From positions 2,751,501-2,815,500 of the forward strand of contig NZ_CP066786.1 in NCBI RefSeq assembly GCF_016598595.1: a DNA stretch of 64,000 bases, written 5' to 3'. Position 1 is the stretch's first letter, and every line of letters begins with the position of its first letter. Under the pieces are notes generated by a model that ran no database searches, was not told where the DNA came from, and saw only the letters and a list, made by a program, of their open reading frames with translations. Position numbers and translations under genes: made by a program. Shown here in pieces: positions 1 through 64,000 of the stretch. Origin of the DNA: Martelella lutilitoris. GTDB lineage: Bacteria > Pseudomonadota > Alphaproteobacteria > Rhizobiales > Rhizobiaceae.

Positions 1-139
1 CGGAGGATGCCACGGTCTCGCCTTCAGGCGGGCTGACGAAATGGTCGATAGCGGCATCTTCGCTGTTTGCCGCAAGCATGGAAGTGCAGCCCGTAAGAGC
101 GACACTGGCCGCCAGGCAAATTACGATAAGCGTCTTCAC
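1..139 (-). CDS. Putative lipoprotein, 3' end cut by window edge
   Basis: Reading the minus strand from a GTG at 139 gives VKTLIVICLAASVALTGCTS, a textbook lipoprotein signal peptide: a Lys near the start, a hydrophobic core, then the lipobox LTGC with the lipidated Cys at residue 18. An AAAGG ribosome binding site lies about seven bases upstream. The frame stays open to the window edge (46 codons), so only the N-terminus is seen. It should be exported and lipid-anchored. The mature part gives no family identity. Confidence 0.6.
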   Translation of the reverse strand, partial: MKTLIVICLAASVALTGCTSMLAANSEDAAIDHFVSPPEGETVASS

Positions 140-295
140 GTTCAGCCTTTCAAATCAATTGAACGGCGCGCTTGAACGCGGAGAGTGTGACCGAATTGAC
201 ACCGGAAGGAGGCGTTTTGGCAGCGCGGGCCTTATTCCGGCCGGCGGCGTAAACCTGGACTGACGGAGTCGCGTTTCAGGGCGAAAGCCGCCCGC

Positions 296-1777
296 TCACC
301 ACCACTTTTTCGGGGTGAACCGTCCGGCGGCCTTTTCCATGACGGCGGCGGTGCGGAACAGGGTTTCCTCGTCGAACGGCTTGCCGATGAGCTGCAGGCC
401 GAGCGGCAGGCCGTTGGCGTCAAGGCCCGCGGGCACGGAAAGGCCCGGAAGGCCGGCCATGTTCACCGTCACCGTGAAGATGTCGTTCAGATACATCTTC
501 ACCGGATCATTGGCGAGGTCCTGGTCGGCGATGCCGAAAGCCGCCGACGGCGTTGCCGGCGTCAGGATGGTGTCGACCCCTTGCGCAAAGACATTCTCGA
601 AGTCGCGCTTGATCAGCGTGCGCACCTTCTGGGCCTTCAGGTAATAGGCATCGTAATAGCCGGCCGAGAGCACATAGGTGCCGATCATGATGCGGCGCTG
701 GACTTCCTTGCCGAAGCCTGCCGCACGGGTCTTTTCGTACATGTCGGCAATGTCCTTGCCGGGCACGCGCAACCCGTATTTGACGCCGTCATAGCGGGCA
801 AGGTTGGAGGAGGCTTCCGCCGGCGCGACGATGTAATAGGCCGGCAGCGCGTATTTCGTATGCGGCAGCGAGATGTCCACGATTTCCGCGCCGGCGTCCT
901 TCAGCCAGGCGATGCCCTGTTGCCAGAGCTTCTCGATATCCTCCGGCATGCCCTCGACGCGGTATTCCTTCGGAATGCCGATCTTCATGCCCTTGACCGA
1001 CTGGCCGATGGCGGCCTCGTAGTCCGGCACGGGCAGATCGACGGAGGTCGTGTCCTTGTCGTCGACGCTCGCCATGGATTTCAGGAGGATCGCGGCATCG
1101 CGCACGTCGCGCGCGATCGGGCCCGCCTGGTCGAGCGAGGAGGCGAAGGCGACGACGCCCCAGCGCGAGCAGCGGCCATAGGTGGGCTTGATGCCGACCG
1201 TGCCGGTAAACGCCGCCGGCTGGCGGATCGAGCCGCCGGTATCGGTCGCCGTGGCGCCGGCGCACAGATGCGCGGCAACGGCCGCGGCCGAGCCGCCGGA
1301 CGAGCCGCCCGGAACGAGGTTCTGGTTCGAACCCTCGGCCCGCCATGGGTTGATCACCGGACCGTAATAGGAGGTCTCGTTGGACGAGCCCATGGCGAAC
1401 TCGTCCATGTTGAGCTTGCCGAGCATCACCGCGCCGTCATCCCAGAGGTTCCGGGTGACGGTCGATTCGTATTTCGGCTTGAACCCGTCGAGGATATGCG
1501 AGGCCGCCTGGGTGTGGACGTCGCGCGTGCCGAACAGGTCCTTGATGCCGAGCGGAATGCCCTCCAGCGCGCCGCCGGTGCCCTGCGACAGCTTCAGGTC
1601 GGAGGCCTTGGCCATCGCCAGCGCCTTTTCCGGCGTGACGGCGACATAGGCATTGAAGGTGCCGTTGAAGTCGTCGATCGCCTTCAGATAGGACGCCGTC
1701 AGTTCGGTCGCGGTGATTTCCTTCGCCTGAAGCTTGTCACGGGCCTCGGCGATGGTCAGGGCGGTCAGTTCGGTCAT
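296..1777 (-). CDS. gatA: Glutamyl-tRNA(Gln)/aspartyl-tRNA(Asn) amidotransferase subunit A
   Basis: This is the amidase subunit of the cytoplasmic GatCAB complex. It releases ammonia from glutamine to convert Glu-tRNA(Gln) or Asp-tRNA(Asn) into the correct aminoacyl-tRNA. From the ATG at 1777 the protein has 493 residues, the usual rhizobial length; an in-frame GTG nine bases earlier is less likely. The amidase-signature Ser-cisSer-Lys triad is visible as Lys79 (GIKDLFG), Ser159 (PGGSSGGS) and Ser183 ([10 protein letters not shown]). gatC lies upstream on the same strand with only an acetyltransferase gene between. gatB is not in the window. Confidence 0.97.
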
Positions 1778-1798
1778 CTGCTTCACTTTGTCGTGTTG

Positions 1799-2257
1799 TT
1801 ATAGCGCCTTGCGAAAGAAGACGGACTGCTTGGTCGGCGCGTGGTTCAGCACCTTCTCCGTGCGTTCGAAACCGTTCTGTTCGCAAAAGGCGATGGACTC
1901 TTTGAGATTGGCATCGGTGACGATGACCAGTTCGCGCAGTCCCTCGCTCTTCGCCAGGGAGGCGATGTGGCGCAGGATGGCGCGGCCGATCCCGTGCTTG
2001 CGGTAGGCGGGCTCCGTGAACAGGCGCTTGGCTTCCGCCACGCCGTTGCCGTGGCGCACCAGCGCGCCCGTGCCAACCGGCTTGCCGTCGACGCGGGCAA
2101 CGAAGCTCGTGGCGCCCGGCGTGCTGACATCAACGGTCAGCTGGTAGTCGATCACATCGGAAGACGACATGCGCGACAGCGATGTCTTCAGTTCGGTGAA
2201 GAGCGCCTTCAGGTCATCCTGCTGGGGGCTCTCGATATCGATTTTCGGCTGTACCAT
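1799..2257 (-). CDS. GNAT family N-acetyltransferase
   Basis: The 152-residue protein has the GNAT fold. The acetyl-CoA binding motif is RKHGIGRAIL near residue 90, followed by HIASLAKSEGL, and a C-terminal EQNGFERTEKV segment is typical of the last strands. The substrate cannot be told from sequence. It sits between gatC (3 nt away) and gatA (21 nt away) on the same strand, so it is probably co-transcribed with them. Its start ATG follows a GAGGG ribosome binding site. Confidence 0.9.
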   Translation of the reverse strand: MVQPKIDIESPQQDDLKALFTELKTSLSRMSSSDVIDYQLTVDVSTPGATSFVARVDGKPVGTGALVRHGNGVAEAKRLFTEPAYRKHGIGRAILRHIASLAKSEGLRELVIVTDANLKESIAFCEQNGFERTEKVLNHAPTKQSVFFRKAL

Positions 2258-2260
2258 CCC

Positions 2261-2548
2261 TCACTCCACAACTTTTGGCACCAGAAAGAAATTCCGTTCG
2301 GATTCCGGCGCGTTGGCAACGATGTCGTCGGCCTTGTCGCCGTCCGTCACAACATCATGACGCTTCTTCATCTCCATCGGCATGACCGAGGTCATGGGCT
2401 CGACATCGGTAACGTCAACTTCGCCAAGTTGCTCGACGAAGCCGAGAATGGCGTTGAGTTCGCCGGTCATCCGCTCCGCCGATTCCTCATCGACGGCGAT
2501 GCGGGCCAGACTGGCAACGCGTTTGACGGTCGCGGTGTCTACGGACAT
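2261..2548 (-). CDS. gatC: Glutamyl-tRNA(Gln)/aspartyl-tRNA(Asn) amidotransferase subunit C
   Basis: GatC is the small subunit that wraps around GatA and GatB and stabilises the amidotransferase. The 95-residue length is normal. Conserved features are [12 protein letters not shown] near the N-terminus, the central [11 protein letters not shown] and the C-terminal [17 protein letters not shown]. It is the first gene of a minus-strand cluster continuing into the acetyltransferase and gatA. Confidence 0.96.
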
Positions 2549-2622
2549 GAATGCTCTCCGGGTTTCACGATTTCACCACACGCTATAAAGGGCGTCGCCG
2601 CCCTTCGCAACGGGGCATTTCA

Positions 2623-3327
2623 TCAGAAGGCGACCGTTTCGCCGGGTTTGGGCGTCAGCACTTCGGTCGGCCCGCCGGCCATGCCGCTGACGAAAGCCTC
2701 CGGCGTCTGGTCGATGATCGGGAACGTGCCGTAGTGGATCGGTATCACCGTATCGAAGCTGAAATAGCGCTTGCAGGCAAGGGCCGCGACCGCGCCGCCC
2801 ATGGTAAAGCGGTCGCCGACGGGCACGAGGCCGATCGCCGGCGCATGCAGCTCGTTGATCAGCGCCATGTCGGCAAAGATATCCGTGTCGCCCATGTGAT
2901 AAAGCGTCGGCTCGTCGTCGATATGCAGCATCAGCCCGTTGGGATTGCCGAGCGCGTGAGAAACGCCATCCTCGGTGATGAAGGCGGAGGAGTGCAGCGC
3001 ATTGGTGAAGGTGACGGTAAAGGAGCCGAAATCGACCGTGCCTCCGGTATTGCCCGGCTGCAGGTTCTCAAGCCCCTTCGACCCGAGCCAGGCGGCGAGA
3101 TCGGCATTGGCAAGCACGGTCGCGCCGGTTTCCTTTGCGATCGGGATCGTGTCGCCCAGATGGTCGCCGTGGCCGTGGGTGAGCAGGATATGGGTGACGC
3201 CCTTGGTCACCGCCGCCTGGTCGAGCCCCTCGAAGGACGGATTGCCGGACAGGAAGGGGTCGATCAGGATCGTCGCATCGGCAATCTCGATGCGGAAGGC
3301 GGAATGTCCGAGCCAGGTGATCTTCAT
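2623..3327 (-). CDS. Metal-dependent hydrolase, UPF0173 / metallo-beta-lactamase fold
   Basis: The protein starts [14 protein letters not shown] at 3327 after a GGGAG ribosome binding site and has 234 residues. The frame is open further upstream, but that part runs antisense to ruvX. The metal-binding motif HGHGDH (in [13 protein letters not shown]) and later conserved His residues (YHMGDTD, PIHYGTF) mark the UPF0173 branch of the metallo-beta-lactamase superfamily. The substrate is unknown. The divergent ruvX gene starts 106 nt away, so both promoters lie in 3328-3433. Confidence 0.93.
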
Positions 3328-3433
3328 TTTGCATTTCTCCCTTCGAGGCGGTAGTTGAACGCGATTGCCTAAAACGTAATGCGAACACGCGCCATTTTCC
3401 ATCGGGAAGCGGCAAAACCATGGGAAAAGACCG

Positions 3434-3907
3434 ATGACAGTGCTTTCAATCGAGGAACTGGCCGAAACCCTGCCGCCCAACGCAGCAATCGCGGGACTTG
3501 ATCTCGGCACCAAGACCATCGGCCTTGCGGTCTCCGATCTCTCGCGCCGCTTTGCGACGCCGCGCCCGGTGATCAGGCGCGTCAAGTTCACGCACGACGC
3601 GGAAACCCTGATCGCCTTTGCAGAGAAGGAGAAGATCGCAGGCTTCGTCATCGGCCTGCCGGTGAACATGGACGGCTCCTCCGGCCCGCGCGTGCAGGCA
3701 ACCCGCGCCTTTGTGCGCAACATGGAGGCGCTGAGCCCTCTCACCTTCACCTTCTGGGACGAGCGGCTTTCGACGGTTGCCGCGGAACGGGCGCTTCTGG
3801 AAATGGATGTGTCGCGGCAAAAGCGCGCCGGGCGGATCGATTCGGCTGCCGCCTCATTCATCCTGCAGGGCGCGCTCGACAGGCTTGCGGCGCTTGCGCG
3901 CGGATAG
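3434..3907 (+). CDS. ruvX: Putative pre-16S rRNA nuclease / Holliday junction resolvase YqgF
   Basis: The 157-residue protein is of the YqgF/RuvX family with an RNase H-like fold, linked to 16S rRNA 5' processing and possibly to junction resolution. The first strand motif is [16 protein letters not shown] with the catalytic Asp. [17 protein letters not shown] and [15 protein letters not shown] carry further conserved residues, and [18 protein letters not shown] supplies the C-terminal Asp. The length is normal for alphaproteobacteria. Confidence 0.95.
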
Positions 3908-3909
3908 GA

Positions 3910-4095
3910 TTATTGCTCGCCCGCCGGACCGCAATCCACAGCCGGATCACGCAGCATGCGCTTCGGGTCGAAAAGAAAATCGACGAACACGAAGGCGAGC
4001 AGGATGGCGCCGCTGACGGCGAGCTCGACCGGAAGGGCGGCAAGCGCAGCACCCATCAACCCGATCTGAAACCGCTGCGTCATCCGTTCCTGCAT
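3910..4095 (-). CDS. Small membrane protein, unknown function
   Basis: From the ATG at 4095 (ribosome binding site GGAAAGG five bases upstream) the product has 61 residues; an alternative ATG is at 4083. A hydrophobic span runs from about residue 11 to 40 (IGLMGAALAALPVELAVSG then AILLAFVFVDFLF), enough for one long or two short membrane helices. The tail contains FDPKRMLRDPAVDCGP. It is convergent with ruvX, two bases apart. I do not recognise a family. Confidence 0.6.
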   Translation of the reverse strand: MQERMTQRFQIGLMGAALAALPVELAVSGAILLAFVFVDFLFDPKRMLRDPAVDCGPAGEQ

Positions 4096-4204
4096 TGCCT
4101 TTCCGCCTTTCCTCCTGTCTTGTCTGACAGCAATTCTTTCTCTCTGGCAAGCGCCTTCGGTTCGCAAAGTTAACCGGGCGGTAAGGAAATCATGGAATGC
4201 GTGC

Positions 4205-5131
4205 ATGCTGATCATCTTCGAAAGTGTTCTGCCGATCTTTCTGACCGTGGCGCTCGGCGTCGGCCTGAAGCGCCTGCCGCTCTTCAGCGCCGATTTCTGG
4301 GACGGCCTCAACCAGCTCGGCTATTACGTGCTCTTTCCGGCGCTTCTGTTCACCACCCTGGCGCGCGCCGATTTTTCGACGATTGCGGCGGGAGACATAA
4401 CTTGGGTGACCCTTCTCGGCGTCGCCGCCATCTCCGCCCTGACGATGGCGCTGTGGCCGCTCCTCAGGGCCTTCGGGCTGGGCAGTCCGGCCTTCACCTC
4501 GGTGTTCCAGACGACGACGCGCTGGAACGGCTTCGTGGCGCTCGCCATCGCCGACAAGCTCGCCGGGCTTGAGGGCATGGCCGTCATCTCGCTGATGATG
4601 ACGGTGACGATCATTCCCCTCAATCTCATCAACGTGCTGGTTCTGGTGTGGTTTTCCGGCGAGAACCGCAATGTCGCCATGATGACCCGCAAGATCGCCA
4701 CCAACCCGCTGATCATCTCTGCCTTTGTCGGCATCGCCTTCAATCTCGTTGCCATCCCGGTCTATCAGCCGGTCTATGACGCGATGAACCTGATGGCGCG
4801 CGCCGCCTTGGGGATGGGCCTGGTCCTCGTCGGCGCCGGGCTGGTGATTTCCGACGCGCTTAAGCCGAAGCCGATGGTTCTGCTGCCGTCCTTCCTGAAA
4901 CTCGCCCTCTTCCCGCTGATCACCTACGCCTTCGCCACCCTCTTCGGCATTTCCGGCACGCCGCTTGCCATCATGGTCCTCGGCGCCAGCGTGCCGACCG
5001 CCATGAACGGCTATGTCCTCGCCCGCCAGCTCGGCGGCGACGCCCGGCTCTATTCTGCGGTGGTGACGGTGCAGACGATGCTGTCCTTCTTCACCCTGCC
5101 GCTGGCGCTCATGCTTGTGGGGGGCGGCTGA
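4205..5131 (+). CDS. AEC family (auxin efflux carrier-like) transporter
   Basis: This 308-residue inner-membrane protein has about ten hydrophobic helices. It opens MLIIFESVLPIFLTVALGVGLKR, the usual AEC start, and has the family's central break near residue 150-170. The conserved late segment LGASVPTAMNGYVLARQLGGD matches the fifth-helix repeat of AEC transporters. The substrate is probably an organic anion or amino acid, but nothing in the sequence decides it. The VOC gene starts five bases after the stop codon, so the two are likely co-transcribed. Confidence 0.92.
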   Translation: MLIIFESVLPIFLTVALGVGLKRLPLFSADFWDGLNQLGYYVLFPALLFTTLARADFSTIAAGDITWVTLLGVAAISALTMALWPLLRAFGLGSPAFTSVFQTTTRWNGFVALAIADKLAGLEGMAVISLMMTVTIIPLNLINVLVLVWFSGENRNVAMMTRKIATNPLIISAFVGIAFNLVAIPVYQPVYDAMNLMARAALGMGLVLVGAGLVISDALKPKPMVLLPSFLKLALFPLITYAFATLFGISGTPLAIMVLGASVPTAMNGYVLARQLGGDARLYSAVVTVQTMLSFFTLPLALMLVGGG

Positions 5132-5135
5132 GACC

Positions 5136-5513
5136 ATGGCCAAGCCGGTTTTCATCAATACGCTCGTCTTCGTCTCCGACATGAAACGCTCGGTCGACTT
5201 TTACTGCCATCGCCTCGGCCAGACCGTCGCGCAGGATCACGGCGATTTCGTCCAGCTGGAAAACGGGCTCGCTCTCCATAGGGGCCCCGCCCTGGAGGCG
5301 ACCATGTTCGGCGCGCCCTCCGGCGAACGCAGCCCCTACGGCCGCGGCAATCTGGTGCTCTATTTCGAAACCGACGAACTCGAGGCAGTGTTTGCGCGGA
5401 TGCCGCTGAAGACGGACCTGATCCACCCGATCGAAACCCAGGCCTGGGGTCAGAAGGTGTTTCGCTGCTATGATCCCGACGGACATATCGTCGAGGTGGG
5501 GGAGCCGATGTGA
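5136..5513 (+). CDS. VOC (glyoxalase/dioxygenase-like) family protein
   Basis: The product from the ATG at 5136 has 125 residues with the beta-alpha-beta-beta-beta layout of vicinal-oxygen-chelate proteins. It starts NTLVFVSDMKRSVDFYCHRL and ends FRCYDPDGHIVEVGEPM, where the DPDGHIVE motif supplies the metal-binding Glu. The substrate is unknown. The frame is open for seven more codons upstream, inside the AEC gene, but those lack a better start. Confidence 0.88.
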   Translation: MAKPVFINTLVFVSDMKRSVDFYCHRLGQTVAQDHGDFVQLENGLALHRGPALEATMFGAPSGERSPYGRGNLVLYFETDELEAVFARMPLKTDLIHPIETQAWGQKVFRCYDPDGHIVEVGEPM

Positions 5514-5600
5514 TATTCGTGTTGGCTCAAATACGCCGAAAAACCGCCGAACCGCCCCGACGGAGCTCAGCTTGCCAGGAAAGCGCCCTCTCTTGTCCCC

Positions 5601-5629
5601 GTCATGCTCGGGCTTGTCCCGAGCGTCCA
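5601..5629 (+). repeat. Rhizobial intergenic palindromic repeat, copy 1
   Basis: The core CTCGGGCTTGTCCCGAG is a stem-loop with arms CTCGGG and CCCGAG, preceded by GTCATG. Short mobile palindromes of this kind are common between genes in Rhizobiales. A second copy lies inverted at 5724-5750. Confidence 0.75.
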
Positions 5630-5723
5630 AGCGCGTTTCCGCATGACAGGCGCATCGGACAAAAATCCATTTTAAAACAGAACATTATCAACCAACCGCT
5701 CCGTTCGCAGGGAGAGGTGGTTA

Positions 5724-5750
5724 GATCCTCGGGACAAGCCCGAGGATGAC
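5724..5750 (-). repeat. Rhizobial intergenic palindromic repeat, copy 2 (inverted)
   Basis: This holds CCTCGGGACAAGCCCGAGG followed by ATGAC, the reverse complement of the copy at 5601-5629 apart from the flanks. The two face each other across about 95 nt that contain no gene. Confidence 0.75.
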
Positions 5751-5784
5751 GCCCGTATGGGTGGCGAGGTTGGTCAACAAACTG

Positions 5785-5818
5785 AAAAGCCCCGCCGGAT
5801 CGCTCCGGCGGGGCTTTT
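5785..5818 (-). terminator. Rho-independent terminator of tuf
   Basis: A perfect stem with arms AAAAGCCCCGCCGGA and TCCGGCGGGGCTTTT is closed by a four-base loop. On the minus strand the GC stem runs into TTTT, 22 nt after the tuf stop codon. Confidence 0.9.
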
Positions 5819-5840
5819 GAATGTCTGTATCGTCCGTCGA

Positions 5841-7016
<1,176 letters not shown>

Positions 7017-7073
7017 GAAAATGCTTCCTGTAACTGGTAACACGGATGACCCGGCGAACCGGTTTAGTGCCGC

Positions 7074-7102
7074 CGTTTAAGGCTTTCGACAGCAATAAGC
7101 AA
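7074..7102 (-). promoter_or_regulatory. Possible sigma-70 promoter of tuf
   Basis: On the minus strand TTGCTT (7102-7097) and TAAACG (7079-7074) are separated by 17 bases, about 58 nt upstream of the tuf start codon. The match to consensus is moderate and other spacings are possible. Confidence 0.3.
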
Positions 7103-7278
7103 GACCAAATTCGCCAGTTTGATGCCCCCGGCCCCACCGGGGCCGAAAACCCGGTCCCTTTTGCCCGCCATCGGACACGCGGAAACCGGCCTTCCCCGAA
7201 AAAGCGACGCATGGCCAAGAGCTTGGGAGCGCATGCCTGCGCGCGGCTGGCGCCGCCGTCCACCCCGTCCCCGCCGCT

Positions 7279-8445
7279 TCAGGCGCCGGCCCGCGAGACT
7301 TCGCCCGGCGCCGCGGCGGAGGGAGCGCCGTCGGCAACCACGCGGTTGCGCCCCAGCCGCTTTGCCCCGTAAAGCGCGTTGTCGCTCATCCGGTAGAGCG
7401 TCTCGTAGCCGCGCTCCGAGCGCGCGATGGCGACGCCGATGCTGCAGGTTGCCTCCAGCCCGTCGGAGACCTCCGGGAAGCGCCGGTGAGCCAGATGGAT
7501 GCGGATACGCTCCGCCATGGCGCAGGCTCCCTGCCGATCGAGCCCGAGGGAGAGGATGGCGAACTCGTCGCCGCCGATCCGGCCGACGACGTCCGTCGCC
7601 CGCGTCTCGCTGAGCAGGATCTGGCCAAAGGCCATCAACACGGCGTCGCCGACGGGATGGCCCAGCGTATCGTTGGTCAGCTTGAAATTGTCGAGGTCGA
7701 GCAGGGTCAGCGCCACCGGCGTGGAAGAGCCCTCGCCGCAAAGGCCGCTGACCGCCCGTTCGAAGCCCTCGCGGTTCAGCACTCCGGTCAGGCGGTCGCG
7801 GTCGCGCAGCGTGTTGAGCCGGTCGAGCGACTCGACGAAATGCGACGCCAGGATTTCGATCGTGAGGATCATCGCGATCATCAGGATATAGATCTGCGTC
7901 GCCTGCCAGAGGATCGAGCTGGGATCCGCGATGATCCCGGTGAACAGCATCACGGCGGTGCGCAGGCAGTGCATGACGCCAAGCGCGATGATCGTCCAGA
8001 AGATCAGCTTGTCGTGCAGGGTGTCGTCGCGGCGGATCCAGAACCTGAGCATCGCAAGCCCCATCACCACGGCAAGGCCGACATTGATGACGATCGTGCG
8101 CTGAAAGGCCGTGCCGTAAATCTGGAAAAAGCTGTAGAGGCCGAACAGAACCAGAAAGGCCGTGACGTTGAAGGCGACGCCGAAGGTCTTGCCGCGCCGC
8201 TGAAGCAGGCCCTCCGCAAACAGGACCTGGGCGACGATGAACAGACCGTTCGCCACGGAAAGCAGGGGCGTGAGGCGGTAGAGGCCGAAGAGAAAGGTCA
8301 CCAGGAACGCGAGAGCGAGAACGAGGAAGGACGCCGAAAGCAGCAGCAAATAGGAGCGTCTGACACCGGTGAGCCAGGCCACGATGAAGCTGCCCGCCAG
8401 GATCAGCAGCCCGCCGAGCAGCATCAACAGCTGCATGATTGTCAT
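7279..8445 (-). CDS. Membrane-anchored diguanylate cyclase (GGDEF)
   Basis: The start at 8445 follows a GAGGGG ribosome binding site and gives 388 residues. The first 190 residues hold six or seven hydrophobic helices (first: LLMLLGGLLILAGSFIVAWL) with no recognisable sensor domain. The rest is a GGDEF domain that makes cyclic di-GMP. The active-site signature is intact in VVGRIGGDEFAILSLG, with the substrate-binding LLDLDNFKLTNDTLGHPVGD. I see no RxxD product-inhibition site directly upstream of GGDEF. The signal sensed by the membrane part is unknown. Confidence 0.93.
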   Translation of the reverse strand: MTIMQLLMLLGGLLILAGSFIVAWLTGVRRSYLLLLSASFLVLALAFLVTFLFGLYRLTPLLSVANGLFIVAQVLFAEGLLQRRGKTFGVAFNVTAFLVLFGLYSFFQIYGTAFQRTIVINVGLAVVMGLAMLRFWIRRDDTLHDKLIFWTIIALGVMHCLRTAVMLFTGIIADPSSILWQATQIYILMIAMILTIEILASHFVESLDRLNTLRDRDRLTGVLNREGFERAVSGLCGEGSSTPVALTLLDLDNFKLTNDTLGHPVGDAVLMAFGQILLSETRATDVVGRIGGDEFAILSLGLDRQGACAMAERIRIHLAHRRFPEVSDGLEATCSIGVAIARSERGYETLYRMSDNALYGAKRLGRNRVVADGAPSAAAPGEVSRAGA

Positions 8446-8840
8446 TTGGTGCCCCTCGACGCCACGGGCGCCCCTCCCGCCTGCCAACCCACCGTTGCCG
8501 AGGCCATCACAAAGCCCGGAGAACGGGCGACAGTTTACGTCCAGATCCCTCAGCATGGTAGCAAAAGCATCCGGGCGTTGGAATCACCTTTCTGATGATA
8601 TACAGGGGGATGGCCCGAAAGGCACGGGTGCGTTCGACTTAGTTCATCGGGCAGTTAATCTGAACTGACCGATGATCCATCTCCTTGTTCAGGCGCATCG
8701 GGTTATCGAGAAACCGGCAACCCCTTTTTCGCCCGCTGCGCCAACCGACCGAGCGTCTCGTCGCTGCGAGGACCATGGCCCTCCGGGTTGCCGGCCGGAA
8801 GACACGCCGTCTTGCAGGCCCTGGGCCTTGCCGACGGGCG
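8446..8840. other. Intergenic region without a convincing gene
   Basis: These 395 nt lie upstream of the GGDEF gene and downstream of the M20 gene. Short open frames here lack ribosome binding sites and family resemblance. The GGDEF promoter should lie within it, but no clear promoter or terminator stands out. Confidence 0.5.
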
Positions 8841-10235
8841 TTACAGGGCTTTTGTCTTTTCGCGCCATTCGGTCCTCGCCCGCTCGATCAGGCCGGGGTC
8901 GCGGACGGCGGCCAGGCCGGTGGCGGCAATCGCCTTGGCGGCGTGGACAAAGGCCTTGTGGGCGGCCTGGCTCTTGCCCTGGGCGACCACCTGCCAGGTG
9001 TGGGGGTTGGTGCCGATCGCCCAGGCCGGCGCCCAGCACTGCGCCGTCGGCACGACCCAGCTGACATCGCCGACATCGGTCGAGCCGGCGCGGAAATGCG
9101 ACCTGCCTTCGAATGCCCTCAATCCGCGGTGCAGCGGTTGCGAACCATCGACCGGCGTATTGGAAAGCGCATCGCCCTTGATCTGATAGAGCCTGATACT
9201 GCTGTCGATCGCCTCCTGTGAGAAGGTCGCCTGAACATCCCTTGCGAAAGCCTCGTCGGCCTCGTCGAAGGGCACGGGGCCAAGCGCCGTCATCTGCTCG
9301 TGCATCGCCGTTTCGAGCGTGATGTTTGGCAGCAGGCTGTTGGTCGCCTTGCCGAGTTCCAGCTCGACGCCGGTCTCCGTCATCATAGCCGCGCCTTCCG
9401 CTATCTTCTTCACCCGTTCGGCAAGCGCCCGAGCGCCGACGATTTCCGGAGCCCGGATCATGTAGCGACCGGCCGCGCGCGCCTGCACGACATTGGCCGC
9501 GACGCCGCCGGTCTCGGTAATCGCGTAATGAATCCGGCAATCGGACGGCATGTGCTCGCGCAGGAAATTGATGCCGATATTGGTCAGCTCCAGCGCATCG
9601 AGCGCGGAACGCCCGAGATGGGCGGCGTTGGAGGCGTGCGCGGCCGTGCCCTTGAAGCGGATATCGTACTCGATCACGGCGAGATTATTGGTGGAGCGCA
9701 CGCCGTTGAAGGGGGCCGGATGCCAGGTGAGCGCGAGGTCGACATCGTCGAACACGCCGGCCTCGGCCATAATCGTCTTGGCGCCGCCGCCCTCCTCCGC
9801 CGGGCAGCCATAATAGCGCACGGTCGCGGCAATGCCGTTCTTTTCCAGATGACGGGCAAGGCCGACGGCCGCCAGAAGAGAGCCCGCGCCAAGCAGGTTA
9901 TGGCCGCAGCCATGGCCGCTTGCGCCCGGTTTGTCGGACTTTTCCTCGGCAATGCCGGCGACCTGGTTCATGCCGGCAAGCGCATCGAATTCGCCGAGGA
10001 TCGCGATCACCGGCTGGCTGTCGCCATATTCTCCGCAGAACGCCGTCTCCATGCCGGCAACGCCGCGCGTGACGGAAAACCCGTATTTCTCCAGAAGCGC
10101 CGTCTGGAGCTTCGCCGATTCGAATTCCTCGAATTTCAGTTCGGCCAGGTCCCAGATCCGGTCGGAGAGTTCGATGAATTCCGGCTTCAATGCCTCGATT
10201 TCACTTGCGAGTTGTTCGATCGCCTGCTGCGTCAT
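8841..10235 (-). CDS. M20 family amidohydrolase, AbgB-like
   Basis: This 464-residue zinc amidohydrolase belongs to the M20 branch nearest to p-aminobenzoyl-glutamate utilisation subunit B. Metal and catalytic residues are in ASGHGCGHNLLG, GCPAEEGGGAKT and the later ALTWHPAP; GTAAHASNAAHLGRSALDAL marks the start of the lid domain. It is the last gene of the ABC-transporter operon. It probably cleaves an acylated amino acid or peptide-like compound brought in by that transporter; the true substrate is not shown. Confidence 0.88.
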   Translation of the reverse strand: MTQQAIEQLASEIEALKPEFIELSDRIWDLAELKFEEFESAKLQTALLEKYGFSVTRGVAGMETAFCGEYGDSQPVIAILGEFDALAGMNQVAGIAEEKSDKPGASGHGCGHNLLGAGSLLAAVGLARHLEKNGIAATVRYYGCPAEEGGGAKTIMAEAGVFDDVDLALTWHPAPFNGVRSTNNLAVIEYDIRFKGTAAHASNAAHLGRSALDALELTNIGINFLREHMPSDCRIHYAITETGGVAANVVQARAAGRYMIRAPEIVGARALAERVKKIAEGAAMMTETGVELELGKATNSLLPNITLETAMHEQMTALGPVPFDEADEAFARDVQATFSQEAIDSSIRLYQIKGDALSNTPVDGSQPLHRGLRAFEGRSHFRAGSTDVGDVSWVVPTAQCWAPAWAIGTNPHTWQVVAQGKSQAAHKAFVHAAKAIAATGLAAVRDPGLIERARTEWREKTKAL

Positions 10236-10369
10236 GGGAAGGTCCTGTATGCTGCCGGGGCAGCGGGTCTGGGGTCATGAAAGGTCGCGCGGCCCATCTC
10301 GACGGGCCGCGGGATCAGGATTGTTGAGGAGAAACGCCGCGCCGCGGGAGCAGCGCGGCGACAAGCCGG

Positions 10370-11911
10370 TCAGTCGACCGAGACTTCCCATACGCGGGGA
10401 TTGCCCTGCCATACGGGGGCGCCTTCGAGGTTCGCGGTTGCCGCCCAGATGTCGACCATGTCGTACATGAACAGGCCCGGCATATCCTCGAGCATCAGCG
10501 TGTGGAAATCGTCGAAGATCTGCTGGCGCTTTTCCTGATCGGTCTCGCGGTAGGCGGCGTCGAGCAGTTCGACGGCCTTTGGATTTTCCCACATCAGCGA
10601 TGTGTTCTCGTCCTTGTCGCCGACATAGAAGCTCATCATCAGCGCCGGATCGAGACGCGGCGAAACCGACTGCGAGATCACTTGGTAATTGCCCGAACGG
10701 CGGCGTTCCACCTGGGTGGCGTAGTCGAGCACCTCGATCTGAATGTTGAGGCCCGCCTGCTGCATCATCGCCTGGGCGATGATCGCCGCCGGGTAGCTCG
10801 GCACATTGCCGCGACGGTTGGCGATGATCGAGATCGGTTCGCCGTTGTAGCCGGCGTCCTTCAATTCCTTCTTCGCCGCCTCGATATCGTAGGGCAGGCA
10901 CTCTTGCTGGGTCTCGCTGTAATAGATCGAGTTGGTCGCGATCATCGAGCAGTTGGGCGTGCCGGTTCCGTTGGAGGCGGCGGCGACAAGCTGCGGCAGA
11001 TCGAGCGCCATGGCCATGGCGCGGCGAACGCCGGGGTTCGAAAGAACCGGATCGCGGGTCTGCATGTAGAACAGGTTCTTGCCGTTGTTGACGGCGACGA
11101 TCAGCTTGCTGTCATCGCGATCCTCGAATTCCGGCATCAGGTCCGGCGAGACTTCGGCGAGATCGAGCGCGCCCGACTGGATGCCGGCCTTCACCGTCGA
11201 GGCATCCGGAACAACCATGAATTTGACGCCGTCGGCGAGCGGGTCCTTGGCCCCGACCGTGCCGTCCGGTTCACCGTCGTTTGGCGGCGAGACATAGGCG
11301 TCATTCTTGGCGAGATGGACATATTCGCCCTTCTTCCACGCGTCCCACTTGAACGGGCCCGTGCCGATCGGCGCTGCGAAGCTGCCGTCCTCGCCCACGG
11401 ATTTCGGCGAGATGATGCCGGTGAAGCCGCATTCCGGGCGGGCCATCAGGCCGAGAAAGACCGCCGAGGGCTCGGCAATCGTCATCGTCACGGTGGCATC
11501 ATCGACCTTCTCGACGCCGGTCAGCTTGACCACGCGGCTGCCGTCGAAATCCGGCAGGCAGCGCCACTTGCTGTCGGCGTCCATGTAGCGGTTCATGGAC
11601 CAGACCACGTCGTCGGCGGTCATCTTGTCGCCATTGTGGAAGGTGACGTCATCGCGCAGCGTGAAGGTATAGGTCAGCCCGTCATCGGACATGGCAACGG
11701 ATTTGGCGAGAAGCGGCTTAACCGCGCCATCCTCGGTATAGCCGACCAGACCTTCGAGAATGTGCATCATGATCGCGTCGGTATTGCCGTCGCGGTTGAC
11801 GCCCGGATCGTTGGAGCGCAGGTCGGAGGAGAGCGCGACGACGATATCGCGCGCGGCCGCCGTCTGGGTGAGCGCTGCCAGCATCACGCCGGCCAGGAGC
11901 AGTTTCTTCAT
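10370..11911 (-). CDS. ABC transporter substrate-binding protein, peptide/dipeptide family
   Basis: The 513-residue protein begins with a Sec signal peptide (MKKLLLAGVMLAALTQTAAA) and continues as a family 5 periplasmic binding protein, with VPDASTVKAGIQSGALDLAE and RRAMAMALDLPQLV typical of the DppA/OppA fold. It captures the ligand for the permease-ATPase genes upstream in the same operon. Ligand identity is unknown; the neighbouring hydrolases hint at a peptide-like or N-acylated compound. Confidence 0.93.
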   Translation of the reverse strand: MKKLLLAGVMLAALTQTAAARDIVVALSSDLRSNDPGVNRDGNTDAIMMHILEGLVGYTEDGAVKPLLAKSVAMSDDGLTYTFTLRDDVTFHNGDKMTADDVVWSMNRYMDADSKWRCLPDFDGSRVVKLTGVEKVDDATVTMTIAEPSAVFLGLMARPECGFTGIISPKSVGEDGSFAAPIGTGPFKWDAWKKGEYVHLAKNDAYVSPPNDGEPDGTVGAKDPLADGVKFMVVPDASTVKAGIQSGALDLAEVSPDLMPEFEDRDDSKLIVAVNNGKNLFYMQTRDPVLSNPGVRRAMAMALDLPQLVAAASNGTGTPNCSMIATNSIYYSETQQECLPYDIEAAKKELKDAGYNGEPISIIANRRGNVPSYPAAIIAQAMMQQAGLNIQIEVLDYATQVERRRSGNYQVISQSVSPRLDPALMMSFYVGDKDENTSLMWENPKAVELLDAAYRETDQEKRQQIFDDFHTLMLEDMPGLFMYDMVDIWAATANLEGAPVWQGNPRVWEVSVD

Positions 11912-11949
11912 GTTTATCCCTCTTTGCTGTTGGTTCTGTTTTCAGGTCT

Positions 11950-12810
11950 TCAAAGTCCGGTGAAACAGGCGCGGGCGAGCCGGCCGATCGTCTCGAGTGC
12001 CACCGTATAGCCGGGAAGCCCGTCCGGCATGGTGAGCGGTACCCCGTCCGTGTAGGCGGCGAGGATGAAGAGCGGCGCGCCGTCGCGATAGACGATGCCC
12101 GCATCCATGCGGCCGCGCTTGCCCCTTCCGCCCTTGCTGGCGATCACGGTATCGAAGGGAAGGCGCGAATGGATGCCGTAGCGCAGGACCTGTGATTTCA
12201 GCATTTTCAGCGCGAAGGCCGACAGTTCCTGCGAGATGCCGAGCCGCGCCGAGGCCTCGGCATCGGTCTGGGCGGCGAGGATCGTGTCGAGCAGCATCAC
12301 CTGGTCGGCCGCCGTCGTCACCGTCACCGCGTCGAGCGGATGGTCATGGGGCAGAGCGATCGGCGGGATCAGGAAGCGGTGACGGGTGCCGGTCATGCCG
12401 ATCTCCGCGCAATAGGCCTGAACCTCGTCCAGCGTCAGCCGCTCGAACACCATGTGGGTGCAGACATTGTCGGAAAGCGTGATCATGCCGGCGATCGCAT
12501 CGCGCAGCGACAGCACCATGCCGGGCGTCATGTGGCGCAGCACGCCGCTGGCCACCTGCTCGGCGTGGCGTGGTTCATAGACGATCTTCTCGTCAAAGCT
12601 GAGCCGCCCCTCCCCGATCGCCTTCAGCGCCGCCATCATGATCGAAATCTTGCGGGTGGAGGCAGACGGTGTTTCCTCGGTGGCACCGCGCTGGATGGTT
12701 TCGCCCGTCAGCAGGTTCTTGACCTTGAAGCGGACGGTGAAATCCTGGGCATCGCAGATTTTTGCGAGTTCGGCGGCCGTCGCTTCGGTCTTTTCGGTTG
12801 TCTCAGTCAT
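11950..12810 (-). CDS. Serine hydrolase of the class A beta-lactamase fold
   Basis: The 286-residue protein shows the penicillin-recognising motifs SxxK (Ser51-Thr-Arg-Lys54), SDN (residues 113-115) and a KGG in place of KTG (VIASKGGRGK). No ExxLN motif is found where class A enzymes keep their deacylating Glu (the stretch reads FLIPPIALP). No signal peptide is visible. A true beta-lactamase role is therefore doubtful; a cytoplasmic amidase or esterase acting on the imported compound is more likely. The start overlaps the end of the ATPase gene by eight bases, so translation is coupled. Confidence 0.8.
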   Translation of the reverse strand: MTETTEKTEATAAELAKICDAQDFTVRFKVKNLLTGETIQRGATEETPSASTRKISIMMAALKAIGEGRLSFDEKIVYEPRHAEQVASGVLRHMTPGMVLSLRDAIAGMITLSDNVCTHMVFERLTLDEVQAYCAEIGMTGTRHRFLIPPIALPHDHPLDAVTVTTAADQVMLLDTILAAQTDAEASARLGISQELSAFALKMLKSQVLRYGIHSRLPFDTVIASKGGRGKRGRMDAGIVYRDGAPLFILAAYTDGVPLTMPDGLPGYTVALETIGRLARACFTGL

Positions 12811-14437
12811 CTTGTTCCTCCAGACGCCATTTGAGCTTGACGCCGCCGGTCTCGTTGAAATCGAGCGCGGGAATGGCCGAAAGCAGCCGTTGCGTATAGG
12901 CGTGCTGCGGACGGTCGAAGATCTCGTCGCGCGGGCCTTCCTCGACGATCTTGCCGTGCTGCATCACGATCACCCGGTCGGCGATCTGCTCGACCACGGA
13001 AAGGTCGTGGCTGATGAACAGGCAGGAGAAGCCGTGCTTCTTCTGCAGGTCGGCGAACAGCGCCAGCACCTGCGCCCTCACCGTCACGTCGAGCGCGGAC
13101 ACCGGTTCGTCGGCGATCAGCAGTTTCGGCTCGCGCACCACGGCGCGGGCGATTGCCACGCGCTGGCGCTGGCCGCCGGAAAGCTCGTGCGGCAGCCGCT
13201 CGGCGAATTCGCCGGGCAGGCCTACTTCGGCAAGGGTCGCAAGCGCCCGTCGGCGCCGTTCGGCGGCGTTGACCCCGGGCATGGTGCGCAGCGCCTCTTC
13301 GACAAGCTTGACGATCGACATGCGCGGGTCGAGGGAGGAGTACGGGTCCTGAAACACCATCTGGCAATTCTGCCGATAGTCCGCCCAGTCCCGTTCGCGC
13401 GGCTTGCCGTTGAACAGGATATCGCCCTCGGTCTGGTGAATGAGGCCGGCGATGGTGCGCCCGAGCGTGGTCTTGCCGGAGCCCGAGCCGCCGACCAGCG
13501 CCACCACCTCGGCCTGGCGGATATCGACCGAGACGCCGTGCAGGGCGCGCTTGGCCTGGCCCTTGCGAAACAGCGCGCCGGCCTTGTGGTAGTCGACGAT
13601 CACGTTCTTGACGGACAGCACCGGCGTATCGTCCGGCCGGAACACACGGGTTTCGCCGCGCCCCGGCAGCGATGACAGCAGCTTGCGGGTATAGGCATGC
13701 TGCGGGTTTGTCAGAATGTCGTCGGTGGTGCCGCTTTCGACCACGACGCCCTTTTCCATCACCGCGATGCGGCTGGTATAGCGCGCGACCATCGGCAGGT
13801 CGTGGCTGATCAGAAGCACCGCCGTGCCTTCAGCGCGGGTCAACTCCACCATCAACTCCATCACATCGCGCTGGATCACCGCGTCGAGCGCCGTCGTCGG
13901 CTCGTCGGCGATGAGCAGCGCCGGTTTCAGCAGCATGACCGAGGCAAGCATGATGCGCTGGCGCATGCCGCCGGAAAACTCATGCGGATAGGCTGACAGC
14001 GCGCCCTTCGGATCGACGATGCCGACCCTCTCCAGCATGGCGAGGATCGCGTCCCGGCGCTTCTCGCGGGAAAGCCCAGTGTGAAGCTTCAACCCTTCCT
14101 CAAGCTGCCGGCCGATAGTCATCGACGGGTTCAGCGAGGTCATCGGCTCCTGGAACACCATGCCGATCCGCGCGCCGCGCAGCGATCTCAGATCAGGCGG
14201 GCTCATGGTCAGCGTGTCGCGGCCCTCGAACACGGTCTCGCCGCTCACCGGCGTGATGCCGGCGGGCAGAAGCGACATCAGCGCGCGGGTCGCCAGCGTC
14301 TTGCCGGAACCCGATTCGCCGACAATGCCGAAGATCTCGCCGGGCCGCACATCGAAGGAGACATTGTCGACGAGCTTCACGCCATTGCCGAGTGCGAGCG
14401 TCAGGTCGCGGACGGAAAGGAGAATATCCCTCATCAT
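12803..14437 (-). CDS. ABC transporter ATP-binding protein, DppD-DppF fusion
   Basis: Two complete ATPase domains lie in one 544-residue chain. The first has Walker A GESGSGKTLATR, signature EFSGGMRQRI and Walker B LLIADEPTTALD. The second has GGSGSGKTTLGRT, ELSGGQRQRVA and LLIADEPVSALD. Such fused pairs are common in peptide-type importers and replace separate DppD and DppF. The gene overlaps the permease gene by an ATGA. Confidence 0.95.
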   Translation of the reverse strand: MMRDILLSVRDLTLALGNGVKLVDNVSFDVRPGEIFGIVGESGSGKTLATRALMSLLPAGITPVSGETVFEGRDTLTMSPPDLRSLRGARIGMVFQEPMTSLNPSMTIGRQLEEGLKLHTGLSREKRRDAILAMLERVGIVDPKGALSAYPHEFSGGMRQRIMLASVMLLKPALLIADEPTTALDAVIQRDVMELMVELTRAEGTAVLLISHDLPMVARYTSRIAVMEKGVVVESGTTDDILTNPQHAYTRKLLSSLPGRGETRVFRPDDTPVLSVKNVIVDYHKAGALFRKGQAKRALHGVSVDIRQAEVVALVGGSGSGKTTLGRTIAGLIHQTEGDILFNGKPRERDWADYRQNCQMVFQDPYSSLDPRMSIVKLVEEALRTMPGVNAAERRRRALATLAEVGLPGEFAERLPHELSGGQRQRVAIARAVVREPKLLIADEPVSALDVTVRAQVLALFADLQKKHGFSCLFISHDLSVVEQIADRVIVMQHGKIVEEGPRDEIFDRPQHAYTQRLLSAIPALDFNETGGVKLKWRLEEQDD

Positions 14438-15252
14438 TTAAGCCCCCTCATGCGCGGGTCGAGCCGGTCGCGCAGCGCGTCTCCCAGAAGATTGATGCCG
14501 AGCAGCGTGAGCGCGATGCAGAGGCCGGGGAACACGCCGAGCCAGACGGCCTGCTCGATGAACGGCCGGCCGGCGGCCAGCATGTTGCCCCAGGTGGGCG
14601 CGGGCGGCGGCACGCCGAGGCCGAGGAAGGAGAGAGCGCTTTCAGACAGGATCGCCCAGCCGAACATGGTGGTCGCCAGCACCGACATCGGCGCCAGGCA
14701 ATTGGGCAGGATATGGCGGAACACCGTGTAGAACTCGCTGTTGCCCATCAGCTTCGAGGCCTCGATGAATTCCGATTCCCGCAGCGTCAGCACCACGCCG
14801 CGCACCAGTCGCGCCATCGACGGCGTGTAGGCGATGCCGAGTGCAAAAATGATGCCGTACTGGTTGGCCCCGAAGACGGCGAGCAGGCCGAGTGCGAGAA
14901 GAATGCCCGGAAAGGCGAGCAGCGCATTGTTGACGGCCATGATCAGCCCGTCCGTCAGCCCGCGCGTATAGCCGCTGACGAGGCCGATCAGCGTGCCCAT
15001 GAAAACAGTGAAGGTGACGGTCAGTGTGCCGATCCACACGCTGGCGCCGGCGCCGACCATGATCCGGCTCAGCACGTCGCGGCCGAATTCGTCCGTGCCC
15101 ATCCAGTGGGCAAGGCTCGGCGGTTTCAGCCGGGCGACGAAATCGAGTTTGAGCGGATCGTAGGGCGTCCAGAACGCGCCGAGCAGAGCAACAACGAGCA
15201 GAAGGCCGATCAGGAAACCGCCGATTGCGGCATTATAGGACAGTTTTCTCAT
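14434..15252 (-). CDS. ABC transporter permease, DppC type
   Basis: The product starts MRKLSYNAAIGGFLIGLLLV at 15252 and has 272 residues. The frame is open upstream, but that part is antisense-like and overlaps the other permease gene. The DppC features are a long N-terminal helix, the GTDEFGRDVLSR motif and the coupling loop EASKLMGNSEF. It pairs with the DppB-type permease, overlapping it by ATGA. Confidence 0.95.
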   Translation of the reverse strand: MRKLSYNAAIGGFLIGLLLVVALLGAFWTPYDPLKLDFVARLKPPSLAHWMGTDEFGRDVLSRIMVGAGASVWIGTLTVTFTVFMGTLIGLVSGYTRGLTDGLIMAVNNALLAFPGILLALGLLAVFGANQYGIIFALGIAYTPSMARLVRGVVLTLRESEFIEASKLMGNSEFYTVFRHILPNCLAPMSVLATTMFGWAILSESALSFLGLGVPPPAPTWGNMLAAGRPFIEQAVWLGVFPGLCIALTLLGINLLGDALRDRLDPRMRGLK

Positions 15253-16193
15253 TGTGCCGTCACCCGGGGATCGAACAGCGGATAGAACAGATCGATGATC
15301 AGGTTGACGACGACATAGGAGAGCGCCACGAACAGCAGGCAGCCCTGGATGACCGGGTAATCCCGCTGGAAAATGCTGTCGACCATCAGCCGGCCGAGGC
15401 CGGGGATCGAGAACACGGTCTCGATCACGGCGATGCCGCCGAGCAGATTGCCGAGGATCAGGCCGATCATCGTCCAGGTCGGGCCGAAGGCGTTCTTGAA
15501 GGCGTGACGCCACAGAACGGCCATTTCGGAAAGCCCCTTGGCGCGGGCATGGGTGATGTAATCCAGCCGCAGGACTTCGAGCGTCGAGGCGCGGGACATG
15601 CGCAGCAGCACGCCCATCTCATGCATGACGAGGGTGGCGACCGGCAGGATGATATAGATCAGGCCCTCGGTGAAATTGTCGCGCAGCGAGACATAGCCCA
15701 GCACCGGCAGCCAGCCGAGCTTCAGTCCGAACAGCAGAAGCAGCAGCAAGCCGAGCCAGAAGGTGGGGATCGAAAGAAGCAGCGTCGCGCTGCCGACAAG
15801 CGCGAGGTCCGTCACCGAATTCTGCCGCCACGCCGCGATAATGCCCGCGGGCACGGCCAGAATGGCGGCGAGCACCACCGCGATCAGCACGATCTCGCCG
15901 CTGATGACGAAGCGCGAGGCGACCAGCGGCAGCACCGGCTCGTCATTGATGATCGAGCGGCCAAGGTCGCCGGAGAGCGCGTTCTCGCTCCAGATCAGGA
16001 ATTGCTGCGGCAGCGGTTTGTCGAGCCCGAGCTCGGTCTCGAGCGCGGCGATCTGCCGGTCATCGGCCATGTCGCCGAGCAACAGTTCCGCCGGATTGCC
16101 GGGAATGAGACGGATCAGGCCGAACACCGTGATCGATACGATGATCACCGTCGGTATCGCCATCGCGACGCGATGGAGGAAAAATCTCAGCAT
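15249..16193 (-). CDS. ABC transporter permease, DppB type
   Basis: The 314-residue inner-membrane permease has about six helices. It starts MLRFFLHRVAMAIPTVIIVS and carries the binding-protein-dependent transport signature HARAKGLSEMAVLWRHAFKNA that contacts the ATPase. It is the first gene of the operon; a promoter with an adjacent inverted repeat lies 54-103 nt upstream. Confidence 0.95.
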   Translation of the reverse strand: MLRFFLHRVAMAIPTVIIVSITVFGLIRLIPGNPAELLLGDMADDRQIAALETELGLDKPLPQQFLIWSENALSGDLGRSIINDEPVLPLVASRFVISGEIVLIAVVLAAILAVPAGIIAAWRQNSVTDLALVGSATLLLSIPTFWLGLLLLLLFGLKLGWLPVLGYVSLRDNFTEGLIYIILPVATLVMHEMGVLLRMSRASTLEVLRLDYITHARAKGLSEMAVLWRHAFKNAFGPTWTMIGLILGNLLGGIAVIETVFSIPGLGRLMVDSIFQRDYPVIQGCLLFVALSYVVVNLIIDLFYPLFDPRVTAQ

Positions 16194-16246
16194 CGGAACC
16201 CCTCTGAGACCTGCCTTTTACGGCGGCAGGCTTGCTTATTGACAAA

Positions 16247-16296
16247 AGTATGACAAAGCCAAAAACTTGCCGCAATACTATGAATATTTTCATAGT
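16247..16296 (-). promoter_or_regulatory. Promoter and LysR-type operator of the ABC operon
   Basis: On the minus strand, -35 TTGCGG (16275-16270) and -10 CATACT (16252-16247) are spaced by exactly 17 bases. Directly upstream of the -35, at 16277-16296, is a perfect inverted repeat with arms ACTATGAA and TTCATAGT and a 4-base AT spacer. This is the placement expected for activation by the LysR regulator encoded 60 nt upstream. Binding by that protein is inferred. Confidence 0.65.
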
Positions 16297-16358
16297 CATA
16301 TGCAGCCGCGCGCACCGTTCATGGGCGTTCCGGCGAGAGAACCGGCAGCGCGGAATGT

Positions 16359-17264
16359 CTAGTCGTCCACCTGCGAGCGCTCGATCTGGCGCTTCAGCGC
16401 CGCCATCAGCCCTTTGGCGGCAAGCGACATCGGCACGCCCTCGGCCGACGCGATCCCGAAGCGCTGCGTCAACTTCGGCTCGAAGACCCGCTGCACCACG
16501 GGCAAGTGCTTGTAGAGATTGGCGTAGAAACTGCTGGCAAGCGCGATCCCCAGCCCCTCGGCGGCATAGGCGCAGGCGGAGGAGTTGGAATGGGTTTCGA
16601 TGCGCACGTCTGGGCGGACGGCCTCGTTCTGCAACAGCCGGTCGAGCATCACCCGATGGGCGCGCAGCCGGCCGAGCATGATCAGCGGTTCGCCGCGCAG
16701 GTCCTCGGGCCGGATGACGTCACGCGCGGCCAGCCGGTGATCACGGTGCATGACGGCAACGCTGCGGCCTTCGGCGACGATCTCGAGACGAATGCCCGGT
16801 CCGATTTCGCCTTCGTGGCGCAAGAAGCCGAAATCGATCACCCGCTGATCAATCATCCGCTGGATGGTCATGGTCGTTTCAAAGAAGGTCTCGACCCTGA
16901 CGCCGGGAAAGCCGTCCCGGTAGTCCTTCAGCATGGCAGGGGCGAAGTTCTCCCACATGCTGCTGGGAAGGCCGATGCGGACGACCTCCGTCTCCGACGC
17001 GCCGGTGCGGATTTCGTCGGCGAGCTGGCTGAAACGGGCCAGGTTGAGAAGCACGGTCTTCGCCTCCTCTTCCAGCGTCCGCGCCTCGGGCGTCGGCACC
17101 AGCCGCCCCTTGACGCGCTGAAACAGCGTCAGGTCGAGATCGGATTCGAGCTGCTGGATGAGACGGCTGACGCCCGACTGGCTGAGACCGGTGCTCCTGG
17201 CCGCGCTCATCGTCGAACCGGTCGAGAGCACCGCACGGAAGACTTCGAGCTGCTTGATGTTCAT
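16359..17264 (-). CDS. LysR family transcriptional regulator
   Basis: The 301-residue regulator has an N-terminal winged helix (LEVFRAVLSTGSTMSAARSTGLSQSGVSRLIQQLE) and a C-terminal effector-binding domain (VVRIGLPSSMWENFAP onwards). It lies upstream of the peptide-type ABC operon on the same strand, so it is the likely local regulator of that operon. An inverted repeat before its own start suggests autoregulation. Confidence 0.93.
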   Translation of the reverse strand: MNIKQLEVFRAVLSTGSTMSAARSTGLSQSGVSRLIQQLESDLDLTLFQRVKGRLVPTPEARTLEEEAKTVLLNLARFSQLADEIRTGASETEVVRIGLPSSMWENFAPAMLKDYRDGFPGVRVETFFETTMTIQRMIDQRVIDFGFLRHEGEIGPGIRLEIVAEGRSVAVMHRDHRLAARDVIRPEDLRGEPLIMLGRLRAHRVMLDRLLQNEAVRPDVRIETHSNSSACAYAAEGLGIALASSFYANLYKHLPVVQRVFEPKLTQRFGIASAEGVPMSLAAKGLMAALKRQIERSQVDD

Positions 17265-17285
17265 GCGATGTCGTCTCTCGGCGCG

Positions 17286-17308
17286 TTAATCTGCCGTCGG
17301 AAGATTAA
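17286..17308 (-). promoter_or_regulatory. Inverted repeat, probable LysR autoregulatory site
   Basis: A 7-bp perfect inverted repeat, TTAATCT and AGATTAA with a 9-bp spacer, lies 22 bp upstream of the lysR start codon. Spacing and AT-rich arms fit a LysR-type binding site. Confidence 0.55.
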
Positions 17309-17419
17309 GCCATCCGCGCCGCGCTGTCATGCGGCAGGCGGGATGACGACCCGAGGCCGAAATCGCGGTCCCTTGAAGCCAGCGGCCGCGCGCCGAAACA
17401 AAAAATGAAGGTGGGAACC

Positions 17420-17522
17420 TGGAGCGGGTAGCGGGAATCGAACCCGCATATTCAGCTTGGAAGGCTATTAATTCTGCCAATGGAATCAATGCGACGTTTC
17501 AATGTTGCAATGACCCGCTCCA
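17420..17522 (-). other. Prophage attachment junction: tRNA-Gly(UCC) 3' half within a tRNA-like structure
   Basis: Bases 17420-17466 on the minus strand are the anticodon loop (CTTCCAA, anticodon UCC), T arm and encoded CCA end of a normal tRNA-Gly. The 5' half is not a normal tRNA-Gly. The anticodon stem has a mismatch, a D-arm-like hairpin (GATTC/GAATT) follows, and 25 extra bases separate it from a 10-bp inverted repeat of the acceptor end (TGGAGCGGGT against ACCCGCTCCA at 17513-17522). Host genes lie on the 3' side and phage genes on the 5' side. This is the displaced 3' fragment left when a phage integrates in a tRNA gene. Confidence 0.75.
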
Positions 17523-17551
17523 CTTAGGCCACCAGAATGTTTCACTGGTGT

Positions 17552-17866
17552 TCACGGTCGCGGCTTGCGCCACTTTTTCGACGGGGCAAAAGCGCCCTTG
17601 CTGTCGGTGCAGAATTCGCGGAGGTTGACCGGGATAATGGAAAGCTCGTGCTCTTCTTCAAGCGCGGCGGCTTCATCAAGAGCGTTGACGAACATATCGC
17701 GCAACTCCCCGGCCCGCTCGATGACCTTGGCACGGGCCTTTTCCTTTTCCTCTTTCTCGCGTTCGTGTAGCTCGTGTTCGATCTCTGTCATTCGGCGTCT
17801 CAATTCTGCCGCCGACATCTCTTTCAGTTCCGGCCGATGCCTATTCGGCGTCTGGATATCTGCCAT
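17552..17866 (-). CDS. Hypothetical coiled-coil phage protein
   Basis: The 104-residue protein is highly charged, with a predicted helix or coiled coil from about residue 17 to 70 (AELRRRMTEIEHELHEREKEEKEKARAKV), and no membrane segment. It is the last minus-strand gene before the attachment site. I recognise no family. Its position beyond the lysis genes suggests an accessory role. Confidence 0.6.
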   Translation of the reverse strand: MADIQTPNRHRPELKEMSAAELRRRMTEIEHELHEREKEEKEKARAKVIERAGELRDMFVNALDEAAALEEEHELSIIPVNLREFCTDSKGAFAPSKKWRKPRP

Positions 17867-17919
17867 TGCTCATCTCCTATATGGTCCCGGAGATGAGATT
17901 GCACGGCCTGTCTATGCGG

Positions 17920-18282
17920 TCAAGGCCTCTTGTCTTCACCGCGATGAGCGAACGTGTCGAGACGATCCCCTAGGCGATTTAAGGCATCCACGATGCGGCT
18001 TTCCATTCGGTTCATAACCTCAGTCGAGGCGTAGTTCCTGGCGACGTGCTCACGGAAGTCAGACATTTCTTCTCTGATTTTGGCCCTCTCCGTTTCGTCC
18101 TTCGCGGCTAATTCCTTAATGGTCGCTCTGATTTCCGCCTTCTTGATCCGGATATCCTCGATATCGGCCCGGTTCTCTGCCGACTTGTCCGCTGCCCTGA
18201 CGATGAAAACAACGCCCGTAATTCCCATTCCGACCACAACCACGGCAAGTGATGCAATCGCTATCAATGTGTCAGTTTCCAT
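17920..18282 (-). CDS. Phage membrane protein with coiled coil, lysis-associated
   Basis: This 120-residue protein has one N-terminal membrane helix (LIAIASLAVVVVGMGITGVVFIVRA, residues 5-30). A long charged helix with heptad spacing follows to about residue 100. The topology resembles small phage membrane proteins next to holins or spanin-like proteins. Its place among the lysis genes supports a role in envelope disruption, but that is inference. Confidence 0.6.
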   Translation of the reverse strand: METDTLIAIASLAVVVVGMGITGVVFIVRAADKSAENRADIEDIRIKKAEIRATIKELAAKDETERAKIREEMSDFREHVARNYASTEVMNRMESRIVDALNRLGDRLDTFAHRGEDKRP

Positions 18283-18322
18283 GTGCTGCCGTCCCCGCGC
18301 GCTTATTCAATCCCAAGGCCGG

Positions 18323-18718
18323 TCAGCGCCGCCCCATTCTCGATGCGATCTTTTCCGCCGCCGCGACACCCGCGCCTGTGAAAAAGATGTTCTGCCAAAC
18401 CGTGTCGGCGTATTCCTTCAACTGCGGAGGAAGCTCTGCGACATCTGGAAGAGCACCGTTCAAGAGGGTGTCAAGCACGCCCCAGCCGAACCATGCCGCT
18501 GTCGGGATCGCCGCAATCGACCACGCGACCCAAAACATGCGGTGCGCCATGCCCTCTTTGATCACCGAGGCTTGCTGGTTGAGGGCGTCAATCGTCACTT
18601 CAGCCTGAATGCGGTCCTTGTCGTTCTGAGCGTTCAGCTTCGCCTCATAGGCGCGCTGTAGGGCTCCGGCGACATCGCCGGTTAGCCATTTGAGAAGCCA
18701 TTGCATCAGAGCTTCCAT
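18323..18718 (-). CDS. Putative phage holin
   Basis: The 131-residue protein has a charged N-terminal helix and two hydrophobic stretches, about residues 62-86 (MFWVAWSIAAIPTAAWFGWG) and 111-125 (IFFTGAGVAAAEKI). The tail is positively charged (ASRMGRR). Size, topology and position directly after the endolysin genes fit a holin that releases the endolysin. It overlaps the neighbouring small membrane gene by 13 bases. Confidence 0.6.
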   Translation of the reverse strand: MEALMQWLLKWLTGDVAGALQRAYEAKLNAQNDKDRIQAEVTIDALNQQASVIKEGMAHRMFWVAWSIAAIPTAAWFGWGVLDTLLNGALPDVAELPPQLKEYADTVWQNIFFTGAGVAAAEKIASRMGRR

Positions 18719-18906
18719 CCGTTGCGCTTGGCGAGCTTGTAAACCCGCTCCGTTGCCACGCCGATGACCACCGACAGGACAGCGGACACGACCGCGACAA
18801 CATCGGGGTCAGACGCAAGCTCTTTGCCAACGGCAAGACCGAACAGCGCGCCGGCACCATAGCGCAGAGCGATGCGGGCCGTTGGCCCCATGAGTGCGTT
18901 CATCAT
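18706..18906 (-). CDS. Small phage membrane protein in the lysis cassette
   Basis: The ATG at 18906 overlaps the endolysin stop codon (ATGA), giving 66 residues. Two hydrophobic segments are present: about 8-25 (ARIALRYGAGALFGLAVG) and 33-50 (VVAVVSAVLSVVIGVAT). It may be a second holin or an antiholin. Longer upstream starts would overlap the endolysin gene and lack support. Confidence 0.6.
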   Translation of the reverse strand: MMNALMGPTARIALRYGAGALFGLAVGKELASDPDVVAVVSAVLSVVIGVATERVYKLAKRNGWKL

Positions 18907-19646
18907 TTCTTGCCTCCTAGGGCTTTGGCGATTGCCTTGATTGCGGCCATAAAAAAAGCCGCCCATGCGGACGGCGGGGTTTCGGGCTGTGTCGGTGCGT
19001 CAGGTGGCGGATCGCTCTGTGCGGGCTTCTGTGGCGATTTCTCGACCGCCTTGGCGGTGTATCCGCCTGCCTTGAGCGCGGTCTCGAATGCCAGCGCATA
19101 CTTGCCGATCATCACTTGCTTGTCAGTGCCGTTGATGATGCGGCGAGCGTTCGAGAACTCCCGAAGGTCTTCGGCGTCCGGCTCGTCAACCCCGTCCAGA
19201 TAGTCTGACAGGCTCTTGCCGGTAAACCAGCCCTCGGCCATGCCGTCGAACAGGATCGCGGTAGCGTTCTTCAGATCCATAACGAGTTCGGGATAGCGGA
19301 CGAAATCAACGCCGAGCTTTTTCGACGCCTTCTCGTAATTGAAAAGCCACGTTAGTTGAACGAAGCCGCGCCCGTAGTAGACCTTGCCATAGGGGCCGTC
19401 AGGCTGTCCGTATTCGCGCCCCTTGCCCTTTCCGTATTCCTCGATTGGCTGCATCGTGTGTGCAGTCTCGTGGTAAACGGTCGCGAGCATGTAGGCGAGA
19501 TAGTCAAGCTGCGTTCCGCGCTTTTCGGCCTCATCAAGGATGGCCTCGATACCATCGACCTGCCCCTGCGAGAGGCTCGTTCCGAACACCCCGCTGTCAC
19601 GCTTGCGCAGGGATGCGTAAAAAGCGCTGCGATCAAACTCTGTCAT
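18903..19646 (-). CDS. Phage endolysin, glycoside hydrolase family 19-like
   Basis: The 247-residue protein carries a chitinase/lysozyme-like domain of the GH19 type. The region YMLATVYHETAHTMQPIEEYG contains the acidic catalytic residue, and GPYGKVYYGRGFVQLTWLFNYEKA is the conserved substrate-cleft motif. A proline-rich linker (residues 207-226) leads to a C-terminal amphipathic helix (AWAAFFMAAIKAIAKALGGKK) that may bind membrane. There is no signal peptide, so release should need the neighbouring holins. Confidence 0.85.
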   Translation of the reverse strand: MTEFDRSAFYASLRKRDSGVFGTSLSQGQVDGIEAILDEAEKRGTQLDYLAYMLATVYHETAHTMQPIEEYGKGKGREYGQPDGPYGKVYYGRGFVQLTWLFNYEKASKKLGVDFVRYPELVMDLKNATAILFDGMAEGWFTGKSLSDYLDGVDEPDAEDLREFSNARRIINGTDKQVMIGKYALAFETALKAGGYTAKAVEKSPQKPAQSDPPPDAPTQPETPPSAWAAFFMAAIKAIAKALGGKK

Positions 19647-19707
19647 CGTACTCCCTTTCCCGACCGGCGAGAGCGATCAGGCCTTGTGTGCTGGTTTTCA
19701 TTGTCAT
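19633..19707 (-). pseudogene. Remnant of a lysozyme-type N-terminus (24 codons)
   Basis: From an ATG at 19707 this short frame reads MTMKTSTQGLIALAGREREY and stops inside the start of the endolysin gene. The STQGLIALAGRE stretch resembles the first helix of GH24-type phage lysozymes, but nothing of the catalytic part follows. It may be a decayed or replaced endolysin, or a leader peptide coupling translation into the present endolysin, since its stop lies 13 nt past that start codon. Confidence 0.35.
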
Positions 19708-19787
19708 TTCTCCTTTGCGCAGGGCGTATAGCCATGCGCCGTCAACCGGCCCTCAAGCCAGAGAATGAATTTCTGTTCGTCGGTCAT
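19704..19787 (-). CDS. Possible 27-residue phage microprotein
   Basis: An ATG at 19787 gives MTDEQKFILWLEGRLTAHGY followed by TPCAKEK. The stop overlaps the start of the next small frame by ATGA, so a coupled chain of short genes leads into the endolysin. MTDEQKFILWLEGRL resembles the start of several small phage proteins, but there is no known function. Confidence 0.4.
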   Translation of the reverse strand: MTDEQKFILWLEGRLTAHGYTPCAKEK

Positions 19788-19804
19788 GGATAAAGCTCCG
19801 CCGC

Positions 19805-19823
19805 CCGCCTCATGCGGAGGCGG
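19805..19823 (-). terminator. GC-rich hairpin after the fibre genes
   Basis: A 7-bp stem (CCGCCTC and GAGGCGG with a 5-base loop) lies 43 nt past the LamG-protein stop codon. It has no real U-run, so it may only attenuate transcription into the lysis genes. Confidence 0.3.
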
Positions 19824-19865
19824 TGCGGTCAGTGTGATTCTTGAGGTGAAGTGGCTAGGCGAAGA

Positions 19866-20618
19866 TCAGCCGGCCGGAACGCCGTAGACCGCCTCATTGA
19901 ACGCATGGAGCGCGGCAAGCCGCGCCGCATTGGCCTCGGCGTGCAGGTCGAGGCCGTCAATGATCTGCACGTTGTTGATGTAGCCTTCCCAGTAAGCGCC
20001 GCCGCCAGACGAGATTCCGGAAAGCACGAAACCGGAAGAGGCAAGGTTCTGCACAGTGCCTGTCACAGGCGCGCCGCCGCTGATCGAGACGGATGCGGTG
20101 GTCGTGCCATCGAACGACGCGACGACCGAGAACCATTTGCTTTCGTCATACGCTACGTTGACCTGTCCGGTCCCGCTATTGAGCCGCATATTGCCCGCCG
20201 CCGTGCGCCCGAGAAACCAGTTGTTGCCTGCCGAACCGAGCAACATCTTGTTCGGCGACGCCGTTGTGACCTCGACATATTTCGCGACGAGCGAAACCGT
20301 ATAGGGGCCAGTGGTATCGAGGCCACTGCCGTTGATCAGATACTGCTTTGCACCGACGCCGTCGAAGTGGAGCGCGCTGCCGCCAATGTCCGGCGCGTCC
20401 GCGGCATAAAGCGCCTCGCGATCTGTGTTCGACGGTGTGAGCGTTGCCGCGCCGCCTGCACGGTCGTTAAGCTGCGTGACGTCGCTGCCCGAGACCGCAA
20501 TCAGCGATGGCGCGGGCTGGAACCACGAAAGGCCGGGGATCGCCATCACAGGCGTTGAAGCCAGTTCGTAGGGGACGAGGGGGTCGGTAAAATAACCGTC
20601 AAGCTGAAAACCTGCCAT
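19866..20618 (-). CDS. Phage LamG/concanavalin-like domain protein, fibre-associated
   Basis: The start at 20618 follows AAAGGAG and gives 250 residues. After about 65 residues a lectin-like beta-sandwich runs through ALHFDGVGAKQYLIN, YTVSLVAKYVEV, WFSVVASFDGT and GYINNVQIIDGLDLHAEANAA, the usual LamG/laminin-G_3 pattern. It directly follows the tail fibre gene, so it probably forms a receptor-binding or fibre-tip component that recognises cell-surface sugars. Confidence 0.72.
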   Translation of the reverse strand: MAGFQLDGYFTDPLVPYELASTPVMAIPGLSWFQPAPSLIAVSGSDVTQLNDRAGGAATLTPSNTDREALYAADAPDIGGSALHFDGVGAKQYLINGSGLDTTGPYTVSLVAKYVEVTTASPNKMLLGSAGNNWFLGRTAAGNMRLNSGTGQVNVAYDESKWFSVVASFDGTTTASVSISGGAPVTGTVQNLASSGFVLSGISSGGGAYWEGYINNVQIIDGLDLHAEANAARLAALHAFNEAVYGVPAG

Positions 20619-20629
20619 TTGATGCTCCT

Positions 20630-22738
20630 TTAGGCTGTCGTTACAGGCACGATGTCGCGGCACAGATAGTGCCGAATGTGCGAGGTGGTGTACTGTGGGA
20701 AATAGGGGTGCCAGAAGCTCGGCCGGCCGGTGACATAGATGTCTGTCATACCGCCTGGATGGCCTTCGTCCGTTGTGTTTTCGACCCCGGAAATGACGAT
20801 TTTTGGGTTTGTACCGGTCGGCTCCTGATCAAGCGTGATGATGATCTTTCGGTCCTGGTAAGAGCGGTAGCTGTAAAGCTCCACCGCCGCGATCGATGCC
20901 GACGACGTGTCATCGACGTATTTCAGCCCGTGGCTTTCGAGCGCGAAATTGAGCCAATCCTGATCGAACTCGAGGATGCCATTCGGCCCCTCGATGATGA
21001 TTTCGATCGTTGTGCCGGTTCGAATTGCCGAAACGATGTTGCCGCTACCGTCGCGTTTGGCATGCAACGGCTTGTAGTCGCCGCCGTCGCGGATGATGTC
21101 GTGGACATGCGCGAACAATTCGGCCGTCATAAACTTGCCGACCATGTGAATGCCGTCGTCGGTCGTCCGCTCGTGATAGACCGGCCCGATGCAAACAAGA
21201 TCGGGGTTCGTGAAGGACAGCGACAGAGTTTCGAGCGCGGAGGCCTTGATATCACCGAGCGCTTCCGTGGTCGCGTCGTTGGGCTGATAGGCAAGCACCT
21301 TCGGTCGCACACCGGCTTCGACGTTGCCCGGTAGATCCTCGCCAAAACCGCAGACATAATTGACGAACGCGGTCAGAACGTCCGAATAGCTGTCATAGCC
21401 GGTGTGGGTTTCGTTCTCATGGCCGATCAGAAAATGCGAATACATGATCGATTTGCGGCCGTAGACCGACTGGATCATGGTCGCGGTTTCCTCGACGCTT
21501 CCTTGAATGCTGTCGCCCTTGGTCGTGCCCGGCAGGTATTCAATCAGCGGCGTGCCGCCCTCAGCCGTCGTTACCTGCACGTAAATCTGTTGCGCGCGCT
21601 GGGCGTACTGGTCGTTTGCGATCGCAGAAAACTGGATGACGTCCGGGGTCCACTGGTTGATGCCGCCCTGCTCGAAGTCCCGGCCCGCAGGCGCAAGTGC
21701 GGTAATGTCCCCGGACTGCCATGGCGCGGGCGAGCCGCTGCCGTCTCCGAAATGACGATGGCCGTCAGGCTCAAAAGCGCGGTGACGATCGTAGATACCT
21801 TTGGTCGCGTAGCCGTAAAGGTCTGGAAATCCGCCGCCGTCCAACGTGTTGGACTGGCCCGAGCATGACAGAATGATGAAGTAGTCATTGGTTGCCGCAA
21901 AGGCGAGGCCCGTTCCGGATTTAGGGTAGACGACATCCACGGGGCCGAACATGGTCGGCATAGTGATCAGGTAATGATCGGCATCAAAGCTTCGGTGGTT
22001 GTAGCCGGGCACGCCCGAGAAAAGCTGGCCGTTGACGTTGAGCTTGTCCGCCAGAACTTTCGCGAGGTATTTGATCGTCTCGTCGGTAAAGCGCCAGACA
22101 AAAAGCGATCCGTCAGACTTTTGCGACAGCGATACCTTTCCGCTTTTATCGCGGAGAATAGCGGTCCCGCGATTGTTGTCCGGCAGGTCGCTCGGCGGCG
22201 AACGGCGCATTTTGGCGAGGATATCATGGATAAAGGTCTGGCCCGATCCGAGCACGCCGATCGCCGTTTTCCCGGCCATATCCTTGGCGAGCGGCGTCAT
22301 CGCACTGGAATCGGGAAGATCGGACGTTTCGTTCATCGGCGTGCGAAACGTTCGCATCATGAACGTTCCGGCACGATCCTTCCATCCGCCGATGACGCCT
22401 GCCTTGGAGACAAAGGCCGCGACCCACCCCGGAACCCCGTCATTGAGCAGAAAACGGATTGTCGCCGTTTCCGTTTCCCGTGCATTATCGTCCAGCGCCT
22501 TTTGCTGGGCCGATGATATGGGCATGGCAGACGGAGCCAGGTTTGCGACATCGCCGAGACCAATCTGGGCTTTTGTTGTTCCGTGCGGATTGTCCGTGGC
22601 GCCAGTATGCGCTGTCAGCGCTGTAACGTTCGCCTTTTCGGCAAGGCCCGCGTCGAGGGCCGCTTGGTCTGCCTTCTGATCGACCTTATCAAGCTGCGCA
22701 TCAATACTCGCGCCGGTTCTGTCGGATGTCCAAGCCAT
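20630..22738 (-). CDS. Tail fibre with SGNH-type carbohydrate esterase domain
   Basis: The 702-residue fibre has a short coiled N-terminus and one tail-fibre repeat (TDNPHGTTKAQIGLGDVANL, residues 48-67). A central hydrolase domain spans about 285-545. There GQSN (Ser296) and DDGIH (Asp528, His531) give the Ser and Asp-x-x-His of a sialate-O-acetylesterase-like SGNH enzyme. The C-terminus is beta-rich. It probably deacetylates a surface polysaccharide during adsorption. The fibre assembly gene upstream overlaps its start by one base. Confidence 0.8.
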   Translation of the reverse strand: MAWTSDRTGASIDAQLDKVDQKADQAALDAGLAEKANVTALTAHTGATDNPHGTTKAQIGLGDVANLAPSAMPISSAQQKALDDNARETETATIRFLLNDGVPGWVAAFVSKAGVIGGWKDRAGTFMMRTFRTPMNETSDLPDSSAMTPLAKDMAGKTAIGVLGSGQTFIHDILAKMRRSPPSDLPDNNRGTAILRDKSGKVSLSQKSDGSLFVWRFTDETIKYLAKVLADKLNVNGQLFSGVPGYNHRSFDADHYLITMPTMFGPVDVVYPKSGTGLAFAATNDYFIILSCSGQSNTLDGGGFPDLYGYATKGIYDRHRAFEPDGHRHFGDGSGSPAPWQSGDITALAPAGRDFEQGGINQWTPDVIQFSAIANDQYAQRAQQIYVQVTTAEGGTPLIEYLPGTTKGDSIQGSVEETATMIQSVYGRKSIMYSHFLIGHENETHTGYDSYSDVLTAFVNYVCGFGEDLPGNVEAGVRPKVLAYQPNDATTEALGDIKASALETLSLSFTNPDLVCIGPVYHERTTDDGIHMVGKFMTAELFAHVHDIIRDGGDYKPLHAKRDGSGNIVSAIRTGTTIEIIIEGPNGILEFDQDWLNFALESHGLKYVDDTSSASIAAVELYSYRSYQDRKIIITLDQEPTGTNPKIVISGVENTTDEGHPGGMTDIYVTGRPSFWHPYFPQYTTSHIRHYLCRDIVPVTTA

Positions 22739-23298
22739 TATTCAGCCTCCGGCCATTCGATTGCGTCATACGCTGCTTGTGCAGCCTCGGCGTCTTCTGC
22801 CTCAGCAATCGCCTTCTTGCCGGCAAGCCGCGCGGCCTCGATGGCGCCGCCGATCACGATCCAGTCGCGATAGGCCGTATCGACCACCGTCGCGACATTC
22901 GCCACCGTCTTGCCGGTAATGCCGACCTCGGCTACAAGCAGCGGATAATCGGCCTCGTCCGGCGCTTCCGCCGCAAGATAAGCCGCCGCCTGGCGGGCCT
23001 TTTCGATATAGGCCATAGCCTGGCCGCTGCCGGCGGTGATGTATTTAGACCGCTCGAGCTCCGCCGCTGCGTCAACGCTGGCGGAAAGATACGCGCAGGT
23101 GGCGGCACGATCCGCCGCCGGCTGATCGGCAAGGTTCGGCGTTCCGGTCCCGTCGGCGACAATCCGCTTCCCCTCGGCCTGTCCGGCCAGTAGTTCAGCG
23201 TGCCGCTCCGTCGTGATCGCAACTGCGTCTTCGGGCAAATTTCCGACGATGAGACGATCATCAAGAAAGCCGCCGGCGGCGTTGGACCAGTAAATCAT
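22738..23298 (-). CDS. Tail fibre assembly-like protein
   Basis: The start at 23298 follows GAGGAG and gives 186 residues. The N-terminal part (AVAITTERHAELLAGQAEGKRIVADGTGTPNL) matches the usual start of tail-fibre assembly chaperones. The rest is alanine-rich and helical. Location between two fibre genes supports this. It should help fold or trimerise the fibre encoded directly downstream. Confidence 0.72.
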   Translation of the reverse strand: MIYWSNAAGGFLDDRLIVGNLPEDAVAITTERHAELLAGQAEGKRIVADGTGTPNLADQPAADRAATCAYLSASVDAAAELERSKYITAGSGQAMAYIEKARQAAAYLAAEAPDEADYPLLVAEVGITGKTVANVATVVDTAYRDWIVIGGAIEAARLAGKKAIAEAEDAEAAQAAYDAIEWPEAE

Positions 23299-23308
23299 GG
23301 TAGGCTCC

Positions 23309-23827
23309 TCAATATCCAAGGCACAGGAAGCGGCCGTTGCCGAAGGCGTTGTCGGAGGTCCAGGCCCTCACTTGCGTCAGACTGACGGGATCTGCGCCGA
23401 AGCGGATGAGACCGGCGCCGGTCTCCGTGACAAAGGCATGCAAATGCGCGTTCGGAAAAGCGATCGGCAGCGTGAAATCCGTCGGGTTCGCGCTGACCGC
23501 GCCCTGAAGCCACTGGATGATCAGTCCGCCGGGAAAAACCTGCCAACCGGCAACCGTGAACGATCGACTGGCGGTGAAGGCAGAAACGACCAGTGCGCTG
23601 ATCGCCTGACGCAACTGCGTCAGATCAGTGCGGTCAACGGTAAGACCAGCATCGATGATCGCATTCTCTACCTGGCCCCATGCATAGGCCGTCGTGAAGT
23701 TGAAGAGTTTAAGATCAAGCGGCCCGCACAGATAGCCATTCTGAAGCTCAGATGCGGTCGGCAAACGCATAGTGTCATCAAGCGAGTTCCACGGAACAAC
23801 GCCATCTGTAAAAACGGGATCAGCCAT
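23309..23827 (-). CDS. Phage tail fibre/collar-type protein
   Basis: The 172-residue protein shows a helical N-terminus (TQLRQAISALVVSAF) and a C-terminal domain, WQVFPGGLIIQWLQG to VRAWTSDNAFGNGRFLCLGY. That domain resembles the gp53-like or Mu-type fibre tip, where an IIQWG-like strand precedes an aromatic-rich end. It lies after the DUF2612 baseplate gene, as tail fibre genes commonly do. Confidence 0.72.
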   Translation of the reverse strand: MADPVFTDGVVPWNSLDDTMRLPTASELQNGYLCGPLDLKLFNFTTAYAWGQVENAIIDAGLTVDRTDLTQLRQAISALVVSAFTASRSFTVAGWQVFPGGLIIQWLQGAVSANPTDFTLPIAFPNAHLHAFVTETGAGLIRFGADPVSLTQVRAWTSDNAFGNGRFLCLGY

Positions 23828-23837
23828 TCAGGCCTCC

Positions 23838-24626
23838 TTAGCTGTCGAGATAGAACGGCCCATCTGCCGCGTTGAAGATCAGGCCATCGGACGTGATGAA
23901 CAATTCCGGTAGCGTTGTTTCAGGGTTTTGCCATGTGAAATCGCACCCGAATGGATCGAACTCGATCGGGCACAGCCATTCCGCGCCATCACAAAGCCCA
24001 CCCCAACCACCGCCAAAACCGATAACTTGACCGGTGGCTTGCGAGATATAGGTTTTGATGCCCGGAGGGATCGGCAGCGCGCGGAACGACACCTGTATCA
24101 AAAGGCCCTCCATCTCTGTCAGGAGCCGGCCAGGAGAAACACAGACCCGCGCGCCGCCCATGTTCGTTACGGTGGCAGTTTCGCCCCAAATGGCTTTCAC
24201 GGCAGCCGACAGGCTGTCGATGCCCCATAGCTGTCGCATCTGATAGAGGCGCGCGATGATGTGGCGACGATATAGATCATCGTCCTCAATCGATATGGTT
24301 CCTTCACCTGCATCATTGCAGGCATACCAACTGCCGCCGGCGCAAAATCCTACGATATTGACGTTCTGGCTCCCCGGCGCGCAATCGAATCCCAAAACAG
24401 GAACAGGAACGCAGATGCAATGCTCTCGCGGAAAACCGACCCGCTTGCCGATCAATGTCAGTTGTTCGCCTTCAGCGTCGAGGATATCGAACTTTCTCGG
24501 AAGAGCCTGCGCCCGCTGAAACACGTCGTACATCGCATCCAGATCATGTCGGATCAGCGCAAGCAGTTTTGGGCTCTCTCGGTACTGCGTCAGCACCTCT
24601 CCCATTGCATCGTCGACTATGGTCAT
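23838..24626 (-). CDS. Baseplate protein, DUF2612-like
   Basis: The ATG at 24626 gives 262 residues; a TTG six bases upstream is less likely. The sequence YRRHIIARLYQMRQLWGIDSLSAAVKAIWGE is typical of DUF2612, a baseplate-to-fibre connector in simple contractile tails. A glycine- and cysteine-rich loop (residues 75-105) and a C-terminal WECP-rich tail are unusual additions. It lies between baseplate J and the fibres. Confidence 0.78.
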   Translation of the reverse strand: MTIVDDAMGEVLTQYRESPKLLALIRHDLDAMYDVFQRAQALPRKFDILDAEGEQLTLIGKRVGFPREHCICVPVPVLGFDCAPGSQNVNIVGFCAGGSWYACNDAGEGTISIEDDDLYRRHIIARLYQMRQLWGIDSLSAAVKAIWGETATVTNMGGARVCVSPGRLLTEMEGLLIQVSFRALPIPPGIKTYISQATGQVIGFGGGWGGLCDGAEWLCPIEFDPFGCDFTWQNPETTLPELFITSDGLIFNAADGPFYLDS

Positions 24627-24628
24627 AC

Positions 24629-25528
24629 TCAAGCCGCCGTGATCGTAATGTTATCCAGATCGATCGATGCGATTTCGTCAAAGTCGATGCTGATCGGAAG
24701 GTCAGTGGCCGTGTCACCCACGCGGGCGCCTTGGATTGCCGTGACCTCGACATTCCGCCATGACTGCGCGATGACGGTCCTGATCATGTGTTCCGTGATG
24801 TCGCGCCCGTTCGCGGGGCGATTGGATCCGCTCAAACCATCCTGAAGCGCGGCGGCAATGGCGTTGTTCGATGGCGGCGGGCATCCATCATCACCGTTCG
24901 TTTTGGTGATGTCGAGTTCAAGAAAAATCGGAATATCAGTCGGCCGCATGATGAAGATGTTTCGGCAAACGCCATCGATCTCGGTCGGAACCGGCGTGTT
25001 CCCATAACTACCGATGCCGGGAACGATGAATTGCCGGGCTGTGGTCGCGACTGCTTCGTCGTCACCTCCAATAACCGCCACGCAAACGCTGTGCGCATCT
25101 TGACCGTTTGCATCGGTCGCATCGTCGTCGTTGACATGGATTTTCGCCCATGTCACGCCGGATACATTCAGGATCGCGCGATAGAAATCTGCATCGCGCG
25201 TGTTTGCCGCGCCGGCATTGGTGATTGCCTGCCTGAGGCTTTCATCAAGCTCTCCAGCAGTGCGCGAAATAAGCCGCAGACGAGCAAGAGTATCCAGCCG
25301 CGTATCTTCTGCTTGATCCGGGTCGTAGGACTGATAAACGTCTTCGAAACTCTCCCATACCTGCGAGAGAAGATCGGCGCGAAGCCCATTCAACTGCCCC
25401 ATCGGCGTTTGTGCTGTCTGGATCAATCCGGGCCCGAAAACCTCGATATTCGCAGCCTCAATCTCCGCCAGGATGACCGCAAGCGGCTTACGGTTGAAGC
25501 CGGAAGAGAGAACACCATAATCCGTCAT
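24629..25528 (-). CDS. Baseplate J / gp47-like protein
   Basis: The 299-residue protein forms the baseplate wedge. It begins MTDYGVLSSGFNRKPLAVIL and contains LNGLRADLLSQVWESFEDVYQSYDPDQAEDTRLDTLARL, a Baseplate_J hallmark, followed by INVSG-type strands (ILNVSGVTWAKIHVNDDD). It overlaps the gp25-like gene by ATGA. Confidence 0.9.
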   Translation of the reverse strand: MTDYGVLSSGFNRKPLAVILAEIEAANIEVFGPGLIQTAQTPMGQLNGLRADLLSQVWESFEDVYQSYDPDQAEDTRLDTLARLRLISRTAGELDESLRQAITNAGAANTRDADFYRAILNVSGVTWAKIHVNDDDATDANGQDAHSVCVAVIGGDDEAVATTARQFIVPGIGSYGNTPVPTEIDGVCRNIFIMRPTDIPIFLELDITKTNGDDGCPPPSNNAIAAALQDGLSGSNRPANGRDITEHMIRTVIAQSWRNVEVTAIQGARVGDTATDLPISIDFDEIASIDLDNITITAA

Positions 25529-25884
25529 ACCGTTGCCACCTCGTCATAAATCGTGTTGACCGTGATCGAGCGGATCGAGACGCCGCGCGATGCACGATCG
25601 AACGAGACAGAAAAGCCATCGATCCCGGTCACGCCATCCGTGCTCAAAAGCTCTGCCTTGACGACGCTTTCGGCAAGCGCCGGGTCATAGTTCTGCCCCA
25701 GGATATCCGAGAGCCACGGGACGCCGCAGGCCGTATCGAGGTACCATTCGCCGGAATAGGTCTGGAGCCGCTGCCGACCATGCTGGCCGATCGCTTCCGC
25801 GTCATTGACCATGGCAAGGTTGCCGGCGTCGTCCAGATAGATATCGTTCGTCATCGGATCGATCGCGATTGCTGTTCTGCTCAT
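25525..25884 (-). CDS. Baseplate wedge protein, gp25/GPW-like
   Basis: The ATG at 25884 overlaps the previous stop (TGATG) and gives 119 residues. The order YLDDAGNLAMVNDAEAIGQHGRQRLQTYSGEWYLDTACGVPW is the gp25/W family pattern of this class of phage, forming the inner baseplate sheath initiator. It sits between spike and baseplate J genes, as expected. Confidence 0.85.
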   Translation of the reverse strand: MSRTAIAIDPMTNDIYLDDAGNLAMVNDAEAIGQHGRQRLQTYSGEWYLDTACGVPWLSDILGQNYDPALAESVVKAELLSTDGVTGIDGFSVSFDRASRGVSIRSITVNTIYDEVATV

Positions 25885-26549
25885 CAAAGCACCATTGCTC
25901 TAAGCCTTGCCGCAAGAGCCGCAAGCGCTGCCTGTTGCGTGATTGGCCATGTTCCGGCAGAAGACCCGCTGCTTACCGTTGTCGTGAGAACGCCAAGCGT
26001 CTCGCAAACCTCTGCAAGCAGATCGATGATGTCGCCCTCGGCGCCGGTCATCTGTATCTTACCATCCGGGCTTCCCTTGATCCCGAATTCGCCGCTCGTC
26101 GAGAACCGAAGATGCGTGTTGTCGCCATCAGCGCCGGGCAATGCCGACGAAAGGCTGTCTCCTCCGGCCAGAGAAGCGCGCATAGTCGAAAGGTGGAACG
26201 CGCGGGCATCTGTGGCCGTTGCATCGCTTCCGCCCTCATACGCCTCTGTGGCGCGCATCTGAGGGGTAAGCATAACTCGCGTTCCGGCCGGGACCGGGAA
26301 AGTCAGCCCGGCATTGCCGGTTCGGGGCTGATCAACCGGAACCTCGAACAGGTCCGGAAGGTCTATCGCTTGCCCATCCGGTCCGGTCCATTTGTACAGC
26401 GGGCGCACCGTCGCCGTGCCGCTCGCAGCGTCATAGTCGAGGACCTCGCCGGGGATCGGGCCCCACATTGCATTGCGCTCGCCTTCGGCGATCTGTCCGA
26501 TCGTGTCCTCGGGGCGGTTCGTAGCCTTTCCGATGTAGCCGGGCATCAT
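25884..26549 (-). CDS. Membrane-puncturing spike protein, gp138/baseplate V-like
   Basis: The 221-residue protein starts with an OB-fold region (GPIPGEVLDYDAASGTATVRPLYKW). A beta-helix-like stretch follows (DNTHLRFSTSGEFGIKGSPDGKIQMTGAEGDIID) and then a helical tail. This is the gp138-type central spike at the tip of contractile tails that pierces the outer membrane. Confidence 0.83.
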   Translation of the reverse strand: MMPGYIGKATNRPEDTIGQIAEGERNAMWGPIPGEVLDYDAASGTATVRPLYKWTGPDGQAIDLPDLFEVPVDQPRTGNAGLTFPVPAGTRVMLTPQMRATEAYEGGSDATATDARAFHLSTMRASLAGGDSLSSALPGADGDNTHLRFSTSGEFGIKGSPDGKIQMTGAEGDIIDLLAEVCETLGVLTTTVSSGSSAGTWPITQQAALAALAARLRAMVL

Positions 26550-27427
26550 TTTACCCCTTCGTCAACTTTTCCGCCCTTGATCGCCTCACAGGTCAGATCA
26601 CAGCGAAACTCGCCGTCCTGGTTGTTGCCAGTAAAGCTGACCTCGGAAACGCGATAGATGCCGTTCGACGCGTTCATTTCGAGCGTGTCGCTCTTGATCT
26701 GCACCCGGCGATTGGGCCGGATTTCAGGATTGAGCAGGCATGAGACCCGGACGCCATTATCCGTTATGCTCGGCGTTCCGATCATGCCCGTATCTGGCGT
26801 CAGAAGCACGATGCCGCCGACCGTCCCGTCACCGGGGATGATCTCAAGCGTCTCATTCTGCGAGCTCCAATAGAACTTGTGCCCTTTGCCGATCACATCG
26901 AGCTCGCGGGAGCACATGCCGCACATGGCATAGGGTCGATCGAAGGTCTCTTTCATGTTGTCGGGGAATTTCCACTCTCCCCGCGCCATGCCCTTCTTTT
27001 CCATCTCGGCATAAATGTCTTTGACAACGGTCTTGACCGGCGTTCCTTTCGGGTAGCTTTTCGAGATCGTCGCTTTCCGGATAGCCTTGTCGCCATCACC
27101 GCAAGAGATCGTCGTGATGATGTTGCCGTCTTGGGTTTTCTCGTGCTCGACATCGCGCACCGCGCCTTTGAAGATCACGCCGACATTGCCGTCGTCTCCG
27201 GGGGGGATATACCCGGCCTCGAGCGTGATGCTGTCGAACTCCTTGCCCATGGCGTTGCGATGGCTCTCGGTCAGGTTATACAACCTGATATCGGCCGAGT
27301 TCTGCTTGCTCGAAATCCCCTTGTTGATCGAGAATTCAATCCTGATCTGGTGACCGGTCTCGTTACCCGGATTGATCACCAGTCCGCCCGAAAACTTCGC
27401 GCGGACCTTCCTGAGATATTGGCGAAT
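26546..27427 (-). CDS. Baseplate hub protein, with a probable ATT start codon
   Basis: The product (about 293 residues) has the hub fold of phage late protein D-type: ADIRLYNLTESHRNAM, GAVRDVEHEKTQDGN and a C-terminal YRVSEVSFTGNNQDGEF. The first conventional start is a GTG at 27379, which lacks a ribosome binding site. Sixteen in-frame codons upstream, RQYLRKVRAKFSGGL follows an ATT at 27427 that stands eight bases after a strong GGAGG. I prefer the ATT start; the shorter form is the alternative. Confidence 0.78.
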   Translation of the reverse strand: MRQYLRKVRAKFSGGLVINPGNETGHQIRIEFSINKGISSKQNSADIRLYNLTESHRNAMGKEFDSITLEAGYIPPGDDGNVGVIFKGAVRDVEHEKTQDGNIITTISCGDGDKAIRKATISKSYPKGTPVKTVVKDIYAEMEKKGMARGEWKFPDNMKETFDRPYAMCGMCSRELDVIGKGHKFYWSSQNETLEIIPGDGTVGGIVLLTPDTGMIGTPSITDNGVRVSCLLNPEIRPNRRVQIKSDTLEMNASNGIYRVSEVSFTGNNQDGEFRCDLTCEAIKGGKVDEGVK

Positions 27428-27445
27428 TGTGATACCCTCCGGCGG

Positions 27446-27766
27446 CTATGTGTTTGCCGCCTCATATTCGGCCACAGACGCGGAGAACAGCCGAACCGAA
27501 CCGTCAACCAGTCCAGTGCGCGAAGGCTCTCCACCGTCCCGCATGACCGACGCAAAGATGATCCCGACGCCGAAGTCGAACGCCGCGATAAGGTCAATGC
27601 CGGTCACGACGCGCCGACCATAGAGAACCGGCTCATCATCGACAGACAGATCGAACGACCACCGGTCAATCGTGGTGTTGTATCGCAACCGGATCGTGAC
27701 CCGACGACTGTTGATGATCGTGCCGAATTGCTGATCGGCATGATCGCGGATTTCGAACACGTTCAT
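27446..27766 (-). CDS. Baseplate plug-like protein
   Basis: The 106-residue beta-rich protein has FGTIINSRRVTIRLRYNTTIDRWSFDLSVDDEPVLYGRRVVTGIDL. This matches the small plug proteins (DUF6983-type) found between Dit-like and hub genes in simple contractile-tailed phages. It probably seals the baseplate lumen below the tape measure protein. Confidence 0.7.
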   Translation of the reverse strand: MNVFEIRDHADQQFGTIINSRRVTIRLRYNTTIDRWSFDLSVDDEPVLYGRRVVTGIDLIAAFDFGVGIIFASVMRDGGEPSRTGLVDGSVRLFSASVAEYEAANT

Positions 27767-28341
27767 CGTGCCAGCCCCCCGAGAAGACGCGATGCAAGGC
27801 TCTGATCGACAGCAGATGCGGTGCCATCACCGGATTGAACCGTTCCGGCAGCGCGATCGGTGATTGCCGGCGTGGTCGAAGATGCGCTGTTATTCGCCGT
27901 GGGCCGCGCCGCGTTCGTGCTTTTCTTGCCGCCCGCCGCGCCGGCCTTGCTGTTCTCCCCGGTCGGATCGGCGGCATAGGCCGTATCCACGATGATGATC
28001 TCTTTCAGTTCGACGCGCCCGCGAAGCACAAACCCGAACGTCGCATCGCGATCGACCATGATGTCGCTGATCAGCATGTCGTTGTAGACCCGGAGCCCGG
28101 TCACCAGCGTGAAAGGCTCGCGTCGCTCCTGAAACTCTACAAGGGCGTTGTAGGTTGCGGTCGCCGCTGCCCCGGCGATGTCCAGCGTCACGACTTTTGG
28201 CAACACCGCCGCATGATCCGTGATCTTCGCCCCGGTCTCGACAGGGATTTCCGTGATCCCGAGCCGCGTGTTGTGCTTCTCGCTGACAAAAACGCTGATC
28301 GGAACCGGGCCGATGAGATTGGAAAAGGCGATGACCGTCAT
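27763..28341 (-). CDS. Dit-like baseplate protein
   Basis: The 192-residue protein has an N-terminal beta-rich domain (PISVFVSEKHNTRLGITEIPVETGAKITDHAAVLPKVVTLDI) similar to the Dit-like N-terminal domain of phages with this layout. A low-complexity Ser/Thr/Ala tail follows. It lies directly after the tape measure gene and should form the ring joining tail tube and hub. Confidence 0.72.
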   Translation of the reverse strand: MTVIAFSNLIGPVPISVFVSEKHNTRLGITEIPVETGAKITDHAAVLPKVVTLDIAGAAATATYNALVEFQERREPFTLVTGLRVYNDMLISDIMVDRDATFGFVLRGRVELKEIIIVDTAYAADPTGENSKAGAAGGKKSTNAARPTANNSASSTTPAITDRAAGTVQSGDGTASAVDQSLASRLLGGLAR

Positions 28342-30158
28342 CAGAAACCGCCTCCTCCGTTCATCCTGGCCGGGTCAAGGCTTCGCGTCACCGCGTTGCC
28401 CGTGGCCGTGGCTGCCGCCGCCGGCGCCTGTGTCGGTTGCGTCACGTTCTGGTTGATCGTGACATTGTTGGTCTGGTTCGAGGTTCGGTTGTCGTTAACC
28501 GTGCTGCCGAGCTTTCCTGGCATGCCGCCCATCATTGCGCCGATGTTGCCAGCGGCATTGTTCAGACCATTGTCATTTCCGGATGTCGGCATTCCCGCAC
28601 CAAAGCCAGGAGCGATTTCCGCAAGCCATCCAGGGATGAGACCGGCAAACCAGTCCTTGATCGAACCGGCAATCGACTTCAGGCCGTTCCATATACGGGT
28701 CATCGCGTCCGCTCCGGCCTCATAGAAGCTCATTCCAGCCCATTCTTCGGCGAACAGGTTCCAGAGCATGCTTGCCAACGGGAATGACGCATTCGTGATG
28801 AACTCGCCCCAATTGATGTTGGTCCACGCCTCCTTGAACTCATCCCAGAAGAGATAGACGATACCAGCCGCCGCACCGCCGATCAGGATTGCCCATCCGA
28901 CAGGGTTTGACAGAAGGCCAAAGGCGGTAGCAAGCGCAGTTCCGATCGCAGGCGCAAGCGCGACAATACCGGCAACGATGATGCGGCCAAAAGCCTTGAT
29001 GAATGTTCCGGGCCGCAAGATGAAAGCCGCGGTCAGAGCCGTAGCTACAGCCGCGCCAAGCCCGCCAAGAGCCTCAGCAACATCATCCGAGACGCCGGTC
29101 AACTCCTGGATCTTATCGATGAACGTCCCGATAACGCTCTCGCCGTCGCGCATGTATGTCAGAAAGTCATCGACTGCAGCGGCGGCAAGTGCGATCGCCG
29201 ACCAAACCGGGAAAAGGAAAATCGCAAGCCCGGCAAGCGCCGCCTTGAACACATTCCACGCCGCGCGGTTCTCATCGATCAGTTCGCGGATCGTGTTGAA
29301 GTTCAGCCGAATGCGATTGACGATTTCGGTCACGGCATCGACGCCGGTGACGAGCGCATCCGAAATGCTTTGCGCCCACTGGTCAAGCTTCCCTTCACGA
29401 TCAAGCTGCCCGATATAGTCAAGCAACCCGCCGAGACGTTCCTTCATGCTGTCGAAAAAGCCACTTTCACCGACGCGCTTCTGGAAGATGGTCCACTGAT
29501 CGAGCATGTTCGACCACATGCCATTCCAGGTCTTGGACTGTCGCTCCATCGCGCCGGCAAAGCGCTGGTCCATGATCTCGGTCAGCGCCTTGGTGATTTC
29601 GGTCCCGTTCTTCTTGACGGTGCGGGTCAGCGTCTCGCCGTTCTGCTGCCAGGAATAGGTGATCTGGTCCCCGGCGACACTGGCGCGAATGCCGAATTCC
29701 TTCAAGCGCTCATTCTCACCTTGGGCCGCATCTGCAATGGCTTCAACACCCTGCATGATGTCCTTGCCCATGGCGGCGGCGGCATCACCAATGCTGCGCA
29801 ACGTGCCGTCCATCGGATCGAGGCCATAGGCCCGGAGCCGGACGAACGACATGGAAACCTGATCAAGCTCATAAGGCGTGGTCGCGGCGAACTGCGTCAC
29901 CCAATCCATCGCGGCCCGCGCTTTTTCCGTAGAGCCTTCGATGGTCTCAAGTGTCGCCGTCATCTGCTCGAATGACGCATTGGTCGTGATGACCGACTTG
30001 CCGAACATGGCGAACGCGCCGGCTGCAGCGGCCGCAATGGCAGCGGCAAGAGCCGTGACACGCCTCAAGCTAGTCTCTAGACCTTGGTTGAACCGCTTCA
30101 GGTTTTCCTCGCCCTCGATGTCATAGCCGAGGATTGCGATAAGCTCGTCAATGACCAT
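28341..30158 (-). CDS. Tail tape measure protein
   Basis: The 605-residue protein carries the tape measure motif (YELDQVSMSFVRLRAYGLDPMDGTLRSIGDAAAAMGKDIMQGVEAIADAAQGENERLKEFGIRA, residues 95-158). Several hydrophobic helices (around 310-450) and a Gln/Asn/Thr-rich C-terminus follow. It sets tail length, and the small size predicts a short contractile tail. Its start ATG lies 57 nt from the divergent moron-like gene. Confidence 0.92.
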   Translation of the reverse strand: MVIDELIAILGYDIEGEENLKRFNQGLETSLRRVTALAAAIAAAAAGAFAMFGKSVITTNASFEQMTATLETIEGSTEKARAAMDWVTQFAATTPYELDQVSMSFVRLRAYGLDPMDGTLRSIGDAAAAMGKDIMQGVEAIADAAQGENERLKEFGIRASVAGDQITYSWQQNGETLTRTVKKNGTEITKALTEIMDQRFAGAMERQSKTWNGMWSNMLDQWTIFQKRVGESGFFDSMKERLGGLLDYIGQLDREGKLDQWAQSISDALVTGVDAVTEIVNRIRLNFNTIRELIDENRAAWNVFKAALAGLAIFLFPVWSAIALAAAAVDDFLTYMRDGESVIGTFIDKIQELTGVSDDVAEALGGLGAAVATALTAAFILRPGTFIKAFGRIIVAGIVALAPAIGTALATAFGLLSNPVGWAILIGGAAAGIVYLFWDEFKEAWTNINWGEFITNASFPLASMLWNLFAEEWAGMSFYEAGADAMTRIWNGLKSIAGSIKDWFAGLIPGWLAEIAPGFGAGMPTSGNDNGLNNAAGNIGAMMGGMPGKLGSTVNDNRTSNQTNNVTINQNVTQPTQAPAAAATATGNAVTRSLDPARMNGGGGF

Positions 30159-30215
30159 GGGTTGAAAATTCCTCTCGGGCGGGCCACATTTTCGTCATAG
30201 ATGCGGAGGCACCAC

Positions 30216-30536
30216 ATGAAACGAACGATTGCGGCGATTTATTTTGTACTGATCGGCGGTTCGGCGCTCGCCGGAAGCCCGCAAGATGCAATGAAGGCCA
30301 GAGAGCTCGGCCAGATCATCGGAACGGCTGAAATTTGCGGCTATGACATCGACAGCGCCAAGGTCGGCGAATATGTCGCCGGATTTCTTTCCGGTTCGGA
30401 TGAGACGACGCGAACATTTTTCCAGAACGGAAGCGGAGCCCATAAAATAAGGCTCCAAGCGATGAGCGAAACGGAGCGATCCGTGACATGCGCATCGCAG
30501 AAAGCTATGGCAGAGAAGTACGGCCTCACGCCTTAG
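30216..30536 (+). CDS. Secreted moron-like protein inside the tail operon
   Basis: This 106-residue gene runs against the late operon, between the tape measure and tail chaperone genes. The ATG at 30216 has a GGAGG ribosome binding site seven bases before it. MKRTIAAIYFVLIGGSALAG is a clear Sec signal peptide. Two Cys (ICGYD and VTCAS) could form a disulfide in the periplasm. Own-promoter transcription from the prophage is suggested by TTGAAA (30162) and a weak -10 17 bases on. The 3' end overlaps the chaperone extension by 11 bases. Function unknown. Confidence 0.75.
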   Translation: MKRTIAAIYFVLIGGSALAGSPQDAMKARELGQIIGTAEICGYDIDSAKVGEYVAGFLSGSDETTRTFFQNGSGAHKIRLQAMSETERSVTCASQKAMAEKYGLTP

Positions 30537-31151
30537 CGTTCTGTTCCGCCTTCTCCTGCATCGCACCTTTCAGATCCAGCATTTCATGCGCGTCCATGAC
30601 ATCCGCGAGGGTCACCCACTCGCGAAGGTCTTTCATTGTGTAGATCGGCGGTTCGGCGAGCATTGGCCGCACAAGCCATAGGTTCAGGTTCGGGGCGATC
30701 CGCTCGATCTGCTTTTGTGTCAGCCCTTGCCCGTCGTCTTTCGGAGACCATTCGCCAGGGCGTCGCCGAAAAAATCCTGAAACTGCGTCTGAAGCACGAA
30801 GAACATGACCGGGAAGACGGACTTCATGTCGCCATGGAAGTCGCCGTCGAGGTCTACCGGCTCATAATCGCCGGACGGGCGCTGAAGCTTGGCGATCTCC
30901 ACGATGTCTTTCACCAGATCGGCATATTCCTCCGGCGTCAGGGCTTCGAAGATGCCGACAAGCGCGGCGATGGTTTCCGTGTCCGCCGCTGCCTTCTGTG
31001 TGTCGTTTCCATTGCGCGCCGCGAGGATGGCCGGCAATTTACCGGCGACCGGCCCGAGAGCGCGGGCAAGACGCCCCTGAAGCACGAGAGCCTTGGTTGC
31101 CAGAAGCGGCTCACACTTGAACGTGCGACCGCCTATTTTTTTTTCCGCCAT
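30526..31151 (-). CDS. Tail assembly chaperone GT fusion made by -1 frameshift
   Basis: Translation begins as the 143-residue chaperone at 31151. At the slippery heptamer 30774-30768, after codon 128, a -1 shift opens a second frame of 80 codons down to 30526. It reads RRRPGEWSPKDDGQGLTQKQ, then a helical stretch with LWLVRPMLAEPPIYTMKDLREW, ending QNAKA. The 208-residue product corresponds to gpGT of lambda-like systems, where the T part recruits tail tube and tape measure. The second frame has no good start of its own. Confidence 0.8.
30720..31151 (-). CDS. Tail assembly chaperone (gpG-like), unshifted product
   Basis: The 143-residue protein opens MAEKKIGGRTFKCEPLLATKALVLQGRL, contains FEALTPEEYADLVKDIVEIAKL and ends soon after the slippery site. 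Position between tube and tape measure genes and the frameshift extension identify it as the tail assembly chaperone that coats the tape measure. It is absent from mature virions in known systems. Confidence 0.82.
   Translation of the reverse strand: MAEKKIGGRTFKCEPLLATKALVLQGRLARALGPVAGKLPAILAARNGNDTQKAAADTETIAALVGIFEALTPEEYADLVKDIVEIAKLQRPSGDYEPVDLDGDFHGDMKSVFPVMFFVLQTQFQDFFGDALANGLRKTTGKG
30768..30774 (-). promoter_or_regulatory. -1 ribosomal frameshift heptamer T TTT TTC
   Basis: On the minus strand the codons are GAT TTT TTC, so the heptamer fits X XXY YYZ exactly in frame. The -1 frame then stays open for 80 codons and encodes a plausible chaperone extension. Confidence 0.8.
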
Positions 31152-31164
31152 GTGTCAGCGCTCC

Positions 31165-31599
31165 TTATGCGTTCGGGACGGCATCAACGATTTCGCCGGT
31201 GACAAGCACCCATTCGCGAACCGTGGCGTTGGTCCCGTTGTTCTTGGTCGGCGCGGACTGGATGAAGCACCGGTCGGCCGATCCGCCTTCGCCCGACGAG
31301 GTATCGAACACGGTCGCCGGGAAGCCGGAGAACGCGCCGCCGAGCGCCTTCTGTCGCGCAAGCTTTTGCGTCAACAGCCGATGCGTGGGGCTCTTGTGCT
31401 GCAGCCGGATCGTGATCGTCGCGCCGCCGTTGGCCGACACGGAAAAGATCGAAGAACCGTCGGCCCCGACAAGCATCGTGCCCTTGTCGGTCATCGGAGC
31501 GATCGAGATTGCATCGTCGCCATCCCACAGACCGGTGACCTGCTGGCCATCGATCGTGCTGGAGACGTTGACCATGCCATATGCGGATGAAAGTGCCAT
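31165..31599 (-). CDS. Tail tube protein, DUF3277-like
   Basis: The 144-residue beta-rich protein (STIDGQQVTGLWDGDDAISIAPMTDKGTMLVGADGSS, then ANGGATITIRLQHKSPTHRLLTQK) matches the DUF3277 family. This family forms the inner tube of contractile tails of this type. It is placed between sheath and chaperone genes, the standard order. Confidence 0.85.
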   Translation of the reverse strand: MALSSAYGMVNVSSTIDGQQVTGLWDGDDAISIAPMTDKGTMLVGADGSSIFSVSANGGATITIRLQHKSPTHRLLTQKLARQKALGGAFSGFPATVFDTSSGEGGSADRCFIQSAPTKNNGTNATVREWVLVTGEIVDAVPNA

Positions 31600-31612
31600 C
31601 TGTCAGGCCTCC

Positions 31613-32755
31613 TTAGTAATTGAGCTCGTAGGTGACGGTCGCGTAATGGACCGCGCCGGCATATCGGAAAACAACGGTGATCGCCGGGGCGATGCGCGCG
31701 TTGCGCTGGCTGGCCGGCACATCGAAGACCGAGGGAACGGTGATCGTGTAAGCCGCCTCATAGTCGCCTGTCGTGTTGATATCGAGCGGGACGATCCCGG
31801 CGCGCACTGCCGCCTGCATGATCTCACGCGGGCCGCTGGCAAGGATCTGCATGCCGACATCGGAGAATGGGACGCGGGCGTTATTGAGGAAGATCGAAAG
31901 CATCTTCTCTTCCGTGCGCGCCACGATCCAGTCGGAGGCGTGGATTTCGTCGATGAACGTGTTCTGCGTCAGCGTCGAACCTTCAACGAGGAAATTCTGG
32001 TCGCCGATATCGATGTAGGTGTTCGCGCAATGGCCCGCCGTCTCGCTCTGACCCGTGCCAGGCACAAAGCCGGTGATTGCCGTGATCGCGGCGCTGCCAA
32101 GGTTGACGTTCTGGACGCCGGCCATGCCCTTGAACTTGAGGGTATAGGCCGAGTTGGCATCATCGAAAACGCGGGTCGAGCAATAGGCAGCGGCGCAGAT
32201 AGCGAGCCACTCGGCCGCATCGGTGTGATAGAAGACCGAGGTCCGGATCACGGTGCCCTTGTTCCGAGCCGCGACGTTGGTCGTATCGGCGGCGCTTTCC
32301 ATGTTGTCATCGTTGCTGTCGATGAAGGCCTGCTTCATCTTGGCTTCGTTCCACGAAATCAGGCCGTCAAGCGGAGCCTCGTCGCGCAACACGCTGTCGA
32401 TGGTCAGGAAATACCAGTCGCCATCGAACGCTTCGATCGCGTCGAGCTCGTCCTGAACGTCGCTTTCCGTCGATGTGCCGCTGGTGTAGCTGATATAGCC
32501 CGCCTTGATTGAGGTCGGGCGCGGGTTCTGCGAGAACGCTGCAAGCGCAGCCTTGTAGAAATCATCGGTCGCGGCCCAATCGACGGCGACTTCCTCGATC
32601 GAGGCGTAAAGCTTCGTCCGCGTCGTGGCGTCGACAATGCCAGCCTTCGCCACGGTCGAGAGGAAAAGAATGGTCCCGAAGCCACGACGGGTCGGGAAGT
32701 TGTTCACGCGGTCTACACTCACGTTCACAACCATTGAATAGGGCAGTTTCGCCAT
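31613..32755 (-). CDS. Tail sheath protein, DUF3383-like
   Basis: From the ATG at 32755 (AGGAG nine bases upstream) the protein has 380 residues. The order VNVSVDRVNNFPTRRGFGTILFLS, VAVDWAATDDFYKAALAAFSQNPRPTSIKAGY and QNFLVEGSTLTQNTFIDEIHASDWIVARTEEKM is the DUF3383 sheath signature. It contracts around the tube during injection and shows the phage is a myovirus. Confidence 0.9.
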   Translation of the reverse strand: MAKLPYSMVVNVSVDRVNNFPTRRGFGTILFLSTVAKAGIVDATTRTKLYASIEEVAVDWAATDDFYKAALAAFSQNPRPTSIKAGYISYTSGTSTESDVQDELDAIEAFDGDWYFLTIDSVLRDEAPLDGLISWNEAKMKQAFIDSNDDNMESAADTTNVAARNKGTVIRTSVFYHTDAAEWLAICAAAYCSTRVFDDANSAYTLKFKGMAGVQNVNLGSAAITAITGFVPGTGQSETAGHCANTYIDIGDQNFLVEGSTLTQNTFIDEIHASDWIVARTEEKMLSIFLNNARVPFSDVGMQILASGPREIMQAAVRAGIVPLDINTTGDYEAAYTITVPSVFDVPASQRNARIAPAITVVFRYAGAVHYATVTYELNY

Positions 32756-32801
32756 ATTCTTTGCTCCTGTCATTTTAAGGAAATGGACCCGTCAGGCCCG
32801 G

Positions 32802-33314
32802 TTAAACCCCGTGATTTTCGGGGAATTCTGCACTGTATTGGTCGATAGTATCGATCACGAAGCCGTCACGGACATAGCCGCGAATGAAAAGGTCCATCTG
32901 AGCGCGCGGCTCCCACTTGCTTTCGACCACCTCGGGCAAGTGCCGGATCTGAGACACGTCGAACATGGTCAGGGCCGGAAAGTGCGGCTCCCATGTCTGC
33001 GACAGTTGCAGCGCGGCGCGAACCGGGCGCAAGATGCCTGTCGGATAGTCTCCATAGGCATGCACCGAGAAGCGCCATTCCGTTTCGATTACTGGCGCGG
33101 CACTGATTTCATTTTCCCCTTCAGGGTTCGGGACGCCGGTATCGGTGTATTCCGTGTCTGCCGGGTTCTCACGAACCTCTGCCGTGCCAGTCAAGTTGAC
33201 CATGCAGTAGGGTGGCGTCGGGCGCGGGCCTGCCTGATAGGCCTTGATCGTGGTTAGGCCCGTGATCGAGTTCACGAACCGGACGGCGGCGGAAAAGACT
33301 TCCTCATCGGTCAT
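32802..33314 (-). CDS. Neck/tail terminator protein
   Basis: The 170-residue protein (GLTTIKAYQAGPRPTPPYCMVNLTG, IETEWRFSVHAYGDYPTGILRPVRAALQ, AQMDLFIRGYVRDGFVIDTID) fits the phage neck terminator family next to DUF3383 sheath genes. It should cap the tail and join it to the head. The start overlaps the previous stop by four bases. Confidence 0.75.
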   Translation of the reverse strand: MTDEEVFSAAVRFVNSITGLTTIKAYQAGPRPTPPYCMVNLTGTAEVRENPADTEYTDTGVPNPEGENEISAAPVIETEWRFSVHAYGDYPTGILRPVRAALQLSQTWEPHFPALTMFDVSQIRHLPEVVESKWEPRAQMDLFIRGYVRDGFVIDTIDQYSAEFPENHGV

Positions 33315-33646
33315 GTCGTCTTCCCCATCGCCGCGCGGTAGAACTCGCCATCCCTGTCACGGGGCCACACGAACAGCACGCGATATGTCACGCCCGCATC
33401 CGTGATTTCGTCATCAACCTGGATATCTGAGCGGCTCCAAGCCACGTTACGCGCCTCGGTTCGGATGCCCTCGGGCATGTCCTTCAGTTCGTTTCCGCTG
33501 ATCGGCTGCACAACAGCCCGTATTTCGTCCGAGGATGTCGCTCCAGGCACATAATCGCCATCTGCGTTATATCCACCCGCAGCGACACGAACGCGCGTCA
33601 CGATCCATGCACGGCGGTCAATGCCAAGTCCTGCGAGACGGGTCAT
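33311..33646 (-). CDS. Head-tail connector/neck protein
   Basis: The 111-residue protein has a small beta-barrel character (AVVQPISGNELKDMPEGIRTEARNVAWSRSDIQVDDEITDAGVTYRVLFVWPRD), as in head closure proteins. It overlaps both neighbours by four bases, in the neck gene block. Assignment rests on order and fold appearance. Confidence 0.65.
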   Translation of the reverse strand: MTRLAGLGIDRRAWIVTRVRVAAGGYNADGDYVPGATSSDEIRAVVQPISGNELKDMPEGIRTEARNVAWSRSDIQVDDEITDAGVTYRVLFVWPRDRDGEFYRAAMGKTT

Positions 33647-34074
33647 TCATCAATCTTCCATGTCACAGAGTTGCGCATCTCGCCCGTGTCGATAAGCGGA
33701 TTGCTCGATCCCTTCTGAGTAACCGTTGACGCTGCATTCGGCGGATCACTCAAAGCGGTGATCTCCGCCTTCACATCATCGGCGGCTTTCAGACCAAGTT
33801 TTGCCAGAACAATCGCCAGCGTCGTTTCTCCGCGAAGGATTTTCTCCGCGACCATGCGCATTGCGTTTCGATAGGCCGCTGTGTTGTTCCGCATCGCGTT
33901 CGTGAGGAACGGTCTTTCCGGTATCGTCTCGGTCCCGAAATGGTTCCACAGGGCCTTGTCGATGTTGTCGCTGTCCGCCTCGCCCGCGACAAGCCCGACC
34001 TTGACTTTCGTGTCGCCAAGGATCGGATGCAGCTTGCGGTGCGTCTTGCGCCTCACGCGAGCCCTGAGCGCCAT
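33643..34074 (-). CDS. Neck protein, HK97 gp10-like position
   Basis: The 143-residue basic protein includes KVKVGLVAGEADSDNIDKALWNHFGTETIPERPFLTNAMRNN. The N-x-FGT-x-x-IPERPF element is widespread in phage minor tail/neck proteins. Its C-terminus (SNPLIDTGEMRNSVTWKID) is also conserved in this class. It probably links head completion and tail terminator. Confidence 0.75.
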   Translation of the reverse strand: MALRARVRRKTHRKLHPILGDTKVKVGLVAGEADSDNIDKALWNHFGTETIPERPFLTNAMRNNTAAYRNAMRMVAEKILRGETTLAIVLAKLGLKAADDVKAEITALSDPPNAASTVTQKGSSNPLIDTGEMRNSVTWKIDE

Positions 34075-34463
34075 TACACGGCCAGGATCGCGGGGAAGTT
34101 CCGGCGCATCAGGCTCAAGAACTCGCGCCCGTAAGCCGTGCTGCCATAGATGCTGTTCAGATCGCCCGAGGCCGATGCGGTGGCGACATTGAATTCCGTC
34201 TCCGCGTCCCCGACCTTGTCGCGCTTGATCTGACCCGTGCCAGCCGCACCAACACCGCTTGCCGTGCGGCCCGGCTCGCCTTCCATGGTCAGGGTATGCG
34301 CCACCCGAAGCATTTGCGCCCGGCGCCGATCGCGCTCCAACCAGCTTTCACCGACTTCTACCACCGCATCCGCGATGATCAGATTGATCAGCGTGTCCGA
34401 CACATCGGCAAATTCGGGATACCGCGCCTTGATGTCCGCTGCGGTCGGTTCGACATAGGCCAT
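34074..34463 (-). CDS. Head-tail adaptor, DUF4054-like
   Basis: The 129-residue protein matches DUF4054: TAADIKARYPEFADVSDTLINLIIADAVVEVGESW at the start, and a Ser/Ala region before STAYGREFLSLMRRN at the end. Proteins of this family bind under the portal as connector rings. Confidence 0.82.
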   Translation of the reverse strand: MAYVEPTAADIKARYPEFADVSDTLINLIIADAVVEVGESWLERDRRRAQMLRVAHTLTMEGEPGRTASGVGAAGTGQIKRDKVGDAETEFNVATASASGDLNSIYGSTAYGREFLSLMRRNFPAILAV

Positions 34464-34513
34464 AGGCGCGCTCCATAGGTGAAGCCCGGCCAGTCACCCG
34501 GCCGGGCCATTGA

Positions 34514-34879
34514 TCATTCCGTCGGCTTGTGAAGATCGACAAACGCTGCCTTGTCTTCGTCCGACATGTCGTCGAAGCCTTCGACATCGGCCTTGCGCAG
34601 GCTCTTGGTGACGATCTCGCCGTTATGGGCGATCGCGTACCAGCCGGAAGACGGAGAGACGACGGCATAACCTTCGGTCGGGATTTCGACCTTGGCCCCA
34701 TCGTCGGCCTCTTCTTCCTCGCCCTGAACCTCGATCACCTTGGCGTCAAGCCACTGCTTCACGACGTTGTGGTTCTTGATCTTGCTCCAGTTCTCGACAT
34801 TGGCCGCGACACCGGGGCGAAGAACGACGCCGCCCGGAAGACCGAGCGGGCCGTGATAGTTCGAAACGATGTTGGCCAT
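34514..34879 (-). CDS. Hypothetical head-region protein
   Basis: The 121-residue acidic protein lies between the capsid and adaptor genes. It starts MANIVSNYHGPLGLPGGVVLRPG and has a charged linker (EGEEEEADDGAKVE) before a second small domain ending EDKAAFVDLHKPTE. Virion component or assembly factor; no family recognised beyond its position. Confidence 0.65.
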   Translation of the reverse strand: MANIVSNYHGPLGLPGGVVLRPGVAANVENWSKIKNHNVVKQWLDAKVIEVQGEEEEADDGAKVEIPTEGYAVVSPSSGWYAIAHNGEIVTKSLRKADVEGFDDMSDEDKAAFVDLHKPTE

Positions 34880-34881
34880 GA

Positions 34882-35805
34882 TCAGATGCCATCCACATAG
34901 CGAACTTCGGCGGGGCGGCGGATGTCGAGACCGCCCAGGCGGAAGATGCCGGGGACCTCGACATAGAGCGGCGTCTTCTGGAACGCCGGCAGGAACCGAT
35001 GCGGCATCGGGATGTGCATCTTGAGGACCTGCGGATCGCGCCGGTAGGTGATCATGCGAGCCGTCGAACCGGCGCCAGCCGTCGTGAGACCGCGAACCGC
35101 GCGGATCGTGAGGGGCTGGCCGGTCGTGGCGGTGTAGACATTGTTCCGGCGGATGAACTCGAGGACAGTCATCGACGTGTCGGTGAGACGAGTCGAGGCG
35201 ATGTAGTTGAGTTTTTCATTCGGCAGAAGGACAGTGTCAGACATCGACGTATAGTTGGTCGCGGTCTGGACACCGGTAATGCCCTGGTTGAAGTCGCCGA
35301 CGATTTCATCCGGCGTGGCGGTTGCCCATGCACCGGTCGTGGCCGAAACGGCAGTCACAGCGCTGTTGGCAATGAGACCTTCGAAATTCTTGGTCGCATC
35401 GCCCTGCAGTGCAACGCGGTCAACCATCTCCTCGTATGCGCGGCGTGCGGCCATCGCATCGTCATTGGCGAGGTTGATGCCGAGCATTGCGGCCTGGCTG
35501 ATTTCCTCCAGACCATAGCCGTAGCCGATGCCGGCCGTGTAGACATTGGTCTGGAACTTGGCCCGCTCGGTCCCGGCAAGCGGGATGTCGCCGGCATTGC
35601 CGTTGATCCAGTCCGCAGCGCCGTACTTGTCGGAGCTGTAGTAGGTGACGGTCTGAGCCCACGGATTGGCCGAGGTGTCGACCGGGATCAGCTCGGGATA
35701 CTGGATATCGGGATAGACCGTCTCATTGACGGCGCTCTCGATATGCGTGGTCTGCGACAGGACGAAACCGAGCGCGGCCTGTGCGTCAAGCATCTGAAAG
35801 TTCAT
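34882..35805 (-). CDS. Major capsid protein, DUF2184-like
   Basis: The 307-residue protein is of the DUF2184 capsid group. It has YPELIPVDTSANPWAQTVTYYSSDKYGAADWINGNAGDIPLA near the start, the conserved GYGYGLEEISQAAMLG and a C-terminal FQKTPLYVEVPGIFRLGGLDIRRP. It forms the HK97-fold shell. No scaffold part is attached; scaffold and protease functions are probably in the DUF2213-type gene. Confidence 0.88.
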   Translation of the reverse strand: MNFQMLDAQAALGFVLSQTTHIESAVNETVYPDIQYPELIPVDTSANPWAQTVTYYSSDKYGAADWINGNAGDIPLAGTERAKFQTNVYTAGIGYGYGLEEISQAAMLGINLANDDAMAARRAYEEMVDRVALQGDATKNFEGLIANSAVTAVSATTGAWATATPDEIVGDFNQGITGVQTATNYTSMSDTVLLPNEKLNYIASTRLTDTSMTVLEFIRRNNVYTATTGQPLTIRAVRGLTTAGAGSTARMITYRRDPQVLKMHIPMPHRFLPAFQKTPLYVEVPGIFRLGGLDIRRPAEVRYVDGI

Positions 35806-35816
35806 TGTGTTGCTCC

Positions 35817-36308
35817 TTAGGCAGCGCCGGCGACGGCCGGGACGTCGAGGTCAACGCGAAGCTGCGCAAGAGCGCCGTTCGCAGCGGAGGTTTCCCAACG
35901 GGAACCGGCAAGGCGGAGACCGCCGCCCGAGCCGACATCGGCGTTGGAATAGGTGCCGTTGGCGAGATTGAGCCAAACCGCATCACCGGCAGCAACGCCG
36001 CCCGCATCGGTCACGGTCACCCAGATGACGCCCTTGCGCATCAGACGAGCGCTTTCGTACTGAGCGAACTTGTCGGGCGTGGCAGGGTTGACGGAACGCT
36101 CGCGAACGGTGATGCCGACGAGCTCGGTCACGCCGGTCAGCGTGGCGGTGATGCCATTGTCTTCCGACCCCTGGGCGACCGGAAGGCCGAAAGCGATGCC
36201 GGCGGCATCTTCAACGGTTCGGGAGATCAGCGTCGAGGGTTCGGTATTGACGATTGCACCGACGCGGCCCGCATCGATGTTATCGGCATAGTTGGTCTGA
36301 ATAGCCAT
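35817..36308 (-). CDS. Capsid cement/decoration protein
   Basis: The 163-residue protein (NYADNIDAGRVGAIVNTEPSTLISRTVEDAAGIAFGLPVAQGSEDN, later GVIWVTVTDAGGVAAGDAVWLNLANGTYSNADVG) resembles the gp24-type structural cement proteins that stabilise capsids. Its place directly beside the major capsid gene agrees. Confidence 0.75.
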   Translation of the reverse strand: MAIQTNYADNIDAGRVGAIVNTEPSTLISRTVEDAAGIAFGLPVAQGSEDNGITATLTGVTELVGITVRERSVNPATPDKFAQYESARLMRKGVIWVTVTDAGGVAAGDAVWLNLANGTYSNADVGSGGGLRLAGSRWETSAANGALAQLRVDLDVPAVAGAA

Positions 36309-36311
36309 CGA

Positions 36312-37439
36312 TTAGGCCTCCTTCGACTTCCATGCACCGGCCACGCGCGCCTCATAGGCGGACTGACCGTTGTCGTTGATCTGCTTGGTGGTGTCGCGAC
36401 CCTTCATGGCATCGCGGAACGGATCGGCCTTGGCCGCGTCTTCGGCCAGGATGTCGAAGCGGGCGTCGATATAGGCCTCGCCCTTATCCTTGACCGCTTC
36501 ATCGCCGAGCTTGGCGACCACAGCCGCCTTGCGGATATCGGCGTCGGACAGACCGTCGGTCTTGATGTCCTTGGCGATGGTCTTGGCCGTGGCAATCAGA
36601 TCGGCGCGGGCCTGGACCTTGGCGTCGAGCGCCTTCTCGTCCAGAACCTTGCCCTTGAGATCGTCGATCGTGGCATCCTTCTGTGCCAGTTCGGCGTCCT
36701 TGGCTGCGATGGCGGAAGCATGCTTCGCTTCAGCATCAGCCAGCGCCTTTACGGCGACAGCCTTGTCGTTGGTGAGCTTTTCAATGGCCGCTGCGCCCGC
36801 GTCGGTCGTCTCGACCTGCAGCCCGTCAACCATCACTTTGCGCAGATTGTCGGCCATTTGGCCCTCCTTTTCGTCTGCTACGTGACCGGGGCGCATGCCC
36901 CACGAAAACGCACCGTCACCGATGCGAGCTTGAGAACCAGCGCGGCCGCGATCCACGACGGCGACATGGTTGATCCTGATATTCTGCTGAATGGCGTCGT
37001 AGGCCTCGCCCTGGGGCGTGGTGCCGCTCTCCCATTTGAGATCGCAGACATAGCCGGCGGAGAGTTCCCGCTTGCCGCCTTCGATCTGGTCGATGACTGC
37101 CTTGTCCATGACGATCATGGGCACACGGACATAATCTCCGTCGCGCGCCACCTCGTCACCTATCGCGCCGACCGCGAGCTTCTTCCAATTGTCGGCCGTC
37201 ACCATTTCGGCGGGATGGTCATTCGTCACCGGCTTGTGAGCGTATGAGCCCATGCTGTCCTGTGCGAATACCTGATCATCGGGCCGGTAGACACGAACCC
37301 GGTCCATGGCAGGCTTGCCCACTTCATACCCGGCATAGTCCTGAATGCCGGTGCGGGCGGTGCGGACCTCTGCCACGAGATAGCCGTCAGCGGTGCGCCG
37401 CGTGCCCGCAATTGGGGCCGCGTCGATGAACTGCATCAT
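36312..37439 (-). CDS. Prohead protease/scaffold, DUF2213-like
   Basis: The 375-residue protein has an N-terminal serine protease-like domain with the order YAHKPVTNDHPAEM, KRELSAGYVCDLKW and NHVAVVDRGRAG, giving His, Ser and a second His as in capsid maturation proteases. A coiled-coil scaffold-like region follows (about 205-290, KALADAEAKHASAIAAKDAELAQKD). It probably serves as both scaffold and protease for capsid assembly. Confidence 0.82.
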   Translation of the reverse strand: MMQFIDAAPIAGTRRTADGYLVAEVRTARTGIQDYAGYEVGKPAMDRVRVYRPDDQVFAQDSMGSYAHKPVTNDHPAEMVTADNWKKLAVGAIGDEVARDGDYVRVPMIVMDKAVIDQIEGGKRELSAGYVCDLKWESGTTPQGEAYDAIQQNIRINHVAVVDRGRAGSQARIGDGAFSWGMRPGHVADEKEGQMADNLRKVMVDGLQVETTDAGAAAIEKLTNDKAVAVKALADAEAKHASAIAAKDAELAQKDATIDDLKGKVLDEKALDAKVQARADLIATAKTIAKDIKTDGLSDADIRKAAVVAKLGDEAVKDKGEAYIDARFDILAEDAAKADPFRDAMKGRDTTKQINDNGQSAYEARVAGAWKSKEA

Positions 37440-37473
37440 AGCGTTTTTCCTGAATGTGTGGTTCTATCCGTCC

Positions 37474-37683
37474 ATGACAGACGAACAATTCCGCCAACTG
37501 AAAACCATGATCCTCGACCTTGGCGTCAAGGTTGAAGCGCTGGCCCTGGAAAACAGAGCCTTGCGCAAGGCGGTCGAAACCACCGAAGTCGTCTATCTCG
37601 AAGACAAGAAGGTCAGCACGACCGAACTCGAAGCCCTGCTTAGAACTCGATCACGCCCCGCGCCCAGCAACGACACCGAATAG
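37474..37683 (+). CDS. Small coiled-coil protein encoded against the head operon
   Basis: This 69-residue frame fills a 200-nt gap between two tightly packed minus-strand head genes and runs the other way. It overlaps the 3' end of the gp7-like gene by 44 nt. The sequence (MTDEQFRQLKTMILDLGVKV, then a heptad-rich helix LALENRALRKAVETTEVVYL) looks like real protein. No ribosome binding site precedes the ATG. A TTCTAT seven bases upstream could be a -10 that yields a leaderless mRNA. Possible moron or regulator. Confidence 0.5.
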   Translation: MTDEQFRQLKTMILDLGVKVEALALENRALRKAVETTEVVYLEDKKVSTTELEALLRTRSRPAPSNDTE

Positions 37684-38464
37684 GCTTTCCTGGCGGCAAT
37701 CCCTGTTCCGCTCCCGTTGCCTCGCCCCATTTGTACCGTTTGCCGTCAAGCGCCCTGTGACGCGATCTGACGCGTTCGTCGTGGCTGGTGCTCCAGACGT
37801 ACTCCGTCACCCCTGCTTGCCGCTGGCGTATCTCTGTGAGGTCAGCATTGGCCTTCCCCATCTGGTCCGACGCGATAAGCTTGGCCCGGCTCTCCGAAAC
37901 GCCGAACTCTTGCACCAATTGCTTGCGCAGCGTGGTCACCGAATTGCCCGCCACACTGTTCTGATAAACCGCCTGTTCGACTTTCTTGACCGTATCGTCT
38001 GCCAAGCTCTGGATGAGCGAAGCATTGCGGGCCGACGCCGTGGTCAGATAGTCGCCAAGGTCTTCCTGTGCGATCACGGCGCGGATATCGATCCCGATCG
38101 CCCGCTTGACCGCCGCGGCAAAATTCTCGGTATGCCGCTCCGCCTCAAGGTTCAAAATCCGGTCCACGGTGCTTTGCGCCACACGGACCAGAGAAGCCTT
38201 GAGAGCGTCGAGACGAACGAACCATGACCGATCAGCAGCGTCGACCGTGATGGCTTCCTGCGCCTTTCTCTGCGCCAAATCAGCCTCATAGGCCGGGATG
38301 ATGCTTTCCCGTACCTCTGCAGCCATTTGCCGAAGCATGGACCGCAGCGCCTTTTCATAGTCCCGCTCGGCAGAGAGACGAACCGGGATTTCCGGCAGAT
38401 AGGCGACAGTGCCAGACTTACGCCCGGCCCGCCGCCCCTGCTTGGCGAGTGAATAGCGGAGCAT
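37640..38464 (-). CDS. Minor head protein, SPP1 gp7 / Mu gpF-like
   Basis: The 274-residue protein ends with the gp7-type module: LIASDQMGKANADLTEIRQRQAGVTEYVWSTSHDERVRSRHRALDGKRYKWGEATGAEQGLPPGKPIRCRCWA. The helical N-terminal half binds the portal in known relatives. It directly follows the portal gene and shares one base with it. Confidence 0.9.
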   Translation of the reverse strand: MLRYSLAKQGRRAGRKSGTVAYLPEIPVRLSAERDYEKALRSMLRQMAAEVRESIIPAYEADLAQRKAQEAITVDAADRSWFVRLDALKASLVRVAQSTVDRILNLEAERHTENFAAAVKRAIGIDIRAVIAQEDLGDYLTTASARNASLIQSLADDTVKKVEQAVYQNSVAGNSVTTLRKQLVQEFGVSESRAKLIASDQMGKANADLTEIRQRQAGVTEYVWSTSHDERVRSRHRALDGKRYKWGEATGAEQGLPPGKPIRCRCWARGVIEF

Positions 38465-40293
38465 CAGGCCTCCTCAATTCCCTCATGCCAATCTTCCTTG
38501 ACCTCCTCGAAGATTTCCGGGCCGAGAATGATTTCGCCGGTGTACGGCTCGACATCGGCAAGGTCCGGCGCATCGGGGTCATAGCTGATCGTGATATGAG
38601 GCTGGTACTCGGGATGATCCCATGACGCGCCCTCTTCCTTCATCCACTCGTGACGCCATTTCAGTTCATTGGCTGCGAACAGCAGAACGCGGGCCTCGCC
38701 GAAGCGCTCCATCAGGCGCGCGCCGCCGCGACCGATCTTGATCTCGCTTTCCCATGCCTGCCCCATCTTCATCCAGTCAACCGGCGTGCGGCTGAAGGTG
38801 ACGGTGACATGCAGATCATTGGCCGGCAGCGTGGTCTTGAAGCCCTGCGACTTGGCCCACGCTATAATTTCGTCGGCGTTCAGCACGTCGCGGCGGACAT
38901 AGAGCGTTCGCGGCGCGGCGTCGGCCATATTCTGGTTCGGATCGTCGCTCGGGTCCGCGTTGGGATCATCCGCCGATGGATCGGACTGCCCACCAAGCGT
39001 CTTTTCCCAATCCGTCTTGTTCTCTTCCATGGCCTTCTCAAGGCCGGGATAGAAGCCGTCTTCGATCATCTGGTTCGACGCGACCTTGCGCAGCTCTGTG
39101 CTTGTCAGCCAGCCCGTGCGACCGATGATTTCCGCCGTCTCTGCCTTGGCCTTCGCGATCTCTGCCTTTTCCTTGTCCGACAACTGCCAGAGCGGAGACC
39201 ACGTGTACCAGACCTCCGGCGGGCGCGAACCGAGCGCGGATCGGATCAAGCATTCGTCCAGCCGATACAGCGCCGGCCCAATGATCAGCTTTTGCTCGCT
39301 CGCCAGCCGGTCGTAATAGTTCCGCAGATCACCGTCGCCCGTGGCGTTCATGCCGTCCGGGCTCTTGCCATAGAGGCGCGTTGCCGGGATGTCCGCATCC
39401 GCCGCAAGCAAGGTCATGAACCTGTCGAGCACGTCCGGCAGCGTGGCAAACGTGATCTGTTTGCGATCGTATTCCTCGTCCTTGTCGAGGAGGAGCATGC
39501 GATTGATGCCCTTCAGGAGGGCGGCAAGGCCGAAACGCTTCTTCAGACGATCCTCATAAGCCGGATCAAGAAGGTTGCCCATCAGATCCGGGTGACGGAT
39601 CACGTCGATGTTGGCCTCGAACACCAGAGAGGCGATGTTCGCGCTCGTCGCGTCCTTGTTCTTCAGGCTGGTGTATATCGCCTCGAACGTGCTATCGCCC
39701 CATCCCGAGTTCGCGCCGATCGTGAAACCCGGCTCCGGCCGTTCGTTGCCGATGAACCGCGAGAGCCTGGACGGGTGAATGCGCACAAGGCTCGTTGTGC
39801 TGCTCACCTGATAGTATTCCGGCTTGCCGTAGTTCTCCGACATGGGGTCTGTGTCGATGTCGCCCGCAACCATGTCGCGGCACGACAGCACCGTCAGATA
39901 CTTGAGCCCGCCCTTCTTGACGCGATCGACTTCAAGCGGCTCCTCAAGGTTCTGATCGCCCGTGCCGGCGAAGATCGCAGCACCGCCCCACAGACGAGCT
40001 TTGCAGCGCGCTTCATAGAGCTTTTGCCAGTAGCCGAGCCGCTTTTCTTCGTCCTCGATAAGCGTGATCTGCTCTTGCTTGGCCTGCCAATCACGGCCCT
40101 CGCGAACGCTATCCAGCGCCGGAATGTCGATGATCTTGCGCGCCAGCGCGTTCGACCGGTACAGCGCCATGATCTGGAGATCGTCCAGATAGTTCATGGA
40201 ATAGCTCGCCGTCGCCATCTTGTCGCGAAGCGGATCGCCGAGCCCGGCAATCATGCTTTCGAGCCCGTCGAAGCTCATCATCTTAGCGGCCAT
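38464..40293 (-). CDS. Portal protein (DUF1073-like) fused to an Acb1-type 2H phosphoesterase
   Basis: The first ~440 residues of this 609-residue protein are a DUF1073-type portal (RSNALARKIIDIPALDSVREGRDW; RIHPSRLSRFIG; FATLPDVLDRFMTLLAADADIPATRLYG). After an acidic linker rich in Asp, Pro and Asn (about 430-455) comes a small domain with two HxT motifs, HVT at 495-497 and HIT at 566-568. That is the 2H phosphodiesterase signature. T4 Acb1, which destroys CBASS cyclic-nucleotide signals, has the same motifs with near-identical spacing. Packaged portals could thus carry an anti-defence enzyme; activity is inferred. Confidence 0.88.
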   Translation of the reverse strand: MAAKMMSFDGLESMIAGLGDPLRDKMATASYSMNYLDDLQIMALYRSNALARKIIDIPALDSVREGRDWQAKQEQITLIEDEEKRLGYWQKLYEARCKARLWGGAAIFAGTGDQNLEEPLEVDRVKKGGLKYLTVLSCRDMVAGDIDTDPMSENYGKPEYYQVSSTTSLVRIHPSRLSRFIGNERPEPGFTIGANSGWGDSTFEAIYTSLKNKDATSANIASLVFEANIDVIRHPDLMGNLLDPAYEDRLKKRFGLAALLKGINRMLLLDKDEEYDRKQITFATLPDVLDRFMTLLAADADIPATRLYGKSPDGMNATGDGDLRNYYDRLASEQKLIIGPALYRLDECLIRSALGSRPPEVWYTWSPLWQLSDKEKAEIAKAKAETAEIIGRTGWLTSTELRKVASNQMIEDGFYPGLEKAMEENKTDWEKTLGGQSDPSADDPNADPSDDPNQNMADAAPRTLYVRRDVLNADEIIAWAKSQGFKTTLPANDLHVTVTFSRTPVDWMKMGQAWESEIKIGRGGARLMERFGEARVLLFAANELKWRHEWMKEEGASWDHPEYQPHITISYDPDAPDLADVEPYTGEIILGPEIFEEVKEDWHEGIEEA

Positions 40294-40432
40294 ATTTGCC
40301 CCTTATGTTCGGCGGGTTCTTGATCGTGTCTTTGATGACGGCCGGCGCGATCTTGAGAACGCCTTTCACGCCCTCGCGCTTCCTGGCTTCCTCGATCATC
40401 TTCCGCCGTTTGAGGCAGGCTGCACAAACCAT
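40283..40432 (-). CDS. 49-residue CxxC microprotein between terminase and portal
   Basis: The ATG at 40432 overlaps the terminase stop (TGATG) and the TAA overlaps the portal start by 11 bases, so the frame fits the operon exactly. The product begins MVCAACLKRRKMIEEARKRE and ends NIRGKYGR. It is strongly basic, with a single CxxC that could bind zinc as a dimer. No homologous family recognised; DNA or terminase interaction is possible. Confidence 0.65.
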   Translation of the reverse strand: MVCAACLKRRKMIEEARKREGVKGVLKIAPAVIKDTIKNPPNIRGKYGR

Positions 40433-41760
40433 CAGAGGCTTTCCAATGTGTAGGTCGAACCGGTCAGCATCAGTTCAGTGAGCGCCCATACCCCGGCGTC
40501 GGCCCGGTCAGGCGATCCCTCACCGATATAGCCCGATGTCGTGAAATTGCACTGCTGGTCTTCAAGGTCAGCGAACACACCGACATGATGAACCTTGCCC
40601 TGCTCGTAGAGTGCACTGATCGGCTCGGCACGAACCACCTTGCCCCGACTCGCGACAACCTCTTTGAACGATGCGTTTCGATCAGCCGTTGCGACGGTGA
40701 AGCGAACCATATCGCCACCGAAATTTCGCTCTCCGACAATCCGGTCAGCGCCCCAACGGTGATAGAGATCAACCGCCCTACGCCCCCATCCTTCAGGGGA
40801 CATGTTCACGGTCTCGTCGGCCAAAATATATCCGTGACCGTCAACACCCTTGCCCGCGACAATGATGCCAATGTCATCGCCCTGCCCGTCGCCGCGCGTC
40901 CCGGATGGGTCTACAGCGACGACAATGCGCTGCATGCGCGGCGCTTCCTTGACGCGAAGACTGTCGATCCCCGGCATAACCCGGCCATCAGGCGCTTTCC
41001 GATCCTCAAGAGACCAAAGCGCCCCGCTGACCTCGCTTGCCCATTCTCCTGCCTCAAACCGAAGCCGCTTTGCCGCAGACATGGACGCCAGAACGTCGAA
41101 ATATTCCCCCGGCAGATTGTCGGCGTTGTCCACCGGATTGATCCGCATCTCTACATAATCGTCCGGGTTCGCCAGCGCTTCTTTCGTCCCTGGTTTTATC
41201 TTCGAGCGGAAAAGCTGAAAGCTCCAATGCAGCTTTGAAGGCGGATTGCAGTCAAAGAACGCCTTGAGCCGGAGAAACATCCGCCCCGTCGCAGCCGCTA
41301 TCTCGGGCGCTAGTTCGCATTTCTGCGCCAAGCGAGACATTGCCATTTCAACCGAAGCCCATGGGATTTGTGAACTCTCGTTGAAATAGAGCGTCACATA
41401 TTCCTGGCCAAGGATCTTCTCGACCCGCTCCTTATCGTCCAGCCCGCCAATCCAGACCTGCGATCCGTTAGGAAGTTCGACATAGAAATCTGTCTTATCG
41501 AACCGGACTGTCAGGCCCGGAAAGCACAACTTCAACACCTTCGGCAGCGTATCGGACCAAATCGAAGTCTTGGCGTGATTGAAGCGAAACCGGAATATCG
41601 CATGCCGAGAACCCGGCGCGTTGATCGCCCGCTGGATTATCGCCCGCACAAGCAGGAACGTCTTTCCCGATCGCGAGCCTCCGCGAAGCATCACATTGCG
41701 CGCCGGTCCAGCGAGGAGACGATTTGCCTCTCTCTGCTTTTCCGTCAGCGTTGCTGTCAC
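40432..41760 (-). CDS. Terminase large subunit
   Basis: The 442-residue packaging motor has an ATPase domain with Walker A RGGSRSGKTFLL (about residues 33-44) and Walker B-like YVTLYFNESSQIPW. A nuclease domain of the RNase H fold follows, starting IVVAVDPSGTRGDGQGDDIG. Length and order fit phage terminases that work with the adjacent small subunit. Confidence 0.93.
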   Translation of the reverse strand: MTATLTEKQREANRLLAGPARNVMLRGGSRSGKTFLLVRAIIQRAINAPGSRHAIFRFRFNHAKTSIWSDTLPKVLKLCFPGLTVRFDKTDFYVELPNGSQVWIGGLDDKERVEKILGQEYVTLYFNESSQIPWASVEMAMSRLAQKCELAPEIAAATGRMFLRLKAFFDCNPPSKLHWSFQLFRSKIKPGTKEALANPDDYVEMRINPVDNADNLPGEYFDVLASMSAAKRLRFEAGEWASEVSGALWSLEDRKAPDGRVMPGIDSLRVKEAPRMQRIVVAVDPSGTRGDGQGDDIGIIVAGKGVDGHGYILADETVNMSPEGWGRRAVDLYHRWGADRIVGERNFGGDMVRFTVATADRNASFKEVVASRGKVVRAEPISALYEQGKVHHVGVFADLEDQQCNFTTSGYIGEGSPDRADAGVWALTELMLTGSTYTLESL

Positions 41761-42287
41761 AGTTCCGCGTCTTCCTTGCTGACGATCAATGCCAATGGAC
41801 CGCCGTCCTTACCCGTGTGCTCATGGCGCTCGATGAACATGCCGAGATGCTTGGCCAGCTTCTCAAGCGCGCTGTTCTTGTCCCAAAGCTTGATCTTGTG
41901 GACGTGCTCGACAACGGGCCGGCCTTCCTCGTCCTTCTCGCCCGTCGGCTTTGAAACCACCTCGATTGCCGCAACAGACGCGGCGAAATCATCATCCCAT
42001 TGTGATGGCGGCAGGATCGCATCGCCCGCAGTGAACGCCTTCCGGATGTCACCGAAGCCAAGCCGCGCCATTTCCTTCAGGACGCGTTCGACCGTCGCCT
42101 CTGCTCGATCTGCGCCCTTGGCGACAAGCTCATCTACACGCGCCTGGATTTTGACATTTTTTGACAGTCGAGTAGCCGACGCCGGGCTGTCTTTGTACCC
42201 CGCGTTGACATAGGCGTCACCAACAGCAAGCCCTTCTGCTAGCCCCTGCGCGAAGGATTCCCATTTCGCGTTCTTCAAAACCGGCAT
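41757..42287 (-). CDS. Terminase small subunit
   Basis: The 176-residue protein has an N-terminal helix-turn-helix (SFAQGLAEGLAVGDAYVNAGYKDSPASATRLSKNVKIQARVDEL) for DNA recognition and a central oligomerisation part. It overlaps the large subunit gene by ATGA. The divergent BrnA-like gene starts 89 nt away, so the late promoter for packaging and head genes could lie there or further upstream. Confidence 0.88.
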   Translation of the reverse strand: MPVLKNAKWESFAQGLAEGLAVGDAYVNAGYKDSPASATRLSKNVKIQARVDELVAKGADRAEATVERVLKEMARLGFGDIRKAFTAGDAILPPSQWDDDFAASVAAIEVVSKPTGEKDEEGRPVVEHVHKIKLWDKNSALEKLAKHLGMFIERHEHTGKDGGPLALIVSKEDAEL

Positions 42288-42376
42288 AGAGGCCTCATGA
42301 TTTTCCGTACTACGATAAATCGGACTGCTGTTCGACTTTTCGTGCTACACTAATTCGGCATTCAAAGGAGACAGCC

Positions 42377-42643
42377 ATGGCCATCATATTCAACCTCGGC
42401 AGCGAGCCGAAGAAACTGGCGAAGAAACCCAAACCGGCACGACAGAAGCCGGTGAAGCCGATCCCATCGAAAAAGGCCGATACCGAAAAACCTGCAACGA
42501 AACTCGGAAGACCTCCGACCGGCAACGCCAAGGCTCTCGTCTCTCTCCGCCTGGATGCGGATGTTGTCGAAGCCTACAAGGCAACTGGCAAAGGATGGCG
42601 ATCGAGGATCAACGATGATCTGCGAAAGTCTCTCGGCTTGTGA
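42377..42643 (+). CDS. Orphan BrnA-like antitoxin/ribbon-helix-helix protein
   Basis: The 88-residue protein has a long Lys/Pro-rich N-terminus and a C-terminal BrnA-type motif, VSLRLDADVVEAYKATGKGWRSRINDDLRKSL. In BrnTA modules that domain dimerises and binds DNA. No BrnT toxin gene is next to it. The ribosome binding site AAAGGAG is clear, and TACACT at about 42344 may be the -10 of its own promoter. It may act as a stand-alone repressor in the lysogen. Confidence 0.65.
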   Translation: MAIIFNLGSEPKKLAKKPKPARQKPVKPIPSKKADTEKPATKLGRPPTGNAKALVSLRLDADVVEAYKATGKGWRSRINDDLRKSLGL

Positions 42644-42683
42644 CTGGCTCGCGCTCTTGGGCTCGAACCAAGGTTTCAGCCGA

Positions 42684-42935
42684 TCACTCTGCGGCAGATC
42701 CGATAACCGGTCGTGTCTCGTGGTATTCGCACCGCGACGACAGAGCTTCGAGCTTCTTGATCTCGCCAGCATCAAGCCAACGATCTTCGGCTTCGGAATA
42801 GCCTGTTTCTATCGCCTGCATGCGAGCCGCCTCCATCGGGGCGTTCTTCGCTATGCATTCCTCCATGCCATAAGGCAGAGGGCCAATTGACCCGCCGACG
42901 ACAGATGCGGAATAGATGACGACCCACAGGCTCAT
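42684..42935 (-). CDS. Small hypothetical phage protein, possibly exported
   Basis: The ATG at 42935 gives 83 residues starting MSLWVVIYSASVVGGSIGPL, a hydrophobic start that could be a signal or membrane anchor. Two Cys follow (EECIAK, SRCEYHE). The ribosome binding site is weak. It converges with the BrnA-like gene, 40 nt apart. Confidence 0.45.
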   Translation of the reverse strand: MSLWVVIYSASVVGGSIGPLPYGMEECIAKNAPMEAARMQAIETGYSEAEDRWLDAGEIKKLEALSSRCEYHETRPVIGSAAE

Positions 42936-42985
42936 GAAATGCAACCTTACCCGTTTATAACGGATATTTGTTATAAACTGTCGCT

Positions 42986-43057
42986 TGGAGCGGATACCGA
43001 GAATCGAACTCGGCCTGTGAGTGTGGAGCACTCATTGTCCACCTTGGACACACCCGC
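42986..43057 (-). tRNA. Phage tRNA, Gly-like (UCC), degenerate
   Basis: The 72-nt sequence folds with acceptor GCGGGTG/TATCCGC (two G-U pairs), a five-pair D stem with a very short loop, anticodon stem TGAGT/ACTCA, T arm CCGAG-TTCGATT-CTCGG and an encoded CCA. Reading the 7-nt loop GCTCCAC gives anticodon UCC, and discriminator T agrees with glycine. But position 33 is C instead of the near-universal U, so charging and function are uncertain. A Trp (CCA) reading needs an unpaired stem. Confidence 0.6.
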
Positions 43058-43061
43058 GAAT

Positions 43062-43137
43062 TGGAGCCGCCACGAGGATTCGAACCCCGGACATGTGAAT
43101 TACAAAGACACCGCTCTACCTACTGAGCTATGACGGC
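43062..43137 (-). tRNA. Phage tRNA-Thr (UGU)
   Basis: The 76-nt cloverleaf has acceptor GCCGTCA/TGGCGGC, a normal D arm (GCTCAGTAGGTAGAGC), anticodon loop TTTGTAA with UGU, T loop TTCGAAT and encoded CCA. The two anticodon-stem pairs nearest the loop are mismatched, which is unusual. It lies four bases from the preceding tRNA, on the same strand. Confidence 0.8.
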
Positions 43138-43574
43138 ATTGAAACTTCAGGGCTGGGGCTTCCCCACTTCCGCCGTAGACCGGTATGATAACCCGTTCCG
43201 CGCCCTGCTATCAGGCTTGTGACCCTCTGTTGAGGCGTCGTTGCCTGCCGGCTATCAATGTCCCTCGCGTCCGATTTGCCGGAGACGGTGCGGAGGTGAG
43301 CCGGGGAGCGTACCGGCGCTCGGGATCTGTTTTCCGTCGCTATACAGCGCCAGAGGAATGACGTTGACCGGCCTCTGGCACAAGCCAGTCAACACCTGCA
43401 TGGGGTTTTCTTCGCGGGCTGCTTTCCATCGCAAAGAACTCAAATGCAGGTATGCCCTTGCAGGCAATTGAATTGGCGACTGGTTAAAAGGGTGTTCGAC
43501 TGCCCAACATATAACCCGTGCGGTGTCGCCAAACTGAACGATATCGGTTATCCGATATCGAAACTCTGCGACCT
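43138..43574. promoter_or_regulatory. Intergenic region upstream of tRNA and late genes, with a large palindrome
   Basis: No convincing gene is seen in these 437 nt. At 43539-43560 is a perfect inverted repeat, CGATATCGG and CCGATATCG around TTAT, just past the stop of the preceding gene. On the minus strand, TTCAGT and TTATAT 18 bases apart follow it, so the palindrome may be the activator or repressor site of a late promoter, or a hairpin ending the early operon. Confidence 0.4.
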
Positions 43575-44210
43575 CTAAGCCGTCGCCTGCTCTCTTGCGC
43601 GTTTCTCGGCCCGCGCCCGGCGCATTTTGTTCTGCTTCTCGGCCCATGAAAACGATCTGGCTTCGGGCTGCGGTTCTCTCGGCAGATCGCCGTCATTCCA
43701 AGCCCGCATGCCTGTCGCGATTGTAGGCTCAATATCGTTGATTTCCGGGGCATCTGTAAACCCGTCGAAACCGTCAACCTGTGTCGGGTAGGCAGCACTG
43801 CCACCTACCTGCGCTGCCAAAAAGGCAACGGCGCGGTCTTTGCGGTTGCACCCCGCCGTTCGGGAAATCCCCTCAGAACGACACCAGCGCGCGAACGGCT
43901 TTCCTCCGGCCTTGGCTCGCGCCCATGCCCACAAAGCGCGCCTGTGGCTTTCCTCAGGGCAAATGGCGATCATTTCAAGCGCCTTCTCGTATGCCGTCAT
44001 CTGCTCCGCGCCGATCCGGTCGCGCAATCCTTCCCAAAACGCCTTGCGCTCCTCGGACAGACGTTCCGTGCCCCAGCCGTTCATGTCCTCGCGGGTGTGG
44101 ACCGTCTCAAGCGATTGCGCCTTCAGCCGTGCCGGCCGCGCCGTGTCGGGCAAGCGCCGGTCCACCTCGGCGGCGGTGATGAACAGTGCATGGATGTCGT
44201 CTCTGGTCAT
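43575..44210 (-). CDS. Phage protein of DUF6362 type
   Basis: From the ATG at 44210, which overlaps the zinc-ribbon gene's stop, the protein has 211 residues. The region TRDDIHALFITAAEVDRRLPDTARPARLKAQSLETVHTREDMNGWG and the central EMIAICPEESHRRALWAWARAKAGGKPFARWCRSEGISRTAG resemble a helix-turn-helix phage family often near methyltransferase and terminase genes. Role unknown, perhaps DNA binding. Confidence 0.65.
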   Translation of the reverse strand: MTRDDIHALFITAAEVDRRLPDTARPARLKAQSLETVHTREDMNGWGTERLSEERKAFWEGLRDRIGAEQMTAYEKALEMIAICPEESHRRALWAWARAKAGGKPFARWCRSEGISRTAGCNRKDRAVAFLAAQVGGSAAYPTQVDGFDGFTDAPEINDIEPTIATGMRAWNDGDLPREPQPEARSFSWAEKQNKMRRARAEKRAREQATA

Positions 44211-44344
44211 GTCGCCTCGCATTGGAATGCCGCCCACTCTCCGCATTTCGGGCACGTCACGATATTACCCGTCTTGCGCCGACCGCGCCAGCCGCAGGCC
44301 GCGCACTCGACAGGCTTTATCGTGTCTTTTGGCCAGAGGTTCAT
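44207..44344 (-). CDS. 45-residue zinc-ribbon microprotein
   Basis: The ATG at 44344 overlaps the previous stop, and its own stop overlaps the next start (ATGA), so it is fitted between two genes without a gap. The product has CAACGW and CPKCGE, a complete C4 zinc-ribbon pattern (VECAACGWRGRRKTGNIVTC then PKCGEWAAFQCEAT). Partner or target unknown. Confidence 0.72.
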   Translation of the reverse strand: MNLWPKDTIKPVECAACGWRGRRKTGNIVTCPKCGEWAAFQCEAT

Positions 44345-44784
44345 GCCACCCTCTCATCATCGAACAGATCTGGCTCGATCGCCCGGTCGCCAAACTCCCG
44401 ATAGACATGCCGGAATATCCCGGCGGCGATGTAGTGCCGGCGCGACATGATCGCATCCGCGCCGCGCGCCTCCCACTGTATTTGACCCACCTCGCACCGG
44501 TCGAACACGGCAAGCCAGCGGCTCGCGTCGTCCTCGATCAGTTCTCGATTGGCAAGCACCAGATCCGACACGGCATACAGCAGGCTGTCATGCAGCCGCC
44601 CGGCGTTGTTCTCTGTCTCCGCCACGGTGGACAGCACCAGCCGGAAATGCCCCTCGCCGTGCATCTCGTATATCCGCCTCAGGCAGGCCGTGGCGCGCGT
44701 TTCCTTCACCGACAGTCGATCGCTCTTGCCGACGATGCGGATGCCGTACTCGGCGCATATTGCGGCGATATGGGCGTCTGTCAT
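44341..44784 (-). CDS. Hypothetical phage protein
   Basis: The ATG at 44784 overlaps the methyltransferase stop and gives 147 residues, mostly helical: CLRRIYEMHGEGHFRLVLSTVAETENNAGRLHDSLLYAVSDLV, ending REFGDRAIEPDLFDDE. Helical proteins of this kind accompany phage methyltransferases in Rhizobiales phages, but I know no function. Confidence 0.65.
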   Translation of the reverse strand: MTDAHIAAICAEYGIRIVGKSDRLSVKETRATACLRRIYEMHGEGHFRLVLSTVAETENNAGRLHDSLLYAVSDLVLANRELIEDDASRWLAVFDRCEVGQIQWEARGADAIMSRRHYIAAGIFRHVYREFGDRAIEPDLFDDERVA

Positions 44785-46232
44785 GCGCAAAGTTCCTTCT
44801 GCAAATCTTCCACATACTGGATGCGCTCTCCGATGTACTCCATGACGTTGACGGCCATTGAGTTCCCGAGTGCCTTATAGCGCGGCCCGTCGGGGCAATT
44901 CTCGGCGGCTTTACCGCGCCACGGAATGAGCGTGAAATCGTCGGGGAACGCCTGCAGCCGCTCGCACTCGCGCGGTGTCAGTCGGCGCACGGCCCATGGC
45001 GCGGCGACATATGACCGCGACGAACCACCGGACCCGGCACGGATATTGGCGGTTTCGTGCGGTCCTTCGAATTGCGCGCCGCCCTCGCGACCGCGCATGT
45101 CATAGGCAACGGCAGAGTGTCCACCACCGTGAGCGGCCCTGAGCGAGCCTGGGACTTCATCGATGGAAAATCCTGTATCACCTGCCGCCTTGCAGTCAAA
45201 AGCCAGGGCAAGGGCAACGCAAGCCTGCCCTTGCCCTGGCTTGCCGCCGCCGGTCGTCAGTTGTGACGAAACGGTGCCATCACCGCCGCATAAACGAACC
45301 TCCGAACGGCTATTCTCGGCGAAGGCAACCGCCTGCACTTCCGCACGCGCTTCTATCGTATAAGCAACGCCCTCTTGCACGCCTGCGCCATCCGGCCCGC
45401 TATTCGGGTTTTCTCGCAATGCGCCGGCTTGAATTGCATGGGCAATAAGGGTTTCCGTTTCGGCATCATTTGACCGTTGGCCGTTGACGCTGACGCTGAC
45501 GCAATATGATGTTGCACCGCAATTGGTGACAAGCCCACCGTCTAGATCGAAGTCTGTTCCAAGTCCGCCACCGCCTTTAGTGCGTGCGCTAATTGTTGGT
45601 GCAACTCTTTCCCGCGTTTTTCGGCGCGGCGCAGGATTCCCGCGCATGCTTTCGGGGTCAAGTAATACCGCTGCGGCAGGTCGCCAGTCTCCAAGATATC
45701 CGACAACGAACACACGGCGTCTGCGCTGGGGGACTGCGCCTGAAAAGCGTTGTGTTCGGATAAACTGAGCGTCAAGCACTCGCCAGGCCGCATGATACCC
45801 GCATTCTTCCAGCCCCCGGATGAAGGTGCCAAAGTCCCTTCCCCCGTTCGATGACAAGACACCGGGTACGTTTTCCCATACCACCCATCGGGGCCGATAT
45901 CGTTGAGCAATGGAAAGATAGGTGAGCATGAGGTTTCCGCGAGGGTCAGCAAGTCCCTTGCGAAGTCCGGCGATTGAGAAGCTTTGGCAGGGTGTTCCGC
46001 CGACAAGAAGGTCAATTGCATAATCGGGCCAATCCTTAAATTTGGTCATGTCGCCGAGGTTCGGGACGCCGTTTGTTGCCAGCGGCTCACCCGGCATATT
46101 CGAGCCGTAGTGATGCGCCAAAACGGCAGACGGGAATTTCTCGATTTCGGAGAATGCGACCGGCGACCACCCGAGCGGATGCCAAGCCTGCGTTGCCGCT
46201 TCTATGCCGGAACAAACGGACAGATACCTCAT
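44781..46232 (-). CDS. DNA (cytosine-5-) methyltransferase
   Basis: The 483-residue enzyme has all C5 methyltransferase motifs in order: I (LSVCSGIEAATQAWHPLGW), IV with catalytic Cys82 (GGTPCQSFS), VI (WENVPG), VIII (PQRRRRVFVVG), IX (RRLTPRECERLQAFPDDFTLIP) and X (YKALGNSMAVNVMEYIG). The target-recognition region (about 200-400) is long, Gly-rich and irregular. No restriction partner is nearby, so it probably shields phage DNA from host restriction. Confidence 0.92.
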   Translation of the reverse strand: MRYLSVCSGIEAATQAWHPLGWSPVAFSEIEKFPSAVLAHHYGSNMPGEPLATNGVPNLGDMTKFKDWPDYAIDLLVGGTPCQSFSIAGLRKGLADPRGNLMLTYLSIAQRYRPRWVVWENVPGVLSSNGGRDFGTFIRGLEECGYHAAWRVLDAQFIRTQRFSGAVPQRRRRVFVVGYLGDWRPAAAVLLDPESMRGNPAPRRKTRERVAPTISARTKGGGGLGTDFDLDGGLVTNCGATSYCVSVSVNGQRSNDAETETLIAHAIQAGALRENPNSGPDGAGVQEGVAYTIEARAEVQAVAFAENSRSEVRLCGGDGTVSSQLTTGGGKPGQGQACVALALAFDCKAAGDTGFSIDEVPGSLRAAHGGGHSAVAYDMRGREGGAQFEGPHETANIRAGSGGSSRSYVAAPWAVRRLTPRECERLQAFPDDFTLIPWRGKAAENCPDGPRYKALGNSMAVNVMEYIGERIQYVEDLQKELCA

Positions 46233-46807
46233 ACCTCCTCCAGTTCACGCTTGGGACGGTACAGGATGCGATAGTGCGCAGAACATGCCGATGTCCCCGC
46301 CAAGACCGGCTGACCGCAGCAAAGCACATCGGCGACGGCGGGTTCGTCCCGATCTGTCAGAGGCAGCTTGCAGCGGAACGGGCCGCATTGCGTGAGCGGG
46401 ATCGGCTCAGTGCCTGGAACCTGCAGCTTTCGAGCGTCGCCATAGCGGCGCCCATCATCCGGCCTTTCAGCGGTCGGCTTTTTCGAAACCGGAGCCTCTT
46501 TCTTTCGCGCCGGGAACATCTCGGGCCGCAATGTCTTCAGCCTCTTCACCGTTGTTGGATGGCAACCGACGATCTCGGCGATCTTGCATTGCCCGTGCCC
46601 TTCGGCCCACAGAGCGAATATTCTTTCGTCCCGCTCCGCAGTGTCAGCCGGCGTCGGGCCCTGTCGGCGCTGCGGAAACAGATCGCGGTTGCGCTTCGAC
46701 ATACCCGCGATCGTCCCGTTTGTCGTTCCGAGTTCCTGTGCGATCTGCGACACACTCAAGCCATTGGCCCAAAGCTTCGATGCTTGTTGGATTGCGTTCT
46801 GGTTCAT
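46229..46807 (-). CDS. GcrA-like regulator
   Basis: The 192-residue protein has two helix-turn-helix units (LWANGLSVSQIAQELGTTNGTIAGMSKRN and LWAEGHGQCKIAEIVGCHPTTVKRLK). The C-terminus, LCCGQPVLAGTSACSAHYRILYRPK, matches the Cys-containing end of GcrA. GcrA is the alphaproteobacterial cell-cycle regulator that reads CcrM-type adenine methylation and binds sigma-70. A phage copy beside two methyltransferase genes could rewire host cell-cycle transcription or control late genes; this is inference. Confidence 0.7.
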   Translation of the reverse strand: MNQNAIQQASKLWANGLSVSQIAQELGTTNGTIAGMSKRNRDLFPQRRQGPTPADTAERDERIFALWAEGHGQCKIAEIVGCHPTTVKRLKTLRPEMFPARKKEAPVSKKPTAERPDDGRRYGDARKLQVPGTEPIPLTQCGPFRCKLPLTDRDEPAVADVLCCGQPVLAGTSACSAHYRILYRPKRELEEV

Positions 46808-47052
46808 TTTGCAAACACCCTTTCCGCTTCCCGCTTTGCCTTTCCGATGATCGCGCCGTCTCGCCGCATGAGATTGCCGTTAATGTAGGCGCACAGCGCA
46901 TCTCCAGCAGCGGCCCGCGCCGCCTCTCTGGTCTCGAAGACAAGCGGCTCTCCGCACCGGTTGACCGTCTCGAAATCCGCCTTGTGGACCTTGCGAATAA
47001 GGCCATGAAAGCCTCCCACAGCAGGCCGCGTGCCAATGGCAACCTCGTTCAT
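46804..47052 (-). CDS. Small hypothetical phage protein
   Basis: The ATG at 47052 overlaps the helicase stop codon and gives 82 residues. It reads TRPAVGGFHGLIRKVHKADFETVNRCGEPLVFETREAARAAAGDALCAYINGNLMRRDG, a pattern shared by several small phage proteins with an FETREAA segment. It has no membrane part and no known function. Confidence 0.65.
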   Translation of the reverse strand: MNEVAIGTRPAVGGFHGLIRKVHKADFETVNRCGEPLVFETREAARAAAGDALCAYINGNLMRRDGAIIGKAKREAERVFAK

Positions 47053-48485
47053 GCGAAAAGCTCCTCGCTGTTCTTCTTCTGCTTGAATGTCGGGCCGAAG
47101 CTGGTTGTCGCGCCGTGCCATTCGATGTCCTTGCGGCGCGGAAACTCGCTCTCCCGGGACAGGGACAGGATCAGTTCGGCCCGGCCCTCAGTCTTGCGCA
47201 TGGCCTCGTCCCATATGTCGTGATCCGCCGTGCCTTCTTCCGGCTCCATGCCGGCGAGGATCGGCCGCACATTGAACGGGATAAGAACCTGGTCCGCGTC
47301 CTTGTCCATGTTGCCGACCAGATCCTGATAGTTCGGCCTGCGGTTCATGGCGGTGTAGATGCGATCGCGAAACGAGCGGCCCGGATAGTCGCCGAAGGTC
47401 GCCTTTTTCAGATGCGTCACGGCGATGATCGGGATTTCGTGCTTCATCGCCATGTCTTTGAGACGTGACGTAGCGCGCTGCCCCTTCTTCCAGTCCTCGT
47501 CAAGATCGAGCTTTCCGCTCCATTCCAGCTTGCCGATATGGTCCAGGAAATAGGCCTCCAGCCCGTACTCACCCTTGAGGCGCGTGATCCGCTCGTCTAG
47601 CCTGTCGAGCGTGAGGCGCTGGCAATTGATCTCGGCCACCTTCAGCCGCTTCATCTCGGCAGAGGCACGGACAACTTCGTCCATCTCGATCGGGCTCAGG
47701 CTCCCGCGCTTCTGGCGTGTGGCGGATATCCCGGTGCGCCGGGCGATCTCGCGGCGGATAAGCTGGTCGCGCGGCATCTCCCCGCTGTTGCCCGCCACGA
47801 CATGGTTTTCCGCCATGGTGAACAGCGTTTGCCATGTCAGGGCCGACTTGCCTTGCTTCACCCCCGCGCCGATGATGATCAATTGGCCGTTCTCCCACGG
47901 GCCGGTCAGCGCCATGATCTCATTCAAGCCAGGATCGAGCCCGAGGCGCGCTCCGCCCGTCGCGGCGTATTCCGTCCGGTCAAGCGTGCCGTCGATCATG
48001 TCGGCGAAGGAAACGGCCTTATGATTGCGGTCTTCGATCTCAGAAACGATGCGGGTCAGTTCTTCCCGCGCCGCGCGGATGCCGTCGGATATCTGACATT
48101 CGGCATTCGCCGCTGCATAGGTCAGCTCTTCCGCTGCAAGAATTGTCCGGCGGCGATCGGCAAGGCCCATCAGCGTGATCGCGTAGTCCGGCGCGTTGAT
48201 GATCGTCACCGCGTCGGCGGCGAGCCGCGCGAGATATTGCGCGATCGTCAATTCACCGATCTTGACATCGGACGGAAGTGACGACTTCACCGTGATCGGG
48301 TTAGCAACGCGTCCATCTTTCTTGATTGCTCGCATCGCCTCCCATATGCGGGCGTGAACCCCTTCCGAGAAATGATCCTCGCCAAGACGAGAGACGGCAT
48401 CGGCATCCAGCGCCTTGTTGTTCACCAGACATGCGCCGAGAAGAGCTTGCTCGACTTCGATGTTGGCCGGGAGTTCGATGTTCAT
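47049..48485 (-). CDS. Replicative DNA helicase, DnaB-like
   Basis: The 478-residue protein has a DnaB N-terminal domain (VEQALLGACLVNNKALDADAVSRLGEDHFSEGVHARIWEAM) and a RecA-like ATPase domain with Walker A GAGVKQGKSALTW. DnaB motifs such as HIGKLE and VTHLKKATF follow. It should open phage replication forks. No separate initiator or loader is recognised; the unassigned small genes further upstream are candidates. Confidence 0.9.
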   Translation of the reverse strand: MNIELPANIEVEQALLGACLVNNKALDADAVSRLGEDHFSEGVHARIWEAMRAIKKDGRVANPITVKSSLPSDVKIGELTIAQYLARLAADAVTIINAPDYAITLMGLADRRRTILAAEELTYAAANAECQISDGIRAAREELTRIVSEIEDRNHKAVSFADMIDGTLDRTEYAATGGARLGLDPGLNEIMALTGPWENGQLIIIGAGVKQGKSALTWQTLFTMAENHVVAGNSGEMPRDQLIRREIARRTGISATRQKRGSLSPIEMDEVVRASAEMKRLKVAEINCQRLTLDRLDERITRLKGEYGLEAYFLDHIGKLEWSGKLDLDEDWKKGQRATSRLKDMAMKHEIPIIAVTHLKKATFGDYPGRSFRDRIYTAMNRRPNYQDLVGNMDKDADQVLIPFNVRPILAGMEPEEGTADHDIWDEAMRKTEGRAELILSLSRESEFPRRKDIEWHGATTSFGPTFKQKKNSEELFA

Positions 48486-49702
48486 CCGCCTATCCCCGCA
48501 AACATAGGCAAAGGCTCAAGCCCGCTATCGTCAAGCTTCTCTACGACCTTCCAATCGTTGTTTATCCGGCGCTTTGCTATCTCGACGTATTCCGGGTTGA
48601 GTTCGATGAGATCGGCCCTGCGGCCGTGGCGCAGCGCTACGAGCGCCGTGGTGCCCGCGCCTCCGAACGGATCCAGCACCAGCCCGCCCTTTGGGCAGCC
48701 GGCCAGAATGCAGCGCTCTGCAAGCTCCGGCGGGAAAGTGGCAAAATGCGCTTCCGAAAACGGCTTCGTCGCAATCGGCCAGACCTGCACAGGCGCAGGC
48801 TCGTAATTGCGAAGGTTCCGCCCTTCCCCGCGCGGAGTGTCATCCAGCTTGGTGTGGTTTACCTGGCCGGCATGACGCGGCGAAGCTACGGCGCTGGCGC
48901 GTACCTTTCCGCGCGGACCACCGACTGCTTTCATCGTGCCGTTGGTCCTGGTTCCGCCATTGGCCCGGCCCGAGCCTTCCTGATTGTCAATGTCCTGCGA
49001 CCACCTGGCTAGCGATGACGACGCAGCGTTTTGCCGAACAGCCTCCCGGTCGTACCAGTACCGGGCTGACTTCGAGAGCAGAAAAACCTTTTCGTGGCTT
49101 GTGGCCGGCCTATCGCTGATGCTTTCCGGCATCGGGTTCGGCTTGGCCCAAATGATTTCAGAGCGCACCCACCAGCCTGCCTCCTGCAAGGCGATGGCGA
49201 GGCGGTTCGGCACCATGCACAGGTCTTTCGGCTTCAGATAGCCACCAGCCCCAATCCGACCCGCACTTTCTCGTCTCGATTGACGGTCACCGGTCGAAAA
49301 CTCGCCGCGTGGGTTGCTGATTGGCTGATAGATCGGCCCGACTGTCGAAAACGGTTTGTCGCGAAACGTCCGGTCGTCCGTGCCCGCCGCCTTCGTATCG
49401 GCAGCGCTGCGGCCGTTCGGCGCTGTCGCGTAGCAATCGCCATAGTTCAGCCACAGCGTGCCGGTGGGCTTCAGCACCCGGCGCACCGCTTCGAACACGG
49501 CAACCATCACCTCTAGATGCTCGCCAAGCGTCGGTTCCAGCCCGATCTGCCCTTCCACGCCATAATCGCGCAGGCCCCAATAGGGCGGCGAGGTCACAAC
49601 GCAGTCGACGCTGTCCGGCTCCATCCGGTTCAACTGGTCGATGCAATCGCCGGACCAAAAACGCACTCGGCCATCAAGGATTTCCGTTGGGTTTTCCATC
49701 AA
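48482..49702 (-). CDS. Site-specific DNA methyltransferase, beta class
   Basis: The 406-residue enzyme has motif IV first (TSPPYWGLRDYG, Ser38-Pro-Pro-Tyr41) and motif I last (VLDPFGGAGTTALVAL). This is the beta-class order shared with CcrM. An SPPY catalytic motif suggests N4-cytosine or N6-adenine methylation; the target sequence is unknown. It overlaps DnaB by ATGA. With the C5 enzyme it gives the phage two modification activities. Confidence 0.88.
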   Translation of the reverse strand: MMENPTEILDGRVRFWSGDCIDQLNRMEPDSVDCVVTSPPYWGLRDYGVEGQIGLEPTLGEHLEVMVAVFEAVRRVLKPTGTLWLNYGDCYATAPNGRSAADTKAAGTDDRTFRDKPFSTVGPIYQPISNPRGEFSTGDRQSRRESAGRIGAGGYLKPKDLCMVPNRLAIALQEAGWWVRSEIIWAKPNPMPESISDRPATSHEKVFLLSKSARYWYDREAVRQNAASSSLARWSQDIDNQEGSGRANGGTRTNGTMKAVGGPRGKVRASAVASPRHAGQVNHTKLDDTPRGEGRNLRNYEPAPVQVWPIATKPFSEAHFATFPPELAERCILAGCPKGGLVLDPFGGAGTTALVALRHGRRADLIELNPEYVEIAKRRINNDWKVVEKLDDSGLEPLPMFAGIGG

Positions 49703-50307
49703 GCCACCTCCGCGCGCTCGTGGCGCTTCATCAGCAATTCAATGCGCGGAGCGTGATATCGCCCGGCATGCAGGTTCATGTCCTTGACGCCCCAGCAAAT
49801 CGCCAAGGCGCAACTTTCCGCCGCGTTGTGCGCGATCGTCTTCTTCGGCGGCAGTTCGATCCCGAGCCGCTCGCATTGCTCCACCGCCGCCGCCTTCCAG
49901 TCCTTCTTGCCATTCTTGTCGACTGCAGGCTTGAACCTTGAGCCGAAGAATGCTTTTCGCCACGTTCCAGGCGGCAGCGTCCCGTATGGAATGCCGAAGT
50001 TCGAAAGGGTCGCGACGATCGCCAATGAACAGCCCCAAGGGTAGATCTGCGCAAGCGCGCTGGTCCGCCCGATCTGCGCAAGGGACTGTTCCTCAAGCAC
50101 TGCCCAATCCGGCATGCGGCCGAATTCCTTCTTGGCGTCCCGCAAAAGCCCCGTGACCTTCAGTCCGATCTGGTCGCCGGTGTAATACGGGTCTGCCTTG
50201 GCCGGCATTTCGAACACGCCGCAGCGCATGGAGGAATGGTGGCGCGAGGTATCCCAAAGCGCCCAGCCAGTGGCTTTTGAGGGGTCAAAGGCGACGATCA
50301 GCGGCAT
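49699..50307 (-). CDS. RuvC-like Holliday junction resolvase/nuclease
   Basis: The 202-residue protein has the RNase H-like fold of RuvC. The acidic residues are in VAFDPSKATGWALWD, WAVLEEQSL and the C-terminal HNAAESCALAICWG. It may resolve branched replication intermediates before packaging. It lies directly upstream of the methyltransferase with an ATGA overlap. Confidence 0.82.
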   Translation of the reverse strand: MPLIVAFDPSKATGWALWDTSRHHSSMRCGVFEMPAKADPYYTGDQIGLKVTGLLRDAKKEFGRMPDWAVLEEQSLAQIGRTSALAQIYPWGCSLAIVATLSNFGIPYGTLPPGTWRKAFFGSRFKPAVDKNGKKDWKAAAVEQCERLGIELPPKKTIAHNAAESCALAICWGVKDMNLHAGRYHAPRIELLMKRHERAEVA

Positions 50308-50310
50308 GAG

Positions 50311-50865
50311 CTACCCTTTGATGTCTGAGAGCTTGTCGAGCATCTGGCGGCGTCCTGGGGGAGGATCGCCCATAACGGCGGCGGTGACGTTCCTCGCCGG
50401 TGTTTGCGCGACTGGTCGTGCCGGCATTGCCGGTGCGCTCGTCTTGTCGCGCATCTTCGGCCCGGTTTCATCGGCCCAGCGCGGAAGGATGATTTCCAGC
50501 CATCCGGCGTCATCACCATCAAGAATTTCGAACGCGCACCACCGGGCCGTTTCGCTGCGATCGACAAAAGCCGACTGAGGCCCAAGGGCGATCTTGAAAT
50601 ATGCGCCCTTGGCTGCATCGCGCCGGACAAATTCGGCATCGCCGACGCTGTTGTTCTTCCGCATGCGAATGATACCGTGATGCTCGCCATCGCCGATCAG
50701 AACCTCAATCTTGTCTCCGGAGCTCCATCCGAGCTCCTTCGCAACCGTCATGTTGAACGAGAAGTTCATCCGGGCCGCGCCGCTCTTTCGCTTCGACAGC
50801 GAAACCTTGAGGCCGGTTCCGACAGAGGCGGGCTTGATCTCGATTTTTGCGCGTGAAAATCCCAT
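50311..50865 (-). CDS. Hypothetical phage protein, possible replication accessory
   Basis: The 184-residue protein has an N-terminal beta-rich part (KVSLSKRKSGAARMNFSFNMTVAKELGWSSGDKIEVLIGDGEHHGIIRM) that resembles an AbrB/SpoVT-like double-psi barrel. A middle domain ends LEIILPRWADE, and the tail is flexible and proline-rich. It lies in the replication operon. DNA binding is possible but not shown. Confidence 0.6.
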   Translation of the reverse strand: MGFSRAKIEIKPASVGTGLKVSLSKRKSGAARMNFSFNMTVAKELGWSSGDKIEVLIGDGEHHGIIRMRKNNSVGDAEFVRRDAAKGAYFKIALGPQSAFVDRSETARWCAFEILDGDDAGWLEIILPRWADETGPKMRDKTSAPAMPARPVAQTPARNVTAAVMGDPPPGRRQMLDKLSDIKG

Positions 50866-50871
50866 GACCGA

Positions 50872-51393
50872 TCACTCCGCAGCGTCCGCAAACGGGTCTT
50901 CGCCGTCGGCCTCGGGCTCCTCGTTGGTGCGCGCCGCCTCAGACTGCTTGAGAACGTCCGCGATGCGTTCGAGAAATGTCTTCTGCCCACGATCGAAAGC
51001 AGCAAGCCAGGTCTTGTCGTCGGCGCTTCCGGCGTCATACCCGGAAACCCGGTCGAGGTTGCGAAGGCCGGCGCTGAAGCCCTTGGCATCGATCAGTTGC
51101 TCGCCGGTGACGCGATCGGACAAAAGATCGCCCTGAAACTGGTCGGGAATGATGCCCATGAAAACGAGGTTCTTCCGTTCCCGCTCGTTCTTGTCGACCA
51201 TCGTCTGTTTGTCTTCGGCGAAGTGCGTCTCGATCAGATGGTTCAATTCCTTGGCCGTAATGCCTTCGGCCTTGGCCTTCTGGTTGATCGACTTGATGGC
51301 GTCGGCGGCCTCGCGCTTCTTGAATTCCTGCGTCAGCCGAAGCCGGAAGTGGTGCGCCTTCAGGACGCTGAAGTCCGTTTCACTCATGCCCAT
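50872..51393 (-). CDS. Hypothetical helical phage protein
   Basis: I place the start at the ATG at 51393, nine bases after AAGGGG, giving 173 residues; an ATG at 51420 that overlaps the previous stop is an alternative. The N-terminal half is helical (FKKREAADAIKSINQKAKAEGITAKELNHLIETHF), loosely like GapR/DUF2312-type DNA-binding helices. The rest is acidic. Role unknown, in the early operon. Confidence 0.6.
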   Translation of the reverse strand: MGMSETDFSVLKAHHFRLRLTQEFKKREAADAIKSINQKAKAEGITAKELNHLIETHFAEDKQTMVDKNERERKNLVFMGIIPDQFQGDLLSDRVTGEQLIDAKGFSAGLRNLDRVSGYDAGSADDKTWLAAFDRGQKTFLERIADVLKQSEAARTNEEPEADGEDPFADAAE

Positions 51394-51416
51394 GCTGTTA
51401 TGCCCCTTTCCGTTTG

Positions 51417-51767
51417 TCATGCTTTGGATCCTTTGATGTCTTCGAATTTTCGGCAAATAGCCGATATCTCGCGGTCCAGTTCTGAAATCGGAGCATGATC
51501 ACTGACCGCGCTCGCGATCGATGCCTCCATTTGAAGTTCTGCTATTCGCCGCGACAGCGTCTCGACGTAGGCCAGCCGAAGCGGCTCAAACAGACGAATT
51601 CCGGGATCTTTCATCTCGCCATTGATCAGCCGTTGAAGACTGCGGACGTTCATCCCGGCGCGGCGGGCGCACCACTTTGTTGCCTCTGCACGACCGATGC
51701 CCGATGCCTTGATCTCGATTATTCTTCTGGCCATGAAGCGAAGGCCATCAGCGGAAATTTCGGTCAT
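51417..51767 (-). CDS. Helix-turn-helix phage regulator-like protein
   Basis: The 116-residue protein has a DNA-binding-like region, ATKWCARRAGMNVRSLQRLINGEMKDPGIRLFEPLRLAYVE, followed by a coiled-coil part (TLSRRIAELQMEAS). The next gene upstream has the same layout, with a helix-turn-helix then the helix ARKELHELEMLIERAGALL, so the two may be distant paralogues. Confidence 0.6.
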   Translation of the reverse strand: MTEISADGLRFMARRIIEIKASGIGRAEATKWCARRAGMNVRSLQRLINGEMKDPGIRLFEPLRLAYVETLSRRIAELQMEASIASAVSDHAPISELDREISAICRKFEDIKGSKA

Positions 51768-51849
51768 GTCTTTGGTCCAGTCGTCGGAAAAATCCGAAGG
51801 TTTTTGTCAAAGAAAAACCGGTGCGCCGAAGCGCGCCGGCAATCACATT

Positions 51850-52245
51850 TCAGGAGCGATCCGAAGTGCCAACCAGCGCGCGAAGCGCATCAACAAACGG
51901 GCGAGACCGATCCTTTTCTTCATCATCCAGAAGCGCACCCGCCCTTTCGATGAGCATTTCGAGTTCATGCAATTCTTTTCGAGCATTCTTCAGCCCCGCT
52001 GCTTCCTCGATGACCCGCATTTCTTCAGCGTCGATCGATACGCGCGGGTCTGCGTACCAAACGTCTTTCGTGCGTGAGAACGACCAACCAAGCTTACGTG
52101 ATGCTATCCTGATGCGGTCCTTCACGTTCCGCGCCGCATGGGGCGGCGCGATGTGTTTTTGCAAAGTGGTAGAGGCGAAATCTACGCATGACATTTCTGA
52201 TTTCTCCGTCAAAAAATCGGATTTCTCCGACGAGAATTCGGACAT
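51850..52245 (-). CDS. Helix-turn-helix phage regulator-like protein with repetitive N-terminus
   Basis: From the ATG at 52245 the protein has 131 residues. It opens with a seven-residue near-repeat (FSSEKSD then FLTEKSE), followed by VKDRIRIASRKLGWSFSRTKDVWYADPRVSIDAEEMRVIEEAAG. An ATG at 52194 with GGAG nine bases upstream is an alternative start that would place the repeated DNA in front of the gene. Probably DNA binding; function unknown. Confidence 0.6.
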   Translation of the reverse strand: MSEFSSEKSDFLTEKSEMSCVDFASTTLQKHIAPPHAARNVKDRIRIASRKLGWSFSRTKDVWYADPRVSIDAEEMRVIEEAAGLKNARKELHELEMLIERAGALLDDEEKDRSRPFVDALRALVGTSDRS

Positions 52246-52251
52246 TTCCGA
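52196..52251. repeat. Three 21-bp-spaced dyad repeats (possible iterons or operators)
   Basis: TCTGATTTCTCCGT (52196), TCGGATTTCTCCGA (52217) and TCGGACATTTCCGA (52238) begin exactly 21 bp apart. The second and third are inverted repeats with a 4-bp centre. A fourth copy, TCTGATTTCTCAGT, lies at 52690-52703. Exact two-turn spacing suggests protein binding, but the array also encodes part of the neighbouring protein. Confidence 0.5.
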
Positions 52252-52376
52252 AGCCTTTCATGGTTCAAATCTCTTTGTCAGAAGGAGATCAGAATCATGA
52301 TCTGTGTTGATCGTGGCGCCCCGGCCCGATGGAAGCCGGGACGCCATTGGTCCGCCGCTTGGGAGGAGAGAAGCGA

Positions 52377-52451
52377 TTAGCGGGCCAATGCCTGAATGAG
52401 AGCTGCCAGATTGCGGCGCTCGACCATTTCCTCGTATTCCTTGTCGTTCAT
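52377..52451 (-). CDS. Possible 24-residue phage microprotein
   Basis: An ATG at 52451 with an upstream GAGAGG gives MNDKEYEEMVERRNLAALIQ followed by ALAR. It starts two bases after the stop of the next small gene, so it fits the operon. It is helical and charged; function unknown. Confidence 0.42.
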   Translation of the reverse strand: MNDKEYEEMVERRNLAALIQALAR

Positions 52452-52453
52452 GG

Positions 52454-52534
52454 CTATCCTCTCCCCGCCATGCGGCAAAAGAGAACGCCGACAGCTGCGC
52501 AAAGGAGAAGCATAAGGATGATTGTCGTCATCAT
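52454..52534 (-). CDS. Possible 26-residue membrane microprotein
   Basis: The frame from 52534 begins MMTTIILMLLLCAAVGVLFC and ends RMAGRG: a single membrane helix with a positive C-terminus. It starts one base after the 52536-52706 gene ends. Small membrane peptides of this kind occur in phage early operons. No ribosome binding site is obvious, so translation may be coupled. Confidence 0.42.
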   Translation of the reverse strand: MMTTIILMLLLCAAVGVLFCRMAGRG

Positions 52535-52535
52535 C

Positions 52536-52706
52536 TCAAACACCCTTGACCATGATGATCAGCGAAGTTGCTGCCGCCACGAACAGGGCGAGGCCGATGA
52601 ACGGAAACCAGAATGAAGGCGCTTCATCTGCCGGATCGTAAATCCAGTCGTCATCCTCGCCGTACCGATCCCAATCGGTTGTCCCGAATTCTGATTTCTC
52701 AGTCAT
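52536..52706 (-). CDS. Small membrane-anchored phage protein
   Basis: The ATG at 52706 follows AAAGGAG and gives 56 residues. An acidic N-terminal half (TDWDRYGEDDDWIYDPADEA) is followed by a membrane helix (FWFPFIGLALFVAAATSLIIM). Longer upstream starts would overlap the neighbouring gene. Function unknown; superinfection exclusion is conceivable for such a topology. Confidence 0.6.
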   Translation of the reverse strand: MTEKSEFGTTDWDRYGEDDDWIYDPADEAPSFWFPFIGLALFVAAATSLIIMVKGV

Positions 52707-52894
52707 GCCACCTTCTCCTTTTTCGACAGGTTCAGGTTGTAAATTGTCGCCTCGGGAACCCCGAGAAAGGTTGCGATCTCGAAGGTGTTCCAGCCCTCGC
52801 GCCACCGAAACAAAGCCTCAAGCCGAAGCCGGTCATCGGTCCAGATGCGGGCCGGGGCGCGGTATTCCTTTCCTGCGAACGGGATCAGCTTCAT
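52703..52894 (-). CDS. Small helix-turn-helix protein, GcrA-N-like
   Basis: The ATG at 52894 follows GGAGG and gives 63 residues. The core is ARIWTDDRLRLEALFRWREGWNTFEIATFLGVPEATIYNLN. Its pattern resembles the DNA-binding half of GcrA, with a Trp-Asp start, REG turn, and EIATFLGV helix. It lacks the GcrA C-terminus. Probably a phage transcription factor. Confidence 0.62.
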   Translation of the reverse strand: MKLIPFAGKEYRAPARIWTDDRLRLEALFRWREGWNTFEIATFLGVPEATIYNLNLSKKEKVA

Positions 52895-53157
52895 GCCGCA
52901 TCCTCCTGCAGGCTGTTCGGATGAACCGGAACCTCGTAGGGCATCCAGGCAATCGGCTCCTCGCCGGTCGCAAGCCCTCCCCATCGGCCATTTTCAAGCC
53001 GGTAGCTCGGGAAGACCTTTTCGCATTTCGTCGCGATCCAGACCTTTTCCGGCACGAAGTCTCGGCGCTCTCGCGTCTCTCCGGCGTTCGTCTTGTAGGT
53101 GGAGATGGAATGACGGCCTTGAGGCGCTGCCGATATGTCAAAGTTCCAGCCGTTCAT
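52891..53157 (-). CDS. Hypothetical phage protein, DUF551-like end
   Basis: The ATG at 53157 overlaps the RNase H stop by ATGA and gives 88 residues. The second half (PEKVWIATKCEKVFPSYRLENGRWGGLATGEEPIAWMPYEVP) shows the ...IAWMP... pattern of DUF551-type phage proteins. No function is known for that family. Confidence 0.6.
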   Translation of the reverse strand: MNGWNFDISAAPQGRHSISTYKTNAGETRERRDFVPEKVWIATKCEKVFPSYRLENGRWGGLATGEEPIAWMPYEVPVHPNSLQEDAA

Positions 53158-53618
53158 GCCGCGTCCTCCACGCATCCGAGCACATATGCCAGGCCCTTCG
53201 CCGCGAGCCGGTCTGCCCGCTCATTGCCCGGTACGCCGCTATGACCGCGCACCCATTCGACACGGCACGGGAAAGCATCGTGCGCGGCGGCGATCGCCTT
53301 CCACAGGCCCGCGTTCGCCAGCTCTTTCGTCTCGCCGCGCCGCCAGTCCTTCTTGGCCCATCCATGCCGCCAGACATTCACGCCCTTGACGCAATATTGG
53401 CTGTCGCAATGGATGATGACGCTGCCCGGCTCGAACCCGGCGCGCACGCAGTATTCCAGCGCCGCCAGAAGCCCGGTCATCTCCATGATGTTGTTCGTGG
53501 ACTGCACATCGCCGCCGTTGCGGTTCGTAACCTCAAGGCCATCCTCGTAGACCACAAAGGACCATCCGCCAGCGCCTGGGTTCGGCTCACATGCTCCATC
53601 TGTGTAGATGTGGATCAT
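53154..53618 (-). CDS. rnhA: Ribonuclease HI
   Basis: The 154-residue enzyme degrades RNA in RNA-DNA hybrids, for example primers. Active-site residues appear in YTDGACEPNPGAGGW (Asp7), NNIMEMTGLLAAL (Glu), HCDSQYCVKGVNVW (Asp) and GHSGVPGNERADRLA (His, Asp). It is a complete enzyme inside the phage early-left operon, directly after the Cro-like gene. Confidence 0.93.
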   Translation of the reverse strand: MIHIYTDGACEPNPGAGGWSFVVYEDGLEVTNRNGGDVQSTNNIMEMTGLLAALEYCVRAGFEPGSVIIHCDSQYCVKGVNVWRHGWAKKDWRRGETKELANAGLWKAIAAAHDAFPCRVEWVRGHSGVPGNERADRLAAKGLAYVLGCVEDAA

Positions 53619-53827
53619 GCCGCGTCCCCTTCCCTCTCAGGCAGGAAGAAATCGTTCGGCATGACCAGACCATCCGTCTTGTCGGCAATCGCAATCATTT
53701 GCTCCTGCCTTGGCACCCGCTCGCCATACATCCACTTGCGGACACCGCTTTCAGAAACTCCGCCGATGAGAGCCGCAAAGGCTTCCGGAGTGATGTTCTT
53801 CTCTGTGAGGTACTGTTTCAGCTTCAT
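53615..53827 (-). CDS. Cro-like helix-turn-helix regulator
   Basis: The 70-residue protein (MKLKQYLTEKNITPEAFAAL, IGGVSESGVRKWMYGERVPRQEQMIAIADKTDG) has a Cro/CI-type helix-turn-helix and no other domain. It is the first leftward gene and faces the repressor gene. Its promoter has TTGCCA and TAACTT 17 bases apart, and the predicted transcription start is almost at the ATG, so the mRNA is nearly leaderless. It probably turns down the repressor in lytic growth. Confidence 0.8.
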   Translation of the reverse strand: MKLKQYLTEKNITPEAFAALIGGVSESGVRKWMYGERVPRQEQMIAIADKTDGLVMPNDFFLPEREGDAA

Positions 53828-53835
53828 AATTGCCG

Positions 53836-53906
53836 AAGTTACACAATGTGGGGAATATTGGCAACCCCATAATGGGGCGCGACAGATTTTTTTTGTCGCG
53901 TATCTT
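53836..53906. promoter_or_regulatory. Divergent CI/Cro promoter-operator region
   Basis: Leftward promoter: -35 TTGCCA (53864-53859) and -10 TAACTT (53841-53836), spacer 17. Rightward promoter for the repressor: -10 TATCTT at 53901-53906 with a weak -35, ending at the ATG without a ribosome binding site. Dyads: CCCCATAATGGGG (53865-53877) and a repeat with 7-bp arms CGCGACA/TGTCGCG (53878-53900). The element ATGGGGTTG with CCCCACATTG on the minus strand recurs at 55381. Confidence 0.7.
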
Positions 53907-53913
53907 CCCTGTC

Positions 53914-54510
53914 ATGGGTAACAGGCTGAAATTTTTCCGTGAAAAAGCGCGCATGACACATGAGCAGGCGGGGGAAGCCATGGGCGTTTCTCGAAGCCAA
54001 TTCATCAAGCTTGAGCGCAGCGAGAGACGATTGAACCTCGACTATATCGAGCGGGCCGCTGCCGCGTTTGGCGTTTCTCCAGCCGATATAATCTCGGATG
54101 ACCCGGCACCAAGCGATGTTCCTTTGGTCGGCTACGTCGGCGCGGGCGCGGAGGTTCAGCCGGAGTTCGAGCAGGTACCACCGGAGGGACTGGACCAGAT
54201 CCACATACCGTTTCCACTGCCGGGCGAAATGATAGCCTTCCAGATCCGGGGAGACTCGATGCTGCCGGTCTATCGCGATGGCATGGTGCTGATCGTCTAC
54301 CGGGAACAGAAGCGGCCTGCGGAATGGTTCTTTGGCCGGGAGGCGGTGGTGCGCACCGAAGATGGCCGGCGCTTCGTCAAGACCATCATGCGCGGAAACC
54401 CCGCAACGCTCTATTCGACCAACGCGCCGCCGATCGAGAACGCGGTTCCCGTATGGCTTGGCGAGATTTTCGCGATCCTGCCGCGTGAAAGCCTGGGAAA
54501 TGGTGGATGA
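53914..54510 (+). CDS. CI/LexA-type phage repressor
   Basis: From the ATG at 53914 the repressor has 198 residues: an N-terminal helix-turn-helix (MTHEQAGEAMGVSRSQFIKLERSERRL) and a C-terminal S24 peptidase domain. Ser115 (RGDSML) and Lys156 (RFVKTI) form the dyad. Ala77-Gly78 (YVGAGAEV) is the likely self-cleavage site, so RecA-triggered induction on DNA damage is expected. No ribosome binding site precedes the ATG, fitting a leaderless mRNA as for lambda cI. Upstream in-frame ATGs lie inside the operator region. Confidence 0.9.
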   Translation: MGNRLKFFREKARMTHEQAGEAMGVSRSQFIKLERSERRLNLDYIERAAAAFGVSPADIISDDPAPSDVPLVGYVGAGAEVQPEFEQVPPEGLDQIHIPFPLPGEMIAFQIRGDSMLPVYRDGMVLIVYREQKRPAEWFFGREAVVRTEDGRRFVKTIMRGNPATLYSTNAPPIENAVPVWLGEIFAILPRESLGNGG

Positions 54511-54816
54511 ATGATCGTCACGGAGATTAAAAATCTTGGGCAGGTCACCGGCTCGCCGACCGAAGTTTACAGGTTCTCGGTGACCATCGATCTGCGCATG
54601 GACACCATAGCCGAAGCAAAAATCCGTGGCCTGATGGATCACGTTGACTTGCCGACGAAAATCACTCTGAGTTTTCATATCGTCGGCAGCAGGCTTAGAG
54701 GAAAGAACCACAACGAAGTAGAGCGCGAGGCGAAAAAGGAAGCTGAAAAGCTACTCCGCGTCGCGCTCTATGGACGCCTCGGGCCGCCGGTCGGCGATCA
54801 GCCGCGCCCATCGTGA
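54511..54816 (+). CDS. Hypothetical protein co-transcribed with the repressor
   Basis: The ATG follows the repressor stop codon directly, so it should be expressed in the lysogen. The 101-residue protein is mostly alternating beta strand in its first part (EVYRFSVTIDLRMDTIAEAKIRGLMD, TKITLSFHIVGSRL). A charged helix follows (NEVEREAKKEAEKLLRVAL). No family recognised. Lysogenic expression suggests maintenance, exclusion or host-benefit functions. Confidence 0.65.
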   Translation: MIVTEIKNLGQVTGSPTEVYRFSVTIDLRMDTIAEAKIRGLMDHVDLPTKITLSFHIVGSRLRGKNHNEVEREAKKEAEKLLRVALYGRLGPPVGDQPRPS

Positions 54817-55380
54817 TATGGCCCAGAAAAACCGCGTCGGACCAAACCGCTGATCAAATTCACTGATATCGAGCCGATACGCAATTTGCGACGTGACGTG
54901 CCAAACGAACATCATGAGCTTGTATATCATCTATACCTCTGAGTAACTGACTGTTATTATTCTCTTATTCCTATCCTCAAACCCTGTTTGCAAACGGTTC
55001 AGGCTTCAGGAAACGACGCAGTAATCCCTAGGGCCCGGAACACCGAGCCTAGGGGCCACTGCGAGCGCAAATCGGACGAGTTCCGAGGTTTCCGCATGCA
55101 TCCCCGGTACGCCATATGACGGCGCATAGCCTGCCCGGTTCATGTCTGGTTTCTATAGCCTCAGGAAGGCTGATCACTGGCGGGGTTCCAGATACCCTTG
55201 TGCTTGCCAGTCCCTTTCGCCTGATTGCCGGCGAACCGCTCACACCCCCAGCCTTGCACAAACTCACCAGATAGTCGGCTCTCAGGTGTCCCCAAAACGT
55301 CTGGCGGCGGATCGCAAATCGCGACCGCAACGACATGCATAATCCCGCCGCCGCGCTGCCGTCAATAAAAAATTATACAA
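54817..55380. other. Long region without a convincing gene inside the immunity region
   Basis: This stretch lies between the repressor operon and the rightward promoter. It contains the palindrome GTTTGCAAAC (about 54988), a hairpin with arms CCCTAGG and CCTAGGG (about 55027-55058) and two TTCAGG repeats near 55000. A 95-codon minus-strand frame (55049-55336) exists, but it has no ribosome binding site or recognisable domain. A regulatory RNA, replication origin or decayed gene are all possible. Confidence 0.45.
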
Positions 55381-55415
55381 AATGGGGTTGTCATCTGCCC
55401 CATATTGGGTAATAT
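55381..55415 (+). promoter_or_regulatory. Rightward early promoter with embedded repressor-type operator
   Basis: -35 TTGTCA (55388-55393) and -10 TAATAT (55410-55415) are separated by 16 bases, a strong sigma-70 promoter. The spacer contains the dyad CCCCATATTGGG, and ATGGGGTTG overlaps the -35. The same arrangement occurs at the leftward Cro promoter, so one repressor should silence both arms. Confidence 0.72.
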
Positions 55416-55427
55416 ACCTCTCATCAA

Positions 55428-55681
55428 CCCCGCACCGAATGCGGACAAGAGGAGAGGATGAAAAAAAATGGATAAGCCGGAAAAGCACTTGAGATTGAAG
55501 GCCGTCATCGATGTGACGGGAATGAGCCGAAGCACAATTTACGATTACATGAAAAAGGGAGAGTTCCCGCGCCCCGTTCGAATGTCTGAGAGGTGCGTGG
55601 CGTGGCCTGAAAGCGCCATCTCTAAATGGCTATCAGCCCGTAAGCCTACCGGCTCTTGATCACACACCCCCGCACCGAATG
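55428..55681 (+). repeat. Direct repeat CCCCGCACCGAATG, two copies
   Basis: Copies at 55428-55441 and 55668-55681 flank the AlpA-like gene, one ahead of it and one after its stop. Both lie in leader sequences just before ribosome binding sites, so a shared translational or anti-termination role is possible. It may also mark a short duplication. Confidence 0.5.
55468..55659 (+). CDS. AlpA/excisionase-like helix-turn-helix protein
   Basis: The 63-residue protein (KHLRLKAVIDVTGMSRSTIYDYMKKGEFPRPVRMSERCVAWPESAISKWLSAR) is a typical AlpA/MerR-like winged helix with an aromatic CVAWPESAI wing. It is the first gene of the rightward operon. Such proteins act as excisionases or as activators of integrase and early genes. 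The integrase is outside the window, so which role applies is open. Confidence 0.82.
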   Translation: MDKPEKHLRLKAVIDVTGMSRSTIYDYMKKGEFPRPVRMSERCVAWPESAISKWLSARKPTGS

Positions 55682-55735
55682 AGCCCGCCAAGGCGAAGAC
55701 GCGAAACGGAGCGGATAACGAGAGAGGGCGAGGCA

Positions 55736-55981
55736 ATGGCAACTTATCGCAACCGCGTACACAAGCCGCACGATAGCTCATATGGGCCTGAGTTCTACGA
55801 GACGGACGTGAAGCCCACCGAATACAAAGGCTTCAGAATTTACCGCGTCAATGACAAGCGATTTGATTGCGTCATTGACGGTTTAGACGGCCTCGTCTGC
55901 CAGATGCAAATGGCCGGCATCAACGGCGCCAAGAGATACATTGACGACTTTTGGATGAAACAAACCGCTGCGGAGGAATGA
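55736..55981 (+). CDS. Hypothetical phage protein
   Basis: The ATG at 55736 with AGAGAGGGCGAGG upstream gives 81 residues. It contains TEYKGFRIYRVNDKRFDCVIDGLDGLVCQMQMAGINGAKRYID, a beta-rich small domain also seen in short phage proteins. An upstream ATG at 55679 lies in the direct repeat and is unlikely. No known function. Confidence 0.62.
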   Translation: MATYRNRVHKPHDSSYGPEFYETDVKPTEYKGFRIYRVNDKRFDCVIDGLDGLVCQMQMAGINGAKRYIDDFWMKQTAAEE

Positions 55982-55984
55982 CCA

Positions 55985-56374
55985 ATGGCAGACCGTACCA
56001 ACTTCATCGAAGCGCATGAAATCCTGATGCTGGCGGAAAAGATCGGCGTCACGGTTTACCCCACTGTCATGCGTGGCCCGTTCAAGACGGCAATGGATGC
56101 GCTTGAGGCTTTGACTGGCGAAGACAAGGAAGTCTCATTCGCCCGCATCAGCTTCACCGACATTTCCACGAGCCAGGTCACGGAAGGCGATGACGTTTCC
56201 GAAGACATGGCCGCTGCATGGCTGAATAAGCACGAGCCGGACCCGGAGAACGATGACGTTCCTGCCTATGTCGAAGACACGGAAGCGCTCGAAGCATACG
56301 CCGAGGAATGGCACATCGAAAGCGGCTTCAATCCCATCAGGGAATACGGAACCTACAACGCAACGGCTCTTTGA
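55985..56374 (+). CDS. Hypothetical acidic phage protein
   Basis: The 129-residue protein begins three bases after the previous gene. The first half reads NFIEAHEILMLAEKIGVTVYPTVMRGPFKTAMDALEALTG. The second half is very acidic (KHEPDPENDDVPAYVEDTEALEAYAEEWHIE). Such charge is common in DNA-mimic anti-restriction proteins, but no specific match is seen. Confidence 0.6.
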   Translation: MADRTNFIEAHEILMLAEKIGVTVYPTVMRGPFKTAMDALEALTGEDKEVSFARISFTDISTSQVTEGDDVSEDMAAAWLNKHEPDPENDDVPAYVEDTEALEAYAEEWHIESGFNPIREYGTYNATAL

Positions 56375-56417
56375 GCCAGACCACCGCAGACAGAGCGGCT
56401 TGAGAGAGGATACGGCA

Positions 56418-57380
56418 ATGGCAGACAAGAAAGAGGTCGTTCACGCGATCAAGGGTTTCGACAGTGATATGAAGTGCCGTGGATACCAGTATGAGGTTGG
56501 CAATACCTACGAGCATGACGGCCCTGTTGTCGCATGTGAAAGTGGGTTTCATTCAATCGAAGGGCACCCGCTTGAGGTGTTCTGTTACTACGCCCCAGCG
56601 ACAAGCAAATTCTGTGACGTGATCGCGGAAGGCGAGATTGCCCGTCACTCTGATGACAGCAAGATCGCATCGGCCAAGATCACGATTGAAGCCGAAATCG
56701 GCCTGCCTGTTCTTGTCGAGCGCGCAGTAAAATGGGTGTTTGATCGCGCCAAGTGGTCTGAAGGTACGGTTGCGACTGGCGACAATGAAGGCGCAATCGC
56801 ATGGGGCGATCAGGGCGCGGCAACCGCATCGGGCCGTTGGGGCGCGGCAACCGCATCGGGCGATCAGGGCGCGGCAACCGCATCGGGCCGTTGGGGCGCG
56901 GCAACCGCATCGGGCGATCAGGGCGCGGCAACCGCATCGGGCCGTTGGGGCGCGGCAACCGCATCGGGCGATCAGGGCGCGGCAACCGCATCGGGCCGTT
57001 GGGGCGCGGCAACCGCATCGGGCCGTTGGGGCGCGGCAACCGCATCGGGCGATCAGGGCGCGGCAACCGCATCGGGCCGTTGGGGCGCGGCAACCGCATC
57101 GGGCGATCAGGGCGCGGCAACCGCATCGGGCCGTTGGGGCGCGGCAACCGCATCGGGCCGTTGGGGCGCGGCAACCGCATCGGGCCGTTGGGGCGCGGCA
57201 ACCGCATCGGGCGATCAGGGTAAAGCACGAGCGAAAGAAGGCTCCGCAATCTTCCTGGTAGAGCGCAACGACGATTACGAAATACTCAACGTCTTCGCCG
57301 GCATCGCAGGGCGAGACGGTCTGAAGGCTGACACTTGGTATCGCCTCAAAGACGGTAAGCCTGTGGAGGTCCAGTCATGA
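56418..57380 (+). CDS. DUF7666-type protein with fifteen 9-residue repeats
   Basis: The ATG at 56418 gives 320 residues. Residues 1-115 match the DUF7666 start (IKGFDSDMKCRGYQYEVGNTYEHDGPVVACESGFHSIEGHPLEVFCYYAP). From residue 133 to 267 follow fifteen units GAATASGRW or GAATASGDQ, nine of the first and six of the second, identical apart from the last two residues. A short C-terminal domain ends WYRLKDGKPVEVQS. The repeat should form a narrow beta-solenoid. Function unknown; it lies in the rightward early operon. Confidence 0.85.
   Translation: MADKKEVVHAIKGFDSDMKCRGYQYEVGNTYEHDGPVVACESGFHSIEGHPLEVFCYYAPATSKFCDVIAEGEIARHSDDSKIASAKITIEAEIGLPVLVERAVKWVFDRAKWSEGTVATGDNEGAIAWGDQGAATASGRWGAATASGDQGAATASGRWGAATASGDQGAATASGRWGAATASGDQGAATASGRWGAATASGRWGAATASGDQGAATASGRWGAATASGDQGAATASGRWGAATASGRWGAATASGRWGAATASGDQGKARAKEGSAIFLVERNDDYEILNVFAGIAGRDGLKADTWYRLKDGKPVEVQS
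56814..57218 (+). repeat. 27-bp tandem repeat array, 15 units
   Basis: Each unit is ggcgcggcaaccgcatcggg plus either ccgttgg or cgatcag, with no other visible change. Unit order by the last two residues is RW DQ RW DQ RW DQ RW RW DQ RW DQ RW RW RW DQ. Near-perfect identity implies recent expansion or gene conversion, and copy number should vary between strains. Confidence 0.95.
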
Positions 57381-57877
57381 GCCTCATACAAGATATCAAG
57401 CAGGATCGTGAGAACGGGACGCCTCCATCCGCCGGCAATTGGTTCTGGGATGGCGGTCGAGACATGCTTGCTCTCGTGACCAAATCGGCAGGTCGTCGCT
57501 ATGTGATGGACTTCGTACGGAAGGGGATGAAGTCAGCGCAACCCCGCTTCCAGATTGCTGGCATCATGTATGGCGCAATCGACCATCTCACTCAATACGA
57601 AGTCGGCGATGGTATAGCGCGCGGCCAAAAATCCGCTGACGATGACGCGTCGGTATATCGCATGGATATCAAGGGCGTGGACCATCCAGACGCCCGCAGG
57701 CTGGCCCGCGTTCCAGAGATGGAAGCCGCCATCCTTGAGATGCATGAGGCGCTGAAGCTTCAGGAAGAGCTTTCGCAGATCGGTCTACTTCAAGCGCCTG
57801 TAGGGTTCATCGACAAGGTGACAGCAGCCCGACGCGCCATCCTCGCCAAGATCGAAGGAACAGGAGATGCATCATGA
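57377..57877 (+). CDS. Hypothetical phage protein
   Basis: The 166-residue protein overlaps the repeat gene by four bases. SAGNWFWDGGRDMLALVTKSAGRRYVMDFVRKGMKSAQPRFQ forms a small domain, and the C-terminal half is helical (EMEAAILEMHEALKLQEELSQIGLL). Phage proteins with this helical end are common in early regions. No function known. Confidence 0.6.
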   Translation: MSLIQDIKQDRENGTPPSAGNWFWDGGRDMLALVTKSAGRRYVMDFVRKGMKSAQPRFQIAGIMYGAIDHLTQYEVGDGIARGQKSADDDASVYRMDIKGVDHPDARRLARVPEMEAAILEMHEALKLQEELSQIGLLQAPVGFIDKVTAARRAILAKIEGTGDAS

Positions 57878-58449
57878 GCACTATTGAATTGAGACCGTGC
57901 CCTTTTTGCGGAGGCTATGCAAGGGTACTTCGGTGCGCCCCCGGCTGCAGTTTCGTTCAATGCACGAAATGCAAGGCATCGTCTGATGACAGCAATTGCG
58001 TCGAAGCATGGAACACCCGCGCACCTCAGACCATAGAGAGACAGGTGAAGGTGAAGCCGCTTGTTTGGGTAGACCTTCACGGGGACGGCTCCATTTATGA
58101 AACGTCCAATGATCACCCTCTTGGTTATCACGCAACAGTCCAATGTCGCGGACGCCTTGGGTGGTCGTACAATGGCGAGTTTTTCAAAATGGTCAGTGGC
58201 GCTATGATCGCCGCCCAAGCTGATTACGAGAAAAGCATCCTTTCCGCCATCGAACCGGCAGACACCGGGACGACACGGGAGACTGCCCGGCATCTTGACG
58301 AATGGCACGAAGACCTTGGCTTCGTGACGTGGTGGAAATTCCCGGTCAATGAGCCGGCATGGATCGGCACGCCGAATTGCAGCGATTGGCCTGGATACCA
58401 TACGCATTTCACCCCGCATCCTCCCGTGCCTTCCGAGCCCGGCCAATGA
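57874..58449 (+). CDS. Lar-like restriction-alleviation zinc protein with C-terminal extension
   Basis: The 191-residue protein starts with a Lar-type zinc ribbon: LRPCPFCGGYARVLR, then VQCTKCKASSDDSNCVEAWNTR. Lar of Rac prophage alleviates type I restriction. The remaining ~140 residues are an extra region, with TWWKFPVNEPAWIG and ending YHTHFTPHPP, not found in Lar itself. Coupling to both neighbours is by ATGA overlap. Anti-restriction activity is inferred. Confidence 0.7.
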   Translation: MSTIELRPCPFCGGYARVLRCAPGCSFVQCTKCKASSDDSNCVEAWNTRAPQTIERQVKVKPLVWVDLHGDGSIYETSNDHPLGYHATVQCRGRLGWSYNGEFFKMVSGAMIAAQADYEKSILSAIEPADTGTTRETARHLDEWHEDLGFVTWWKFPVNEPAWIGTPNCSDWPGYHTHFTPHPPVPSEPGQ

Positions 58450-58649
58450 CCATCAAGACGCCCATCACCATTGCCGGATGTGGCCCGATATGGGCGCTCA
58501 TGGACGCGGACGGCAACGCTATAGCCGAGGTCTATGGATACGAAGCCGCTGAAGCGCTGCAAGAAGCCGTGAACCTCGTTTTCAGACCGAAACTCAAGCC
58601 AAAAGCGGACGTGATCGTTCGCAAGATCGCAATCGTGGAGACCGAGTAA
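58446..58649 (+). CDS. Small hypothetical phage protein
   Basis: The ATG at 58446 overlaps the previous stop and gives 67 residues: TITIAGCGPIWAL-like start, then MDADGNAIAEVYGYEAAEALQEAVNLV. The beta-beta-alpha pattern with a conserved D-G-N is seen in many tiny phage proteins. Function unknown. Confidence 0.6.
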   Translation: MTIKTPITIAGCGPIWALMDADGNAIAEVYGYEAAEALQEAVNLVFRPKLKPKADVIVRKIAIVETE

Positions 58650-59644
58650 TGGAACAGCAGATCGGAACAATCGCTCAGACAGCCGTCATCGAGCGCTGGG
58701 CATGGTGGCGCGCGGCGCTGAAAGACCCAGCGCAGATCGGCAAAGAACTTCCGGTTCACCCCGGCGAATACCAGCTCGGCTATTACCGCACGCGGCGGAA
58801 GGGCGGGACGTGGGAGCCGGTGGGTATCTATCCCGACGAAGACGGTCGCGTCGTCGCGTTCCGTGGCAACAAACCGGTCGATGATATCGAGAACCTGTTT
58901 ACGTGGTGCTGCCGATATCCGGTCGAATACGCTGCCTATATCCAGGCGCTCGAAACCGGGAAGTGGCCGGATGATGACGAGGCCGTCGCAGCCACGATCG
59001 GCGACAATTCCGGAGACGTTGACGAGACGGCATCTCTTGCCGATCAAATCGAGGCGGCTCTGGCCGGCCTTTCGAAATACGCGAAGATCAGCGACGACGA
59101 GACGGCGGCAAAGGCTCTATCGCTCCGCAACCGCTTGAATGAACTTTCCCGTGAGGCGGATAAGGCTCGCACCGAAGAGAAGAAACCGCACCTTGAGGCT
59201 GGCAAGGCCGTGGATGCGAAATGGCAACCACTGGTCAAGAAGGCCAAGACCGGCGCTGATGATGTTCGCGCCAAGATCGGCGCTTGGGAAACCGAGAAGT
59301 ATCGCCGTCAGCAGGAAGAGCAGCGCAAGGCCGAAGAAGCCCGCCGCGCCGCCGAGGAAGCCGCACGAGAGCGTGAAGGCGAGACCGAGGTACTGGATGC
59401 CCCGGAACCCGCGCCCGCGCCTGTGGCCGATCCTGTGTCGATCAGGCCCACCTATGGCAAGGCGGCAAGCGTCAAGATGCGCACCGTCGTCAAGGAAGTG
59501 ACCGACTGGCCGGCGCTGTCCGTCTACATGAGCAATCACGCCGAGGCACAGGACGTGCTCCGCAAGCTGGCGCAGCGCGCCGTTGACGCGGGACGCGACG
59601 ATATCCCCGGCATCACCACCGAACAGAAGGCCGATATCCGATGA
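58649..59644 (+). CDS. Phage protein with coiled coil, upstream of recT
   Basis: The 331-residue protein has an N-terminal part rich in Trp/Tyr (IERWAWWRAALKDPAQIGKELPVHPGEYQLGYYRTRRKGGTWEPVG). A long charged coiled coil spans about 135-250, followed by a Pro/Ala linker and a small C-terminal domain. It overlaps recT by four bases. Similar genes precede RecT in many phages, suggesting a recombination or replication accessory, but the activity is unknown. Confidence 0.62.
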   Translation: MEQQIGTIAQTAVIERWAWWRAALKDPAQIGKELPVHPGEYQLGYYRTRRKGGTWEPVGIYPDEDGRVVAFRGNKPVDDIENLFTWCCRYPVEYAAYIQALETGKWPDDDEAVAATIGDNSGDVDETASLADQIEAALAGLSKYAKISDDETAAKALSLRNRLNELSREADKARTEEKKPHLEAGKAVDAKWQPLVKKAKTGADDVRAKIGAWETEKYRRQQEEQRKAEEARRAAEEAAREREGETEVLDAPEPAPAPVADPVSIRPTYGKAASVKMRTVVKEVTDWPALSVYMSNHAEAQDVLRKLAQRAVDAGRDDIPGITTEQKADIR

Positions 59645-60702
59645 ACGCCCAGGCTCCAACAAAGACCACAAGGCTGGACGCATTCCGGATGGAAGTTCTT
59701 CCGCCGGAAAAGAGAACCGAGCTTGTCTCCGGGATGCCTCCGCATGTTCGCCCCGAACGTTTCGAGCGAAATCTGGTCAACGCCATCATGCAGACGCCGG
59801 AGATCATGGACCTTGACCCGCGTCTTGTCTTCCGGGAAGTTTCGAAGGCTGCAGCGCTTGGCCTGTATCTCGATCCACAGTTGGGTGAAGCATACCTGAT
59901 CACGAGCTGGAACGGTAAGGCGAGAAGGAAGGAGCCGCAACTTCGCATCGGCTATAGGGGGCTGATCAAGCTTGGCCGACAGTCCGGCGAAATCAGCATG
60001 ATCTATGCTCATGAAGTCTGTGAACAGGACTTCCTTGATGTCGATCAGGGCGCGGACAAGAAGCTGGTTCACAAGCCGAAGCTGTTCACGGATCGCGGCG
60101 CGGTCATCGGCTATTACGCCGTTGTCAAATACAAGGACGGCGATTTCGACTTTGAGCCATTGAGCATTCCGCAGGCTCACAAAATCCGCGATCGATCGGA
60201 TGGATGGAAGGCGTTCCAGGACGGCAAGATCAAGTCCACGCCATGGGCAACGGACGAAGACGAGATGTCGAAGAAGACGGCCATTCGGCGGCTTGCAAAG
60301 CGCATTCCTCAGTCCCCGGAATTGGCGGACGCCCTCCGGATCGAAGATGATGCGGAACACAGCGAAATGCGCGACATAACCCCGCCGAAGCCACCAGCCC
60401 CGCCCGCGCCGCCGAAGGAAAGCGCTCCGGTCGAGAACACCGAGCCCGAGCATGAAGGCGAGACGATCGATCACGTCGCCGACGGTATCGACGCGGATCA
60501 GCCGGAAGACGGATCCGACGATTTCGATGCGCAGGCATTTCTTGACGCTCTGGAGGCTGAGCTTGCCACAGCGATGTCTGAAGAAGATGTCGAAGACGTG
60601 TGGAATGCCCGCGATGCGCTTGCCGTATTCGATGGAGACGACAGCAACCAAGGTAAGGCAATCGCTATGAAAACAGCCCGTCTCAAGGCTATCGGAGCCT
60701 GA
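59641..60702 (+). CDS. recT: RecT-family single-strand annealing protein
   Basis: The 353-residue protein carries the RecT domain: RPERFERNLVNAIMQTPEIMDLDPRLVFREVSKAAALGLYLDPQLGEAYLI, then PQLRIGYRGLIKLGRQSGEISMIYAHEVCEQD and AIRRLAKRIPQSPEL. After residue 240 it has a Pro-rich linker and acidic tail. It anneals complementary strands during phage recombination. No RecE-type exonuclease is recognised beside it. Confidence 0.92.
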   Translation: MNAQAPTKTTRLDAFRMEVLPPEKRTELVSGMPPHVRPERFERNLVNAIMQTPEIMDLDPRLVFREVSKAAALGLYLDPQLGEAYLITSWNGKARRKEPQLRIGYRGLIKLGRQSGEISMIYAHEVCEQDFLDVDQGADKKLVHKPKLFTDRGAVIGYYAVVKYKDGDFDFEPLSIPQAHKIRDRSDGWKAFQDGKIKSTPWATDEDEMSKKTAIRRLAKRIPQSPELADALRIEDDAEHSEMRDITPPKPPAPPAPPKESAPVENTEPEHEGETIDHVADGIDADQPEDGSDDFDAQAFLDALEAELATAMSEEDVEDVWNARDALAVFDGDDSNQGKAIAMKTARLKAIGA

Positions 60703-60703
60703 C

Positions 60704-61432
60704 ATGACCACGCGCGCCTCCAAGATCATCAAGACGCCAGAAGACCGGGAATGGGTAATTCGCTTCGCGCGGCAAACGGCCGATGGGACGATTGTGCAAT
60801 TCCGCAAGGCCACGCGCTCGAACGAGCAGAATGAGAAGATGTGGGCCATGCTGTCTGAGGTGTCGGATCAAGTCGTCTGGTACGGCGAGAAGCTTCCGCC
60901 AGAGGACTGGAAGGACATCTTCACCGCGTCTCTCAGACATGCCCGCGTTGTTCCAGGTATCGACAAGGGAACGTTTGTTCCGCTCGGAATGCGCACTTCG
61001 CAAATGACGATCGAAGAGATGAGCAACCTCATCGAGCTCATGCATGCGTTCGGCGCCGAGAATGGCGTGAAATTCAAGGAACCCGGCGAGGCTCCCCCAA
61101 CCTCTCCCTCGCCGGAAAAGGCCGGTGGCGAACCCGACCCCACGCCACCGGCCACACAGACACAAGCCGAGAGAGACCGTGAACAGGTGGTGCAGTTTGC
61201 CCGTCTGGCGATCTCTGAGGCGCGCGTGAACCGTCCTGCCGAGGACAGGGGCAAGGAAATCGGAATGATCCGTGACGCGGCTATCGAGAACATCGGGCCG
61301 AACGCAGCGAAGTTGATCAGCCAAATGGCAGAGTTCGCCATTGCTGTTGTCGATGGAGACAGAACCGCCGATCAGTATGCGGAGAAATACGCGGCGAAGA
61401 TCGGCAAGAGCAAGGATTGGATATTGGGATGA
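60704..61432 (+). CDS. NinB-like recombination protein with C-terminal extension
   Basis: Residues 1-125 match NinB/lambda Orf, a recombination mediator: GTIVQFRKATRSNEQNEKMWAMLSEVSDQVVWYGEKLPPEDWKDIFTASL and PLGMRTSQMTIEEMSNLIELMHAFGAE. A Pro-rich linker (about 128-150) and a helical C-terminal domain of about 90 residues are added. It follows recT by one base, so both act in the same pathway. Confidence 0.85.
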   Translation: MTTRASKIIKTPEDREWVIRFARQTADGTIVQFRKATRSNEQNEKMWAMLSEVSDQVVWYGEKLPPEDWKDIFTASLRHARVVPGIDKGTFVPLGMRTSQMTIEEMSNLIELMHAFGAENGVKFKEPGEAPPTSPSPEKAGGEPDPTPPATQTQAERDREQVVQFARLAISEARVNRPAEDRGKEIGMIRDAAIENIGPNAAKLISQMAEFAIAVVDGDRTADQYAEKYAAKIGKSKDWILG

Positions 61433-61635
61433 GAGCCGACATACACGCACGCATCATGCAGCAGGCCGGCAAGGGCAATCCGTTCGGCGGAACAGACCGT
61501 CAGATCATGAATGCGATGGTCGCCGGCGGATGGGCGCGATGGTCTCGCAAAGCTCAAGGCATGATCGAGCTTACAGACAGGGCAGAGGCATATGCCGCGA
61601 AGGAAAAGCGGTGGCTGAAAGGGAGGGTCGCATGA
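61429..61635 (+). CDS. Small hypothetical phage protein, winged-helix-like
   Basis: The ATG at 61429 overlaps the NinB stop and gives 68 residues: ADIHARIMQQAGKGNPFGGTDRQIMNAMVAGGWARWSRKAQGMIELTDRAEAYAAK. The final LT-x-RAE-x-Y pattern resembles a small winged-helix. Function unknown. Confidence 0.6.
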   Translation: MRADIHARIMQQAGKGNPFGGTDRQIMNAMVAGGWARWSRKAQGMIELTDRAEAYAAKEKRWLKGRVA

Positions 61636-61898
61636 GCAGGAAAGAGGCGCTGCGTGCCTACCGTATGATCGAAAGCGGTCAAGATATCCGACAAGTGACC
61701 GACTTCCACACCGCCGCCAAGCACCCTCATGCAAGGCTTGGAACACACATGCGGAGACAGGCAGAGCAAGAGAAGCGCGCCGCTATGCTGGAACAGCTGC
61801 GCCGGGAAATCGCGGCAGAGAAGGAACGGCGGGACAGAGAGGCAGAGGTCGCGAGACGGTTCAGCCTGATCAGAAAGATATTCGGAAAGGGTGAGTGA
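61632..61898 (+). CDS. Small basic coiled-coil phage protein
   Basis: The ATG at 61632 overlaps the previous stop and gives 88 residues. After SRKEALRAYRMIESGQDIRQVTDFHTAA comes a highly charged helix (QAEQEKRAAMLEQLRREIAAEKERRDREAEVARRFSL). It may bind DNA or RNA. A longer open frame upstream runs through other genes and is not used. Confidence 0.6.
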   Translation: MSRKEALRAYRMIESGQDIRQVTDFHTAAKHPHARLGTHMRRQAEQEKRAAMLEQLRREIAAEKERRDREAEVARRFSLIRKIFGKGE

Positions 61899-62326
61899 TG
61901 GCATTCAAGATTGCAAAGGCATCGCCTTCATATTTCCCGAAGGCAAAGCCGATGAAGTCAAAGGGATACCTGGCTTTCCTGCATGACCTGCCATGTGTTG
62001 TGACTGGGAAGTACGGCGTTCAAGCGGCGCATGTCAGCTTCATCAACCATGATTTCGCACACCATGGCAGGGCGAAGACGAGAAAGGCAAGCGATATATT
62101 CGCCCTGCCCCTTTGCCCTGAAGAGCATGACAGGCAGCACCGACACCCGGAAGGCGAGCAAGGGTATTGGCGAGAAGTCGGCATTAATCCCCACCTTTTG
62201 GCGCTCAAGATATGGGCAGAATGGAGCCAATGGAAAGACGACCCTGAAGAAGCGATTGAGTTTGCCACGAGGCATTGTGTTGTTGCAAGGGCGCAAAATT
62301 CGACTGGTCAAAGGGCCGGTATGTGA
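61898..62326 (+). CDS. HNH/DUF968-like phage protein
   Basis: The ATG at 61898 gives 142 residues. LHDLPCVVTGKYGVQAAHVSFINHDFAHHGRAKTRKASDIFALPLCPEEHDRQHRHPEGEQGYW follows the DUF968 pattern. It has a Cys-x-x-x-Gly start, A-H in the centre, then C-x-x-x-H and a paired H-x-H, so a zinc-bound HNH-like nuclease core is likely. Related proteins act in phage recombination. The canonical second Cys of the first pair is missing. Confidence 0.75.
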   Translation: MAFKIAKASPSYFPKAKPMKSKGYLAFLHDLPCVVTGKYGVQAAHVSFINHDFAHHGRAKTRKASDIFALPLCPEEHDRQHRHPEGEQGYWREVGINPHLLALKIWAEWSQWKDDPEEAIEFATRHCVVARAQNSTGQRAGM

Positions 62327-62341
62327 TGGAAAGGGATTGAG

Positions 62342-62485
62342 ATGATCGAAGACGACCTCAAATTCGTTGGAGTTGGGCTTAGCTGGCACTGGGGTTGGGG
62401 ATGGTATGGCGCTGGGAAGGGGTTCGAATACTGCTTCTGCGTCGGTCCAGTTCAATTTCTTTACGTCGTTGATAGAGGATATTGA
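62342..62485 (+). CDS. 47-residue Trp/Gly-rich microprotein
   Basis: An ATG at 62342 with a GGAAAGGG ribosome binding site opens MIEDDLKFVGVGLSWHWGWG followed by WYGAGKGFEYCFCVGPVQFL and YVVDRGY. Unusual richness in Trp, Gly and Tyr, and a CFC motif, set it apart. It fits exactly between neighbours. No family recognised. Confidence 0.6.
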   Translation: MIEDDLKFVGVGLSWHWGWGWYGAGKGFEYCFCVGPVQFLYVVDRGY

Positions 62486-62488
62486 TCA

Positions 62489-63025
62489 ATGACCTACACA
62501 CCTGAAGACATGCGCAAAGCAGCAACGGCATTCGATGAATGCGACCTTTCCGCCATGCTACGGGCCGGAGCCGATGCGATGGAGCGGGAGAAGCAGGCCC
62601 GCAATCAGGCGCTGGAGGAAGCGGCACAGACGGCAGACAAGCGCGCCACTGAATGCCACGAATGCGTTATTCAGGCGCAACGGGCAGAACTCGAACGCCT
62701 GCGCGCCGAGCTTGCCGCATTGAAGCAGCAGGAGCCGGTGGCCTACGTCACACGGAATGGCGTCCAAGCAATGAGGAAGGACAGGGTCGATGCTTACCTC
62801 ACCGACTTCTGCCATTACCAAGACGAGAAGTATCCAGTCCCCCTCTACGCCGCCCCTGTCCCTGCCGTGGATGCGTCAGCGCTGATCGAGGCCCTGAAGC
62901 AGATCGCAAATGGTGATGGCGTCTACGGCGCTCAGGCGCACGAGTACAAGCAGATTGCCCGCGCCGCCCTCGCCTCTCACGCCAGCAACCCTGTGGAACA
63001 GGAAACGGGGGAAGGTGCGCCATGA
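62489..63025 (+). CDS. Hypothetical phage protein with coiled coil
   Basis: The 178-residue protein starts three bases after the microprotein gene. An N-terminal coiled coil (EREKQARNQALEEAAQTADKRATEC, then RAELERLRAELAALKQQ) precedes EPVAYVTRNGVQAM...VPLYAAP. This is the common EPVA-Y/W ... PLYAAP phage module that ends many early-region proteins. Function of the module is unknown. Confidence 0.68.
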   Translation: MTYTPEDMRKAATAFDECDLSAMLRAGADAMEREKQARNQALEEAAQTADKRATECHECVIQAQRAELERLRAELAALKQQEPVAYVTRNGVQAMRKDRVDAYLTDFCHYQDEKYPVPLYAAPVPAVDASALIEALKQIANGDGVYGAQAHEYKQIARAALASHASNPVEQETGEGAP

Positions 63026-63264
63026 TCGCTACCGCCGACCTCTACGCTGCGTTCCTAGAGCACACAAAAGGCGCGTCTTGCTTCACGCGGCGAATGGCAA
63101 TCGACATGGCGGATTTCTTCGATACGTCGCCTCGTTTCATTGTTCAGCGTCTCGAAAGCCTCTGGATAATCAAAGAGGGGTCGTGGGATTGGTTCACCGT
63201 CAATGGCGGGATCACAAAGGCACATATCCATGAAGCGCGGTCAGATCGCCAACGGACCACATGA
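63022..63264 (+). CDS. Small hypothetical phage protein, winged-helix-like
   Basis: The 80-residue protein overlaps the previous stop by ATGA. LYAAFLEHTKGASCFTRRMAIDMADFFDTSPRFIVQRLESLWIIKEGSWDWFTVNGG looks like a small winged-helix, with two helices then a two-strand wing. No family recognised. Confidence 0.58.
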   Translation: MIATADLYAAFLEHTKGASCFTRRMAIDMADFFDTSPRFIVQRLESLWIIKEGSWDWFTVNGGITKAHIHEARSDRQRTT

Positions 63265-63476
63265 CCAACACCCGCGAGAGCGGAGCGGAAACGACCTGGA
63301 GGAATGAACGGATGATCTTTGGAAGAAAATGCCCGCATTGCGGCGGTAAACTTCAATCGACTGGCTACAGCGCACCATACCCAGCATATCGGTGTCCGTC
63401 ATGCGTGACCCGAAATGCGCAGAAGGAGCATATCAATAAGCTTGAGAAACGGGTTGCTGATCTGGAGAGGAAATGA
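63261..63476 (+). CDS. Zinc-ribbon coiled-coil microprotein
   Basis: The 71-residue frame contains RKCPHCGGKLQS and YRCPSCVTR, a C4 zinc ribbon, followed by a coiled coil (AQKEHINKLEKRVADLERK). The start at 63261 overlaps the previous stop; an internal ATG at 63312 would still include the zinc ribbon. Function unknown. Confidence 0.65.
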   Translation: MTNTRESGAETTWRNERMIFGRKCPHCGGKLQSTGYSAPYPAYRCPSCVTRNAQKEHINKLEKRVADLERK

Positions 63477-63513
63477 AACCCTACCGCGCCAATGAGCGCA
63501 GAGAGGAAAGCCG

Positions 63514-63789
63514 ATGCCGAGGTCATGGAAATCACAGATAGCCGATGAGGTGCGGGCATGTTCAAGGATGAAGCCGAGGGATGCGATGAAGATTGAGAGC
63601 ACAGGATTCAGAGAATGCAAGCGTGTTGTTGATGACGAAGGAAATGTCATCGGTCTTGCCATCCAGTACGGGGACAGGGCATGGGCACCGCATGACGCTG
63701 ACGATAGGCGGCTTGCGATACCGAAATTCAAGACGCCGACGCAGGTTGCGAAGTTCTTCGAGGAAAGGCGAAATGATCAGCATCATTGA
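63514..63789 (+). CDS. Small hypothetical phage protein
   Basis: The ATG at 63514 with GAGAGGAAAG upstream gives 91 residues: MKIESTGFRECKRVVDDEGNVIGLAIQYGDRAWAPHDADDRRLAIPKFKTPTQVAKFFEERR. It has a beta hairpin, then a helix. It overlaps the next start by 17 bases. Function unknown. Confidence 0.58.
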   Translation: MPRSWKSQIADEVRACSRMKPRDAMKIESTGFRECKRVVDDEGNVIGLAIQYGDRAWAPHDADDRRLAIPKFKTPTQVAKFFEERRNDQHH

Positions 63790-63973
63790 TTTTGTCGCAC
63801 GCGCGATAGACAAAGCACGGAACGACCACGGGATACCCATAAACGATAAGACCTACATTCCGAAAAACCTTTACAAGCTGGGAAAGCGAGCTGGCTTCGA
63901 CATGAGCGGATACGCAGTCCAGAAGCTGACGCCGACGCACAAAGAGGAAAGCAGAAATGAGCGGAATGATTGA
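63773..63973 (+). CDS. Small hypothetical phage protein
   Basis: The ATG at 63773 gives 66 residues, MISIIDFVARAIDKARNDHG onward, with YIPKNLYKLGKRAGFDMSGYAVQKLTP. The opening VARAI motif recurs in the next gene, so these may be tandem related genes. Function unknown. Confidence 0.55.
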   Translation: MISIIDFVARAIDKARNDHGIPINDKTYIPKNLYKLGKRAGFDMSGYAVQKLTPTHKEESRNERND

Positions 63974-64000
63974 GCGCGTGGCGCGTGCGATAGCTGGCGG
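63957..64000 (+). CDS. Phage gene cut by the window edge
   Basis: An ATG at 63957 with AAAGAGGAAAG upstream begins MSGMIERVARAIAG and runs off the window. IERVARAI starts are frequent in small phage early proteins. Nothing more can be said. Confidence 0.5.
   Translation, partial: MSGMIERVARAIAG

Follow-up and report, generated by a model that had tools for sequence, protein, structure and literature searches.

A phage portal protein carrying a C-terminal Acb1-type 2H phosphoesterase domain in Martelella lutilitoris

Genomic setting of the portal gene

The analysed window is a stretch of 64,000 nucleotides from the genome of Martelella lutilitoris (contig NZ_CP066786.1). It contains an open reading frame of 609 amino acids at 38464..40293, a frame that the preliminary description had delimited correctly without giving a strand and that lies on the minus strand. 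The genes for the terminase small subunit (41757..42287; PF03592) and the terminase large subunit (40432..41760; PF17289, phrog_979) are located upstream. Directly downstream, and having one base in common with the portal gene, lies the gene of a MuF / SPP1 gp7-type minor head protein (37640..38464; PF04233 with 1.6e-17, TIGR01641), and a head maturation protease is encoded at 36312..37439 (phrog_530, 1.7e-111), all on the minus strand. Further genes nearby encode the major capsid protein, tail sheath, tape measure, baseplate and endolysin, and by its predicted gene content the neighbourhood is that of a contractile-tailed phage. Since the gene is located on a megabase-range contig of a 4,787,079-base genome, it was taken to sit in a prophage. 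The host genome contained one Acb1 match at E ≤0.001, the portal-fused one.

Other features were observed in the same window. A tRNA-Thr (TGT) gene is found near the terminase genes (43062-43137), and two DNA methyltransferase genes, which perhaps act against restriction, adjoin a DnaB-like helicase gene (44781-46232 and 48482-49702). About 16 kb from the portal gene, a protein with DUF7666 and collagen-like repeats is encoded on the plus strand (56253-57380).

Domain architecture of the portal protein

Pfam analysis of the 609-aa protein identified a portal domain (PF06381, Phage_portal_3) at residues 40-388 (39130..40176, minus strand) with 361 bits against a cut-off of 33.8 (E 6.9e-108), in agreement with the portal identity proposed earlier. 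Besides the profile match, this part has the predicted fold of solved portals and a packaging gene context. Residues 424-459 (38917..39024, minus strand) form a predicted disordered linker (pLDDT <50) containing an acidic stretch, as had been described, and residues 462-604 (38482..38910, minus strand) matched the Acb1 profile PF23474 with 148.3 bits against a cut-off of 27 (E 1.6e-43). This match runs nearly end to end (profile positions 1-143 of 144), and the LigT_PEase and 2_5_RNA_ligase2 profiles scored under their cut-offs on the same protein. The structure of the domain was predicted as a 2H phosphoesterase fold with Acb1 as the nearest solved structure, the outcome of the fold check suggested in the preliminary description.

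The first HxT motif (HVT, residues 495-497, 38803..38811, minus strand) and the second (HIT, residues 566-568, 38590..38598, minus strand) lie 71 residues apart at the places given previously, and they align to H44/T46 and H113/T115 of T4 gp57B (Acb1), whose two histidines are 69 residues apart. When the domain was shuffled 200,000 times, a pair of HxT motifs 60-80 residues apart arose by chance in 0.34% of cases, and the figure was 0.36% for 20,000 shufflings of the entire protein, so the motifs by themselves are modest evidence for Acb1 identity. The profile score together with the predicted fold places the Acb1 domain far beyond chance. The identity proposed for the domain was thus corroborated by the Pfam match, the predicted fold, the complete catalytic tetrad and some of the pocket residues.

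The family PHROG 146, annotated as 'portal protein', spans residues 3-604 of the 609-aa frame, which shows that the whole portal and Acb1 architecture is a standing phage family. Among the best 120 of 2445 homologues the linker (residues 425-460) had a mean entropy of 2.25 bits, the highest of five stretches compared, and it forms a predicted disordered tether. The portal (residues 41-388) and the Acb1 domain (residues 461-604) were almost equally conserved (0.92 and 1.00 bits) among these homologues, which were chosen by full length. An internal start at codon 456, an ATG just ahead of the Acb1 domain that would give a free protein, was considered and rejected: a methionine occupies this codon in 12 of the best 120 of 2445 homologues, and no clear ribosome site was seen by eye.

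The best solved relative is the portal of cyanophage Pam3 (PDB 8hds), which holds 12 chains. Its sequence comprises 621 residues including the Acb1 domain, of which 442 are present in the structure used by Foldseek, and the Foldseek match reaches as far as residue 421. The Pam3 domain was consequently left unbuilt, being either flexible or cut off. By analogy, the protein of the window would form a dodecameric portal ring in the virion.

Catalytic tetrad and ligand pocket

The domain was aligned with T4 gp57B and other proteins, using the residue list in the available text of Hobbs et al. (PMC9117128). The T4 Acb1 residues Y12, H44, T46, H113 and T115 correspond to Y465, H495, T497, H566 and T568, so that the tetrad is intact, and both E141, which contacts adenine, and the lid tryptophan W147 are retained as E596 and W602. 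Two of the four base-stacking places are not kept in the sequence alignment, W74 being replaced by M528 and F107 by H560.

Residue counts were obtained from the best 120 of the 2445 homologues found, one of which (454 aa) had no Acb1 domain. In the 119 domain-bearing proteins the tetrad was HTHT in 108, HTHS in nine, HTST in one and HAHT in one, and the catalytic histidine pair was kept in 118, which indicates constraint on the domain. The lid tryptophan was kept in 98 of the same 119 and the E141 place was glutamate in 55, while the F107 place was occupied by His (80), Tyr (29) or Trp (10). Among 99 distinct portal-fused domains the W74 place was taken by one of Met, Val, Leu and Ile in 97 and by His in the other two; Trp or Phe never occurred there. 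The protein of the window and seven more distant phage portals had the tetrad HTHT in five of eight and HTHS in three, with the lid tryptophan in five of eight; F531, near M528 in sequence, was Phe in all eight and may take up the space left vacant. In a codon comparison, pN was lower for Acb1 than for the portal core across the 12 rows listed, a contrast biased by the choice of loci, which had been fetched by similarity to the Acb1 domain. On these sequence comparisons catalysis looks kept; since the pocket positions vary across the homologues, ligand binding, and with it base recognition, may differ from that of T4 Acb1.

Presence and absence of the Acb1 domain among portals

In the homologues inspected, the Acb1 domain stands at or close to the C-terminal end of the portal, and a closely related portal of another phage has no such domain. 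Rhizobium phage RHph_N28_2 (L020), a complete genome record with a named host, encodes a portal of 481 aa which is 88% identical over 442 residues to the domain-bearing portal L096 and has no Acb1 domain. It was likewise missing from four more records, whose matches broke off early and which were retrieved for that reason. In the order, PF06381 portals were found in 13 of 397 genomes, with Acb1 in four of the 13 and without it in nine. To the eye, the tail of the RHph_N28_2 portal looks similar to the short tail found after Acb1 in P0109. In another case (L013 / L165, genome G206) one TAG lies inside the Acb1 match and the last matched residue is also the last of the open frame; this copy may be shortened at its C-terminus.

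Other payloads in the Acb1 slot were sought in three PF06381 portals of the sample whose open frames are long (592, 817 and 888 aa, the last cut by the end of its locus), and this possibility was rejected: their extra length lies upstream of the portal match, they had no Acb1 profile match, and their tails were judged by eye.

Probable exchange among portals, and further carriers

The fusion was followed in 148 loci (L013-L160) fetched by Acb1 similarity, some of them being one contig fetched twice. Portal and Acb1 were in one frame in 130 loci and in separate frames in one; 11 had Acb1 only by the portal profile used, five, picked as such, had the portal only, and one had neither. For 94 distinct fused loci and the window, identities were compared over 4465 pairs, which are non-independent; the Acb1 domain may also differ in rate. 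The correlation of identity between portal and Acb1 was 0.36, against 0.75 between the two portal halves and 0.66 between the two Acb1 halves. In 13 of 40 pairs with Acb1 domains more than 85% identical the portals were below 60%, and in five of 26 pairs with portals above 85% the Acb1 domains were below 70%. For instance, L085 and L031 share 92% identity in Acb1, 41% in the portal and 49% in the next large shared downstream frame, and L120 and L015 share 92% in the portal, 60% in Acb1 and 83% in the corresponding downstream frame. Between L059 and L060 Acb1 agrees with the frame behind it (89%), whereas the portal disagrees, a pattern which reads in sequence as a single switch. The histories of portal and Acb1, as far as sequence identities record them, thus disagree, and the two opposite patterns would be hard to obtain without exchange.

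Acb1 was also found outside PF06381 portals. It lies behind a portal of a different family, PF04860, in L157 and in L079 and L158, the latter two being probably one element. An Acb1-like domain precedes a DUF2213 head maturation protease at its N-terminus in L149 (3770-5644) and, weakly, in L018 (1345-3003; 23.9 bits against 27), and the genome of L018 (G356) has a PF06381 portal without Acb1. ChaB, Acb1 and an XkdF-type protease (Pfam) share one open frame in L159 (4767-5846) and L160 (3224-4282), where the protease part is labelled DNA methyltransferase by phrog_1530 but Peptidase_S78_2 by Pfam. The fragment P0199 has Acb1 beside a prohead protease match. In L055 (4647-9644) an open frame of 1666 aa encodes a NUDIX domain and, close to the start of the frame, Acb1, with no further Pfam match at 0.001, and in P0092 (817 aa) and P0107 (795 aa) a portal with Acb1 is followed by an ADP-ribosyltransferase (PF03496). 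A domain tree was built from 127 sequences after removal of duplicates and of those shorter than 110 aa; the fusions to other carriers fell on several branches, many with weak support, down to 0.05. Recurrent fusion is therefore claimed from the different partner proteins rather than from the tree, and the predicted protein architectures show Acb1 fused to several kinds of head protein.

CBASS genes in the host and in sampled genomes

The SMODS nucleotidyltransferase profile, the one CD-NTase kind covered, gave no match in the host genome, and controls matched in 3 of 14 genomes. None of the four sampled genomes with a fused portal was among the 46 of 397 genomes with a SMODS match, which is uninformative at about 0.5 expected. 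A SAVED search of the host genome gave no match and was likewise uninformative, as the controls were silent too.

Proposed function of the fused domain

The protein is probably a portal which carries an accessory Acb1-type 2H phosphoesterase on its ring, acting on CBASS-type signals. The C-terminus of portals of this kind faces the capsid side. Up to 12 copies of the domain would hang from the portal inside the procapsid and head and would hydrolyse, without metal, the 3'-5' bonds of small cyclic oligonucleotides. They could act on the signal where late assembly takes place, in the infected cell; action in the next host, after arrival with the DNA, is somewhat more likely. As long as the domain stays attached within the head, the cytoplasm of the next cell is out of its reach; delivery would therefore depend on its release from the ring by cleavage, for which the head maturation protease, acting in the linker, is a candidate. 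The full scheme, in which a swappable virion cargo is exchanged among portals and head proteases, up to 12 copies are freed by the maturation protease, enter with the DNA and erase cyclic-nucleotide alarm signals, and the pocket is tuned to a signal other than that of T4, is speculative and on balance rather doubtful.

A serious contender, though we think it falls short of even chances, is a variant compatible with the preferred reading: the same anti-CBASS enzyme may work in the producing cell only, while portal subunits and open procapsids are cytoplasmic, the fusion serving to time and dose it with the late genes. Portals are late proteins, and no cleavage would be necessary. According to the available text of PMC9117128, T4 Acb1 becomes active about 15 min after infection, at the time of the late CBASS onset; this suits the variant and, for T4, undoes the contrast drawn in the preliminary description between a portal-borne enzyme and free early inhibitors. 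Fusion to two portal families and several head proteases, with ADP-ribosyltransferase or NUDIX neighbours, fits cargo better. ADP-ribosyltransferases and NUDIX domains on MuF proteins, portals and head proteases are read as packaged and injected in the accessible part of PMC9503650 (2022), and carriers of this kind would thus favour cargo over mere timing.

The domain could instead be a 2H phosphoesterase of the same fold acting on RNA, as an RNase or a processor of 2',3'-cyclic ends, with tRNA or other RNA as its target and either injection or late synthesis as its route. The fold is common to general 2H enzymes (LigT, Usb1), PHROG labels relatives 'RNA ligase' (phrog_755, 7.5e-22), the W74 and F107 places differ from T4 Acb1, and PMC5512222 (2017), which predates Acb1, offers in its available text an RNase role by analogy with PBECR-portal fusions. 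We nevertheless regard this as unlikely: among solved structures Acb1 is clearly the closest, the PF23474 match extends over the entire domain while both RNA-related 2H profiles stay below their cut-offs, and the matches to Tyr12 and the lid tryptophan are kept. Very improbable is a structural appendage, an enzyme fold that fills or steadies the portal crown or guides packaging with its activity irrelevant. Its position at or near the end of the portal would suit such a part, but the histidine pair is almost invariant in the homologues, most sampled PF06381 portals of the order do without the domain, it is not in the built Pam3 structure, and its history disagrees with that of the portal. The close sister portal of RHph_N28_2 also speaks against it, and with it against the help in assembly that the preliminary description had offered as an alternative.

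The gene is a true portal-Acb1 fusion, one of a large, previously noted class, and the idea of packaged counter-defence is already in print. The available text of PMC5512222 (2017) describes fusions of 2H domains with MuF or portal proteins, for which it proposes, besides the RNase role, degradation of nucleotides of counter-invader systems, and that of PMC9503650 (2022) takes such fusions to suggest packaging and injection, countering oligonucleotide signalling. Hobbs et al. 2022 (PMC9117128) reported nine further Acb1 proteins as active; the word 'portal' is absent from its available text. A search of open-licence literature by title and start of abstract found no experiment on a portal-fused Acb1. 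The available parts of PMC11780129, PMC11249213, PMC12629846, PMC9382816 and PMC7824862 had no bearing on portal-Acb1, PMC12287305 appears from its available part to concern an unrelated metallophosphoesterase, and a literature search for the BCSR5 phosphodiesterase gave no paper. Many homologues among the matches listed bear the NCBI/UniRef name 'anti-CBASS protein Acb1 family protein', so the 'anti-CBASS' name for such portals is already widespread in public databases. Should the domain prove both active and delivered, the virions of some phages would bring along a ready-made inhibitor of nucleotide signalling, in contrast to T4, whose free Acb1 becomes active during infection according to the available text of PMC9117128; many portals listed as structural would then also be counter-defence proteins.

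Comparison with known systems

T4-like Acb1 proteins (T4 gp57B; FBB1, PDB 7t26/7t27) resemble the domain in predicted fold, in the HxT/HxT tetrad and, by sequence alignment, in the equivalents of Tyr12, Glu141 and the lid Trp147. Identity to the free Acb1 proteins is low (25.0% to T2 57B, 30% to FBB1). T4-like Acb1 is a free protein, whereas the Acb1 of the window is part of a portal and has the equivalents of W74 and F107 changed. The fusions of 2H domains to portal and MuF proteins of Iyer, Aravind and colleagues (PMC5512222, PMC9503650), which the available texts describe as a class, have in words the same architecture and a similar proposed role, packaged counter-defence acting on nucleotide signals. 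The Pam3 portal has the same two-domain architecture (query residues 2-606), with HIS as its second motif in contrast to HIT in the protein of the window. The PHROG 146 portals of RHEph04, phiPSA1, Ssp-JY39 and other phages likewise consist of portal plus Acb1: 33 of 1383 matching phage records cover 80% or more of the query at one place, and identity ranges from 35.5 to 51.7% among the 32 phage rows listed.
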